Shown piece by piece: positions 1 through 64,000 of a stretch of DNA of 64,000 nt. The notes beneath the pieces were generated by a model. That model was not told where the DNA came from. It worked only from the letters and a program-made list of their open reading frames with translations, and did no database searches. Source of the stretch: Polychytrium aggregatum. Lineage: Eukaryota; Chytridiomycota; Chytridiomycetes; Polychytriales. The DNA is taken from contig NW_026516209.1 of the NCBI RefSeq assembly GCF_025602895.1, forward strand, positions 620,001 to 684,000, read 5' to 3'. Each line of letters opens with the position of its first letter. Position 1 is the stretch's first letter. The translations under genes and the position numbers were made by a program.

Positions 1-1
1 G

Positions 2-1165
2 GCAATCTTGATCTCAAAGCCCATGTCGCAGCAACAGCACGCTGTCGAGGAGGAGGCAGAAGCCAACCGACCCATCACAGCCATCAACGCCTCCTCGGCC
101 TACTCGACCCTCGACAAGAATCACTTTGAAAGATCAGCACATCTCCAGCGCCAGGCCAATGCACTTTCGGCCCATTCGGCCGTTGGAGGCTCGGCGCTCC
201 TGGATACTTGCGTCTCGGCCGCTACCGGTGTGTCGCATCTGACTCTGCCAGAGAGAGGCCAGCCCAGGTCATCAAGCGCGAGTCAAGAACCTTTGACCAT
301 GGGCCGACCCAGTCATTCTACAAACGTAATGCTGCTGGACGAGTGCGTTGCTGCCGCTGTCGGCAGCCATGGTCAAATCTCGGACCGTGCTCAACAGCAG
401 CCGCTGCAGCAACTATCCAAAAGCGCTATCGGCGCCGTTTCCCTTGAAAGCCAAGTCACCAGGTCGATGGAGATTCCCAAGAGCCTTGCCAAGGCCGTTC
501 TCTTGGACGAGTGTGTGGCTGCAGCCGTTCGCAGCTCGACCGAGGTCGTCAACCAAGCTCGAGGCTCTATTGTGAGACAGAGGAGCTTTGGAAACGAACC
601 GACCGACGGCCGCAGCTCGGTTGTTTCCGAGGCCAATCCAATGCCGCTGTCCCAACGGAGCTCGGCCGACCGGCCACACAAAAAGGCCAACAACCCCCTG
701 TATCAGGGGATGCGGCAGGAGCCTGTCCATCGCCCGCGCTCAAAGTCTACTGTCCAGAAGCCCTCAGGCAAACCGACGACCGAAGACACCGCTGGCTCGA
801 GTAGCATCCAGCCCTCCCCACACACCTCTCGCCCGAGCACTCCTGGACAGCAGCGGACCCATCGTCCTCGCAGCGCCAGCTCGGCCACGGCCACATCCGT
901 GGTGGGCAAGCCGCTCCGATCTGCGTCACAACTTCCGCATCAGCCTGAATCCGAGAAATCCAACAGCTCTATCGCAAACTCCGAGAATGTCCAGTCGCCG
1001 CGCACGTCCATCTTTGGCCGCCTGCAAAAGCGGCTTTCGGCTCTCACCGGGGGCAGCAAAAGCAACAGCGCTGCGTCAACCCCACGGGGGTCGGTGACCC
1101 GCGAAAGCTCGGCCACTTCGATCCAGCAGAGCCGACGGACCCTGCCCGGAATCGGTCCCAGTTAG
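2..1165 (+). CDS. Serine-rich low-complexity protein with repeated LLDECVAAAV motif (5' partial)
   Basis: I do not recognise this protein. The frame is open to the left edge of the window, so the true start may lie outside; the first in-frame ATG is at position 23. The stop is TAG at 1163-1165. A short motif occurs three times with changing flanks: LLDTCVSAAT near residue 65, LLDECVAAAVGS near 110 and LLDECVAAAVRSS near 166. The spacers are Ser/Gln-rich and look disordered. The middle third is rich in Ser, Pro, Thr and Arg. A short basic, possibly helical segment (IFGRLQKRLSALTGG) lies near the C-terminus. The repeated motif could be a short amphipathic binding helix, but this is inference. 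No membrane segment or catalytic motif is visible. Confidence 0.6.
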   Translation, partial: AILISKPMSQQQHAVEEEAEANRPITAINASSAYSTLDKNHFERSAHLQRQANALSAHSAVGGSALLDTCVSAATGVSHLTLPERGQPRSSSASQEPLTMGRPSHSTNVMLLDECVAAAVGSHGQISDRAQQQPLQQLSKSAIGAVSLESQVTRSMEIPKSLAKAVLLDECVAAAVRSSTEVVNQARGSIVRQRSFGNEPTDGRSSVVSEANPMPLSQRSSADRPHKKANNPLYQGMRQEPVHRPRSKSTVQKPSGKPTTEDTAGSSSIQPSPHTSRPSTPGQQRTHRPRSASSATATSVVGKPLRSASQLPHQPESEKSNSSIANSENVQSPRTSIFGRLQKRLSALTGGSKSNSAASTPRGSVTRESSATSIQQSRRTLPGIGPS

Positions 1166-1871
1166 AGCTCTGGCCAGGTGCGATGGTGAGGATCGGGCTG
1201 CCGAGTGCCCACGTTTGTTTGGCCCGAGACGAGCAGAGTGCCTGGGCGATGCGGCGGCTCTTGGATGGCATATGATGATCGATCAATAGACAGTCTTCCC
1301 TATGTCCGAGCGAGCGGCTTCTGCCATGACCCGGGTGTGGCCCTGCACTGGATCATGAAACGCCGAGCATTGGCGAGTTGCATGCACAGCGTCGAGCTAT
1401 GTCTATCCATCGGTATATGATCGCACTCATGGCCCGTGCCAACGACCGAGCCACTCGATAGCAAGACGCCAGCGCATATCTGGCCAGGGCCGCTAAGGGT
1501 GATCGATTGACCAAAGAGTTCAGGAGCGATGATGTCAGTGTACACGGGCAGTACACACAGAATGATATATCACAGTATCCACATTGCAAAGGGTTGCTGG
1601 AAAGAGAAAAGGATGGCCCGTACAGCGCGGGAGGATCAAACCGGGGGTCTCATCGTAGGCCCGAGTAGAAGGGAGGAAGTATTAGAGCGAGTGTTGGCAG
1701 ATGCGAGGATAGGATGGGAGAGATGGGAGAGATTGGAGAGATGGGGAGGAATGGAAAATGATCGGCGACGATGCGCAAGGGCCAGTTCTATGGCACGGCG
1801 CTGCGTCGCTGGAAGCATGCAAAGGCAGCCTTGATGCAGCCCGCAGGCCGACGGCTGTAGCCACGAGGGAT
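1166..1871. other. Intergenic region
   Basis: Between the convergent ends of the serine-rich gene and the CK2 beta gene. It contains a purine-rich stretch around 1,690-1,760 (repeats of gggagagatgggagag type). I see no convincing coding exon or RNA gene. Confidence 0.4.
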
Positions 1872-2546
1872 CTAGAGCCCCTCTTCCAGTCGCTTCTGCT
1901 GCTGCTCGCGGAGCTCGTCCTGCTTGCGTTGCTCGCGCGCTGTGTGATGGATTTTGAAGCCGAAAATCTTGGGCACATAGCGCTCGGTAGACTTTTCGGG
2001 TAGCAGCTCGGGGAACATTTGCAGAAGAAGATGGGGGAAGGTGGTTCCAAAGTAAGCGCCGTCGATGGTGAGATGGCGTCGCGATGTAGGGTTGTAGATG
2101 TCCTCGCAGCTCGGGCAGTACAGCTTGACGGACTTGATCCCAGGAATGTCGGTGATGCCAATCGGAAGAACAGGTTGGTTGTGGCAGAGCACTCGTGGGC
2201 ACCGGCCAAAGCAGCCCTCGCGGAACTTCTCGGCCATTTTGGTGAGGCCTCGTGCCGTGATGACAAACCGAGCATGGATGAGCCCGTACAGGGTCTTTGC
2301 CGCCTTGACGACCTCGGTGTGCAGGGGCTCATCGAGAGTGTCTTCCAGCGAGTCGGTGATCATCTCAAACGCCTGGGCATAGTGCGGCACTTCGGTCGGG
2401 AGCCCCGTGAGGTTGAATCGGTCGAGAATATACTCCTGGTCGACCTCACAGAACAACTCGTTTCCCCTCAGCTGATGGAACCACTCGACCCAGTAGGTCA
2501 CCGACGATTCAGACGAGTCCCAAGTTTCCTGGATATCCACCACCAC
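1872..2546 (-). CDS. CKB1: Casein kinase 2 regulatory subunit beta (5' end unresolved)
   Basis: Regulatory beta subunit of protein kinase CK2, a dimer that holds two catalytic alpha subunits. The family is recognised by the WVEWFHQLRGNELFCEVDQEYI block near the N-terminus, the FNLTGLPTEVPHY segment, the REGCFGRCPRVLC block and the second half of the zinc finger, KLYCPSC. The four cysteines of the zinc-mediated dimer interface are all present. The C-terminal YVPKIFGFKIH block is also typical. About 224 residues are visible, close to the usual 215-280. The frame opens without an ATG at its 5' end: the codons before VVDIQETW are GTG repeats. The initiator must therefore lie in a short upstream exon, probably between 2,560 and 2,700, which I could not fix. 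The C-terminal tail after the conserved core is a short Gln/Glu/Arg-rich stretch. Confidence 0.95.
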   Translation of the reverse strand: MVVDIQETWDSSESSVTYWVEWFHQLRGNELFCEVDQEYILDRFNLTGLPTEVPHYAQAFEMITDSLEDTLDEPLHTEVVKAAKTLYGLIHARFVITARGLTKMAEKFREGCFGRCPRVLCHNQPVLPIGITDIPGIKSVKLYCPSCEDIYNPTSRRHLTIDGAYFGTTFPHLLLQMFPELLPEKSTERYVPKIFGFKIHHTAREQRKQDELREQQQKRLEEGL

Positions 2547-3858
2547 AAACGTCGGAGGGCGCCAGCGAGGTCGGGATCGGCAAGTTAGCGAACCAGTGTT
2601 GGCGAGGCAGAACCGAGACCGAAGCGAGATTCGATATCAATGGCGAGAAAGAAAACGATAGCGAGAGAGATTAGAGCGACTCTGGAGCGGAAGCCATGGT
2701 CCATCAATGAGCCAAGGCGATAAATGGGAAAGAGCAGAAGCAGGAGAGTTGGAGAGCCCACGAGAGAATCAAGGCCAAAGGAATAGAGACGCTCGCCATA
2801 ATCCTGCTGGCGGCCTGTGCGGAGCGAATCGGACGCAGTACGGCTGTCATAGACCAGTCGAATCGAGTGTGGACGAATGCGCTCGATAGCGTCATGCAAG
2901 GACGGCAACGGGTTTGGGGGTGCCGTTTGGCACGGCGTGGGGAAGGCCCAAAGAAAGTGACTCGAAGCATAGAGAGCAGAGCGATGGTCTCCGTCGAGGC
3001 ACGAAGACGGCTCGGCCTCAATGCAGCGATCGAGCGTCTAGCGTCCAGCGTCCAGCGCCCAGGCCGGACAGGTGTTGGTATCGCCAGAAGGGGTCGCCAA
3101 GGAGCGATTGTGACTGTTGATCCGGAAGGGCGTGGGCGGACACGGAGGAGGATACAAGAGATGCACTTACAGCCATGGCTAGACGATCGATTTGCTGACG
3201 GTGGAGCGACGCAGATGCACAGGACAGACGCTGAAGCCGGCGGGTGTCCTGGAGATGGACGACAGGCAGATGGAGAGCCACAGACAGCCGGTGGAGACGA
3301 GCGCAAGGACAGCACCGCCGGCCAAGCGCAAGGACAGCACCGCCGGCCAAGCGCAGGGCTGCGGTGGCGGTCAGGTGGCGGCTGAGAAAAAAACGCGCCA
3401 CGCGATTGGCGGGCCGGGAAATGAATTGCCGCGTGCCCGACTGAAACGAGACGGCCTGTTCTGAGCCAGGGTCGTCGTCGATTTCCCATCCTGAATACAT
3501 CATCCATCGCCTGCCATGGCCAAGCAGTGTCCAAGGAGAATGGGGGCAGGGCGGCTCGTTCGGCCCGACTATATTCACACTGAGAAACTACAGACCTATC
3601 CAGCGGATCGAATGAATGCACCACGCTCCCGCAGCACCAGTGTTTCGCGGATCATGTTCAAGACATGCAATGTTGATGAATGAGCGGATTGTCAGCCGAA
3701 TGCCGCTCACACCGTCCACGGCCACCATGCGCATCCTTTCACCACGCCGCTCACATCGTCCACGGCCACCATGCGCATCCTTTCACCACACCGCTCATCA
3801 TACCAGAACATCGCACAGCATCCCAGGACATCGCACAGCATCCCAGAGTATCCCGGCG
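2547..3858. other. Region upstream of CK2 beta, no gene recognised
   Basis: Holds the presumed 5' exon and promoter of CK2 beta. There are several long but unconvincing overlapping frames on both strands with no recognisable domain. A 24-base direct repeat (aaggacagcaccgccggcca type) is seen at 3,305-3,355. A separate 44-base tandem duplication is listed on its own. Confidence 0.35.
3703..3799. repeat. 44-bp direct tandem duplication
   Basis: A 44-base unit starting ccgctcacaccgtccacggc at 3,703 is repeated almost exactly from 3,747. A third partial copy begins at 3,791. It lies in the 3' flank of the coiled-coil gene. Confidence 0.8.
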
Positions 3859-4800
3859 TCACACCAGATCGTGGGCATCGGCGACCGAATGCCGCTGGAG
3901 TCCCGACTCTGGCTGGTCAGGCACAGGAACGAGAATCGAGGCAAAGGCCCCGTGGTCAGCCTTCTCGAGCTTCTGCAAGTCTGCGAATCTCAGCGACCTG
4001 GACGATTTGAACACTTGATAGGAGCTTCCGCCCTTGGTCTCGTGAGACTGGGGGTGTGTGCGGCCAAAGACCGATCCAAAGAGTACTGCGGCTGATCGGC
4101 TACTGGACAGCTTTGTCGTTGACTGCTTTGGCGGGGCCTCTTGATTCAAGTGGGTGTCGATAAAGTGCTGGCTGATTGCCTGCTCGACCATTTCGTCCAT
4201 CAGAGGAGTCTCTTCCCATCCATCCGAGATGCATCGCCCAGCCATATCGACGTGGTGGTTCTCCGTCTGGGACGACGACAACGATCGCCGTATCCCCTTG
4301 ACCTTGATTGCATTTTGTCGAGCGCTGCTGCTATGGACCGTGCGGCTGCGGCTGATTTTGTATGCATCGTCCGATTTGAGTCGAGCATCCTTTGGCTCTG
4401 GGTTGACCGGTATATGGGACTGCACCGATTCGACTATTGGTGCGGCCTGCTCGACGACAAGAGTCCAGTCCTGGTGGATCCGGTCAACCATGTCCCGCGA
4501 CCGCCTCGAGAGCCGGCTAAGGTTCTGGGCAATTACGGCCTCGTCCAGCAAGTTGACCGAGTTGCTGAGAAGCCGCAGCGAGCCCTGCATCTGGTCAATC
4601 AGCTTTTTGGACTTTTCCAGCTCATCGACAAGGACTTGAATTTGAACTCGGAGCGGGTGTGTCTCTGGAACAACGCTCTCTTGCAGTAAATCGGCAGGGC
4701 CAGTCTTCTTCAGCAAGACTGCAACGTTGCGGTCTGATTTGTGCTTTCGCATTCCCAGCTTGTGGCCGAGCGTCGAAGTGTTTCGTGGAGGCGAAGACAT
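3859..4800 (-). CDS. Hypothetical coiled-coil protein
   Basis: I do not recognise this protein. The ATG at 4,798-4,800 gives MSSPPRNTST and about 313 residues. The frame continues upstream to 4,923 with a TTG or other non-ATG start, which is less likely. A basic N-terminus is followed by a helical heptad-like stretch (VQIQVLVDELEKSKKLIDQM, then LLSNSVNLLDEAVIAQNLSRL) and a hydrophilic Ser/Arg-rich middle. The C-terminal part holds SSSRSAAVLFGSVFGR and SLRFADLQKLEKADHG. No enzyme motif, signal peptide or membrane helix is visible. It is a cytoplasmic, perhaps structural, protein by inference only. The stop is at 3,859. Confidence 0.6.
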   Translation of the reverse strand: MSSPPRNTSTLGHKLGMRKHKSDRNVAVLLKKTGPADLLQESVVPETHPLRVQIQVLVDELEKSKKLIDQMQGSLRLLSNSVNLLDEAVIAQNLSRLSRRSRDMVDRIHQDWTLVVEQAAPIVESVQSHIPVNPEPKDARLKSDDAYKISRSRTVHSSSARQNAIKVKGIRRSLSSSQTENHHVDMAGRCISDGWEETPLMDEMVEQAISQHFIDTHLNQEAPPKQSTTKLSSSRSAAVLFGSVFGRTHPQSHETKGGSSYQVFKSSRSLRFADLQKLEKADHGAFASILVPVPDQPESGLQRHSVADAHDLV

Positions 4801-5462
4801 TGGGGGCCAATAGCTGCTTGATGAGTTATCGGCGGTGCGGACCTGGTGGACGGTCGTTGGGTTTCGCCATAACACCCAAGCGGTGAGCAACCGAGTCTGC
4901 GCCCGTTTTACATATGCGCTCAATCACCAGTTGATTACATTGCCTTGATCACATCGCCTTGATTGAATCGCCCCAGGGCGGGTTGGTGACGTACCAACGA
5001 CAGACTCTCGTGGAATGGTGGACGATTTCAAGATCCCAATGCATGCCGACGTTACTGTGGCACTGCGGCACTGGCCTGTCATATCCGCCTGGTGTAAGGT
5101 CTCAGTGGCAGCACGGACAAGTCCAGCTGGGAGCTGCATGTCGTGTCTGGGAATGGGCGTCGACCGCGACCGAGGGGCCAGTGGCAGATAGAATACTGTA
5201 TTTCCACATCTCGTTACGGCAACGGCCCTCGGGCATGTCTGGCGGGTTTATTTCATACAAGGTTGGGAGGGATGTCGAACCTGGCATGTCGTTCCCAGTG
5301 TGTCGCTGCCGGTGCTGCTGGAGACAGAGGCTGATGGCGGGAAGCGCACGGACCGGCAATATCCGGTGTGCTCAGGGTCCATCCAACAGCGCTGAGGTGC
5401 CTCCGATAACCATTCCGCTTCCATAGAGGTCGTCATCATCGTCGCTATTGGACGCATAGATC
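4801..5462. other. Intergenic region between coiled-coil gene and KAP3 3' end
   Basis: No gene recognised. The 5,375-5,462 part on the minus strand encodes, in a frame shifted from the KAP3 stop, an acidic stretch (SNSDDDDDLYGSGMVIGG). This could be an alternative KAP3 C-terminus. Confidence 0.35.
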
Positions 5463-9841
<4,379 letters not shown>

Positions 9842-10884
9842 ACTGCTGGATGCGCGGCAGTATTCTCAGGCGAGGACGAGAGCCAGTTCCGGCGGCGATG
9901 GCAAAGCAAGAGTTTCAGTAGCCAAGGTGTTGATGAAGCAAATCCACAGAAGGGCATCGGATCGGCCTCTCGGCAGGGGCAGGCAATGGCTGACGGGGGC
10001 TCTCCCCGATCTGCCTCGATCGGGCTTCGTGCCTTGGTGGATCAGGCCCATGCTGCAGCACAGAGCCTCCAAGAAGAGCGGAACAGCGAGCCATGCGGAT
10101 TGGTGGGGTCGCACACCTGCGTTGCTGACGTATGTTTGATTGAGTCTCATGGCAAGCTCGGGGTGGATTCGCACTTGTCTCGACATCCTCTTGGCATCTG
10201 GGCGATCCCAGGTGCTCATCGACAATGCGCATGGCCCCGACTTCGAAACAACACCACGGATATCCGGCCGGGGTTGTTGGCAAGTTGTCCCGTGGCCTCC
10301 TGTCGCCTCGCAAGTACTTTGCAAGGAACGATGCTGCTCGGACTGCTTGGGCTGCTTGTGCCGACGAGACAAGTACCCGGCTTGGAGCGAGCACATTGCC
10401 GCTGGCGGCCATCGCTCGTCCTGTGTTCTTCATCCGGCCGGGGATGATGCCGACCCTGTCGACACTCCCATCACCCACAGCACCGGCAGACGCCCTGGGC
10501 TGCATGTGAGCGCTGCCTCGGTTGGTGGTCGGTCGTCGTTTGTGCGGGACAACCAACCCGACTCGCATTTTGGGGCAAGGGCGCCGCTCATCCCCATCAC
10601 CACGCCGCCGCCTCCCACTCCATCTCGCTCTGCCATCGACAGCTCCAGCCCGCCGTCGCTGCATCTCCAGGTCCGTCATTGCCTGGGCATTGCTGCCGCG
10701 CCTATAGCGGCCTCGTCTGGCTGCTGCATCACCGCATGCCGTTGTTGGAGTCTGGACCGCATCGCTGACCTCTGAGCCTGACGGGCCGTCGCCTCATTCA
10801 ATTCACCTGCAGACCCTCCCCCATCCGCTCCGGCCCAGCGCTGCAATCGTCCATCGCCCGCCTTCCGCAAGCCTCTCATCGCCG
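9842..10884. other. Divergent intergenic region between KAP3 and the Nem1-type phosphatase
   Basis: Head-to-head promoter region of two divergently transcribed genes. Long open frames occur on both strands, as expected in GC-rich DNA, but none carries a recognisable domain. I call no gene here. Confidence 0.4.
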
Positions 10885-12549
10885 ATGCAGCAGCAGCTCC
10901 GCAATGTCCTTTCACAGTTTCTGCCGGCAGGGGTAGTCGACCTGCTCGTATCGCCAAGCCCGGCAGCGCCGAGCCCGTCCCGCTCTGCCCAACTGTCGTC
11001 GCCGCCGCCGTTGTCGGCTCTGCCAGCAGCCGACCAAGTCATGACCGATCTAGATACGGACTCGAACGCGAGCGACTCGCAAGTGCATCGATACTCGGTC
11101 CCGAGACCGAGGAGAGGGCCGATGGCCCAGCAGAAGAAGACCCTGGTCCTCGATCTGGACGAGACGCTGATCCACTCGACCTCGAGGGGCTCCCGCAACC
11201 ACGACCATATGATCGAGGTCCTGGTTGATAGGCACGTCTGTCTCTACTATGTCTACAAGCGGCCGCATGCCGATTACTTTCTCCGTAAGGTGAGCATCCC
11301 GACGATACGACGAGGCGGGAGCGGGAGAGCTCGCTGGACTGCCGATCGTGCAAATCACGACGATATCGAGACGGCATCGAGCCGAAAGCGCCCCCGATGG
11401 AGGCAGACTCAGATTCGCCAGGCACCCGATGCTCGCCTGGCGATTCCGTTTGCCTTCTGTCACTGTTCCGTTTCGGGGCTTTCGATTCACTCTCCCCTGC
11501 CTCCTTCCTTCCAGGTCAGCGAATGGTACAAGGTCGTGATCTTTACCGCTTCAATGCCCGAGTATGCCGATCCCGTCATCGATTGGCTCGACAGTTCCCG
11601 GACGCTGATCAGCCGTCGATACTTTCGTCAGGTGAGCAGGGCTGCTCAAGAGCCGCCACTGGCGCCAAGGGCCGCGGATGCATCCGGCATTGGTCGGGCA
11701 AGAACAACGCGCATGAGTTGAGCAGGCGAGGCTGGCGGACCAGAATCGCCCCACCGGCCAAAGGCAGATTGCGGGAGAAGTGCAGCAAGCGGCATCCCCG
11801 AAGTCACTCTGGTCGAATCGGCTGATGAGCAGAATACTGCAGCGTCCATCGATATGATAAGTGCTCGCGCTCCAAGGCTTCCGAGGAAGCACGATCTGGA
11901 TATAGATCCCGACAACCGTCCCCGACAACCGTCCTCGACAACCGTCCTCGACAACCGTCCCAACAAAAGCAGTTCAGCACAACAAATCGAGCCCGACAAC
12001 CACCGCGATGCTTCGGAATCCGATGCGGCAGCAGCCTGACTGACGGACTGTCATTGCATTTGTGGCGTCTCCTGTTTCTCTCCTATCGCAGTCGTGCACG
12101 CCTCGGAACGGCACCTATGTCAAGAACCTGTCTCTCGTCGATCCGGATCTGTCGCAGGTCATCCTGGTCGACAATTCACTCGCAGCGTTTGCAATGAACG
12201 AAGGTACACAACGTCTCTCCCCCCCCCCACAGTAGAGGCCAAGAGGGACATTAGTGATCCACTGTGGACAGGCCGTGCCGACGCATTTCAGGGCCGGACA
12301 GTGCCTTGCTTGCTCGGTCGACGAATGAGTTCTGCTCTGCCTCCCACGGCATCGCCGTCCTCCCATCCCACAGAAGCAGAGGCATCCCGACTGACTCTCT
12401 GTACATCACGGGCTCTTCCAGACAACGGCATACCCATCGAGAGCTGGATGAATAACCCCAACGACGAAGCGCTGCTGGATCTGCTCCCCTTTTTGGACGC
12501 CCTGCGATTCACCCACGATGTCCGATCGGTGCTGTCGCTCAGGGCGTGA
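10885..12549 (+). CDS. NEM1: Nem1/CTDNEP1 (Dullard)-type HAD protein phosphatase, 4 exons
   Basis: HAD-superfamily Ser/Thr phosphatase of the FCP/SCP type. Members act at the nuclear envelope/ER and dephosphorylate lipin (Pah1), controlling lipid synthesis. The catalytic DXDX(T/V) motif is [13 protein letters not shown]. Other family blocks are [51 protein letters not shown], and the C-terminal NGIPIESW and [22 protein letters not shown] place the exons at 10,885-11,289, 11,515-11,631, 12,092-12,203 and 12,422-12,549. All have GT-AG borders and join in frame (the last joint creates GAC). The product is about 253 residues. The N-terminal 80 residues are Ser/Pro-rich with one short hydrophobic patch ([11 protein letters not shown]) and lack the long membrane region of yeast Nem1. 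Intron 2 holds a 13-bp tandem repeat. Confidence 0.93.
11909..11962. repeat. 13-bp tandem repeat in Nem1 intron
   Basis: About four copies of ccgacaaccgtcc/tcgacaaccgtcc inside intron 2 of the phosphatase gene. Confidence 0.75.
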
Positions 12550-13449
12550 CCTCGGCTTCCGAACACACGTACATTCACAGGCTCTGTATCTCGTCGTCGA
12601 CCGGTCAGATCCGCTTGGGTCCCAGGTGTCAAGTGCAGCGCCGCGTCACATCCATTTCCCAATATACTGGCACACTCGGCCAAGAGCACTCTCGGTGGCT
12701 GAGAAGGGCAGTTGCTGCGTGTCAGGAGTGGAGCTGTGGGCCATATGAACGTGCTGTGTATTATTACGGAAGGAGAAGGAAGCGGAGGAGAAAGAGGCGG
12801 AGGAGGAAGAGAAAGGGGTCTAAAATAGCAGTGACAAAGTAATATCGATAACAATAGCATAGCAAACATCAATAGCCATAAGAATGCGAAGGTGGGAGGA
12901 GGGGGGTGAAGGAGGAAGAGAAGGGAGTGGATATGACAAACCGGCTGTGTGTGAGAGGGGAGGGGTGAAGACAGGCGAAGCGACATCAAATAGCTGGAAT
13001 AACGCTAGCCCTTCGTTTCATACATACACATACGACCTGGCGTCTCTATAAGTATATATCGAAGAGGCAAGGGTTCCTTTGTAAATAAAGAGAGTAGGGA
13101 GCGAGGAGGTCATCGTAAAGGGAGGAGGAGGAGAGGAGATGATCAATCACACGGGACTGGCAATCCGCATGCGCAAAGCCAATCGTGGGACCACCATCAG
13201 AGCAAGATGTAGAAAAGGCGGACTGAGGGTAAGAAAGACTTGAAAGAGTAAAAACTGTCGAAAGTAGCGTCGAGAACAAGGGCGGGACAAGGGAAAGGGG
13301 GCGGAGGAGACGGGAAGGGAAGCGATGAGACGCTGGTCGACTTGGAGGGACGCACCGAGCGAATGGGCAGGACCAAAGAGGGAGGAAGGGTGAGCGAAAA
13401 AGATATCAGGGGGATCCCTTTTTCACGCGACAGCTTGCCGGCAGCAGAG
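12550..13449. other. Convergent intergenic region
   Basis: Between the 3' ends of the Nem1-type gene and CYRI. It is AT-richer and strongly purine-rich on the plus strand (ggaggagaaagaggcggagg near 12,780; gggaggagg near 12,900 and 13,120). It includes ATA-rich parts (tataagtatatatcg at 13,050) likely to hold poly(A) signals. No gene seen. Confidence 0.4.
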
Positions 13450-15838
13450 TTAAGCAAAGAGTTGCTTGATTCCCTTGGGAGTGGCCTCGTCGTTCAGATG
13501 GACGGTGGTGTATCGGAGGGCGTTCATGAGTGAGTTGGCATGTGCGCCGCCAAACTGCTGGATCAGTCTCACGGTCGATCGGATCTGAGGGGCGGAGAGA
13601 CACGGCACATCGATAGTCAGCAGATTGAAGGGCCGACGACAGCCGCATTTAGTGTCCCACCGACCATCGACTCCCATTGTCGAGGCCGTGCATCGGAGCT
13701 TACGTTGAGTTTTGATCCTTTTGAGAATGCACCGGCCTGCGTGACATTGTCATAGAGCACAACCGAGACAACGATGACTCTCAAGCAAAAGTCGGTGAGA
13801 GGCTGGTTGGCTCCAGCACTGAGAGTTGCGGCAAAGTAGTGGATGCAAAGCAGTCCCGAAACAGACAAGACAGAGCGCAAGTCAGTATAGCGCACGGAGA
13901 TCAGCGGCACGCGGCGCAGTGCTCAAGGGCACAGAAGAGCCGTACTTTTTCGAGACAATGTTGTAGCAGATGGCGCAGAGAATGGACAGGCAGTCGGTGA
14001 GGGCCTCTTCGCTAAAGTTGCGCTGCGGAGGAGTCAGGGCGACGAGAGATGAGTCTGGGAGAGCGGAGAAGCATGGGTGGCTCACATCTGCCCCCAATGC
14101 AACCAAAGCGACTGGCCGATGGGACCAAGGGCGTAAGCTGGGTACATACACGGCTCAGGGCCACCTGTGTTGAGTCAATCAGAGATTTTGTCATGGGGGT
14201 GGCGTGTGCGTAGAATAGTGACATTCTGTTGGCCAGGTCCTCGTTGACGATAACGGCCCGCTGGGTCTGGATGGGGGCCAAGTGCAAATGAGAACGAGCG
14301 AGTGAGTGAGTGCGTGAGCGAGTGCGTGTGGGTGAGTGGACAAAGCGTCGTGTTCAGAAGGACATTTTTCCAGAACCCCGGCGATGCATGCGACGAGATG
14401 ACGGCTTGCTTACGTTGGACATGCGCATGCGGCTGAGGGTGCGGCGATAGAAGGAAAAGTCGTTTTGGATGTTGGGGTTGTTCATCTGTACGGATCAGCG
14501 ATATCCGGAGTTGAGATGTCGGAGGTCAGAATTGAAGGTCAGGACTGACGGTCGGGATTGAATCTGGCCGAGACCCCTGCCCTGGCTGTCGCGGTGGAAG
14601 GCCAGCGACGGTCTTACCTTGATCTCGTCAAACTTTGAAGCAAAGTGCAGCATGTCGGCCAGACGCTTGGCCGTAGCCTGGTGACTCTCGAGGTTCCTGC
14701 CAATGTCGCCCTGGCAGAAAAAGTGAAGGGCTCTGGGGAAGGCATCCTCTGTGGGAGAGTGGAACGCGGCGTGAGACGGTGGGCTGTGGGATATGTTGTG
14801 CACTGTTGCCGGTGAGAGAGGGGGGGGTCACGCACGGACCCTGCGCCTTGGAAGCATGGGCCCGGCACAGCCAGAGGAGGGGGGCTGCATTGTCGCACAC
14901 TCTGGAGCAAGCGGATACAGAGAGCCGTGCGGGTCGGAGCCCCGATCGGGAAGCATCGCCGGGAGATACCCACCGAGCCGCTGGGAAAACTCATAGCAGT
15001 CTTTCAGGTTGGATACGGCAGGGCACACGGCTTTCCACGCCGCCTCCTCTGTCTCGCGATTGGGTGTCGAGATGGCCTGCAAGAGCGGAAGAGCCAGAGA
15101 CCAGGGTGCGGATGTCAGCCTGGTGGGTCTGTTCGGGAGGCAGAGGAGTTCAAGCGACGCGAGGACAGGCCCCCAAATCCAAGTGCCGAATGGCATGGAG
15201 CGCGGCAGCCGGGGTAGATGTCGGCTCGTAGATGTCGTTCGATACAGCCGGCATGGTGGCCTCGGCTCGGCAGCTTGAGGCGCGAGCCCACCGACGCAGC
15301 GCCGATCCGAGCAACGATGCATCGGATGTCGATGGAGGCAAGCCTGGGGCTGTGCCAAAGGCCCAGAGTCCCGACAACGGACGGTCAGGCCAGCACAGAG
15401 ACACGCCAGGACCTACCCTCCTGATATAGTCGCCGCATCCGTTGTAGTGAGACATGACATCCAAGTGGTACGAGGCCGGCGCAAGAATGTTGGAAAGGTA
15501 GTTGTAGATGTCGATTTCAGACTGCAAGGGCTGGGCGCCTGAGATCCGGCCGCCAAGCCGACGGCAGGACAGGGGAGAGGGGGAGGATGTGAGACGAGTA
15601 TTGGGCGATGGACATGCAGAGAGACATGGCGCCGGTCCAGGCGAACTGCCACGATATGGACGGCGACAGGATGCAGCTGATTCCCCTGGCCCTTCTTCCC
15701 TTGCCAACGGAGCAGGGCGAGGGTACGGGGCGGTGCAGCGGACGCACCATCCAAGTCGATAAGGATGTTTGAGCCAGAGATGGCGGCGTGGTCGGCGGCG
15801 CCTTCCCCGCCACGAAGATAGGAAATGAGGGCACCCAT
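13450..15838 (-). CDS. CYRI: CYRI/FAM49-type CYFIP-related Rac1 interactor, multi-exon
   Basis: Homologue of animal CYRI-A/B (FAM49), which binds active Rac1 and restrains the SCAR/WAVE complex and Arp2/3-driven protrusion. The N-terminus MGALISYLRGGEGA starts at ATG 15,838, with a Gly at position 2 compatible with N-myristoylation as in animal CYRI. Family blocks follow through the exons: NILIDLDG (15,770), KDCYEFSQRLGGYL (14,990), KRLADMLHFASKFDEIK (14,660), QNDFSFYRRTLSRMR (14,440), and ANRMSLFYAHATPMTKSLID (14,230). Then come SEEALTDCLSILCAICYN (13,990), FCLRVIVVSVVLYDNVTQAG (13,770), and LMNALRYTTVHLNDEATPKG just before the stop at 13,450. About nine short introns are present. The human FAM49B order is preserved end to end, at a similar total length of roughly 320 residues. 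The neighbouring SLX9 gene is divergent, so the two share a promoter region. Confidence 0.92.
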
Positions 15839-16493
15839 AGCGCTTTGAGGGCAGGGGTCGAGTGCGTGCAAGGCAGATGAAGAAAAAGGCCTCGGCAGCC
15901 GACGCAAGAGCCGACGAAGACGGGAAAAGGCCGAAAAGGAAGGAGCGAGCCGGCCGGGGCCAGCGTGTGTGTGTGCGGCACAGAGAGTGTGGGCGGCGGG
16001 CTGCGAGGCGGGGCGCGCTGTCGGTGCGGTCTCGGCGCGGTCTCGGCGCGGTCTCGCCGGCCCTCTCGGCTGTCCTGTCCTCTCGCCCGTCTTCTCGGTC
16101 ACGCCCTCGGTCACGCTCCCCCACCGAGAGCTGCCACACACACACACCGCAGCACGCACACACACACCGCAGCACACACGCACACAGCGACTGTGTCTGC
16201 CAGCCAGCACCTCTTTCCATATCCGGCAGGCCGGCCCGATTTGGCCAAGTGTGTCCGCGGCTGCCGATGCCGAGCCACAGACCTGTTCCGTGCACCGGAT
16301 CGATCCGGCTGCGCTGGCTTCCTGTGCTCAAACTTTTTTTGTTTTTGTTTTCCGTCTTGGTCTTGGGGTGTTTGGGTGCTTGGGTGCTTGGACTCGGATA
16401 TCCTCGCTGTCCTCGACTGCGACTGCATTCGGCATTGGCCATTCCTGCTGCTGCTGACAGGCAGTCTCCATCCGCGTTCTTTCGCCGCTCGCC
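15839..16493. other. Divergent promoter region CYRI / SLX9
   Basis: About 650 bp between two divergent start codons. GC-rich near CYRI, with a CA-rich microsatellite at 16,135-16,195 (acacacaccgcagcac units). There is a T-rich stretch (cttttttttgtttttg type) at 16,330-16,350. I see no gene. Confidence 0.45.
16135..16195. repeat. CA-rich microsatellite with cacaccgcag interruptions
   Basis: Runs of (CA)n broken by accgcagcac, between CYRI and SLX9. Confidence 0.7.
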
Positions 16494-17003
16494 ATGGGTG
16501 CCGGAAACAAGAAATTCAAGGCCCGCTCTGGCAGCGCCGCCGCCGCCCCCGCCGCTGCCGCTGTCGCCGAAGCTGGTCCGTCGCGCACCGCCAAGACCGT
16601 CCTCGACAAGACAGCTGGGTCCAAGCGCATCATCGACAAAAAGTCCAAGCGGCTCCAGAAACAGAGCTCGTGGCTCAGCAAGCTGCAGAAGGCGACCGAG
16701 TCCTCAAAGGCCACTGCCCTCAAGAAGCACCTCGATCTCTCTTCGATCAAGTCGGCCCTCGGCTCGGTTGGTCTCGTCGGCGGTAGCGGCGCTGGCATCT
16801 CGGCTGCCCCGGCTGGGGCGGTGGCTCCCGGCACGGCCTCCTCTTTCCACAAGTCGCAGAAGAACAGGAAAAAGACCACCGTCAGCGAAGTCACTCGGTT
16901 GCAGAGTGTCCTTCAGCATCCGGCGTTCAAATCGAATCCCCTTGCAACCATCCAGCAGCACATCAAGAACACCATGACCCAGGCCGGCGCCCCCAGCTCA
17001 TAG
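16494..17003 (+). CDS. SLX9: Ribosome biogenesis protein SLX9
   Basis: Small basic nucleolar protein involved in 18S rRNA maturation and pre-40S export. The 169-residue single-exon product is close to the family length. The diagnostic C-terminal block is VTRLQSVLQHPAFKSNPLAT followed by IQQHIKNTM. The middle contains the conserved KQSSWLSKLQ segment and a basic KSQKNRKKTTVSE segment. The N-terminus (GAGNKKFKARSG) is basic and Ala/Ser-rich. The start at ATG 16,494 is preceded by ccgctcgcc and has no competing upstream ATG in frame. The gene is divergent from CYRI. Confidence 0.9.
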   Translation: MGAGNKKFKARSGSAAAAPAAAAVAEAGPSRTAKTVLDKTAGSKRIIDKKSKRLQKQSSWLSKLQKATESSKATALKKHLDLSSIKSALGSVGLVGGSGAGISAAPAGAVAPGTASSFHKSQKNRKKTTVSEVTRLQSVLQHPAFKSNPLATIQQHIKNTMTQAGAPSS

Positions 17004-17757
17004 ACCCTCCCGCATTGCGGGCTCATGAACACATCGCGTGTCGCTCCATTCCAACGCAATCGTGGCCGAGCTACCGGGTCCACAGCCAGATGCGATCGGG
17101 ATCCATTCGATGAATTGCCACAATCCACCTTGCCGATCGGCGCACCGCCCATCCGCATCCCTTCATCACATTTCATATCAAAGCCCACTTTCCGCTTCCG
17201 TCGCTCCAGGACCAAGCCAAGTCTCGAGCGCCGTGGAACTAATGCACGATCACAGCTTGGTCATAATGAAGAATGAACAGTCCACACAGCCGCCAACGAG
17301 CCTTTCGTCAATGTAGTCGAGACGTCTCTGGCAAGGGCCCGCTGACCTGAAGTCCATGCTCTGGACCAAGTATCTGGGTGAAATCACGCCGCCTCAAGCC
17401 AAGCAAGAGGTTTATCATTTGGCTTGTACTGGCAGTGAACGATGAGAAATAGACCGCACAATGGCACGCGAACAAAGCAGGTTGTCTGGCCACGCGGACT
17501 AAGAAAGGCCAAGTCTCTGGTGTATGTGGAAGAGCTGAGAACTAAGAGCAGATGGAAAAAACAAGGCAGGGGACATTGATGAGGGTGCAGGGCAAGGAAA
17601 CATGCGGCGAAGGGCGACGAGTGGCCGACGGATGGATTGTGAGAATAAAGTTCGGTTGAGCGAAGCTCATAAAGCTGAGAGCCGGATGTGGGGGGGGGGT
17701 GAATGGGAGCGGTCCCATGGCCGTTATCGCAGAGGAGGTCTGCTGCCGCCAGTCGAT
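17004..17757. other. Intergenic region
   Basis: 3' flank of SLX9 and 3' flank of the metallophosphoesterase gene (convergent). It holds a poly-G run (gggggggggg near 17,690). No gene seen. Confidence 0.4.
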
Positions 17758-19943
17758 CTACGACAGCAGAGGATCCCGCTCGCCCGAAGACACACGCTGG
17801 CGCCGCATCTGGAGGTGGAATCCAACGACTCCCATCACAAACGACAGAGCCACGCCGGCCATGATCCAAAAGAGCGTCGTCTCGTCGATGATCAGGTCCA
17901 CCTGATTCGAGTGGATAGTCATGCAGGCCTTGTACTGCCGGATCAGGGTCGAGCTCTTTGTGCTGGAGCTGCCCATTCGAGCGAGCAGACGGCCGACGGA
18001 TTGCGGATCCATTCGCTGCATGCCAAAGTCCTCGAGCGAGTGGCAGTCGACTTGATACTGGAACGGCTCGGAGTCGTTCTGGAAACGGGCCTTGCCGGGC
18101 TTTTTCCGGGGCGGAGGATCGGCGTGCTCTCGATCCCACTGGCGGTTGGCGGCTTCAAGGTCCAGATGATACTGGGCATAGTGCTGGATAAAGGACTGGT
18201 TGGTGCCGTCGTTGGTGATGGCCAAGGACCCGGCGCGGAACCCGGGATTGAAGACCGGGACAATCGAGGGCGATGTGTGGTAGAAGCCAACAATGTTCCA
18301 TTGCGGGAAGGCATAGCGCTCTTGGAAGAGAACCGATGAGGTGATGGGCATGAAGCGATACTGCGACTCTGCCTTTGGGCGCTGCCAGGCTGACTTGACA
18401 AGGACAGTGAGGATGTCCTGGTTGATGTGCCCAAAGAGCTGCCCGAGGATGACATCGGAAAACTCGCCGCTGATCTGAGAATACCACTCGTAGCAGTTTT
18501 TCCGGTACGACGGCTCGCCGCTGGCGTCGGTCGGGGCGATGTGGCCGACGATCATGACCTTCTTGCCGGCTTCGCGGATGTGGGTCAGCTTGGTGACGAG
18601 CCACTGCAGCTCGACGTCACCGGGCTCCTTTGATTTTTTGAGGGCGTAGTCGCTGAGGCTTCGCGAGAGCGGTACACAGTCCGGAATCTCGGGGTTGTCG
18701 CTGTACCAATACAGGCTGTTGGTTGCAATCACATCCAGGGCCCCGGGGACGAGCTCGCGATGGTGGTAGCCGCCTCGCTTGAAGCTGGCGGCAATGTCCT
18801 TCTTCTCGGCCTTGCTGGAGCCCTTGAGAAAGGGCTTCCAGATCTCATAGAGCCCGTCGAGGACGTCGTTGGGACCGGCCTTGAGACTGTTGTGCGGCCA
18901 GACATCCCAGTTGCCGATGGCAGGAACCACCTGCACCCGGCTTGTGTTGAATGCGCTTGTGAGGAACGACACCACGTTTTCGTTCTGCTCGGTCGGTTCG
19001 CCTTTCTTGACGGGTAGATTGTTGTCGCGATCATGTCTGGTTTGACAGAAGCCACATCAACAGACAGGCGCCGAGGCGGTCGCGGTGGGCAAAGCGATCG
19101 AGATGGTCCAGATAGCGATAGTGTACGACCGGGAAGCAATAGTCGATCGAGCGATCGCAACGGCATCGATGGATTGATTGTCCAAGCACAGATAACGGCA
19201 ACAAGGCCAAAGGTGCAGCACACGGAGCTGGGATTAGCGGAGCGGAAAGGGCGCTGTAGCGTCCACGAGCCCAGCCTCGACCCGAAATCGCAATCCAGGA
19301 ACAGGCAGCTGCCCCTTGACCCACCACCCAACCGACCTGGTATAGTCGCCGGTCATGAAGATCACATCCAGCGAGTCGGCCATGCCGCTATCGACCATGA
19401 ACTGCAAGGTGCTGTTCATGAGCTGAACGGGCGAGTCGCACGGCGAATTGGGATAACCAAAGTAGGCCGAGTTCCTGGACGGGCCGGGTTTGGACTTGCG
19501 GCTGGAGAGCTCTTGGTGGCAGTAGCTGGGCGACGGCGCAGAGTTGGGCACATAATACGGATCCAGATGGATGTCCGTCAGCTGGACTGGGAGTTGGAGT
19601 TGCACATGCAGGCACGAAGTGGGGGTGTTCGATATGGATGCAGGCGAGACATCGAGATGGTCGAAACAGCGGGACGCAGGGTTAGCGACAGGCAGCGACG
19701 GGAGCGCAGTGATCCAAGGTGCTGCGTGCTGTGGCAGGCGAACGTATACGAGTATAGGGTATGAGGGTACGAAAGTATAGGGTGCGGCTGAAGCAGCTGG
19801 TGCAGACGTGCAAGCAACGCGAGGAGCGGCATCACAAAGGGAGAGGCGGATATGAATAGCGGGGCGAGCACGAATGCAAGCGGGAGAACGGGACGGACGG
19901 AGCGATCGGTACTGAAACGCAGGAGGGTGGGCTCGACGGCCAT
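17758..19943 (-). CDS. Membrane-anchored metallophosphoesterase, endopolyphosphatase/acid sphingomyelinase-like
   Basis: Calcineurin-like phosphoesterase of the PPN1 and acid-sphingomyelinase-like group, which act in vacuole/lysosome or at the cell surface. Metal-binding motifs in order are LTDIHLDPYYV (DxH), FMTGDYTRHDR (GDxxxHD), PAIGNWDVWPHN (GNxD), VMIVGHIAP and LFGHINQD (GH and GHxN). The C-terminus has a membrane helix (TLFWIMAGVALSFVMGVVGF) followed by a short basic tail. The main exon is 19,036-17,758. It joins the upstream exon (ending at 19,337) by a GT-AG intron that rebuilds R-H-D. An exon carrying a plausible signal sequence starts at ATG 19,943 (hydrophobic LPLAFVLAPLFI, then LLALLA). 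A candidate splice gives LLALLALQLTDIH; this first joint is less certain. PPN1 or ASM-like specificity cannot be decided here. Confidence 0.85.
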
Positions 19944-19978
19944 GGCGGCGGAGACGTGGGCTGGGACGGGCAGGGGGT

Positions 19979-20047
19979 GCTGAAAGAGAGTGCTGAAAGA
20001 GAGTGCTGAAAGAGAGTGCTGAAAGAGAGTGCTGAAAGAGAGTGCTG
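19979..20047. repeat. 13-bp tandem repeat (gctgaaagagagt)n
   Basis: Five near-perfect copies of gctgaaagagagt next to the 5' end of the metallophosphoesterase gene. Confidence 0.9.
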
Positions 20048-20117
20048 GCGGCCGAACCAGACTGCCGGGGCGCGAGACCGATTGCAGAGCGGGTTGGAGA
20101 GTGGATTGCCGCGCAGA

Positions 20118-20180
20118 CAGAACGGGACAGAACGGGACAGAACGGGACTGGACCGGACCGGACTGGACAGGGCAAGATGG
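20118..20180. repeat. 10-bp tandem repeat (agaacgggac)n with decayed copies
   Basis: Three exact copies of agaacgggac followed by related ggaccggact and ggcaagatgg units. Confidence 0.75.
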
Positions 20181-20766
20181 GGCAAGATGGGCGAGATGGT
20201 ATATATACGAACCACATGTGTGTGTGTGCATGGCTGCGCACCAGACAGGGCGGACAAGGCGGACAGGTGTGTGCGACCGCGAAGTGGTGCAGACAAGGGC
20301 GGCGTGAAGCACTTTGGAGTGCTTCTGCTGCGCGCCGGTGTCTGTGTGGGCGCCGCGTCTGCCAGGCGAGTGCGCATGCGCGTGGCCAGAGCGCGTGCAC
20401 CCCAGGGCCTTGCTGCGCCGGGCGGACACGCCGCAGGGGTTTTGTCTCTCTCCTTGCCTCTCTCTCCTTGCTTCTCGCTCCTTGCCTCTCTGGCCTTCCC
20501 TTGTCATTTTCCTTCCTCGCCTGGGTCGATGTTTCCTCTCATGCATGTTTCTTCTCGTGCATGTTTCCTTCCCATGCATGTTCCCTTCCCATCCTCCTCC
20601 GCGTCCATCTGCGTCCTTTTCTCGCTCTCGACGACCATCTCTCAGCACCCCAGCCACGTGTCTCTGGCCCCGTGCTTCGCCACCATTGACTTGGTTGTCG
20701 TGCTGTCCCACACAGCCATTTCTCTCTCTCCCGCCTTCGTCCTGTTCTATCGCCAAGCTCCTCCTG

Positions 20767-22299
20767 ATGCTTCCCCCGCCGCCTGCCACCAAAGTCGACA
20801 CCACCGCCAATACAAGCACCGGCATCACCGACGATTCGCTGTATCTTCTGCTGGCGCTGCTGGCCCCCTATGTCGATCCCGCAACCTGGACTCGGCTGTC
20901 CTCGGTCTCGCGTTCCTGGCGAGCCATGCTTGCCAATCCGGCCAACTGGCGCATCCAGTTCCAAGCCTTCTTTCGCCTTCCTCCACGGATCTTCCGGGCC
21001 GACCACCACCAAGTCGTCGTCGCTGCACACGCCTTCCTGACCCGCACTCGTCCTCAGCCCTATCCATGCGAGTCTTATCTCTGGGGCGTCATCCACCCCG
21101 GCGCGCTGCTGGATCGTCTGCGTGAGATGTGTCTCGCGAATGCCCTGGCTCTCTTCCATCGCTGGGAATTCGCCCGGCATGTTCCAAGGCCCAGCTCGAA
21201 TCGCCTGGAGAACTGGATCTTTGCGGGTTCGCTGCCGGACATGGTCGGCCTCGTCGGGATGTTCGCCTATGAGATCGACCACAGCGGCGGCAGCGTGCTC
21301 AAGCTGCCCGAGACTGTGTGTTTCTGGAAGCCCAAGTGCATCCGCATTGACTCGGAGCAGCTGCACGATCTGCCGCGATCCTTTGGCTGTCTTTTGGCCT
21401 CGCTCGAGAAGCTTGAGATCCGGAACGCCCATGTCACCGAGCTCCCGCCCTCGTTTGCTGGTCCAGACGATATCGACGCCTCCGCTGCCATCGTTTCCGG
21501 TGGCTCGCCCGCCCACCATCGACCGCTCCAAGTCCTGGATCTGTCGAGGTGCAGCTCTCTGCGTTCGGTCGAGCATCTCGGCCATCTGCCGAGCCTCACC
21601 GATCTCAACCTCACCAACTGCTCCTCGCTCGAATCCCTCGAGGTCATTAGCCTCTGGCCCAGCCTCTCGTACGTCGATCTGGATGGATGCACTCAACTCA
21701 CCACCTTGGGGCCGCTGGAGGGCCTGTCGAGCCTGAGCTGGCTCGACCTCAACGAGTGCTCCTCCCTCGCGTCGGTTGGGTCGCTGGCCTGCTCATCCAG
21801 CCTCACCTTTCTGAATTTCAACGGCTGCTCGGCCCTGCGCTCCGTGGGACGGCTGGGCGAGATGCCGTCGCTGGCTTCTGTCAACCTTAGCGGGTGCACT
21901 GCTCTCGAGTCGCTTTCATTCCTGGAGGATCTGGTGGCACTGGAATCGCTGTATCTCAGCAACTGCTCTGCGCTCGCCTCGATCGAGCCACTGGCCCGAT
22001 TGAATCGTCTCATCCACCTCAACCTCGACGGCTGCTCGGCGCTGGCGTCCCTGGAGCCTCTCAGAGGCTGTTCTTTGCTGGCCGAGCTCTCGCTCACAGG
22101 ATGCTCGGGTCTGTCGGCGCTGAGCCCTATAGCCCGGCTCCCGGGCATGCGCACGCTCTTTGTGTGTGCAAGATCGCCGATTCCATCGGAGGAGTGTCTC
22201 ATTCAGGAAGCTCAAGACGGACGCAGCCAATGCGGTCTGCTGCCCCTGGTGATCAAATACTGCACAAACCACTTGCACAAGCGCAACCCGCCAGCTTAG
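20767..22299 (+). CDS. F-box-like leucine-rich repeat protein
   Basis: The start at ATG 20,767 (MLPPPPATKVD) gives about 510 residues in a single exon. The N-terminal 60 residues resemble an F-box (LYLLLALLAPYVDPATWTRL, then SVSRSWRAMLANPANW), which would dock to Skp1 in an SCF ubiquitin ligase. The central region lacks clear motifs. From about residue 230 there are at least ten regular leucine-rich repeats of 22-25 residues. The cysteine- and serine-rich consensus is LxxLxLxxCSxLxSLxPLxx (for example LIHLNLDGCSALASLEPL), a cysteine-containing type common in F-box/LRR and bacterial-like repeat proteins. The stop codon TAG at 22,297-22,299 overlaps the stop of the opposing gene. Confidence 0.8.
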   Translation: MLPPPPATKVDTTANTSTGITDDSLYLLLALLAPYVDPATWTRLSSVSRSWRAMLANPANWRIQFQAFFRLPPRIFRADHHQVVVAAHAFLTRTRPQPYPCESYLWGVIHPGALLDRLREMCLANALALFHRWEFARHVPRPSSNRLENWIFAGSLPDMVGLVGMFAYEIDHSGGSVLKLPETVCFWKPKCIRIDSEQLHDLPRSFGCLLASLEKLEIRNAHVTELPPSFAGPDDIDASAAIVSGGSPAHHRPLQVLDLSRCSSLRSVEHLGHLPSLTDLNLTNCSSLESLEVISLWPSLSYVDLDGCTQLTTLGPLEGLSSLSWLDLNECSSLASVGSLACSSSLTFLNFNGCSALRSVGRLGEMPSLASVNLSGCTALESLSFLEDLVALESLYLSNCSALASIEPLARLNRLIHLNLDGCSALASLEPLRGCSLLAELSLTGCSGLSALSPIARLPGMRTLFVCARSPIPSEECLIQEAQDGRSQCGLLPLVIKYCTNHLHKRNPPA

Positions 22300-23968
22300 T
22301 TCAGCTGGACACTGACGTGATGAACGCATCCGCATCCCTCAAGTCCCAGCAGCTCCAGGTGTCGTGCGGGCCGCTCGATCTTGGAGGCCATCTTGCGCTC
22401 ATGCCACTCCCTCCTTCCTTCGTCCGCCCTGGATGCAAAAGGCAAAACGTTAAACTCTGCAGTGCAGCCTTGATCGCAAGCACAACGGCAAGCATAGCAG
22501 CAAGCACAGCACCCAGTTGCTGCCGACTTTGGCTCCAGCTCCGACCCCGGCCATTGCATCCTCATCAGGCAGATCGGATCGGAACGACATCCCCGCGTTT
22601 GACATACCACGACGCATTCCAGCCGTCTGCGGCTCCACTGGAATCGTTGAATTGGATCAGCACTGCCCTGGACGACTCGGCCTTGAGTCGTTGGTGCAAC
22701 GCGATAACCGAGACCTCCTGTCGTTGAATGCACGGTTGGTTGGCGACTCCAGCTGCAGGTTAACCAACGATAGCAATGCATGCGTCACATGCGGGAAAGC
22801 TGGCGACGCACCTCGACTCCTCCTTCGACGCCCGGGATCAGCTGAGAATCGATCGATGTTAGTGCGCGAAGCAATCGGTTTGGCTCGCCTGCGAACGGCA
22901 TCAGCTTACCCCCTCGGCCACCATGAGGAACCCGGTGAGGGCGAGTTTCTGGACATTCCACAATGCAGCCTAGAGCATGTGGACCACGAGCGCAGTGCGT
23001 GTTAGTGAGTCGGTTGATCGTTGTTGGCAACAACGACGGTCACAGCCCCACTCGATGCTCTGCACTTGATCTGGACCGTGCTCTTGGCATCCAGAGAGGC
23101 CATTCGGCGGACGAACGACATGAAGCCAGCAGACGCTGCCGTCGAGCCTCACCGTGTTCCATGGGGCCGTGCGTCCGTCGAGCGATTGTTTGCCGGCGAC
23201 AAAGTTGTGGCCATTCAAAGCCTTGCCGACGACCAAGGCGTCTTGACGGTAGAAGCACCGGGTAGACGAGGGGAGAAACGAGGGTCCGTGATGAGCTATC
23301 CGAACCGAGACGAGCGAGGGCGATGGGTGGTTGTGAGTGGATGCATGCGAAATACATCGAGCCTGGCTTGCTCCAGGGTGGATCCGTCTCCATGAATCCG
23401 CATCGATGCCAGGCGACGTCGATGGCCAACGTCACCGGGCCAGAGTCATGCTCCCCAACCTTGCTGCACGAGCGCTGCCCGCATTGCCTCGATCTCGGCA
23501 TCAGCCAGACGGACTTCCACAGACTGGAACAGGGCAATGTCGAAGCCCTGCTGGGCCGCATAGTGCACCAGACTGTTCAGGGCTGGAATGAACTTGCCCC
23601 AGTCGCGGACGGGCACCAGATCGATCGATGCAGAGCCGGATTCTGGGGCGGCGCTGAGACGACGGGGCAGAATGCCTTGCAGCTCGATGCCAAGGTCGAC
23701 ATCATCCTCTGGATACTACAAGCACAGCGAACACAGGAAGACAGCCCAGCGTGAGCAGCGGCGTCGAGGAGTGGTTGCAGCAGTTTGGTTGGTCTTGCGG
23801 TCATGAGGATGTGCTCCTTCTGGGGTTGCTCACCGCAATGGCGATCCTGCTTGCGTATGCCGAGGTGCTGCGGCATGCCTCGCGCAAGACCGAGAGGTCG
23901 ATGGGCGCCGAGCGATCCTTGACGTTGTTGCGGTGGATCCGGAGGCAGATGACGATGCCGCTGTCCAT
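22296..23968 (-). CDS. Unrecognised conserved-looking multi-exon protein
   Basis: I do not recognise a named family, although blocks feel like an uncharacterised fungal/protist family. I infer ATG 23,968 (MDSGIVICLRIHRNN) and exon 1 ending at IAIAV before gtgagc. The next exon has YPEDDVDLGIELQGILPRRL, then VPVRDWGKFIPALNSLVHYA and GFDIALFQSVEVRLADAEIE. A later exon has VVGKALNGHNFVAGKQSLDG followed by TAPWNTVRL. Next come LWNVQKLALTGFLMVAEG, LIPGVEGGVE, and an exon with EVSVIALHQRLKAESSRAVL. The last block is EWHERKMASKIERPARHLEL. The stop is TTA on the plus strand at 22,296-22,298. All joins use GT-AG introns of 50-100 bases. Some boundaries are tentative. It might be a nucleotide-sugar transferase-like fold, but this is weak. 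Confidence 0.6.
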
Positions 23969-24196
23969 GCTGCGATGCGACGGGCAGAGAGGGACGGGTG
24001 CTGGCCGAGCCCACGTTGCGCGTTGCTGGGTGCAAGATGAGCCGAGCGAGAAGGGCGGCCAGGGAAGAACGTGCTTGCCTATTTGCCTGCTTGCTGGGGC
24101 GAGACGGAGTGGAGCGGCAGATGTGGCCCGCAGACACTCCCGCCTGGCCATGGCAAGCGCAACGGCATGTCCAAAGTAGGCCCAGACCGACGCCAG

Positions 24197-24237
24197 GATC
24201 AGCAGCGGCAACAGCAGCAGCAGCAGCAGCAGCAAGT
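24197..24237. repeat. (CAG)n microsatellite
   Basis: Run of cagcagcag with one cggcaa interruption in intergenic DNA. Confidence 0.8.
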
Positions 24238-24572
24238 GATCAGCAAAAGTCGAGCCAGAGCGATGCAACTCACAAGCAGGCGGCGCCACCAGCCCACGGC
24301 CATGAACCGGTGCGGCGTGTTGGAAGCAGCGATGAGCCATGCCGTTTCATTCGTTCACACGTATCATCCGCTTGTCGAATCGTCTCCCGCCCATGAGATC
24401 CCCTTGACCGAGCCCATCACAACAATGCGAACGCCAGATCGACGCCATTCAGCCAGGCGGCGGATCTTTGCCATTCAGCGCACACAAGCCATTGATATCC
24501 CGTTTCGCCATGAGTCGACTGCTTACACTGCGATCGACACTGCGATCGACACTGTCGGAGACATGTCGTTCG

Positions 24573-24610
24573 CAACATGCCCTGGCAACATGCCCTGGCA
24601 ACATGCCCCT
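24573..24610. repeat. 13-bp tandem repeat (caacatgccctgg)n
   Basis: Three copies, the last truncated. Confidence 0.75.
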
Positions 24611-25434
24611 GCAGCGCTCTCGCCACCACAGCGGCGCACCCCAAGCGCCAGGATGCCCTCGCCGAGAACGCCCTGCTCAGTCCCACATGTGCGACCGGCG
24701 CCTCCAAGGCTGTTGGTCTGCTGCCCTGTCCTGGCTCGTCTCCAGCGACAAACAAACACGGCCGGCAAAGCCCACTCTGGCCAGCGCTTTCTCCTGTTGT
24801 CCGGCCCAAGCAGTGCCGGCGCTTCTCCATTTGTTTTTCAGGCTGCAGCCCGGCTGGTTCTCTGACTCTTCCCTTCCCTTCGCTCTCGATCTTGCTGTCC
24901 TGCGGCCCCGCAAGCTTCTGCTGCTCCTCTGTCGCCATCTGCTCTCGGCACACCCTTCCCAAACCTTCCCTGCCGGCGCCCCGCCATGTCCTCCAATAGC
25001 CCAGAGCCCGTGCTCCAGTAAGTCCGTCGCGGATTGATAGCCATGCCGTTGCGCAAGCGCTGTCTCGTGTGCTTCATCGTCCAATGTCGGGCTGTCCCTC
25101 TCGGGCATGCCCAGACATGCTCGGGTACCGACGCATGCTCTTGCTGCTGCCGTCACTGCTCTTGCTGCTGCCGTCACTGCTCTTGCTGCGATTGCCCGCG
25201 GGTCCCCGAAACTGGGCCATAGAGGGCCCATGTCGGGCTGCCCTTTGGTGGATTCGCCGTTTCCTGAATCAAGGACGGGCAGTCGGGGCGTGGCAGATCC
25301 CGCATCGAGGCATCCGCATCGAGGCATCCGCATCCACATTTGCTATGGTGGGCCATCTCGCCATCTCCGCTCACAGCCGTCTGAATTTCTTCTGGCCATC
25401 CCCGACAACGCATCTCCTCTTATCCTCTGTCCGG

Positions 25435-28400
25435 ATGACCATGTCGGCATCGACAACCATCCTCAGTGACCGATACGGGTTCAAACGAACCTTTGACGCC
25501 GTCTCGCAGGAGGATCAGGATCGGTTCGACCGCGAGTACCGCGAGATCGAGCGCCGACGGTCTCAGAAGTGGGCCCAGCTCCTCTTGAGAAATAAGGGCG
25601 AGCTGCCACCCAAGTCGGATAAGGGTGGGTCTACCGAGAGCGCCGAGGCTGTGCAGGCCGAGCAGATCGTCGCTGTCGGCGAGACTGTCGTCGCTGCGTC
25701 CTCGAGCTGTATCGATCTGGAACTGGTGGTCGCCACCATGGCTGCTTCGGCAGCAGCCGCTCTGGCTCCCCGTTGCTGCGTCCGACCCGATCGATCGAGC
25801 AGGGAGCATCGCAAGCCACCATGCCCATTCGTCGATTGCCCACCCGGCTAACCACCAACCAACCTCCACCCCTCGCTTCCTGACCTGCAACGACGCTCCC
25901 GACCAGTCAAGCGATATATCCGCAAGGGCATTCCCAAGGAGCTTCGAGCCCGAGTGAGTACCGCAAGCCTGCCTTTGTGGCCGCAGACACTGTTTTCCGA
26001 GGATCACCCCGCCCCTTCTGCCTCTGACCAACAACTATCCTTTCCATCCAGTCCTGGTACCACTACTGTGGTGCCGACAAGCTCCGAGAGGAGAATCCCG
26101 CCATCTACGTTGCGTTAACCTACCGAGAATTCCAGGATCGGCAGCAGGGCTATACCAAGGAAACCAACAAGGTTCTGGAGTGGATCGAGATTCTTGAGCG
26201 GGGTAAGATGTGCATGAGAAGCCGATGTCGGAGACTGAAGAGTGTCGCCGATTTATGGAGCCAATTCTGCCGCCTCAGTCTCGGCAAGCTGTCAAAGGCG
26301 CATTCTCCTCATTCGTCCATTTGCACATTCGTCCATTTGCACATTCGTCCATTTGCACCATTTGCACCATTTGCACCATTTGCACATTTGTCCATTTGCA
26401 CCATTTGCACCATTTGCACCATTTGCACCATTTGCACATTTGTCCATTTGCACCATTTGCACCATTTGCACCATTTGCACCATTTGCACCATTTGCACCA
26501 TTTGCACCATTTGCACATTTGTCCATTTGCACCATTTGCACCATTTGCACCATTTGCACCATTTGCACATTTGTCCATTTGCACCTCCCTCTCTCGATGA
26601 CGCTGACGGTATTCAATGCGCTCATATCCGACGGGTGCCGTATGCTGTGCTCTAGACGTCCATCGGACCTTTCCCGAAAACACCAAGTTCCAAGTTAACC
26701 GGGCCGAGTCCCAGAGCATTCCGCGCATCCCAACACCAACGCCCAAGGCCTCATCTGATTTGTCGCTGGTTTCGTCTGTGGACGACGACTCGGACTCCTC
26801 TATTGTCGACTCAGACTCGGATTTCGACAATGTTCCGTCCGAAGGCGAGACCAGCAGACCCTCGCGCTCCAAGCCTGCCCAGCCAGGCCAGGCCAACGAC
26901 AACGACGAGCCCGAGTCGCCCTGGTACCGCATTTCGCCCACAGAGCATCTGACGCCTGTGGAGCGGCTGCAGCGGTCACCGTCGCGGTCCAACTCGGCGC
27001 ACTCAATCAAGTCCAACCGCTCGCGCCGATCGCGGTCCAACTCGCAGCGCCAGAGTGGCGACGACAAGCTGGCTGCCGAGGTGCCGCCGCCTCCCGTCCC
27101 TTCCATCCCGGTCTGGGAACTCAATCCGTATCTGTGCTCGCTGCGCCGCATTCTCGCCGCCTTTGCATACTACTCATGGCCTCATCCCGATCCCGCACGT
27201 GCGCTGCCTCATCCGTGCTCCTACAACATTGGCTACTGCCAGTCGCTCAACTTTATCGTGGGCATGCTGCTGCTCGTCTATGGCGAGGGTGAGCCAGGCT
27301 ATGCCGCCACCACGCCGCTCTCCAAGAACGACACGCGCATCGATGTCGAGGAGAAGGTCTTTTGGACCCTCGTCGTGATTGTCGATCAGCTGCTGCCCAA
27401 GGAGATGTACGGAAACACTCTCGAGGGCACTCGCATCGAGCAGGAGATCCTGTGGAGATGGATCCTTGGCCAGAGGGGCTCCAAGTTTGGCGTCGGCCGA
27501 GTGGCCAAGTGGGTCGACCACATGGAGACCAGCGAGGTGCCACGGTCTCCCAAGATCCGAGCCAAGGACCGCGCAAACATGGGCCAAGGGGGCAGCGGCA
27601 TGCCTCCGCTTTCCATGGTGACGACCCAATGGTTTATGACGCTGTTTATCAACGTTCTCCCTGTCGAGGTGAGCCCGCAGTGCACACCCGGACACGCCTC
27701 CGCCTCGTCGCCGACGATCCATGCGACTAATGGCAATCGCTCTCCTGTCTGATGCTTCTGGATCCTCGATCGATCGTGCACCAAGACTGCGCTGCGTGTC
27801 TGGGACTGCTTCTTCTAGTAAGTACGAGCACGATGAATGCGAAATCGCTGCATGCCGAACGTTTGATTGCACACAGATACGCCCGTTTTGCCACCGCGAA
27901 CTCGGTCGTGTGAGAGGGATGGTCTCACTCGGTGCGACGCATGTGCGCACTGGCCCAGACATGACCTGGGGCTGATGCCAGCATCCACCTTTGTGATTCT
28001 CTCAGCCAAGGCGAGAAGGTTCTGATGCGAGTGGCGCTGACGCTGCTCAAGATCCATGAGGAGCAAATCCTTGCATTCGAGGATCCTCTTGAGGCATGGA
28101 AGTTTGTCAAGGTGCGTATGTGTGATTCCAACGCATTGTGCCGGGCCGAGCGGAGCCGAGGCGATGTAGCTTGGCCAGCCTGCCCAACCGATGGCCAAGT
28201 GACCAGACTTTGCTGGCCAGACAGGGTCCAGTGGCGATACGGATATGCGAGCACGGCAGGCTCTAGCGTTGCTTGGCGGACCTTGATCACTCACACAGCC
28301 ATCTGGGACCCAACAGGATATGCCGCAGCGAATGTACGACTGCCACCGCCTGCTCGAGATCTGCTTCAAGCCCCGGCATCCCATCAACCCCTTTGAGGAA

Positions 28401-28559
28401 ACCACGACGATGCAGCTCGAGAACGAGGACGGTGCCCGGCGGTCCACCAGCGTCAAGGTCCGCCGCGGCGTCGGCACGGTGTCGACCAAGCTCATTGAAA
28501 AGTACAGAGAGCTGGCGATTGAGGAGCGCAAGAGCACGACAGGGCCGGAGCAGCAGTAG
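25435..28559 (+). CDS. TBC-domain Rab GTPase-activating protein, GRTP1-like, multi-exon
   Basis: Rab-GAP that accelerates GTP hydrolysis with an Arg and a Gln finger. The N-terminus YGFKRTFD, then SVKRYIRKGIPKELRAR and SWYHYCGADKLREENP, resembles animal GRTP1. The arginine finger is in LERDVHRTFPEN (exon starting 26,656) and the glutamine finger in YNIGYCQSLNFIVGMLLLVY. Later TBC blocks are FWTLVVIVDQLLPKEMY, TQWFMTLFINVLPVE, TALRVWDCFF and GEKVLMRVALTLLKIHEEQI. The stop is TAG 28,557-28,559. An insert of about 140 Ser/Asp/Arg-rich residues splits the domain after the arginine finger. Seven or more exons. A short exon at 24,986 (MSSNSPEPVL followed by gtaagt) may be the true first exon; otherwise translation starts at ATG 25,435 or 25,441. 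The intron 26,203-26,655 contains a large minisatellite. Confidence 0.88.
26311..26585. repeat. 9-bp minisatellite (ccatttgca)n in a TBC-gene intron
   Basis: About 275 bp of tandem ccatttgca units. They are grouped into blocks, each opening with a catttgt/cattcgt variant, so there is a higher-order pattern. The array lies wholly inside the intron just before the arginine-finger exon. It is open in all three frames on both strands, which produces false open frames. Confidence 0.95.
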
Positions 28560-29074
28560 CAGCAGCAGTAGCAGCAACGAGGCGACGGCGCCAGTCGATG
28601 CACACTCGTATATTTCAGTTGGCGACCCCGCTGCGGGTGCTTGTGGGTGTGTGCGGACTCTTATCAGTTGATACGGCTGGGCTGACTGGGAGACCGAGCC
28701 TGCACTGCTTTCGCATGTCCAAGGATCGCCGATTCATGTTGCCGCCCTGGACCAGCCCTTGTTCCCCCCCACACACACACACACAGCCCCAGCCCTAGAC
28801 CTAGACTGCGCACGTGTTCAACCTGCCAGAGAAAAAAATGCACAAATATCGCACAACACGGCTCGTTCTGCCGGATCTGCATACCCGCACATACGAGATC
28901 ATCGCTGACGGGGAAGAGCGGTCGGAAACATTGCCGATATCGACCAGAGGAGACCTGTCCTACACCTGCACCCACCAGCCACAGCTTCCGAATCCACCGC
29001 CTTTCTTTGCTTTTCGCCCATTAGCTCCACAGAGCAACACCACTCCCTCCATCGTATTGAATCACACAACAGCC
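28560..29074. other. Intergenic region TBC gene to mL53
   Basis: Contains a (CA)n run at 28,768-28,787 preceded by poly-C. No gene seen; it should hold the TBC terminator and the mL53 promoter. Confidence 0.4.
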
Positions 29075-29850
29075 ATGCTCCGCTTCGTCGACAAGATCAC
29101 GCTGTCGTTTGCGCCCCTGAATACCTCCTCTCGATCTGTCCGGTAGGCAGCTGCGCAGGTCGAGTGCGCATGTGGATGTGGGTGTGGCCCGAGAGTCGAA
29201 GGAGCGGCGTTGGGCAGCGCATCTTCAACTCGCAGCCAAATCGTGCCAGAAGGAGGATCAGGGAGACGAATGAAATGAAGGAATGCACTCAACGTCGCGG
29301 TGAACACTGCCCATGGCCTCGGCCATGTGTACAGCGCCAGCTCCAAGCCGACAAAGTAACAACCTTTGGCGGATACCCGATGGGACGAAGGGGCAGTGGC
29401 GACAAATACGATCGGCCGAGCATGGCGAGATATGACGGGCCATACTGGGCATATCTGGGCATTCCACACAAGACAGACCAGCCAGGCGATGCGCGCATAT
29501 ACTCGGAGAAGGGACAAGCGCCGTGAGCACAACTGGACGACTCTAACCTGGCGCACCAACGCTCCAATGCCGCTCGACAGCGGATTCCTGCAGTACCTCA
29601 ACACCGCCAAGAACCGTGCCTCGAATCCCAAGGCCGTCATGACCCTCAACATCTCGGATAAGATTGCACGACCTCTCGTCGAGGTGCACTATCGTAAGTG
29701 TGGGGATGTCGATCCACCCGTTATGTGGCCTTGCCACCAGTTAGATATGGAGCAACTGGCACCGGAGTGACGATCTGGTTTGGTTGTTGGAGCTCTCGCT
29801 TGGCGCGATTTCTCCTTGCTGATGCTCACTACTGACCCGATTCGCCTCTG

Positions 29851-29930
<80 letters not shown>

Positions 29931-30199
29931 TGGACCGGCTCTCGATCTGCAACCCTATCACCATATGCAACCTATCACGCTCTCAAACGGGGCCTTCGCC
30001 GCAACTCGTGTTGGTATGCTCAACTCGGCTCGTGGATGTTGGATGCACTTGGGGGGGGGGCCATGTGTGTGCCCAAACAGGCGACAAGCACATTCTCAAG
30101 GTCAACACCGACACGCTGACAGCACAGGAGATAGTCGCCGATGTCCAGCGACACAGCAAGAAGCTGCAGCTGGCCGAGGACATTAGCCAGGCCAGCTAA
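29075..30199 (+). CDS. MRPL53: Mitochondrial large-subunit ribosomal protein mL53, 3 exons
   Basis: Small protein of the mitochondrial large ribosomal subunit (yeast Mrpl44, human MRPL53). I place the exons at 29,075-29,142, 29,581-29,693 and 30,081-30,199. The borders are GT-AG and both joints rebuild Arg codons (CG|C and C|GC). The result is 99 residues, a typical family length. Blocks are MLRFVDKITLSFAPLNTSSR, RGFLQYLNTAKNRASNPK, IARPLVEVHYRDKHILKV and ADVQRHSKKLQLAED. The last matches the conserved C-terminal block around RHS(K/R)xL. Intron 2 carries a long GAT microsatellite and a poly-G run. Confidence 0.88.
29852..29930. repeat. (GAT)26 microsatellite in mL53 intron 2
   Basis: 79 bases of uninterrupted gat repeats inside an intron. 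Confidence 0.95.
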
Positions 30200-30628
30200 G
30201 CGACAAGCGCAGCCAACCTTTGAATGCATTGATAGGACAAGAGGGGTCGAGCCCTTCGTTCTTTCAATTTCTCTCTCGCTCGCTCTCTCCCTCGTTGTGA
30301 ATACATATGCTGGCGCACCTGCCGGTTTTCTCCGCGACATGCGGTAATGCCTATAGCCAGCGAGGGCTCTCGCGCTCGGCCGTTTCTTTCTGCCATCACT
30401 ATTGGGATTGCCATTCTGTTGCTCTGCTATGCGTTCTACCAGTATATTCTATACTGCATGCGTTCTATCTATCTATTGATTTATCTGCTCTATCGTCTCT
30501 ATCTGCTCTATCTGCTCTATCTGCTCTATCTGTTCCAGGGCCCAAGTATCGATTGATGCCACTGCACTCCGAGCCAGACTTTGTTCCCACGCCCGGCCAG
30601 TGCCCGAGGCCAAGACGGAGCGATCACA
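30200..30628. other. Intergenic region with CTCTATCTG repeat
   Basis: Convergent 3' region. The sequence tgctctatc is repeated about four times at 30,488-30,535 within a longer CTAT-rich tract. No gene seen. Confidence 0.45.
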
Positions 30629-31264
30629 TCAGAGCACCGCTGGTAGTGCGCGGCGAGCAATCGTCATCTGCGAGTCGAGGCTCGAGGGCACGGAGATTGA
30701 CGAGCCGTTCATGAGCAAGGATGTCCGGAGTTCGGACCAGTCGCAGATCGTGGCCTGGTCCGGGTCGCTGTCGGATGTCGAGGCGATGGGCTGCTCGGAT
30801 GCAGGCGGTGCGAGTTCCGAACCAGCCCGGGCAGCCACAGAGTCGTTCAAGGAATGGCTGTCATGCTCTGTCGGTCCAGGCGGAGTGATCATGATGAGCG
30901 GAGACAGGGCCGGCCAGGGAAGTCCGGTGGCTGCAGCGTCGTTTGGGGTTGCATCCGCGGCCGCAATCACAGGCGAGTCGAGAAGCCCCGAATCGATGCT
31001 GGAATCGATCGTCACAACTCGCAGCAGGGTGTCTGGATTGTCGGGCGCAGGCCGGGCTGGCGTGCGACTGGCAGCTTGGTGCTGAACGTCGAGGGTTTCG
31101 ACGGGTTGAGCACATTTGGAGCTGCGGCTGCGTCGGCGAACGCGGATGCAGAGGATGGATGCGACGAGAACCAGGAGGACCAGGGCAGCACCGCCAAGGG
31201 ACCAGAAGAGAACTCTGTGGGTCGACAGGATGCTGGTGGGCGGGGTGTCGTTGGGTGTGGTCAT
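30629..31264 (-). CDS. Single-pass membrane protein with Ser/Pro/Asp-rich cytoplasmic tail
   Basis: Not recognised. ATG 31,264 gives 211 residues. A short Thr/Pro N-terminus is followed by one strong membrane helix (LFWSLGGAALVLLVLVASIL) at about residues 19-40. A basic stop-transfer sequence (RVRRRSRSSK) and a long Ser/Pro/Asp-rich tail follow. By the positive-inside rule the tail would be cytoplasmic. The segment just upstream (about 31,260-31,380) encodes SRTISVDLFLSSDPTAFSP in another frame. The present ORF may therefore be only the last exon of a larger secreted or wall-sensor-type membrane protein. Confidence 0.5.
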   Translation of the reverse strand: MTTPNDTPPTSILSTHRVLFWSLGGAALVLLVLVASILCIRVRRRSRSSKCAQPVETLDVQHQAASRTPARPAPDNPDTLLRVVTIDSSIDSGLLDSPVIAAADATPNDAAATGLPWPALSPLIMITPPGPTEHDSHSLNDSVAARAGSELAPPASEQPIASTSDSDPDQATICDWSELRTSLLMNGSSISVPSSLDSQMTIARRALPAVL

Positions 31265-33113
31265 TGTGCCCCGTGTGATGGTGAGAATGCTGTGGGGTCG
31301 CTGGAGAGGAAGAGATCGACGCTGATGGTCCTGGACGTTCCAGAGCCGATCATGAAATAGGCCGAGGGTCCTTTCGTATGCCCGGCAAGGGTGGGCGCAC
31401 CGCCCAGCCCTGGCTGAGAAGAGTCAGCTGCACCAGGCAAGCCCAAGATATGAACCTGGAGAGCCAGATGCGAACAAGCTGGCTCGTGCAGCTGGAGCCC
31501 AAGGCGACCCAGCCAGCAGCAACAAGCGGCCGAGTCAGGAGCGACGATGGCTCTTGTTGGATCTGCGGATCAAGGCCGGGCTATAAATAGAACCAAAAGA
31601 CACAACGGCCGCCGTGGTAACGATCGAGATGGGGCGCATGGGCGACTGGGAGAGGTGTGGACCGTCGGCGCGATTGCTACCGGGGGTTGAATTGACGACA
31701 GGACATTGTCTCGTTTGGACAAACACGGCGTAGCCGGATCATATCATTTCCCTGGGTGTCCCTGTGTGAGGGAGGAAGCCGCAGGGCAAAGAGCAAAATC
31801 ACTGCAAGACCTCGGTGAATGGATTATATATCAAAGTCGTCTGATCCACACAAGCCACACAACCCACGCAACCCACGCAAGTCATCCGTGCGTGAGGGTG
31901 TCCGGTTGCTGTAATCGGCAAGTGCCTGTGCTGGCTGGATTGCAAATGCGCAAGCAGATATGGGAGGCAATCCGCGGCGAGCAGACAGACGGCGTGGCGG
32001 ACGAGGCCCGACAAGCTCATGGCAGCCGAGGCTCTCCGGCGTAACGAGCACCAGGAATTGCCCCGACGCTTGGTCGGCGAACAGCCCGGGCGGTCATGGC
32101 CGTTCTCGGCTGCTCGCCCGGCTGCCATGTACAGACAGCGATCATGGTTGCCGACACGTTGCGAGCACGCTGCCGCCACGCCCCCGCGCGGTGCCTGAGT
32201 TTTGGCTCTTGGGCAACGGCGGTATTCAGGGGTCGTTGCGGTGGATAACGATCGGGTGGTGGACGTTGTCGGGCGATGTGGTTCTCTGCCGGGGCAGAGC
32301 TGGCCAGGGCAGGCCACGTATGCCAAGGCAGAACCGCAGGACCTGCGCTTGGAGGGATGACCCGGTCAGACACAGCGATTCGCTTGGCAGTCCAACTGGC
32401 AGTCCAACTGGCAGTCCAACTGGCAGTCCAACTGGCAGTCCAACTGGCAGTCCAACTGGCAGTCCAACTGGCAGTCCAACTGGCAGTCCGATTTGCAATC
32501 CGATCAATGCTCAACCGCAAAACCCATCCCCCAAGCCGTCCAAGCGACCAGCCCGGCGATCCGCCCATCCGACCGCCGCTGCCATGTCTCTTGACCCGGC
32601 ACGGCCCATGTCTTTCGGCGGCCCGCAGCCGCGCCTGGTTGGCCCGCTGGTTGCGTCATCGCCGCCCACTCAGCGGCGGCCGCGAAGACCTCATCGCGGC
32701 CGCTATGTAATCGTGCCGCGACAGGAGATTAGACATGTTCCACAGAGACCGAGATCTTCGCCGGCCCAAGGCCAACGAAAGAAAAAAAGTTTGGGGTCGG
32801 GACGGCCGAGAAGACTGCAGGCGCATGCCAAAGCCACTGCCGAGAGCGCCGTCTGCGTTGCTTCTGTTGCTCCTGCCAGCGGTGCTGTGCTCTCGCCGAG
32901 ACCCGCGCTCTCGCTGTGGTCTGCGCCCGCTCGCGACATCGGTCACTGGGCCGCGGCATCGCTGCCAAACTCCCCCCCCCAATCTCACATAAATAGACCC
33001 ATAACGCACCTCCCGTCGCCTCTTTCTCCCTCGCGACGCTTCCAGGCTGTTCCCTTGATCTTCCCCGAGCATCTCACTCTGCTCCTTCCACTCCCCCTCG
33101 TTCATCTGCAGCC
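31265..33113. other. Long intergenic region upstream of ATP sulfurylase
   Basis: No convincing gene. A 12-bp minisatellite (32,386-32,493) is listed separately. A perfect inverted gcggccgc pair flanks 32,675-32,703. The sequence acataaatagac at about 32,987-32,998, roughly 120 bp before the ATP sulfurylase ATG, could be a TATA-type element. Confidence 0.4.
32386..32493. repeat. 12-bp minisatellite (ggcagtccaact)n
   Basis: Eight exact copies plus one variant (ggcagtccgatt) in intergenic DNA; it reads as PTGS repeats on the plus strand. Confidence 0.95.
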
Positions 33114-35434
<2,321 letters not shown>

Positions 35435-35954
35435 AGCGGCCCGGACCGGAGGAGGGACCTGTTGATGCGGGAGACCTGGTGCTATTGCCGTTGGCCACTG
35501 ATCCGCGATGCAGCCCAACCCACCGAATTTTTGATCGTTTCGCATCCGAGAACAGCACCGTTCTCATGTAAAATATAACTAGTATACTTTATTCAAGGGG
35601 AATCGGGACATCCTCGTGATTCCCGTATGTCAGCGTGGTTTATGATGAGAATGGGTCGAACAGAACTACACGCGATTCAACAGATCACCTCTGAGCGAAG
35701 ACCTCCAGTCGCTCTCCGGCCTCGAGTCATTCTGTGCTTGGGCACATCGGAAGGGCATGTTCGGGACACCCCCTTGATGAATGGTCTCGTGGCCCAAACA
35801 GGGCCCATGGGTTGTGCCTGCCGACCGGGCATGGGACTGCGCCCAAAGCACCACCCCGCCATACAAATGGCCATCGTCCTCCATCATCCGAGCCCATCGC
35901 CTCCCGAACCCACCTGCCCTCTTCAAACCCACCTGCCCAACGCTCGCCTCCGCC
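35435..35954. other. Intergenic region holding a decayed transposon copy
   Basis: 3' flank of MET3 and 5' flank of the DUF4246 gene; most of it is the decayed Mariner/Fanzor derivative at about 35,583-35,800. Confidence 0.6.
35583..35800 (-). mobile_element. Decayed copy of the Mariner/Fanzor-derived short element
   Basis: The left end tatactttattcaaggggaa followed by tcgggaca matches the reverse complement of the right end of the 37.9-41.6 kb element. The next segment (tgtcagcgtggtttatgatg) matches the inverted short copy at 43.6 kb (tgtcagcgtagtctgtgatg). Then acagatcac and gaagacctccagtcgctctc match the 3' tip of the Fanzor gene. Near 35,777 gatgaatggtc equals the sub-terminal sequence of the other end. 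The outer right boundary is not clear and the TIR there has decayed. Confidence 0.65.
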
Positions 35955-37670
35955 ATGAGCTGCCCGAATCCCCAAGAGTTCTGGATGCCCCTCGATCCTT
36001 CGCCCGAGACCAGTGTCAACTGGCGATACAAGGAACTCGACCCCATCACGGCCATCGAGCGCCAGTACCTCGGAGTGATGAATGCCATCCTCGACAAGCC
36101 GCAGTGGTGGGCAAAGCTCAAAGATCCAGAGATCCAGCAAAAGTGGCGGCAAGAGTCCGGCCTCGGCGAGGCGGCCTTCGCGTTGCTCCTCCAGGAGCTT
36201 GCCTGCTATGCGCGAGACTTTATCCAATCCAAGGAGTGGCCCAACGTCTCGCCCATCCCTGCCCACGGCGTCTACATTTCGGATCTCTCGATCAGTCCAG
36301 AGCTGCGCCAGCGGCTCCTCGAGCATGCCGCACCTCTGGAGCAGGAAGCCCTGGTCGAGGGCCGCTGGCATCCCGGCTCCAAGGGCATTGTGCTGGATCT
36401 GGTCCATCCGTCGCCCCACTGCCTTACCTTTGGCAAGTCCCGCTTCTCCAGAAACCCGCAGGCCCTGACCGGCACCGAGACCATTCACTGGCAAGGCACA
36501 CCCGACACTCGCCGAGACATCTCGGCCAAGTATCAGTGGCTGCCCGCCGAGTTTGAGATCGATGCCGACGGCCACGTCTCCATCGCGTCCTACATCAACA
36601 ACCTCCATCCCGAGCTCCACAAGGCTCTCTATGGCGATATCGAGCGCATCTTTGAGGCCATGCTGCCCATGTTCGAGCTCACGGTTGACTCTCTCAACTC
36701 GTCGCCTCGCAACCGCATCGACGTCGACTATGGTAAGCTGTTTGACCACGACCTCTACGACTGGCAGTCCCTTATGTGGAAGGAGCATCGCCAGCAGCTC
36801 CGCAAAGCGCAAGCCGTTGAGGCCGCTCGTGTCGGCGACGACGGCCAGCCCACCACCGGCGATCGTCATCACGACGACGATGAAGATAGCGATGACGATG
36901 ACGATGATGACGATGAGAAGTGGAACTGGATGGATGCCCTCGAAGACACTCGCGAGCTCCACGTTCCCCAGCTGCCCGAGAAGTTTGAGCCCGACGTTCC
37001 CAGTCCCGCCAGATTCCGCGCCCGATCCGTGCAGGCCATCGTCAAGTTGGCCACGATCCACCTCACGCCCGAGAATCCGCGCTATGACGGCGGCAGCTGG
37101 CACATGGAGGGAATGGAGAACGAGGCCATCGCCGCCACAGGCATCTACTACTACGACATGGAGAACATCACCGACTCTGTCCTGCGCTTCCGCCACGCGT
37201 TCGATTCCATGGCCTTTGAGTACAGCCAGAACGACCACCGCGGCATTCTCGAGGTCTTTGACGTCGAAAACGACACCGAGGCCTTGATGGAGCAGGGCCA
37301 GCTCACGGCTTTGCCTGGTCGATGCGCCACGTTCCCAAACTTCCTGCACCACCAGGTGCAGCCATTTGAGCTTGCCGACAAGACTAAGCCAGGCTTCCGC
37401 AAGGTCCTGTGCTTCTTCCTCATCCACCCCCGGAACCACATCATCTCCACCCGGCAGGTTCCTCCCCAGCAGCGATCGTGGCTCCGCCATGCGCTCTACA
37501 GACTACTCCGCCCAAGACTGCCCGAGCTGTGTATCGATCGCATCCAGTACTACCTCGACTGCGATATGTCGATGCAGGATGCCTATGCCCACAGCGAGAA
37601 GGTCATGGACGAGCGCAAGGCAGCCAACAGGGACCGCGACTATGAATACGTTTCACTTTGCGAGCACTAG
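35955..37670 (+). CDS. DUF4246-family protein
   Basis: Large fungal family of unknown function. ATG 35,955 (MSCPNPQEFWMPLDPSP) gives 571 residues in one exon. The frame is open upstream to 35,781, but that part overlaps the transposon remnant and the start chosen follows a ccgcc context. Typical blocks are YQWLPAEFEIDADGHVSIAS, YINNLHPELH, GSWHMEGMENEAIAATGIYY and the C-terminal FCFFLIHP-type segment (KVLCFFLIHPRNHIISTR). A run of Asp/Glu (about residues 305-322) sits in the middle and is encoded by gat/gac repeats. No secretion signal. Some family members are annotated as possible 2-oxoglutarate oxygenases, which I cannot confirm from sequence. Confidence 0.85.
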   Translation: MSCPNPQEFWMPLDPSPETSVNWRYKELDPITAIERQYLGVMNAILDKPQWWAKLKDPEIQQKWRQESGLGEAAFALLLQELACYARDFIQSKEWPNVSPIPAHGVYISDLSISPELRQRLLEHAAPLEQEALVEGRWHPGSKGIVLDLVHPSPHCLTFGKSRFSRNPQALTGTETIHWQGTPDTRRDISAKYQWLPAEFEIDADGHVSIASYINNLHPELHKALYGDIERIFEAMLPMFELTVDSLNSSPRNRIDVDYGKLFDHDLYDWQSLMWKEHRQQLRKAQAVEAARVGDDGQPTTGDRHHDDDEDSDDDDDDDDEKWNWMDALEDTRELHVPQLPEKFEPDVPSPARFRARSVQAIVKLATIHLTPENPRYDGGSWHMEGMENEAIAATGIYYYDMENITDSVLRFRHAFDSMAFEYSQNDHRGILEVFDVENDTEALMEQGQLTALPGRCATFPNFLHHQVQPFELADKTKPGFRKVLCFFLIHPRNHIISTRQVPPQQRSWLRHALYRLLRPRLPELCIDRIQYYLDCDMSMQDAYAHSEKVMDERKAANRDRDYEYVSLCEH

Positions 37671-37881
37671 ACCGACAGCGCGGTCGTGAGTGAACTGCAG
37701 TGATAATACAGCATTTAGAATCCGATAGGACACTGCTTGCACCATCGCTGCATCGCTGCACTCCGTTGTACTGCAACCGTGAGCCACGATCGCCTCCCCG
37801 AGATGGCCCTAGCGGAGCATATCGCCTCAGGTGTTGCGCCGTGCAAGTGTTGCGTCATGCCAGCATCGCTCGAGCAGAAGT

Positions 37882-37909
37882 TAGAGGCAATCCAATAAAA
37901 AACGGGACA
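37882..37909 (+). repeat. Left terminal inverted repeat of the Mariner-Fanzor element
   Basis: TA-initiated end with inner AAAAAACGGGACA. The following about 65 bases, up to the transposase ATG, are also conserved at the corresponding end of the short inverted copy (43,796-43,889). Confidence 0.88.
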
Positions 37910-37967
37910 CCCGGGTTTTTGACCATTCATCGAATATTTTGTTACCCAATGTTATCGCGCGCTGGCC

Positions 37968-38900
37968 ATGACCATTCGCCACACATCCGACTTTCGCACC
38001 GCCGCATTGCGATGCTACGCCCTCATCCATAGCCTGCGTAAGGTCGCCTCCATATTCAGTGTATCCAAGAGCACCATCCATCGATGGCACCGAGGATGCA
38101 AGCTGGATGACCCATCCCGGGTCCCAGCTCGCAGATCCACTTTCTTCGAGCAGGCATGTCCAGTCATTCGCACCCTGATTGAACAGGACCCGTTCCAGAC
38201 TGGTCCTGTGTTGCGATGCAAGCTCGAGTCCATCCTCCAGAGGAAAGTTTCACTCTCACTCTGCCACACTGCCATCCACCGAGCAGGTCTCTCACACAAG
38301 AGGGCAACACACCTCTACAAGTCCAAGCGACTGGATGAGCGAGTGGCACAGTTCAGGGACCAGGTCCGCTCCATCGACCCACGACGATTCGTTTTTGTCG
38401 ATGAGACAGGGATCAGACGAACCACCTTTCCGCTCTACGGGTACTCGCCCAAGGGTGCTCCGCTTCGCCAGTGCAATCACATGAAACACAAGTCTGTCTC
38501 GGCTGCATTTGCCATCAACCACTCTGGTGTGCTGCATCGCATGTACATCCCCACATCATTCAAGACACACTCGATGGTCGAGTTCTTTGAGCGAGCGAGC
38601 TTCCCAGACGACTCTGTGATTGTGATGGACAATGTCAGCATGCACAAGACAAGGGCTGTCCTGGACTGCATCGATCGCCGAGGGTGGTCAGTGATCTTCA
38701 CCCCACCTGCTTCACCCGACTTCAATCCCATCGAGAACTTCTTTGGGATTGTGAAGCACCAGTACAGGAAGACAACAGTGCTGAATGCGTCCGAGGGGTT
38801 CAGAGTCGGGATGGTGACCCTGTTTGAGTCTGCCGTTCGGAGAGTGCTTCCAGATGTCTTCCCACGGCTGATTGAGCGAGCGATGCGCTTCTGGGGTTGA
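37968..38900 (+). CDS. Tc1/mariner (IS630-type) DD34E transposase
   Basis: 310 residues, ATG at 37,968 inside the conserved sub-terminal region. The N-terminus is a helix-turn-helix (RKVASIFSVSKSTIHRWHRG) followed by a second DNA-binding segment. The catalytic triad is complete. The first Asp is in RFVFVDETGIRR, the second in VIVMDNVSMHKTRAVLD, and the Glu in SPDFNPIENFFGIVKHQYRK. Thirty-four residues separate the last Asp and the Glu, hence DD34E. The frame is intact with no stop, so it is a candidate active enzyme. It lies upstream of, and in the same orientation as, the Fanzor gene. The gap of 251 bp contains a TATAAA box. Confidence 0.93.
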   Translation: MTIRHTSDFRTAALRCYALIHSLRKVASIFSVSKSTIHRWHRGCKLDDPSRVPARRSTFFEQACPVIRTLIEQDPFQTGPVLRCKLESILQRKVSLSLCHTAIHRAGLSHKRATHLYKSKRLDERVAQFRDQVRSIDPRRFVFVDETGIRRTTFPLYGYSPKGAPLRQCNHMKHKSVSAAFAINHSGVLHRMYIPTSFKTHSMVEFFERASFPDDSVIVMDNVSMHKTRAVLDCIDRRGWSVIFTPPASPDFNPIENFFGIVKHQYRKTTVLNASEGFRVGMVTLFESAVRRVLPDVFPRLIERAMRFWG

Positions 38901-39017
38901 GTTCCCTCCAATCACGCCGCCATTTTCGCGTTCACATCCCTGGCTTGAACCTCTCGGCGATTTTTGAACAGGGTCACTTCCCCAACCAGCCCGCGCAGAC
39001 GGGTTCCTGCTCTCGGG

Positions 39018-39023
39018 TATAAA
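39018..39023 (+). promoter_or_regulatory. TATA box candidate for the Fanzor gene
   Basis: Sequence tataaa lies 129 bp before the Fanzor ATG in the gap between transposase and Fanzor; spacing and position fit a separate promoter for the Fanzor. Confidence 0.5.
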
Positions 39024-39151
39024 TGTCCCACCTTCGTCCTGCTGCTTTCTTCCCTCATCTCGCCTTGATCTGATCATCGCGCCATTGTACGATAAAAAAA
39101 GTCTCTGCTCTGACCAGTACCACTGGCAGGCATCCAGCATCCTCTGCCCCC

Positions 39152-41523
39152 ATGCCTCCGAAGCGTAAGGGTACCGGTGATGGCCAGCCTCGGCCACCCA
39201 GGCCCAAGAAAGCCAAGTCACAGTCGGAGCCTGTCTCTGGTTCGTATTCTGATCCCACACATGCTTGTTTCTCTGTTGCTCCGTCGCTCACCATCACTGC
39301 TTCTGCAGATCCAATGGATGTCGATCCCACCGAGCCTGGTCCATCTACTTCCTCGAGTACCGGCAAGCGATGTCGCCAGTGCGATGGCACCGATCACGAA
39401 CGTTGCAACACCAGCAAATGTCCCAAATACCGGCCCCTCAAGAGTTCTGTCGTCCCACTCGTGGATGGAAGGTCATCGGCCCCTCAGTTCAGCTGCTTCA
39501 AGCAGACCATGGATGGCTGTTGTCTCAATCCCGCTCTCCGCGACAAGATCCAGGCCACCGTCGAGGCCATGACCCAGATCCAGTTCGAGGCATCCAGGCT
39601 GCTCAACCTGCACATCCTCCGGTGCATCGAGCAGGATCTTCCCGTCCCCGTCATCTCCAAGTCCACCCCTGCTTTCATCCGCCAATGCTTCACGATTGTC
39701 GAGGCCGATGCCCTCTCGACGGCCAGGGATACCAAGAAATACAACGAGCATCTGGTCGCTTCCTTTCGCGACTACCAGACCACTCGGCACGCAGACCTGC
39801 CTCCGGCCCCTCGTCTGCCTGATGGTGCTCACAGTCAGCTTCTCACACTGGCTGTCAATGCCTATGCTACCAACTGCACCACCCACCTCGACCTGGCCTA
39901 CTGGCGACTCCTTCGTCGCTTTTGTGCTGCCGTCTTCCCTGCCAACAAGCACAAGCACGAAGCCATCGAGGCCTGTCTCGAGCTCTTCGAGAAACCAGGG
40001 CCGACTCCACCCAAGGCCGATCTCGAGTTCCTCTATCCAGACTTTGGCCACGTCCTGGACGAGTTTCGGTACAGCAGCGACCAGGACCGCTTCCGGGCCC
40101 TCCATCGCCTCTCACACCATGTGGGAATCCTCGCCCGGGACAAGATGGTCGACGATGTCCACAAGTGGATCGACTGTGACATGCCCGCCCTCCGAGTCAC
40201 CGAGCTGCAGCGCCAGGCCAAGCTGGACAGGCTCACTACCCAAGGCATTCCCTCCGACGACAAGAGGTTCACCACGGCCAAGTCTGAGCTCGGCACCACC
40301 AAGGCCAAGATCAACAGGCTGGCATCCAGGATCAAGTGGGCACTCAAGCAGCTCGCCGTCGACACTCCTCCGGCCGTGTGCACGATGGTCCCTCTGTGCA
40401 CTACAAGGCCAAATACATCAAGATTGACACGGTCACTCTTTGGCAACTCCTGGGTCCAAAGAAGCGCCTTGGCCTCACCAGGGACATGCTCAAGGAAGAA
40501 GGTGAGGACGGTGTCAACAACCAGGATCGTCTCTGGCGCAGTTGCTTCAAGCTGCGTAGTTCCCTCTTCCAAGAGCGGGACGTGAACAAGAAGCTGTTCA
40601 ACTACGAGATCAGCACCGATGGCATTGGATGCACCATCGGCCTCGTCAAGTTTGTGCGTCGAACCGATCGCACCGAGACCATCGAGCCTCCTCCGACTGC
40701 CGAGCAGCGTATCCAGGCCCACATCGGCGACCCAGACCCCAACCGCACCACTTGGATTGGCATCGATCCTGGAGTCGGCTCCATCTTCACGACGGTCATC
40801 CAAGCACCGGGCCACCAAGACGAGGTGGTCTCGTTCTCCAATGGCCACTATCAGCACATGTGTGGCCATACGTTCAACACCAAGTGGCACAACACCATGA
40901 AGTATCGACTCAGCATCGAGACCTGGATGTCGACCACCCCCTCGCCCAAGGTGTCGTCCTCGGAGGCCTTCAAGGTCCATCTCACCCATGTCCTGCGACC
41001 GGAGCTGCGAGTGCAGCTCGATTTCCACCTTGGCAAGAAGGCCCGCCACCATCGCTTCACGGGCCACAAGAGGCGCCAAGTGGCCGTCGACAGGATGTGC
41101 AAGGCCGTCCTGAAGCACGCCCCGAGGGAGAATGATGTGGTGATCGCCTTTGGCAATGCATCATGGCGACAGGGCAAGGGCTATGCATCCAGCCCTCGGA
41201 GGCAGCGGTTTGCTCAGTACTTTGAGCAGTTCGAGCACCACCGACGCCGTCCCAATCACCATCATGGAAGCGTCAAGGTAGTCTCGACGAACGAGTTCAA
41301 CACCTCGCAGGTGTGCTCCAACTGCCTGGAGCCAGTTCGGTTGGAAGGACTCGATGCGCCCAGTGTTGCGAATTCCCACTTTGTCAGGAGCTGCAAGAAT
41401 CCCAGCTGCCGGACAGTGTGGAATCGCGACGTCAATGCGGCGCGCAACATGATCACAGTGTGCAGGTCGATTGTGGAGACCGGAGGGCGACCGGCGGTCT
41501 TCACTCGGAGGCTGCCAAAGTGA
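39152..41523 (+). CDS. Fanzor: eukaryotic TnpB-like RNA-guided RuvC nuclease (one frameshift)
   Basis: About 790 residues once the break is allowed for. The N-terminus (MPPKRKGTGDGQPRPPRPKK) is basic and nuclear-signal-like. Near residue 72 there is a zinc-knuckle-like CRQCDGTDHERCNTSKCP. A helical middle follows (WALKQLAVDTPP). RuvC-I is TWIGIDPGVGSIFTTVIQ, with Asp at 40,765. Downstream comes the Fanzor-like VVIAFGNASWRQGKGYASSP, which lacks an acidic residue at the usual RuvC-II Glu place. Next is STNEFNTSQVCSNC, with a Glu at 41,293 that may be the relocated catalytic residue. A zinc ribbon CSNC...CKNPSC and RuvC-III VWNRDVNAARNM (Asp at 41,428) end the domain. The frame changes near 40,370-40,390, as if one base were lost. 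No normal intron fits there: a GT...AG pair spanning 32 bases exists but is too short. The copy may be inactive, or the break may be a sequence error. Confidence 0.88.
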
Positions 41524-41622
41524 TCTGTTTTATTTCTTGTGGCTTTGCTAGACGCGAGCACAGCACATACTACTGTTCATGGAAACGGCTATATTGTCCC
41601 GTTTTTTTCTGAATAAAGTGTA
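41430..41622 (+). ncRNA. Candidate omega-RNA region (Fanzor 3' end to right terminus)
   Basis: In characterised TnpB and Fanzor systems the guide RNA scaffold comes from the 3' part of the nuclease gene and the right end of the element, with the guide read from the flank. Here the tip of the Fanzor gene, the about 70 bp after its stop, and the right TIR are retained in both shortened copies (43,578-43,889 and 35,583-35,800), which have lost nearly all protein-coding sequence. That retention suggests a function for the segment, or simply retained transposition ends. No transcript evidence. Confidence 0.5.
41595..41622 (-). repeat. Right terminal inverted repeat with AATAAA signal
   Basis: Reads TGTCCCGTTTTTTT then CTGAATAAAGTGTA on the plus strand. 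AATAAA inside the TIR (41,612-41,617) can serve as the poly(A) signal of the Fanzor transcript and is also present in the 35.6-kb copy. Confidence 0.8.
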
Positions 41623-41966
41623 TGCTCGCCTCTGCCAAGCGACACCCAGAGAGGCATATGTCGAATCCTGATCGAAGCTTCGAATCTGCACGCATAGCCC
41701 GAACGCTGGCCTCACGTTTCGACAGGCCAGCACTTGAATCAGATGACGTCGACGGTCAGCCCACTGCCGTCGGGTCGACGTCACCAAAGCCATGTGTGCA
41801 GTTTGCCCCCGACGGTCGGCCAGCGGAAAACAAACGTCCTCGCGACTGAGCAGCACCTCTGCCTCATCCGACTTTGCTCTTGCTCTCCACTCTGCATTGA
41901 ATCGCCCACCGCTTCGTATATTTGACACTCCCCGGCAATAGTTGCTCTTGCTCCTGGACCGCCCCG
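41623..41966. other. Flank between the transposon and the transporter gene
   Basis: No gene seen; should contain the transporter promoter. The first bases (tgctcgcctctgccaagcga) are the position from which a Fanzor guide would be transcribed if read-through past the right end occurs. Confidence 0.4.
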
Positions 41967-43402
41967 ATGTTTACTGGCTTCTCTGCTGTGGCTCTTCTGG
42001 CAATCTTCTCGTCGGCCCTGCCTGTGCTCATATGTCACTCCAAGCTCGTTCAAGTTCCCATCTACCTTTCCTCGACCGCCATCCTCGTCGTCGAGTGGAT
42101 CAAATTAGTGACTATGACAGCCATGCTGGCTCGGCAAATGAAGCTCTCGACTGGCAGTTGCTCGATACTGCGGCTCTGCGATGAGCTCTTTGGCCTTCGG
42201 TCGGACTGGAAAGCCGCCATTCTACCCTCGGTCCTGATGGTCACCTCTACCAACCTGCAGTACTTTGCCATCCTCTACATGGGAGTCCCGCACTTTGTTC
42301 TGGCTGCCCAGCTGAGCACCGTAGCCACCGCTGCGCTGCGCTGGTGGATCCTGAAGCGGACCTTGTCCTGGAAGAAGAGCATTGCCCTGGCGGCCATCGT
42401 CGTCGGAGTCATGGTCGTGAATCTCAACCACGCCTTCCTATCGCTCATCGTCCGACTGCTGTACTTCTCACCCGAGTGGATCGAGGACGCGGCTACGGGT
42501 GCTCTCATCTTGGCTTGTCTACTTGTCGGCTCCTTCAACACCTGGTACGTTCCTTGGCCGCTGGCATGGGCGCCAGGTGGGAGAGAGACCGTGGGAACAA
42601 GTATATGACTGCACGAGAACAGTCGCTTTGGAGGCTCGGACATACCCTGCTGCCCGCCGTCGCCGGGGTTCCAGTCGATACTCCGCATCTAACAGCATGA
42701 TTGATGTGACGGGCTCGGGCTCGGACTAAATCTCCGTCTCTAGGTACGATGGGCCTGCACGGAGTTCGTCTCCAAGCACTTTGGTTCGGGGCATTCAAAT
42801 GAGTGTCTTTGGAGTCCTTGGCGCGGCTCTTCTTGGTAACGTGAGCCGCTTATTGCGTATAGCAGGCAGGATTGAGCTTGAGTACAGCTCTCTATCGTGC
42901 CTCGGCTAACATGTGCTTGACCGCCACAGCATTGTGCATGGACAGCGACATCATCTTGGAGAACGGAATGTTTCACGGCTACACCATGTGGACGGCAGCC
43001 ACGATTCTATGCCACAGCCTCGGCGGATTGCTGCACGATTCCGTCCAAAGGTTCGTTTGGCTGCGTCTCCATTTGCATGTGGCTCTGCTGCTATGGTCGA
43101 CCAAGTCGATGTCGGCCCGGATGATCTCTTCCCATCCTTACACAATTGTCGTTCATGGCTTCGCTCTGTGTAGATGCGCTGGCAGCCAAGCCCGCAGTCT
43201 TGCCACCTCTCTGTCGATCCTCATCGCTGCGGCCATGTCCTTCTATCTGTGGGGCTTTGAGCCTTCGCCAGCCACAGTGTGTGGTGCAGTATTTGTCATT
43301 GGTGGGACTTGCGCATTCGGGCTTTACGAGGGCCAGAGTCCGCGGCTCCCACACACCATCGACGAGGTCGGCGACTTGAAGAACCGCGAGGCCCAAGTCT
43401 AG
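41967..43402 (+). CDS. Nucleotide-sugar transporter (SLC35A/UDP-galactose transporter family), multi-exon
   Basis: Golgi membrane antiporter type, about ten helices. ATG 41,967 (MFTGFSAVALLAIFSSALPV). Family blocks are YLSSTAILVVEWIKLVTM, ILPSVLMVTSTNLQYFAILY (the NNL-Y-like region of helix 3), VPHFVLAAQLSTVATAALRW and SWKKSIALAAIVVGVMVV. Exon 1 ends at 42,544 (gtacgt) inside FNTW. Following exons carry MSVFGVLGAALLGN, then DIILENGMFHGYTMWTAATI and LCHSLGGLLHDSV. The last exon carries SLATSLSILIAAAMSFYLWG and FEPSPATVCGAVFVIGGTCA, followed by the hydrophilic C-tail (stop 43,402). Helix content and order match the SLC35A pattern; the exact sugar is not deducible. The gene lies between the large and the short inverted copies of the transposon. 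Confidence 0.85.
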
Positions 43403-43577
43403 AGCCAACGCATGGCCACGAAGCCGCCGAGTCCTCGGCTTCAGCTTTGGCCTGCGGAATCATGGATGGCTGTGCAGGCTTGCCAGCCGCGAATCCAACT
43501 TCGAAATACCGATCCGGATCAGCAGACAGCGTGCACTCCATCTCCAGGAGCACGATTTGTCGACGTGAACCATTCTG

Positions 43578-43889
43578 TACACTGTATTCGGGGGGGGGGA
43601 AATGGGACACTTGCCCACGACCCATGTGTCAGCGTAGTCTGTGATGGCATGCGTCCAACTGTGCCATAAGAAATACAAACAGATCACTTTGGCAGCCTCC
43701 GAGTGAAGACCACCGGTCGCTCTCCGGTCTCTACAATCGACCTGCACACTGGTTTCGGAGTGCCAGCGGTGAATGGTGCTCTTGGACACACTGGCGAAAG
43801 GTCATGGCCAGCGCGCGATGGTATTGGATAACAAAACATTTGATCAATGGTCAAAATCAAGGGTGTCCCGTTTTATTGGATTGACTGTA
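43578..43889 (-). mobile_element. 312-bp MITE-like deletion derivative of the Mariner-Fanzor element
   Basis: The ends are TACACTGTATTC at 43,578 and ACTGTA at 43,889, both TA-bounded. Read on the minus strand from 43,889, it first shows the left TIR and sub-terminal region, up to ATGACC of the transposase. A short deletion follows, then GTGTCCAAGAGCACCATTCA (transposase HTH codons, V-S-K-S-T-I-H-R-W-H). The sequence then jumps near 43,740 to CAGTGTGCAGGTCGATTGT, the last 25 codons of Fanzor, followed by its 3' tail and the right TIR. It codes for no functional protein. It could be mobilised in trans by the intact transposase 2 kb away. Confidence 0.9.
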
Positions 43890-44111
43890 ATACACTTGGC
43901 GAATGGGACATCGATCAGCCACCCACTGCATGCCAGATGAGCAATTGCAGCGACATGTTCCAGCACCATCGCACTCCACATCGCAGCTGTTTGCTGCGGG
44001 AAGGTTTCCGTTAGTTATAACAGAGTCCGTCAGTATTTTAATGTAGCTGGCCTAAGCAGTACACCATAGCCGAGCCCATCGGCGTACATCGAGTCAGACC
44101 GTCGCGGTCGA
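43890..44111. other. Intergenic region 3' of TSR3
   Basis: Short AT-richer segment between the short transposon copy and the TSR3 stop. No gene seen. Confidence 0.4.
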
Positions 44112-45994
44112 CTATCTACGCGAGCCGCGATAGCCAGAGCGGCCTCCTCCACGTCGTTGAGAGTATGATCTTGCCGAAGGCGCTTTCCGCCCCTCTTCCT
44201 CTCCCTCCTTTTCTTCCTCTTCTTCCTCCTCCTCTTCTTTCTCCTCCTCTTCTTCCTCTTCCTCTCCCTCCTCTTCATCGTCTTCATCGTCTTCCTCGTC
44301 ATCATCGGCGATGGTGTTGCCGAAGCGGTCGACTTTGGGGCTGGCTCTGTCATCATCCGATTTCAGGATAATATTCCCCAGACGATCGACGAGCTGCTCT
44401 TCCTGGGTTTCGTCTTCACCGCTTTCGTATTCAGGCAGATCAGTGCTGCCGTAGTTGGAGCCTTGAAGCCCCGCCTCGCCTTCGTTCATGCGCTCTGCGT
44501 TCGTAGATTTGTCAGTCCCCAGATACGGCGTGTCGTACCAATCCATCCACTGCGATAGCCAAGCCAGCGGAAGGATGTGCCAGAGACCTTACCTTGTCGC
44601 TCAGCAGCAATGGTTGCAATAAAATCATTCTGCACCCGAACTACATCGGCCGAGTCGGTGCAGGTTTTGTACCGCTCGAGCAGTCCTCTGTTGCCACCCA
44701 GCCAAGATTCGGTCGACGTGAGTTGTCTCATCCTCCGTTGACCCAAGTCGAACTCGCAGCAGTTCGCAGCTTACTCGTTGAGTTCGTGAAAGGCGTGGCC
44801 CCACTTGAACTTGCTCATGACTTCATGACCATACTCGTCCAACCCTGGTGTTGCGGGTCATTGACGCTGGTTAGCTGTTTGCTCGCTCGAACTGCATCCT
44901 TGCCATCCAGCTGGAGCCATACCGCAGATGAAAAGTGCCGCAGCCAGGGCTTCTGCACAGTTCAGCTTGTAGGGCTTGCCATAGTTCACCGGATTGGCAG
45001 CGATGAGGTAGGGTACTGTTGATGCCAGAGATGAGATGGTGAGCCCATTATCGGGATAGCATACGGCCCAACATTGCGCGGCAGGATGCATAGGTAGAAC
45101 GCTATCGCTTTCGAATTGCCTGCGACAGCCATCCTCCTCGAATTGGTTCCTACATAGTCGCTCGTGCGGGGATTTGATCCGGTCAAATGGGACCTCGTCG
45201 ATGCGGGCCCACGAGCAGTCCACGACACAGAGACCGTTCTGCTCCAGGATATTCTTGTCGGCGGGAGAGACTGACTTTTGACCTGTCGGGCTAGCAACCG
45301 CATGCGCAATAACGAGTAAGCCAACTCAGTGGTTGTCGCAGATCAAGCCCGTGCTTGGAGCGAACAGATCGGCTGCGAGCCGTGGACTTGCACTCGGACG
45401 TACGTCATGACAATGCCCTTGAAGCGGTTTCCGACTCGCAGCTGCTTGACAACGCCCATGCGAACCAACTTCTTTCCGGAGCATCGTTTCGGATCGCAGT
45501 GATCAAAGTCCTGGTGATGGCCAAGGTGGCAAATACAGCATCGATATCAAAGCGCCGGCTGATGAGGGGATGCATGCATGGCAATCCCAGTGAATCCTTT
45601 TTCAGGTTTACGCCATTATATATGAACTATGGCTCCTTGGACAGACGAGTTGAACCCTCAACCCTCCACTCGTTCGTGGCAATAGAAACGCACCCACATC
45701 GCTAGTGGCATTGGGATGTCAACTGTTCCAGGACATTCAGGGATTAGCTCTTCGTTGCTTCGTGGGACGGCAATGCCACAGTCGAATTTGCTGAGGCTCC
45801 CGCCGTGCTTCCTGGCTGCAGCGCCAGAGCAGCTTATACAAACGCAATCCTGGATCTGGGCACATACCTGTCTGCTCGTCGTTTTCGGCATCATCCCGGC
45901 TGGGACTGCCTTCTCTCGGCTCAGGATGCACATCGTGGTGGTGGTGGTGCTGCTTGCTTCCGTAGTATCTGTTCTGGCGGCCCGACCGTCCCAT
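44112..45994 (-). CDS. TSR3: TSR3: 18S rRNA aminocarboxypropyltransferase, multi-exon
   Basis: Transfers the acp group from SAM to the hypermodified pseudouridine of 18S rRNA, a late 40S maturation step. ATG 45,994 ([20 protein letters not shown]). Family blocks appear in successive exons: [10 protein letters not shown] (45,700), [19 protein letters not shown] (45,470) and [11 protein letters not shown] (45,420). Next come [20 protein letters not shown] and [13 protein letters not shown] (45,220), then [20 protein letters not shown] and [10 protein letters not shown] (44,970). The last are [14 protein letters not shown] (44,800) and [20 protein letters not shown] (44,660). The C-terminal exon (44,546-44,112) ends in a long Asp/Glu run and an RGG-like basic tail, both common in fungal TSR3. 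About seven introns. Just upstream of the start is a GTGGAT hexanucleotide array. Confidence 0.9.
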
Positions 45995-46372
45995 TGTCAA
46001 GTGCAAGCCCGGTTGGATGTGGATATGGATGTGGATGTGGATGTGGATGTGGATGTGGATGTGGATGTGGATGTGGATGTGGGTGTGGATATGGCTTTGG
46101 GCGGAGGAAGCGACTGATGACGGAGAACAAGCAGCAGCAGAAAAAAAAAGTGGCAGCAGATCGCTCCCGTGATGCCCTCTGTCCAATGGGCGACGGGCGA
46201 GCTGGGCCGTGGTGTGGCCCTGGAAAGCTGGCAACTGGTGTTGGAATGCTGCTGCTCAAGAAGCCGTCGACGCTGGAGGCGGGCAGGGAGATCGAGGCAG
46301 AGTGGGCCATTGGCCGCATCTGTATTGCATTGCATTCGAAGGTGTGGATGGGCCGTGGCCGGCCGGTGCGGC
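45995..46372. other. TSR3 upstream region with hexanucleotide array
   Basis: Holds the GTGGAT array and presumed TSR3 promoter; the NR2C2AP homologue ends at 46,373 on the same strand. Confidence 0.45.
46014..46093. repeat. (GTGGAT)n hexanucleotide array
   Basis: About twelve copies of gtggat with a few gatatg variants, 20-100 bp upstream of the TSR3 start codon. Confidence 0.95.
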
Positions 46373-47022
46373 TCATAGCCTGCTCCCAAGCACATCCAGT
46401 TTGTAGACTGTGATCCGGCCGTAAAAGTCGGTGCTGGACTTGAAGACAATCTTGAACCTCTGGCCGCTCTTCTGGCTCGGCTCCGGCACTGCAAAGCTTT
46501 GGGCGCTGTTGCTGTCTTCGGGATAAAAGTCCATCACATGGACCCATCCGCCGTCCTGGGAAACGAGGAGCTCGCACTCCTTTCCGACGAAACCGCCTTG
46601 GAACATCAGGACCACTTCCGAGGGGCAACACAGCCCTGAAAACTCCATGGCAATGAACTGCGGAGAGCCCTACGTGTCGGGAGCATGGTTGTCAGACGCT
46701 GTGTCAGCGGCATGGGGACTGAGTGGTCGGCTCCGTAGCCCTCGATGCAGCGATGATGCTGTCTCCATGCCAGGCAGCGTCCCACCTGGTCGGAATTCCA
46801 GCAGGTTTCGTCGCTTGAATCAGTCAGATATTGCTTTCCGTAGTTCTTGACATCCTTTTGCAGCACCGAGGAGACCCTGAGGACAGCATCGTGGATGGGG
46901 TTGTCAGCGCGAGCAGTCGGCCGTGTGTTCGCTGGCACGGCGACGACGGCTTTGGCACGGCAAACGAGCGGCGAGCAGGGTAGTTACTTGATCTTGGTGT
47001 CTGGAGCGAGCAGGCTGGCCAT
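46373..47022 (-). CDS. NR2C2AP: NR2C2AP (TRA16)-like small beta-sandwich protein, 3 exons
   Basis: Homologue of human nuclear receptor 2C2-associated protein, a discoidin-like small protein of unclear basic function. I place the exons at 47,022-46,988, 46,876-46,786 and 46,669-46,373. The GT-AG joints are exact (AA|G, then phase 0), giving 140 residues against 139 in human. The N-terminus is MASLLAPDTKIKVSSVLQKD, then YGKQYLTDSSDETCWNSDQ, GSPQFIAMEF, VVLMFQGGFVGKECELLV, VMDFYPEDSNSAQSF and SSTDFYGRITVYKLDVLG. The DETCWNSDQG, FQGGF and DFYPED blocks are the family hallmarks. The presence of this gene outside animals is informative, since the receptor partner is absent in fungi. Confidence 0.9.
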
Positions 47023-47329
47023 GGCTGGGATGGGCCGTTGGGTGGATTCAAGAGTACAGAGCTGGAATGACGCAGCGGCCAGCAGGCGGTGAGCGAGCAG
47101 ATCGTGCCAGAGAGGGCTGGATATTCTCGCGCTCATCCAGAGAACGAAGGGTTGCGAACGTGTTCGCCGGGTTCATTCGCTGGGATCGTTCGCCGGGTTA
47201 TCCTTGATCTGTGCCTGGACCGCCGCAAGACCACCGACTGGTCCATGCTGCCTCTGGCTGATACATGCCTCGGCCAGATCGACTGCGTCTATACGAGCAA
47301 CAGCGCTGCGCTACAACACCCGAGCCGCA
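47023..47329. other. Divergent promoter region
   Basis: Between NR2C2AP homologue and the unrecognised gene at 47,330. Contains short repeats of gttcgccgggtt at 47,160-47,205. No gene seen. Confidence 0.4.
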
Positions 47330-49078
47330 ATGTCCCGCTCTGCAAAGGCATTGAACCCAACCTCAAACTCGGACTCGGTCTCGGTCTCGGACTCGGATTC
47401 GTCCTTTTCCCCGTCGTCGCGGGCGTCGACCGATGACGACGCTACGGATCGAGACAACTTGCCCTCCGCCTCAAAGCCAGCGCCGAGAAAGCGCAAAGCG
47501 ATTGTCTTGGAGCCTGCCATATCCGATGCGTCTGCTGCACATCGCCCGCAGAAGCAACGGCAAAAGCCGATCCTTCCGCTGGGCGATCCCAGCCTGCAGA
47601 GCTTGATGACCATCCACACGTATCCCCGCCACAAGTTTTCCAAAACCCAGGGACTGGCGATTTGGTACTTTCCGCAGCGCAACACCCTTCCGTTCGATGT
47701 CCTGTCTCCTCTCGCTCATCGCTACATGAACGACACCGTGGCCCGCTCGGTGGACCTTTATCGATCAAGAAGCCTGCCCGAAAGCGACCAGATCTTTGAT
47801 TTCAATCGCCCGATCGGACTGTGGCCGCTCAGAAACCCCCCTGTCTCTGATCTAACTCCGAGGTAGCTATCGGCGTCGATGGCCAGCGACTCGGCGTTCG
47901 TTCCTGATCCTGGACCAACCGACCTCTGCCAAATGCGCTCGATAGAGAGTTGACATCGCCTCTGTCCACTCTCTCGTCGATCCAGATCAAGTTTCGTTGT
48001 CGACGAAGTGAGCATCGCTGACGCTTCGGTGAGTCGCTTTGAGCTTTCGAATCGTGTTGTCCTCGCCAATGCTGGTGATTTTGGCCATGTTGCTCCCCGG
48101 ACGTTGTGGACTTTGACTCATGAGCATGGCCCTCGCCCCACTGGATCCGAAGGAACAGACCCTCGATCCGCTTGATGAATCCGGCAATGGGCCATCGCCA
48201 ATTCTGCCTCTCGAGGATCCGTCTGAAACGCGGTTGCGACTCGACTTGCTTCCGTTTGCACTTGAGGCCCAGAGGATGGCCAAAGTCCCAGATGGCAGCC
48301 GGCACCTGGATCCGAAGCTCGCCCGGGCGGTTGCCGAGTCAACGAGCCAGGCTTTTGATGTCATACTCGAAGGTCTCAGAGCTGTCCGGACATATGCCAC
48401 GCAATCGCAGATGCAGCGGAGGTAATGCACACTCGGCCGGAGGAATGACCCGAATACTCTTTGAAGCTCCAGTCAAATACTTATTGTGGCTCAATGTTGA
48501 GTCGCTCCAAGCGCCAGGCTCGTCGGTATGCATCCCGCGAGTCGCAGCCTCACCAACATCTTCATTGCACCGCAGGATCATCGACTTCTCATTGATCAAG
48601 TACGGCGACTGGCGCTCTGTCATTGCTGCTGCCAGATTCGCAGGAGTCAGCGACAGGTAACTGGGTCGGAGCTTCCCCGGCGCCCATGCCTCAGCACGTC
48701 GTCGCTGTCTAGCCTGTGTCTCACACTGCTCCCGCCGATAGAGCCATCGAATGTGCATCACGCCGACTGGAGCAGCTGTTTCCTGCGACCAAGCGCAAGC
48801 ACGTTTCATCTTCCAGACCAAACTACCAGCATGCCCCAGTTATCCCGGATACATTCGATTGTAATAGCCTTGGTGCCATTCGCCGGCATAACATCGAAGA
48901 GTACCAAGCTCCGCTCGAATTCCGTTACGATGACCATTTTGACGCCAGCGACGAACCCATTCTCGACCGAGCGGCTCTCCCCACAGAGACTTTGGACGAT
49001 CTGTCAGCCTCCAAAGGAGCCCAGGCAACTCAAGCGCTTTTGAAGCGGCTGAGGCGGATCAATAAACTCAACATTTAA
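47330..49078 (+). CDS. Unrecognised multi-exon protein (possibly two genes)
   Basis: Not recognised. ATG 47,330 opens an exon to 47,863 that begins with a Ser/Asp-rich region and a basic stretch (KPAPRKRKAIVLE). It then has SLQSLMTIHTYPRHKFSKTQ, GLAIWYFPQRNTLPFDVLSP and AHRYMNDTVARSVDLYRSRS. A small exon (to about 47,999, RELTSPLSTLSSIQIKFRCRR) is joined by AG|A. A coding-looking exon 48,120-48,422 has MALAPLDPKEQTLDPLD, then LLPFALEAQRMAKVPDG and AFDVILEGLRAVRTYA. The terminal exon, from about 48,745 to the stop at 49,078, has AIECASRRLEQLFPATKRKH, then DDHFDASDEPILDRAAL and ATQALLKRLRRINKLNI. It could be a nuclear factor from the basic patches. Several joints remain unresolved. Confidence 0.45.
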
Positions 49079-49229
49079 TTGCATCGCATGGCACAAGTGG
49101 AGACTGCGCCACTCTTCAGAATGCTGAATACACAAACATGCTCTCACAATCTATTCTGACACGCGATCACAGTTCTGAAGCAAACAGAGCGTACTATATC
49201 ACTCTCGGAGGGACTGCACCGTCGGGCTC

Positions 49230-52200
49230 TCACGGATGGACTGACGATAGCTTGATGACCCACACTTGCTGGTCCATAGCTGTGCCCTTGGGCTCCTGGA
49301 ATCGGTAACCGCCCTTGGTTGTGATGATAAGACAGGTTTCGACCTCGGGCAGCTGTTCGGCCGAAGCAAACTTGTGCAGTGTCGCATCGGTGCTTGGCTC
49401 CTCATGCTTCTTGAGCTCTTTCCAAAATTCCTTGGTGGGTGCTCTCAGCAGCAGCTTCAAGCCCTTGCTTGCTCCAAAATCGACAGTTCCCTTGGTCGGC
49501 TCGAGAGTAAAGCTGAAGGTGGTATCGCTTCGCATCAGGTATCGCTGCGTCCGGATAATGTAGCTATCGGAATCCCTGTCGAACTCAAAAGTGCCGTTGA
49601 GCGGCTCAACGGTATACTCGACCACAGGCGGCTTCTTCAAGTCGCCCTTGAGGTTGTTCGGCTTGGCGTTGACAATGTGCAGAATCTCGCTGCCGGCCGG
49701 CAGTGTCCAGCTGCCATCGACAGGGTTTTGCTTCCATACGCAGCGAACCTGGCCGAAATGGACGTTGGACACGCGCGTGATCACCTCCAACGCTCGAGTG
49801 TGGATGCTCTTCAGATCCGAGGACGTTGACTTGTCGTCCGAGCCGCTGGTGGTGTCTTTGTCCCTATCCTTGTGCATGTCCTTCTCTCTGTCTTTCTCTC
49901 TGTCCTTGTCTTTGTCCTTATCCTTGTCTTTGGGACCTGATGCATCTTTCTTGCCCTTTCTGCTTCCTGGCCGTTCCATCTCGTCCTCGGTCAGCAGCGA
50001 CAGGCCGTCGAGTTTGTAGAGTTTCATGAATTGATGCTTGTCTGTCTGCGACACATAGGAGCGACCGAGTGACGACAGCCGGTAGCTTGTATCGATTTCG
50101 TAGCCTTGGACATAGCAATTGTATGCCCATGCTCTGCCGTGCACCTCGATTTGGTGGGGCCGGTCGAAACCTTCGACATAGACCAACACCGTGTCAAAGT
50201 AGCATTCCGACGGATAATCTGGGGCAAAGTGCACCTGGAACTCGGTGCTGGCGCTGGGCTGAACCGTCGCTTTCCATGGGGACACAGTGAAGATCTGTCG
50301 GCCTTTCCACCCTCTCGCCCTGGCTTCGCGTGGGATGGAGACATCTAGGAATCGCTGGGTGGACTCGAGCTCGACGCGGCAAGAGACAGCGATGGTGCTG
50401 TGATTGATCAGCTTGAAGCTCTTGACGCCAGTCTCCCCAAAGGGAATGTCGCCAAAGCCAAGGTACTTGGTGCTCGGCTCGATCGTAACCGATGGGATGA
50501 TGCCCTCGCCAATCAGATAGAGTGGAATACGACAGATCTGGTTGGTGATGTAGATGGTGCTGTAGAACTTGTGGCATGCGTCTGGGCAGAATGCGATCTT
50601 GAGCTCGGATATGGCCTCGGGGTCGGTCATTCGCAAGGTGCTCACTTGCGAGAATGGGCCGATGGGATTGATTCCTTCGCAAATGGGCTGGAAGGGCTCG
50701 ACGCCAATGTTCTTTGCGTTGCGCGATAGCACGAAGCGCTTGCCCAGGGGGACGACACCAAAGTCCACCACCTGGCTCTCGTTGTTCAGAGCGAGATTGG
50801 GCAGCACCAAGTGCGCCAGCACACGCAGATACAGGATCGTCGCTCGACTCTCGCTCGGGGTGTCGCTGAATTTGCGGGGGGTCTTTGAGTTTGGCGGTAT
50901 GCGGGGAGTCGGCATGTGCTCCTTGATGTGGCACGGCACATGGAACACGACCCAGACAGACGGGGGAATGGCCGACTTGAGCGAGCCGATATCGAGCATG
51001 CTTGTTGAGCCAGCCCGATCAATCTCTCGAGGCACTCCAATTGACTGGCCGAGGGTATCGCGTTCCTTTTGACGATCTTTATCTTTATCCCTGTCCTTGT
51101 CCCTGTCTTTGTCCCTCAGCGTATCCGAGCGATTCATAGCCGGTACGCCTGAGCCTTTGGCGATGAGTTTGGATGGCGTTGGAGCTCTCTCAGGCGGGCT
51201 GCTGCTGGGACTGGGTGGCAACTTGGTGACGAGCCTGATCTCGATACTCGCTGTCTTGCCCTGTCCGACGGTACCATGGCTGGGACAAACGACAAGGTTG
51301 ACTTCGCCGTGCTGCGAGGCATGGATCGAGGCATCTTGGATGGCTGTGGTGACTCGGCTGCTCGTAGCCTTGGACTTCCATTCAGCCCCGTAGTCCAGAG
51401 ATTCGCCCTCATAGACGTGGACAACGATTGGTTTTCCAAACTGAAACTCCACCTCTCTTTTGCCATCGGCCAGGCCGCTGACATCGTCCAGGGACATGGA
51501 CTGTGACCCTTGCTGTGCTGTCGTCGAGCTTCTGGAGTTGTGTATCAGCCGGACCTTGGTTGTGCGGGTGCTTCCTCGACCGGTCGTTGCGAAAATGACT
51601 TCATTCTGCCCGAACCGCAGGAGCGGCTTTATACCAAAGCCTGTGCACTTGATCTCCCAGCGCTTGTTCCAAGTGGACATGCACATGATTTTCATCTCGT
51701 GATGGCCCTCTTCCGAGGGCAAAAACTGAAGGGTCTTGGACACAATCTGCGAGGGACCCACTTCAACAAAGTGCTCTGTCCCGGCCTCCTTGCTGTTCAG
51801 GGACTGCTCCAGGAACGTCAGGCACGCATGAGACGACCTGAATCGCAGCTTTTGCGGCAGCATCGAGTGATTTTTGATCCGGAGCGCCGCATGTTTAGCC
51901 TCGTACACAGAGCACGGTCCAAACGATATGTTGCTGGCGTTGCTTGGGTACTCGAACGACACGTCGACTGTGGTGATGTTGCCCATGATGGTGAGCGGGA
52001 TGCTGCAGCTGACTCCAGAGTGGGTGTATCGCACCACGGCCTTGAGCTTGAAGGGCTTGGAGCCCACCATATCGGCCTCATGGCTTCCAAGCGAGGGCTT
52101 GAACGCAAACCACACCTGGAAGGGCTCGCTTGGCTGAACAAAGGCTGTGCCGGGTGAAATGTCGATCTCGCCCACCTGTGGGATCTGAATCGAGAGGATC

Positions 52201-55200
52201 TCGCCGTGATTGGCTTGCATCGGAGAGGCGCCTGGGCTTGCTGGATTGCGATCAGAGCTCTCTTCCACATCCGAGAGAGACACCTCTATCCAGATCTTGA
52301 GAGCGATTGATCCACAGTTTGAAAAGCTCAGGCAGTCCCGGTATGTGCTGCCGATGACGCACATGTTGAAGTTGACTTGGGTGTGGTCCACTTGGATCGG
52401 CGCCCGCGTACCGACGGCAACGCACCGGAGCCGGATCGGGCTGCATTTTTCGTTTCCGAACTCGACAAAGAAGGTCTGTATTTCCTTCTTGGACTCGGCA
52501 ATGTCAAGCCCTGGGCGATACTCGATCCTCACCTTGCTATGGCGGTAGCCCTTCAAAGTGGCGCTGCTGCCATGGACGATCTGGAAGGATGATATGGCAG
52601 CGGGGGGCACGTCTTGAGATAGGTTCTCCTGCCGGTCGGGTCGGAGCGTGTAGTCGACATCAATGCTGCCGAGATTCTTGAGCTCGATCACTCGAAAGAC
52701 CGAGTCGCCGACGATGCACGCCCCAAAGTCGACAACAACCTCGCGACCCTCGGTAATGTAGTGCAAACTCGAGACCTTTCTGCCGGGCTTGAGATGCTCC
52801 GCAGGATCGATCAGACTCTCGGCTGGAATCAGGGCAGTATAGTCCAGCTTGAAGGCCAGCATACCCTTGCCCGCGATGGTGTCCACCACGGGCACGCATT
52901 TGCGTGTTCGGCATCCCACCTCGATAGCGAAGCCATCGCCAAACTCGGAGGAGAACCGGATCAGGCCCTGGGAGACATCGTCGCTGAAATCTCCGGGAGG
53001 ACGGAAGATGACAGTCAGTTCGCAGACCATGCCGGCACTGAGGCGGCCCGATGGCTTCTCTGTGACCTCAAAGAAGCTTGCAAGGTCCACCGAGATGGGC
53101 AGCAGCCGGAATGAGTTGGCCATGCAGCTTGTGTTCGTGACGGTGACTGTTTTGCTGTAAACCATGCCCGGGGTGTAGTCCTTGAACATGACCTTGGATG
53201 GGCTCGCCGTAAACGGCGCCGTGGAGCTCAGATAGAGCGGGACATCTTCTTTAGCCGACCTCACAACGTGATGCGGGACGGGAATGTGCTTCTTGGCCGG
53301 GGACTTGGAGAGGTCTGCCTGCGAGTCAAACTTGTCGAATCCAGATTTCGGTCGGTCGGCAATCGCAGCTGCACTCGGAGCCAGCTCTCGCTCTGTCCCA
53401 TCCTCGTAGCTGTCGTCATCCTTCGCAGCCAATGGAGTGTGCATCAGACCTCTAGCAGTCTCTCGCTCTACAGCCACGGTATCCTTCTGGCTGTCTTGGA
53501 ACTGGCGACACAGCTTGGCCCAAATGTGCTCGCGAGACCTGTTCTTCCGGCTCTTGACAAACTCCTCCCGTACGATGGTATCCAATATTTCCATGATTCG
53601 GTCTGGCTTGGGCCGGCTGTTGATTGCAGTGGTGCGTTTTGTGGACTGACCCGGGAGCGCCCCGTGTGCGCTCTCCAGTGCCTTGGATTTGCGACGAGTT
53701 GGGGACTGGTGAGTGGATGCAGCTTCTGGTTGCCGGCGATGTCTTTCTATTACCACCTGATGTCTCAAGAGACAAAAACGGAGGTAGCCGATATGATGGT
53801 TTGGCGTATCCAGAAGAAGCAGAGCGGTGCTTCACGTCAGTCGCTTCAGGCATCCCTTGGTGAACACACATACCAGCGTCACTCGTTCAATATGCATGCG
53901 TTGTAACGTATCCCATGCTGCATCCAGCAACCGGCTCTGATTCCGGCAGCACAACGGTCTCCGGGCCGCACATTGATCTGGGCGGTCATTGATGATGAGC
54001 CTATGGCTGCAGTCTCACCTTCTCAGGCAGCTTCGGAAGTACTTCGGTGGGGAACTGGAAAACCTCTCCTTTGTCACGAAACGACGTTTCCGAGGGCCGA
54101 GTGCTCCCTTTGGGTTTTCCTGATTCTCGAATCTTGTCTGGACGTCGCATGGCCTTTCCGAGCGGCACTTGGCGGTTGCATATGGCGGTACCTTGGTCGC
54201 CCTGGCTGACGGCGAACTTGTCCTGGGTCTCCTCTAATCGGGTCAGCAAGCGCTCGGTGGGGCCCACAGCCTCCTGGATCTTTGATATCAATTGCTGGCA
54301 CTGCTCGACGACCGACACTTGGATTGCTCGCTCGGATGTGAGATTCTTGATCTTCTTGGCTCGGTAGCCATCGTCAGCCAGTCCTGCAACGCTTTTGTCG
54401 TCTGAAATAGCGACATGACGCTCGGTGGTTCGTTTGGTGGCCTTTGAGAGCGCCCTCATCTCCACTTCGAGCTTTTCGATTTCACGTAGACTCATTTGTT
54501 GGAGGCTCTGTGAGGCACAAGCCAGGCAGGGAGGGGCCCCGAAAAAGCCATAATAGTGAGCGAAAGCAAGACAACACCGCAACCGGGTTCGAAACTGGCA
54601 TTCCTTTCGGGACTGGCGCGACTCTCAGAGACGAGCGACCATAAGCCGAGGGCCTTTGCGGGTCGCGAACCGAGTCGATAATAGCAAGACAACGCGATCG
54701 AAAGTCTGGCAGAGGACACTCGCAACTTTGGTTGTCGAGAATGCATAACCGCCGACATCTAGACTCCCCCGGCTGTACTTACCCGCGCCTGGTACAGTTC
54801 GTCACTCAGCTCAGCGAGATTGCTCTCGGTTTCTGCGAGCCCGCGTCGAACGCTCTTGGTGAGCTTGCGAGTGCTGGTGCGGCTGCGTGCTGCACGGATC
54901 GACTCGGCTCGGCCCAAGGCAAAAGTAGGCTCGCGATTCCGCAATTGAGAATCCCCGAAGCTGTGCTCGATGCGCTCCAGCTCGGCTTTCCGTTCGCTCT
55001 GGAGCATGTCGCGATAGAGGGGAAAGATTTCGTCGTCGGTGGGAACGACGGGTTCATCGAGGTCGTCCACCGAGTCGATCGGGCATGCCGTGAGCTCGGC
55101 TTCTTGAAAGTCATTATCGCTCAGCCGAGCGCTCAGCGAGACTTCAGGCTCCTCGTTGATTTCGGAGAGATAGTCCGGCATCGCGTGAGGCGCTGGCTGG

Positions 55201-55328
55201 AGCAAACCGGTTGCATCAGTTTGCTCGCTGGGGAACGCGTCGGGGTGGCCATCGGCTTGCAGAGGCGATGCGGCACGGCGGATGCCGGCCGAGGACTCTG
55301 GGTCGGGTCGGGTTGCCGCGGCACTCAT
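49230..55328 (-). CDS. CFAP74: CFAP74-like cilia- and flagella-associated protein, 3 visible exons
   Basis: Large axonemal protein, expected in the central apparatus (C1b projection). ATG 55,328 starts an acidic exon that ends at ELYQAR before gtaagt (about 54,780). A coiled-coil exon follows (about 54,490-54,020; EIEKLEVEMRALSKATKR, VEQCQQLISKIQEAVG). The giant exon runs from about 53,730 to 49,230. It contains consecutive ASH/MSP-like beta domains: KVMFKDYTPGMVYSKTVTVT, then VTEKPSGRLSAGMVCELTVI, and VVDFGACIVGDSVFRVIELK. Later blocks include VNFNMCVIGSTYRDCLSFSN, VVDFGVVPLGKRFVLSRNAK, FQVHFAPDYPSECYFDTVLV and YVEGFDRPHQIEVHGRAW. A Lys/Asp repeat (DKDKDREKDREKDMHKD) occurs near residue 1,300 of this exon, and a related DRDKDRDKDKD near 900. 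Total length is about 1,800 residues. The assignment rests on domain order similar to human CFAP74; other ASH proteins of the axoneme remain possible. Confidence 0.78.
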
Positions 55329-55742
55329 AACGATTGATGTGATGATGAAGCCGCTGTCGAAGCCCGCTGCCGTGGCTGCTCCAGCTTGAGTCAGGACGGC
55401 CTTGGCGCCACAAACGATCTGGACTCAAGTCGGACCGACCTTGTTGGCGCCCTGGCGAATTACTGCAAGCAGCTCTGGCCAACACCTCTCCGGCATCGAA
55501 TAACAATTCGTTGTTTGGGATCCCCGGACACAAGGCTGGCGCAATAGACATTCCTCGCCGAGCAGCTCGGCCCAGTCGGCTCTTGGTTGTCGTGGGAATG
55601 CTGGCCACGGCAGGCTGGACTGTCTGTGGCGCAGGGCACTGTGGCACTCACATGACCCAGAAAATGTTCCTCTTCCGCTGCGAGCGCGGACCCAGATCGC
55701 CTTTCTCGTCCTGGCCCAGGGCGCATCCCACCGACCGAAACG
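55329..55742. other. Divergent promoter region CFAP74 / IPI3
   Basis: About 410 bp between two divergent starts; long shadow frames only. No gene seen. Confidence 0.45.
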
Positions 55743-58266
55743 ATGCTGAGCGAAGTGGCTGTGACTGCGTCCTCGGCGGACACCGGTATATTCCTTTGGG
55801 ACATCCGGTCCGGCACCGTGCTGGCATCACTCAAGGGCAACAAATCCACGGGCCGCGTGCTTTCGGCTGTCGCCGGTGTCAACGGCTCGCTGACGACGTC
55901 GGGGTTGTTGGTAGCCCAGAGCGACAAGGCTGTTATCAACTACTGGTCATGGACAAAGGTTGGTTGCTGGAGACAGCTAGTTGTTGTTCCGAGCCGCGAT
56001 CGCTTGGGGATGTGCTCGACGACAGCAGCGAGCAGCCGCGGGCCGCCTGATGCCTGTCGGATGCACGATCGAACGGCAAGAAACATGGCAGCGGCCAAGA
56101 GGCAGAACGGGATTGAGCTGCGTGACGCTGTGCGAAGCAATATGGAGCAGCCGAAGAGTCACGTCTGAGTCCCATCAGCATCCAACTGATCCAGTTGCTC
56201 TTCTCTCCCGCCCGCGGTGCTGTTCTCTGGCCAACAGGAGCAATTTCAGGCCAAGTTCGTGGTTCCCGAAAAGCTTGCTGCAATCGTCGCTTCACACAAC
56301 GGGTCTATCTGTGTGGGAGGCAGCCAGTCGGGGCGAGTTTATGTATGGGAGGTAAGCAGACAATCTCTCCGATGCTGCTGTTCGAGAACGGGCTATCATG
56401 CCATGATCATTGGAGTGCACACGAGCATCGATGTGCAGGGCCATGACCACGGCATGCAGAGCAGAGCCATTGATGCCAGACGATCCGATTGCTGTTAGCC
56501 AGACACTAACACCCATCCGCTGCCTCAGCTTGCGACAGGCAGTCTCCTGAAGATGTTTGATGCCCACTACAAGGCCATCAAGGCAGTATGCTTTACTTCC
56601 GATGACGCCTTCTTCGTGACCGGCAGTGAAGACTCGATTGCAAACGTCTGGCTGATGGGCAGGTAATGGTCGCTTAAGATTCGCACTCTCCGTTGCGGAT
56701 ATCACTTGATCTGAAGGGACGCCTTGGTCGCCTGTTATCGCCGATTCCCGGAGAGATGCTGTTCCGATGCATCGGGTCGCCAAAACCACTGAGCCTCGCA
56801 CTCTGTCGCAATCTGGTGTCTTCTAGCGTCCTCGACCCAAGCGGGCCCGAGTCTCCGGCCCCGTTCCACACGCTCTCTGGACATACCCTTCCTGTCACCG
56901 ATGTTGCCTGCAGCGTCGGCATGGCCGGGCATGCCAGGGTGTTCACGTCCTCTTTCGACCGAACATGCAGAGTATGTTGGACTTGTGTTCGACCGGCATG
57001 ACCTCCAGTCCGTCGATCGGGGCGACTTTACCAGCACGCCAACACCACTTCTATGGCAATCTTTTTTGCGAGGGACGTGGATGCTGACAAAGCTTTGTGC
57101 TGTTGCTTTAGATATGGGAGCTAGCGACAGGAACTCCTTTGGTCACCGTCAACTACCCAAAGCCAGTGACGTCCGTGGCCGTCAACGCCCTCGAGACGTG
57201 CCTGTATGCAGGCGGATCCGATGGCCTCATCTACGGCACCCGTCTCTACAAAAACGAGCAAGAGACAGGATACAGCGTGACAGCGCCAAAGCAAGGCTCT
57301 GTCGAGGATGGCTCGCATGAGAATCTCGTCTATCAGGGACACAGGTAGGCATGTGCACTGAAACGGCATCTATCCTAAAAATCGACAGCGGAATCAACCC
57401 GAGCTATACGCGCTTGATGCACCACGGCCCTGATAACACCCATTCCCGCTGTGATGGATGACAATTGCGCTGCGTGGTTGCATCCAACCAGCCAGACGAT
57501 CACAGATCTGTGTCTTTCGTTTGACGGCTCGCTGATGCTCTCGAGCTCGGAAGACGGCACAGCGATTGTGTGGGATACATCAAGTCGACAGGCGATCCGC
57601 AACTTTGCCCAGCACAAAGGTGTGTGCTCTTGTGTGCATTGGCACATCCCTGTCCAGCCCATTTACCGTGCGCGTCCATGGGTCTGCCAGTCGATCCACC
57701 ATGTCATATCGGCATCCCACCTAACGCCCGGTGAATACCTGCCTCGTCGTGCGAATGCCGGTCATATCTGCATTGCCCTCATTCAGCGGCCGTTACGAGC
57801 GCCACGATCATTTTCCGACCCCCCGAATTACTGGATGCAAATGCCAAGCCCATCCGGCCCGCGCCTCGCGCTCTCAAGCGCTACCAAAAGTCGGCCGAGA
57901 CAGACGGGTTGTCAACCGGAGACGACGACAAGATCATCCTGCCAGAGCCTGGGTTCAACCTGGTGAGTGGTTCCCACAACATCGTAGTGCTACCCTTGTT
58001 CGCGGCTGGCTCGAACTCCCCTGTTGGTTGGATGACTTCTCTGACACTCTCTACAACGTCGACAGCAGCAGCCACCCGGCCCATCGGACGAGAGATCGGC
58101 GGCATCGGTCCAACAGACCCTGTCGCTGATTACGCAACAGGGCAGTGACGAGCATCTCAACGAGATCGAGCGACTCAAGCTGGAGATCTCCAAGCTGAAG
58201 CATAACAACTCGCTCCTGAAGAAAGCCAACGACGAGCTGTATCAGGCCATGGCAAAGAAAGCATAG
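55743..58266 (+). CDS. IPI3: IPI3/WDR18 WD40 protein of the Rix1 complex, multi-exon
   Basis: WD40-repeat subunit of the Rix1-Ipi1-Ipi3 (PELP1-TEX10-WDR18) complex, which works in ITS2 processing and pre-60S maturation and in replication licensing. ATG 55,743 starts MLSEVAVTASSADTGIFLWD. WD repeats continue in separate exons: VINYWSWTK, GSICVGGSQSGRVYVWE, and IKAVCFTSDDAFFVTGSEDS followed by IANVWL. Then come PVTDVACSVGMAGHARVFTS, IWELATGTPLVTVNYPKPVT and SVAVNALETCLYAGGSDGLI. The last WD repeat is ITDLCLSFDGSLMLSSSEDG followed by TAIVWD. The C-terminal exon is a coiled coil (LNEIERLKLEISKLKHNNSL), typical for Ipi3/WDR18. The stop is TAG 58,264-58,266. About ten exons. Confidence 0.85.
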
Positions 58267-58759
58267 ACGCAATCCCGCATCGCGCCGCTGTTTGCTTCCT
58301 GCGGCCGAGTCTCCCGAGCGAGACACAAATACAGTGCGGTCAATAGTGCCCATCATTCCTATCGGCACGCGGAGCACACCCCGTCTTGACGAATGTGTAG
58401 GGATTCTGGAAGCTGCTGTCGCCATGGCTTCAGAATACACACCTACAGTGGCGCCCGCCAGCAGCATGGCCCAGAAGTGCGCCAGACGGGTCGATAGCAC
58501 CGTGACTGCAGCATTGGGTCGGTGCCGTGAATGAGATGCTTTTGGCATATATACCAGCCGAACCTTTCACCGTCTTGTGCTTGAGCCACCTGTCTGTGTC
58601 ACGCTCTCGTCAAATCCAGCCAATCGTTTCTCCAAAAAAGCGACCTCCCAAGTTGCGGCCGACCCCTCCCAGCCGGACAGCTTTTCTTCAGCCCACCATC
58701 GGCCAGACGCCCGGCGCTTGCTCTCGATCCAGCACCGCAGCCGCTGCTCCACAAGCTCC
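58267..58759. other. Intergenic region IPI3 to bZIP gene
   Basis: Short region holding the IPI3 terminator and the bZIP promoter. No gene seen. Confidence 0.4.
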
Positions 58760-60618
58760 ATGTCGCAGATCAAGGATAAGCCTGCTGCCACAGCGGGAAA
58801 GAAGCGAGGTAGGTCTGCGATCCCATCGCAACTCAACGCTGTTGGTTCCTGGCACCCCATTCTGCACCCATTCTGCATCCCTCCATGCCGCTGACATTGC
58901 TCCTTCGCTGACCGCATTCGTTCTCGAAACTCGATGGCGACAGGGCGTCCGAGAACCTGCGATCGGGCTGTGTTCTGCACCCACAAGCTGCCCGTGATTG
59001 CCAGCACCGGCAGGAACCGAAAGGTGCTGCTGCCTCGACCCACCCAGCCTGCTCCAGCCGCAGTTACGGCATCGACCTCGGCCTCCTCGTTGGCCACTGC
59101 CTCCAATGGAACTGCAAATGGGGCGTCGGTAGCCCCGCTGGACGTCGGACAGCTCGCCACATTGGGTCCTCGACTGGCTCCCAAGCCCCCAGAGACGAGC
59201 CAGCCGCCAGAGCAGCAGCCCGTCCACCAGCACGGCTCGCACGACTTTTATTTCTTCTACCCCAACTATGTTGATCCGTCTCTGTCCGTCTATCCGTACT
59301 ATCCAGCGCTTGCAGCTCCATTACAGCCGGTAGCGGCCTCTCACTCTCCGGACACTCTCCAACAGGCGATCGTAAGCGTCCCACAACACCACCACCACCA
59401 TCATCATCATCACGACCATGGCTATCAGCATCCACCTCTCCACAATCAGCTCGACCACAACCTTGTCTGCCTTGATCATCTCGACAGCTGCGCCTTGACC
59501 CAGACACCGGCAGCCATGGCTGCCACCCATGCGTACGAAGGCCAATCCAGCCTCGACTCGCTCTTTGCCCCAATAGCCCAGAGCATGGAGGGCTCGGTGG
59601 GCTCGTTATCGCCGGTGAACTGTGATGGCGATGCCCTCCACATAGACTTTCAGGACTTTTGTCTCCTGCAAGGCAACGGAGCCTGTCCCGACGGCAGCAG
59701 TCCGCTCCCAGAGCATCCACACATTCGGCGCATGCATGTCGACTGCTGCCACGACCAGTTCTCCAACCCGGACGACCCTGGACACTTGAGAGATGTGTTG
59801 GCCGAGATTTTCTACAGCGACATTTGGCCGTGCGAGCTTGAGGCCGACTCGTTTGCAGCCGTCGCTGCTGACCAGACTCATCCATCAGCCCCAGACTGCT
59901 CCGTATCGGTTTGTTCCTCTCCCGCGGCCCAACAACACCCCGGGCTCATTTTCGATCACCAGCAACCCAGGAGCTCACCCGACTGCTCAGACGCTATGGG
60001 CGGCGATGGACAGCCAGTCGGCTCCCTACTAGCCCATGTGGAACCGGCCGTGGATGCAGAGTGCTCACAGAGCAACCCGATGGCGCCGATGACCAAGCAG
60101 GAGCGCCGCCGCATGCAAAACTGCATCTCCTCGAGAAAGTTTCGGGTCAAGCAGCGAAATATTGAGGAGCAACGACAATGCGAGATTCATCAACACTCGG
60201 GTATAATCCAGGACCTGGAAAGGCGAATCACAGGTAAACCTGGCGAGCAGAGCCCGACTATCCGCGCATGTGCTGGTGGAGATGCCGTGAGATGCGCTAA
60301 TGCCGCGGCCTTCTCTGGATGTATGCTGACACACCGCCTGTTGCCCTTTCCTGCCATGACTGCTCTTCGATGTGGAAACGCTGGCCTCTGGGGTGCTGGC
60401 GGTAATCTAGAATACAAGATGGAGGTGGAGTGGCTGAGGCGGCTGATCAGCGACGGAGTCACTTCGGCCAAGCTTCAGGACATCTATCGCGAGGTCAGTG
60501 CCGGCGTGCAAGCCCCGAATGCATGGTGTTGGCATTGAAACGGACATCGTACGTACTTACCGACCTTCCTTCGATATGCCAGAACGGCATTGAATTCTCC
60601 GGAACCGACACTGATTGA
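58760..60618 (+). CDS. bZIP transcription factor, 4 exons
   Basis: I place the exons at 58,760-58,808, 58,944-60,233, 60,411-60,493 and 60,583-60,618, GT-AG and in frame, for 485 residues. The first joint gives an AT-hook-like KKRGRPR. The long middle is disordered, with a His run (about residue 150; HHHHHHHHDHG), acidic patches and Cys/Ser-rich parts. The basic region near residue 420 is ERRRMQNCISSRKFRVKQR, which fits the bZIP N-x7-R pattern (N, then R eight positions later). A short leucine zipper follows across the splice (IQDLERRITEYKMEVEWLRR, then LISDGVTSAKLQDIY). A nuclear regulator; target unknown. The zipper is short, so dimerisation may be weak or the assignment of the last exons incomplete. 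Confidence 0.8.
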
Positions 60619-61466
60619 ATCGGTTCCAGACACCCTCTGTCCTGGCGTCGTTTCTGCAGATCGTCGGCCACATCGTCTCCACATCTCCACCGCGGCTTCA
60701 TGTTCCTATCTCTGGCACACTCGTCGACGACATATACGCCCTGTTCAATACGCCCTGTTCAATACATCCTGTTCAATACATCCTGCTCGATACACAAGCG
60801 CATGTCGTCTTTGATCACAACACGGCCTTTCTTAAACGATGCGCAGTGATAGCACAATGGTGGTGCGGTCGAGCCCAATGCAGGGGCATATCGCATGGCT
60901 GGGAGGGTGCAGGACAAGCAACTTGGCTGAGTATCCCAGGAGCCAGTGCACGGAGCAGACATGCATCGTCGTCGGCACGAGAGGCAGCAGCGCCGACCAG
61001 GACACTCGCCGCTCCTGTCGACCAGCGTGGAACCCACTTGCGCTGTGGTGGCCGCAGATGCACCCATGTCTTGCTCCTGCATGTCAGCGGCTTTGGCTGT
61101 GTGGCCGCTGCCTGGGCTGCCTCCCACGGGCCGCAAGTTGCTCTTCCTGGACTCGACTTGCGTCTTGCTCCTCGGCGGCTGGGCTGTCTCGTCCAGATCC
61201 TTGCTCCTTCCGCTTGCGTCTTTGCGTCGGCGACATGTCGGGGGCTCTTGGAGGACCCACGCCGCCGGCCAAGGTCCGCCTGGATAAAACGGCAGCAGAG
61301 CTCAAGCCGGCTTGGCCGAACGAGCCCACGTCTGCCTCGACCTCCTTCGCTTCTCCTGGTCATGACAAACCCGCCTGGGCGACTCGCTCCTAGTTCTCAC
61401 ACCCCCCTGGCCACTACCATCCCGCGTGTCGAACACTATCGTCCCTTCCCGTGTCCTCCGACATCG
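60619..61466. other. Intergenic region upstream of the secreted-protein gene
   Basis: A 14-bp tandem repeat (cctgttcaatacat type) at 60,742-60,793. Long open frames occur on both strands without recognisable domains; no gene called. Confidence 0.4.
60742..60793. repeat. 14-bp tandem repeat (gccctgttcaatac)n
   Basis: Four copies with minor changes (gccctgttcaatac, atcctgttcaatac, atcctgctcgatac). Confidence 0.8.
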
Positions 61467-64000
61467 ATGTCCGCCTCCGCGCAGGTTCTGCCGTGCCCCA
61501 GCACCCCCATGAAGCCACGACCCGGATGGCTCCTGCTGCTTCTGGCGCTTCTGGTGCTGTGCACACCGACATCGGGTGCCTATCTCGACATGCGACTACC
61601 ACGGCGTGACCCTTGCACCAACGCTCTCCAGACCGCCGATCCGCAACTGCTTTCGGTAACTTCGCTGTCCCATCACCTAGTTCTCCAAATTCGATCTGTG
61701 GCCATCGATTGAATCAACGCTCATCCTCAAGCACCCTCGACACGGCCGAGCACCCGCCCGCTGACACCTCTGTTTGCATGTCTACAGAATTGCGGGTTTC
61801 GATCTCTGCTCCTACTCAATCTGAGCGACTCCCAGACACTCGGCCAAGTTATATCGAGCTCGTGCTCCAGCAACTCTTGTCCCCCGGTTTTGTTGGGGTC
61901 ACTCCAGAGCATATCGTCAGCGGTATGTATGTCTCGGCGGCACACGGGCATTTCCTGCGATATATGCCCATCCCCCCATCCCGGCGAATCCACGAAAGGC
62001 ATTTCGTCACTCACGACGAATATGGATGCATCGCGTGCGCTTGCTAATCTCAATTCTCTTCGTCGCAGTGCACCCTTCAAAACTCTTTTGACGTCGCATC
62101 TCTGCTTTCGATCCTGCCGACGTCGACCAACTCTAGCGTGTGTGCCCTCAACAACTCCACTGGTGCTCCATGCATCCAGGAGATCCTGAGTGATCTCCAG
62201 GGAATTCCAGGGTCGCCGCTAGCATTCTCGCAAGTCTGCACTCCGTAAGATCTAACGCCGATTCCGCGCCGCTCGGGGAGACTTATACTCAACCGGACAA
62301 TGAGCCAGCCACACCCATGTCTCACTTCCAGAACTGCCCATCTGATCCTCTTTGTTTGTGAACCGCACTTGCAGATGCATCGCTGCCAATCAAGCATTCA
62401 TTTCCTCACCGTTCTTTGGCTCAAACGTAATGCTGGATAGTCCTATTGCACGCACGATTTGTGGGCCGTCGCCAGCACGCCCCCCCCCGAGTTGATACTG
62501 ACGACTGTTTGTCCGAACACCAGGGCACACGGCTCTCATCCGCATACGAAGTAAACTGTGTCGGGCAGACATCTATTGGCGGACCCAACTTTGGGGGGCA
62601 GATCGCCAACCTCAGTGCCGGCTGCCAATCGGCCTTTGAAACCGGTCTTCGGAGCTTGAGCCAGGTGAGTCGGATGGCGTGCTTCAGGACGTCATCAGAA
62701 CGAATCAGTCCAGGCCACGCCCACGGACGATGCATGCGTTGATCTGCAGATCTGCTGGCTCAGCATCTTACTATCCATCTGGTGCATCAGAGCTGTTCGT
62801 TTTCAGGTGGCGCGCAGCCGTTCTTCGGATCGAACTTTACCTACTTTCTTGATGCCGTGTGCTCAAATCCGGCCTGCTCGGTATCCTATGCCAGCCTGAT
62901 CGCGAATACTTCACAGTTTGTAAGTTGCTTTGCTCGCTGTTTTGCCCATTGCTTCGACGACCTCTCTCCCTCCAGCTTGGAGTCATCAAATCCGCCTCAG
63001 ACAGCTTGCCCAATTCATTGGCTTTAAGTTCTCGCCAATGTCGCTGTCCGCCAGTCCCGGTCACTCACCAAGTTCGCATCGTCATTGTCCCAGTGCGAGG
63101 CCTCCTTCACCAATATTTTCACACTCGGGAGCATCGTCTATGCCCCGCTCTACTTATCACCAAGCACCAACCCGCTTTGTGCCCCATCACAACCATCCGA
63201 AAACGACTTTACCTACTGTGGCATCGAAGTCATCCAAGCCGAGCTTAACAGTCCGAATATTACAGTGTCATGTTCATCGTAGGTAGATCCGGGGCATATC
63301 TGAGCAGATGCTGGACGATGCCTCTCTGCTGACCATCGGCTATGCTTGTTCATACAGATGCATGGGCCAGATCTATCCCTATCTTTCCAACTCGTCCAAT
63401 CCATCGGTAGGTACTTGCTGCTATCCAGGTGCCAGTGCATGGTAAAGCGAGACGGCGATATATTCTTTGATGGACAAGTAGCGTCGATGAAAACACTTTA
63501 CTAAGCTCTGGATTGCTTGCGGGCAGGATGTCGATCTTTCGGCGGTATACTCGCGGTCTTGTCTTCCACAAGCCACCCCTCGGTCGTCGCCCACAAGCAC
63601 GGGGATAGTAATCACAGGTCAGGCCTCTCAAGTCTCAGCCTCCTTATCAACGTCGCCATCATCGCTCTTCCCTCAGTCGACAGTGGCATCGACTGTTCCC
63701 ACTACCTCTCTGTCATCTTCGGAGACAAGACCATCATCCTTCCTGTCAGCGGCCGTGACAACGGCGAGCCAGTCTTCATCGTCAGCGGCAGTGTCCAGCG
63801 CAACATCGACTGCTTCGGCGTCAACAATATCGGTCGGAGTGCTCGGACAGAATCAACAGTCGGCATCGGCATCGGCATCGGCATCGGCATCGGCATCGGC
63901 ATCGGCATCGGCATCGGCATCGGCATCGGCATCACGATCTTCCTCGCTGCAGGCTGCTGCCTCGTCCATAACACCAAAGTCATCCTCGTCGAACTTGTCG
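61467..64000 (+). CDS. Secreted Cys-rich protein with Ser/Ala-rich stalk, multi-exon, 3' partial
   Basis: Not recognised. ATG 61,467 or, better placed for a signal peptide, ATG 61,509 (KPRPGWLLLLLALLVLCTP). Exon 1 ends at 61,655 (gtaact). Next exons carry CTLQNSFDVASLLSILPTST, then CALNNSTGAPCIQEILSDLQ and LAFSQVCTP. Then come RCIAANQAFISSPFFGSNV, NCVGQTSIGGPNFGGQIANL and GCQSAFETGLRSL. Later blocks are FFGSNFTYFLDAVCSNPACS and TNIFTLGSIVYAPLYLSPST followed by ENDFTYCGIEVIQAEL. Regularly spaced Cys and several N-glycosylation sequons (NST, NFT, NIT) fit an extracellular protein. From about 63,600 it becomes a Ser/Thr/Ala stalk, including an (SA)n run encoded by GGCATC repeats. It runs off the window; a membrane anchor or GPI signal may follow. 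Confidence 0.65.
63861..63933. repeat. (CGGCAT)n hexanucleotide array, probably coding
   Basis: Twelve copies of cggcat; it reads as Ser-Ala repeats in the frame of the Ser-rich stalk of the secreted protein, and as Gly-Ile or Arg-His in the others. Confidence 0.95.

Follow-up and report, generated by a model that had tools for sequence, protein, structure and literature searches.

A high-copy Tc1/mariner family of Polychytrium aggregatum carries a Fanzor1 nuclease and shows a TTA/GTA asymmetry at its junctions

The DNA analysed here (the window, 64,000 nucleotides) contains at 37882-41622 a unit of 3741 bp, in which two genes lie on the same strand between TA-flanked ends. This unit is a Tc1/mariner element, as it carries inverted repeats, a TA at each end and a DD34E/D triad within a DDE domain. 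The initial annotation described imperfect inverted repeats of about 28 bp with TA at both ends. Both are confirmed, since 20 of 28 positions are identical across the outer 28 bp, including a perfect core of 13 bp, and TA is present on either side. The features discussed below are the following.

37881..37883, + strand: TTA at the left junction, formed by a flanking T and the TA, predicted from end counts to be the Fanzor TAM
37882..37909, + strand: left terminal inverted repeat with TA, at which all 39 aligned copies start
37968..38900, + strand: DD34E transposase gene, 310 aa, intact in the window copy as a single ORF
39152..41523, + strand: gene for Fanzor1, with a product of about 790 aa where intact, downstream of the transposase on the same strand
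41510..41622, + strand: 3' region, putative guide-RNA scaffold by position and retention in derivatives, with the inverted repeat and TA at its end
41595..41622, + strand: right terminal inverted repeat with TA (terminal TA at 41621-41622)
41620..41622, + strand: GTA at the right junction, predicted from right-end counts to be a non-TAM
41623..41642, + strand: right flank, predicted guide of the window copy by analogy with SpuFz1
43578..43889, - strand: non-autonomous relative (ghost) of 312 bp, joining the leftmost ~100 bp to the 3' region, with the second right-end type

The transposase gene had been described as uninterrupted, and this is borne out by the 310-aa ORF. Its catalytic residues are D145, D221 and E256, with a D221-E256 spacing of 34 residues (DD34E), and the protein matches the Pfam domain DDE_3 at an E-value of 1.3e-23. 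The N-terminus gave a weak match to HTH_23 (E 0.0017, 18.5 bits, below the Pfam cut-off of 24.6). For the Fanzor gene, the position downstream of the transposase and the orientation stand as annotated. However, its frame in the window copy is broken near residue 419 (~40409), resulting in two overlapping ORFs, which had been overlooked.

To classify the nuclease we used the intact copy L013. Its protein contains the motif D-X(125,275)-[TS][TS]-XX-C4 finger-X(5,50)-RD, with 178 residues from D to TS and 5 from the last C to RD; this is the Fanzor motif given in the available text of Bao and Jurka (PMC3627910). It also carries D539-P-G, an alternative glutamate at E715 and C722 of the C4 zinc finger, and the combination of DPG with an alternative glutamate six residues ahead of the finger is given as a Fanzor1 signature in the available text of PMC10711439. 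In Pfam the Fanzor matched a Cas12f1-like TNB domain (6.5e-9). A profile built from three Fanzor sequences matched the SpuFz1 structure 8gkh at 9.4e-8 in the C-terminal half, and GtFz1 at only 0.097. Searching the PDB with single Fanzor sequences gave no significant match and no Fanzor, a profile protein search returned nothing at E 0.001, and one scan for viral relatives confirmed none. The AlphaFold2 model made from three sequences has a mean pLDDT of 39.6. Of four proteins found with the Fanzor query, the two that carry a species name come from Polychytrium aggregatum; they cover 30% and 36% of the query part, at identities of 66% and 52%. Judged from its sequence, the nuclease belongs to Fanzor1 and is a relative of SpuFz1. 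The chytrid-like host assumed in the initial annotation agrees with these relatives and with a flagellar CFAP74-like gene that also lies within the 64-kb window.

A DNA search of the genome (64.7 Mb, 418 contigs) with the 3741-bp unit gave at least 39 loci, 32 of them covering essentially the full span (39 of 1310 candidates were scored). These include the window copy; 31 of the 38 others are essentially full-length. The left end lies at TA in 39/39 loci and the right end in 36/39, L044 being scored by its alternative right end; the right TA is absent from L015, L016 and L026. Exact patterns matched genome-wide at 267 right ends and at 240 left ends, of which 223 carry the T described below and 17 do not. 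When 92 left ends (86 of the 100 listed with T, 6 of the 17 without) were compared with the 100 right ends listed of these 267, a partner was found for 67 of the 92. The distance is 3.18-3.79 kb in 53 pairs, 1113-1114 bp in 4 and 283-385 bp in 10. Allowing up to 3 mismatches each, a 36-base tag from mid-Fanzor occurs 259 times and one from the 3' part of the transposase gene 138 times, where the tags may differ in conservation. At the protein level, residues 1-790 of the Fanzor are covered in all of the best 57 of 1264 candidate matches, 48 of which are stop-free.

Beyond the element ends the flanks of the copies are unrelated, apart from same-flank pairs, L047 and a stretch in L013 and L042. 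Six pairs of loci have flanks that are 99.6-100% identical on each side and probably represent two haplotypes. L047 is a mixed copy: on the left its flank is that of one locus, on the right that of a different one. An 81-bp element-like stretch recurs in the right flanks of L013 and L042. Because many copies with differing flanks meet the same ends, the view that the transposase and the Fanzor move as a single unit is strongly supported. This is what had been proposed, and the pattern named as speaking against it, copies with ends elsewhere or two genes that are never found together between shared ends, is clearly not what the copies show. Common variants among the copies are unlinked past 20-50 bp, which indicates fine-scale mixing. 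Two contigs, C52 and C81, terminate at or within the element.

Both genes are under purifying selection: across the 39 aligned copies, pN/pS is 0.37 in the transposase and 0.43 in the Fanzor. A single frame reads through the transposase in 21/39 copies, through the Fanzor in 30/39 and through both in 16/39. Copies with only the Fanzor intact number 14 compared to 5 with only the transposase, an excess that is not significant (P 0.06). In 8 aligned copies (L040-L047) internal gaps of ~20 bp or more are present, and all 8 are gapped within the first 1016 bp, the transposase region; L044 combines its internal gap with a different right end. The paired ends include 27 with a distance below 3.7 kb. 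In 22 of these the Fanzor tag is among the tags listed, and in 21 of the 22 the missing DNA lies, within 4 bp, left of the mid-Fanzor tag, a region that includes the first half of the Fanzor. Across copies, the transposase thus appears to be lost more readily than the Fanzor, with two reservations: related copies share deletions by descent, and the two tags may be unequally conserved.

The short derivatives that were sequenced all keep the right end. At least 169 bp of it were retained in 14/14 sequenced derivatives, which represent 12 distinct sites, and the left end is reduced to as little as 99 bp. The layouts (left + right bp) are 665 + 450 in four cases, ~99 + 217, 209 + 169, 99 + 169 and similar. 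In Spizellomyces punctatus, too, ghosts retain the right-end RNA together with the motif, and the RNA of SpuFz1 extends 14-15 nt past the element end, according to the available text of PMC10432273. In the family studied here, the predicted folds of three right-end types each contain a similar closing stem between the terminal GUGUA and the nearly invariant CAUACUAC region, with a slightly shifted register. Predicted folds of the guide RNA were not clearly more stable than shuffled sequences (z -1.75, -0.78, 0.92 and 0.62), changes on both sides were found in only 3/23 pairs of the consensus fold, and an Rfam scan of 36000-45000 gave no match. A guide RNA at the right end seems likely from its position and its retention, not from folding statistics.

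The left junction carries a further conserved base. Genome-wide, T stands ahead of the left TA at 223/240 exact left ends and is absent from 17/240; these ends include allelic copies and are not all independent. In the aligned loci the T is found in 35/39. Counting distinct sites, it is present in 26/28 (P ~7e-22 against the window background, in which T precedes TA in 302/2448 cases, 12%). This count omits the second members of pairs (L010, L020, L021, L024, L026 and L032) and also L015, L016, L034, L044 and L047. The ghost at 43578..43889 likewise has T ahead of its left end. The T preference is one-sided, because the right flank shows no mirror bias towards A: the first base of the right flank is A at 5/28 distinct sites and at 13/77 sites of a larger set, 39 members of which were picked from TTA ends. 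Ahead of the right TA, G was found in all 100 right ends listed of 267, and in the second right-end type G occurs in 10/12 and A in 2/12. In SPu-1, a conserved CA ahead of the left repeat together with TA equals the measured SpuFz1 TAM, CATA, and any base change in this TAM abolished cutting (available text of PMC10432273). By analogous reasoning, the Fanzor TAM of the mariner family is predicted to be TTA. A TAM consisting of TA only could not tell a filled from an empty site, because the element carries TA at both ends.

Empty sites were sought by joining the flanks at 34 sites (14, 9 and 11 complete sites), and none was found among 40 scored of 782 candidates for the first set and all of 26 and 27 candidates for the others. 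For L013 and L025, matches across the joined point were obtained and rejected as empty sites; their right flanks resemble the element's own left end. Where second contigs show both flanks, the flanks lie an element's length apart. This null result neither supports nor refutes retention. The ghost L060 lies in an apparent exon, and on our reading the frame of this exon is kept only when the T and one TA are assigned to the target. This reading frame is the one indication of a putative TA duplication. The exon peptide had no match in Pfam.

Our data suggest a DD34E and Fanzor1 mariner family in which the RNA-guided Fanzor probably restores the element through recognition of TTA plus the right flank. 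The transposase would excise the element and leave or recreate an empty site of the form T-TA-flank. An RNA from the right end, using the right flank as guide, would then direct the Fanzor to TTA plus flank, the Fanzor would cut the empty copy, and the element would be regained through repair that uses the chromatid or homologue still filled as template. Filled sites would escape cutting through the G that stands in place of T ahead of the right TA. Ghosts would rely on Fanzor and transposase supplied from elsewhere. That the Fanzor helps the element to persist at its site, as had been proposed, is indirectly supported by the TTA/GTA asymmetry, the retention of the right end and the selection on the Fanzor; no empty site was found among the 34 sites, and retention by RNA-guided cutting is what we infer. 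More tentatively, the family may represent a natural, still coding example of a eukaryotic cut-and-paste transposon whose own RNA-guided nuclease holds it at its sites, with the TTA/GTA pattern as the imprint of this process. Only insertions that the Fanzor can cut when empty but not when filled would survive, and Fanzor-only families that lack a transposase, such as SPu-1, might be later stages of the same history; we regard this wider reading as possible.

The junction pattern could also arise if the Fanzor moved with the element as a passenger that confers some other benefit, while TTA reflected an asymmetric target preference of the transposase. The repeats are imperfect (20/28), so the two ends could be handled differently. 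However, such a preference is at odds with the missing mirror bias at the first right-flank base (A in 5/28), and in SPu-1 the equivalent bases belong to a measured TAM (available text of PMC10432273). The role of a passenger, in turn, fits poorly with a Fanzor tag that outnumbers the transposase tag by 259 to 138, allowing that the tags may differ in conservation. We consider this explanation unlikely. It is more doubtful still that the Fanzor acts mainly on other elements or in trans, through copies that inserted beside other mariner-like ends and whose guides would match those families and lead to their cutting or tagging. By eye, right flanks of L013, L025, L041, L056, L077, L094 and L097 open with other mariner-like ends, as this would predict, but the majority of the 77 right flanks inspected do not look like element ends, and insertion into the TA at another element's end is the simpler account.

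Finally, the two genes might be neighbours by chance, or the element an assembly artefact. With respect to an artefact, contigs ending at or inside the element (C52 and C81) and the fine-scale mixing of variants, which suggests imperfect resolution of repeats, would fit. On the other hand, left and right ends are 3.18-3.79 kb apart in 53 of the 67 pairs, 57/57 scored Fanzor matches are full length, and differing flanks meet the same ends at 28 distinct sites. Ends common to many copies rule out the chance-neighbour reading, and the explanation as a whole is extremely improbable. We favour retention of the element by its Fanzor as outlined above.

TnpB of IS200/IS605 and IS607 has a homing role. 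The available text of PMC10711439 describes for these elements a right-end RNA with a guide from the flank and a motif in the left flank, similar to the arrangement proposed here. They differ in being bacterial and in using other transposases, whereas the present family has a DDE cut-and-paste enzyme. In addition, TA recurs at the right end of the mariner element, so the filled site still contains a portion of the motif.

PUl-1 is an element of Pythium ultimum, and Spizellomyces punctatus is a zoosporic fungus, as is the host here. The element type itself is already known: mariner elements with Fanzor1, PUl-1 and PGv-1, were described in 2013 (Bao and Jurka, PMC3627910). According to the available text of that paper, both combine a Mariner-type transposase and Fanzor1 in one element with Mariner terminal inverted repeats and TA flanks, as observed here; PGv-1, however, comes from a Phaeocystis virus, is single-copy and encodes a third protein. 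Compared to the descriptions given there, the present family differs in its high copy number, its ghosts, its junction motif and its host. The asymmetry of TTA on the left and GTA on the right is new here, and a literature search, with subscription papers largely outside its scope, found no report of a mariner-Fanzor element from such a fungus nor of this junction test. The available text of the paper that showed Fanzor to be active (PMC10432273) calls its biological role unknown. Within a single family, one genome now unites a transposase and a Fanzor with ghosts and a right end that probably encodes a guide RNA, and the junction signature predicts the TAM ahead of any experiment. The question whether Fanzor keeps transposons in place thereby becomes directly testable, and a near-constant short motif beside the copies may help to show the use of Fanzor to a transposon.

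The closest comparison is SPu-1 with its nuclease SpuFz1 (Saito et al. 2023, PMC10432273; PMC3627910). As described in the available text of these papers, SPu-1 likewise has a Fanzor1, inverted repeats, TA flanks and conserved bases ahead of the left repeat, and its many ghosts retain the right end. In contrast to the family studied here, no transposase is reported there between its repeats, and the conserved bases are CA (TAM CATA) instead of the single T (predicted TAM TTA). SPu-1 is also shorter, with ~2.1 kb given in these sources compared to 3.74 kb for the window family.

The bases immediately inside the left TA of the Tc1/mariner–Fanzor copies were compared with the start of the right flank. 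Among 14 distinct sites at which left positions 3–4 differ from the usual CA, 6 have the identical two bases at the start of the right flank, and a two-base match is expected by chance at 1 in 16. These matches are unevenly distributed, with 6/9 among the first nine sites and 0/5 among those fetched later. The sites listed for this comparison were as follows:

L023, L028, L029, L041, L051 and the short derivative L060: left positions 3–4 against the first right-flank bases.

At sites that carry the usual CA, the right flank also begins with CA in 15 of 63. Some insertions of the element may have generated a 4-bp TANN duplication, or else TACA sites may have served as the target.

In the 39 aligned copies (L009–L047), linkage between common variants is lost past 20–50 bp. 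Furthermore, the six pairs of copies that share the same flanks differ by 0.03–3.5% within the element, compared to 0–0.4% in the 500-bp flanks. Intense gene conversion over short tracts would explain the unlinked variants and the divergence within pairs, as would an artefact of assembly or polishing. In L047, the left flank of one site is joined to the right flank of another (loci listed: L047, L018 and L034), and the right flank of copy L014 recurs on another contig (C112:1204569–1204595), among the scored matches without the L014 left flank. Two further contigs, C52 and C81, have termini at or within element copies. Either ectopic recombination or misassembly would account for these observations.

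One size class of copies carries a common truncated transposase, with matches stopping near residue 262, soon past the catalytic glutamate. These copies are numerous nonetheless and may represent a spreading subfamily whose transposase is supplied in trans.

In two annotated host proteins of Polychytrium aggregatum, P0002 and P0004, one terminus resembles Fanzor, with identities of 66% and 52%; this would be either a gene-model artefact or the result of capture.

Judged by eye, other mariner-like end sequences directly adjoin several copies (right flanks of L013, L025, L041, L056, L077, L094 and L097). The guides of these copies, predicted from the right flank by analogy with SpuFz1, would therefore match the ends of other families.
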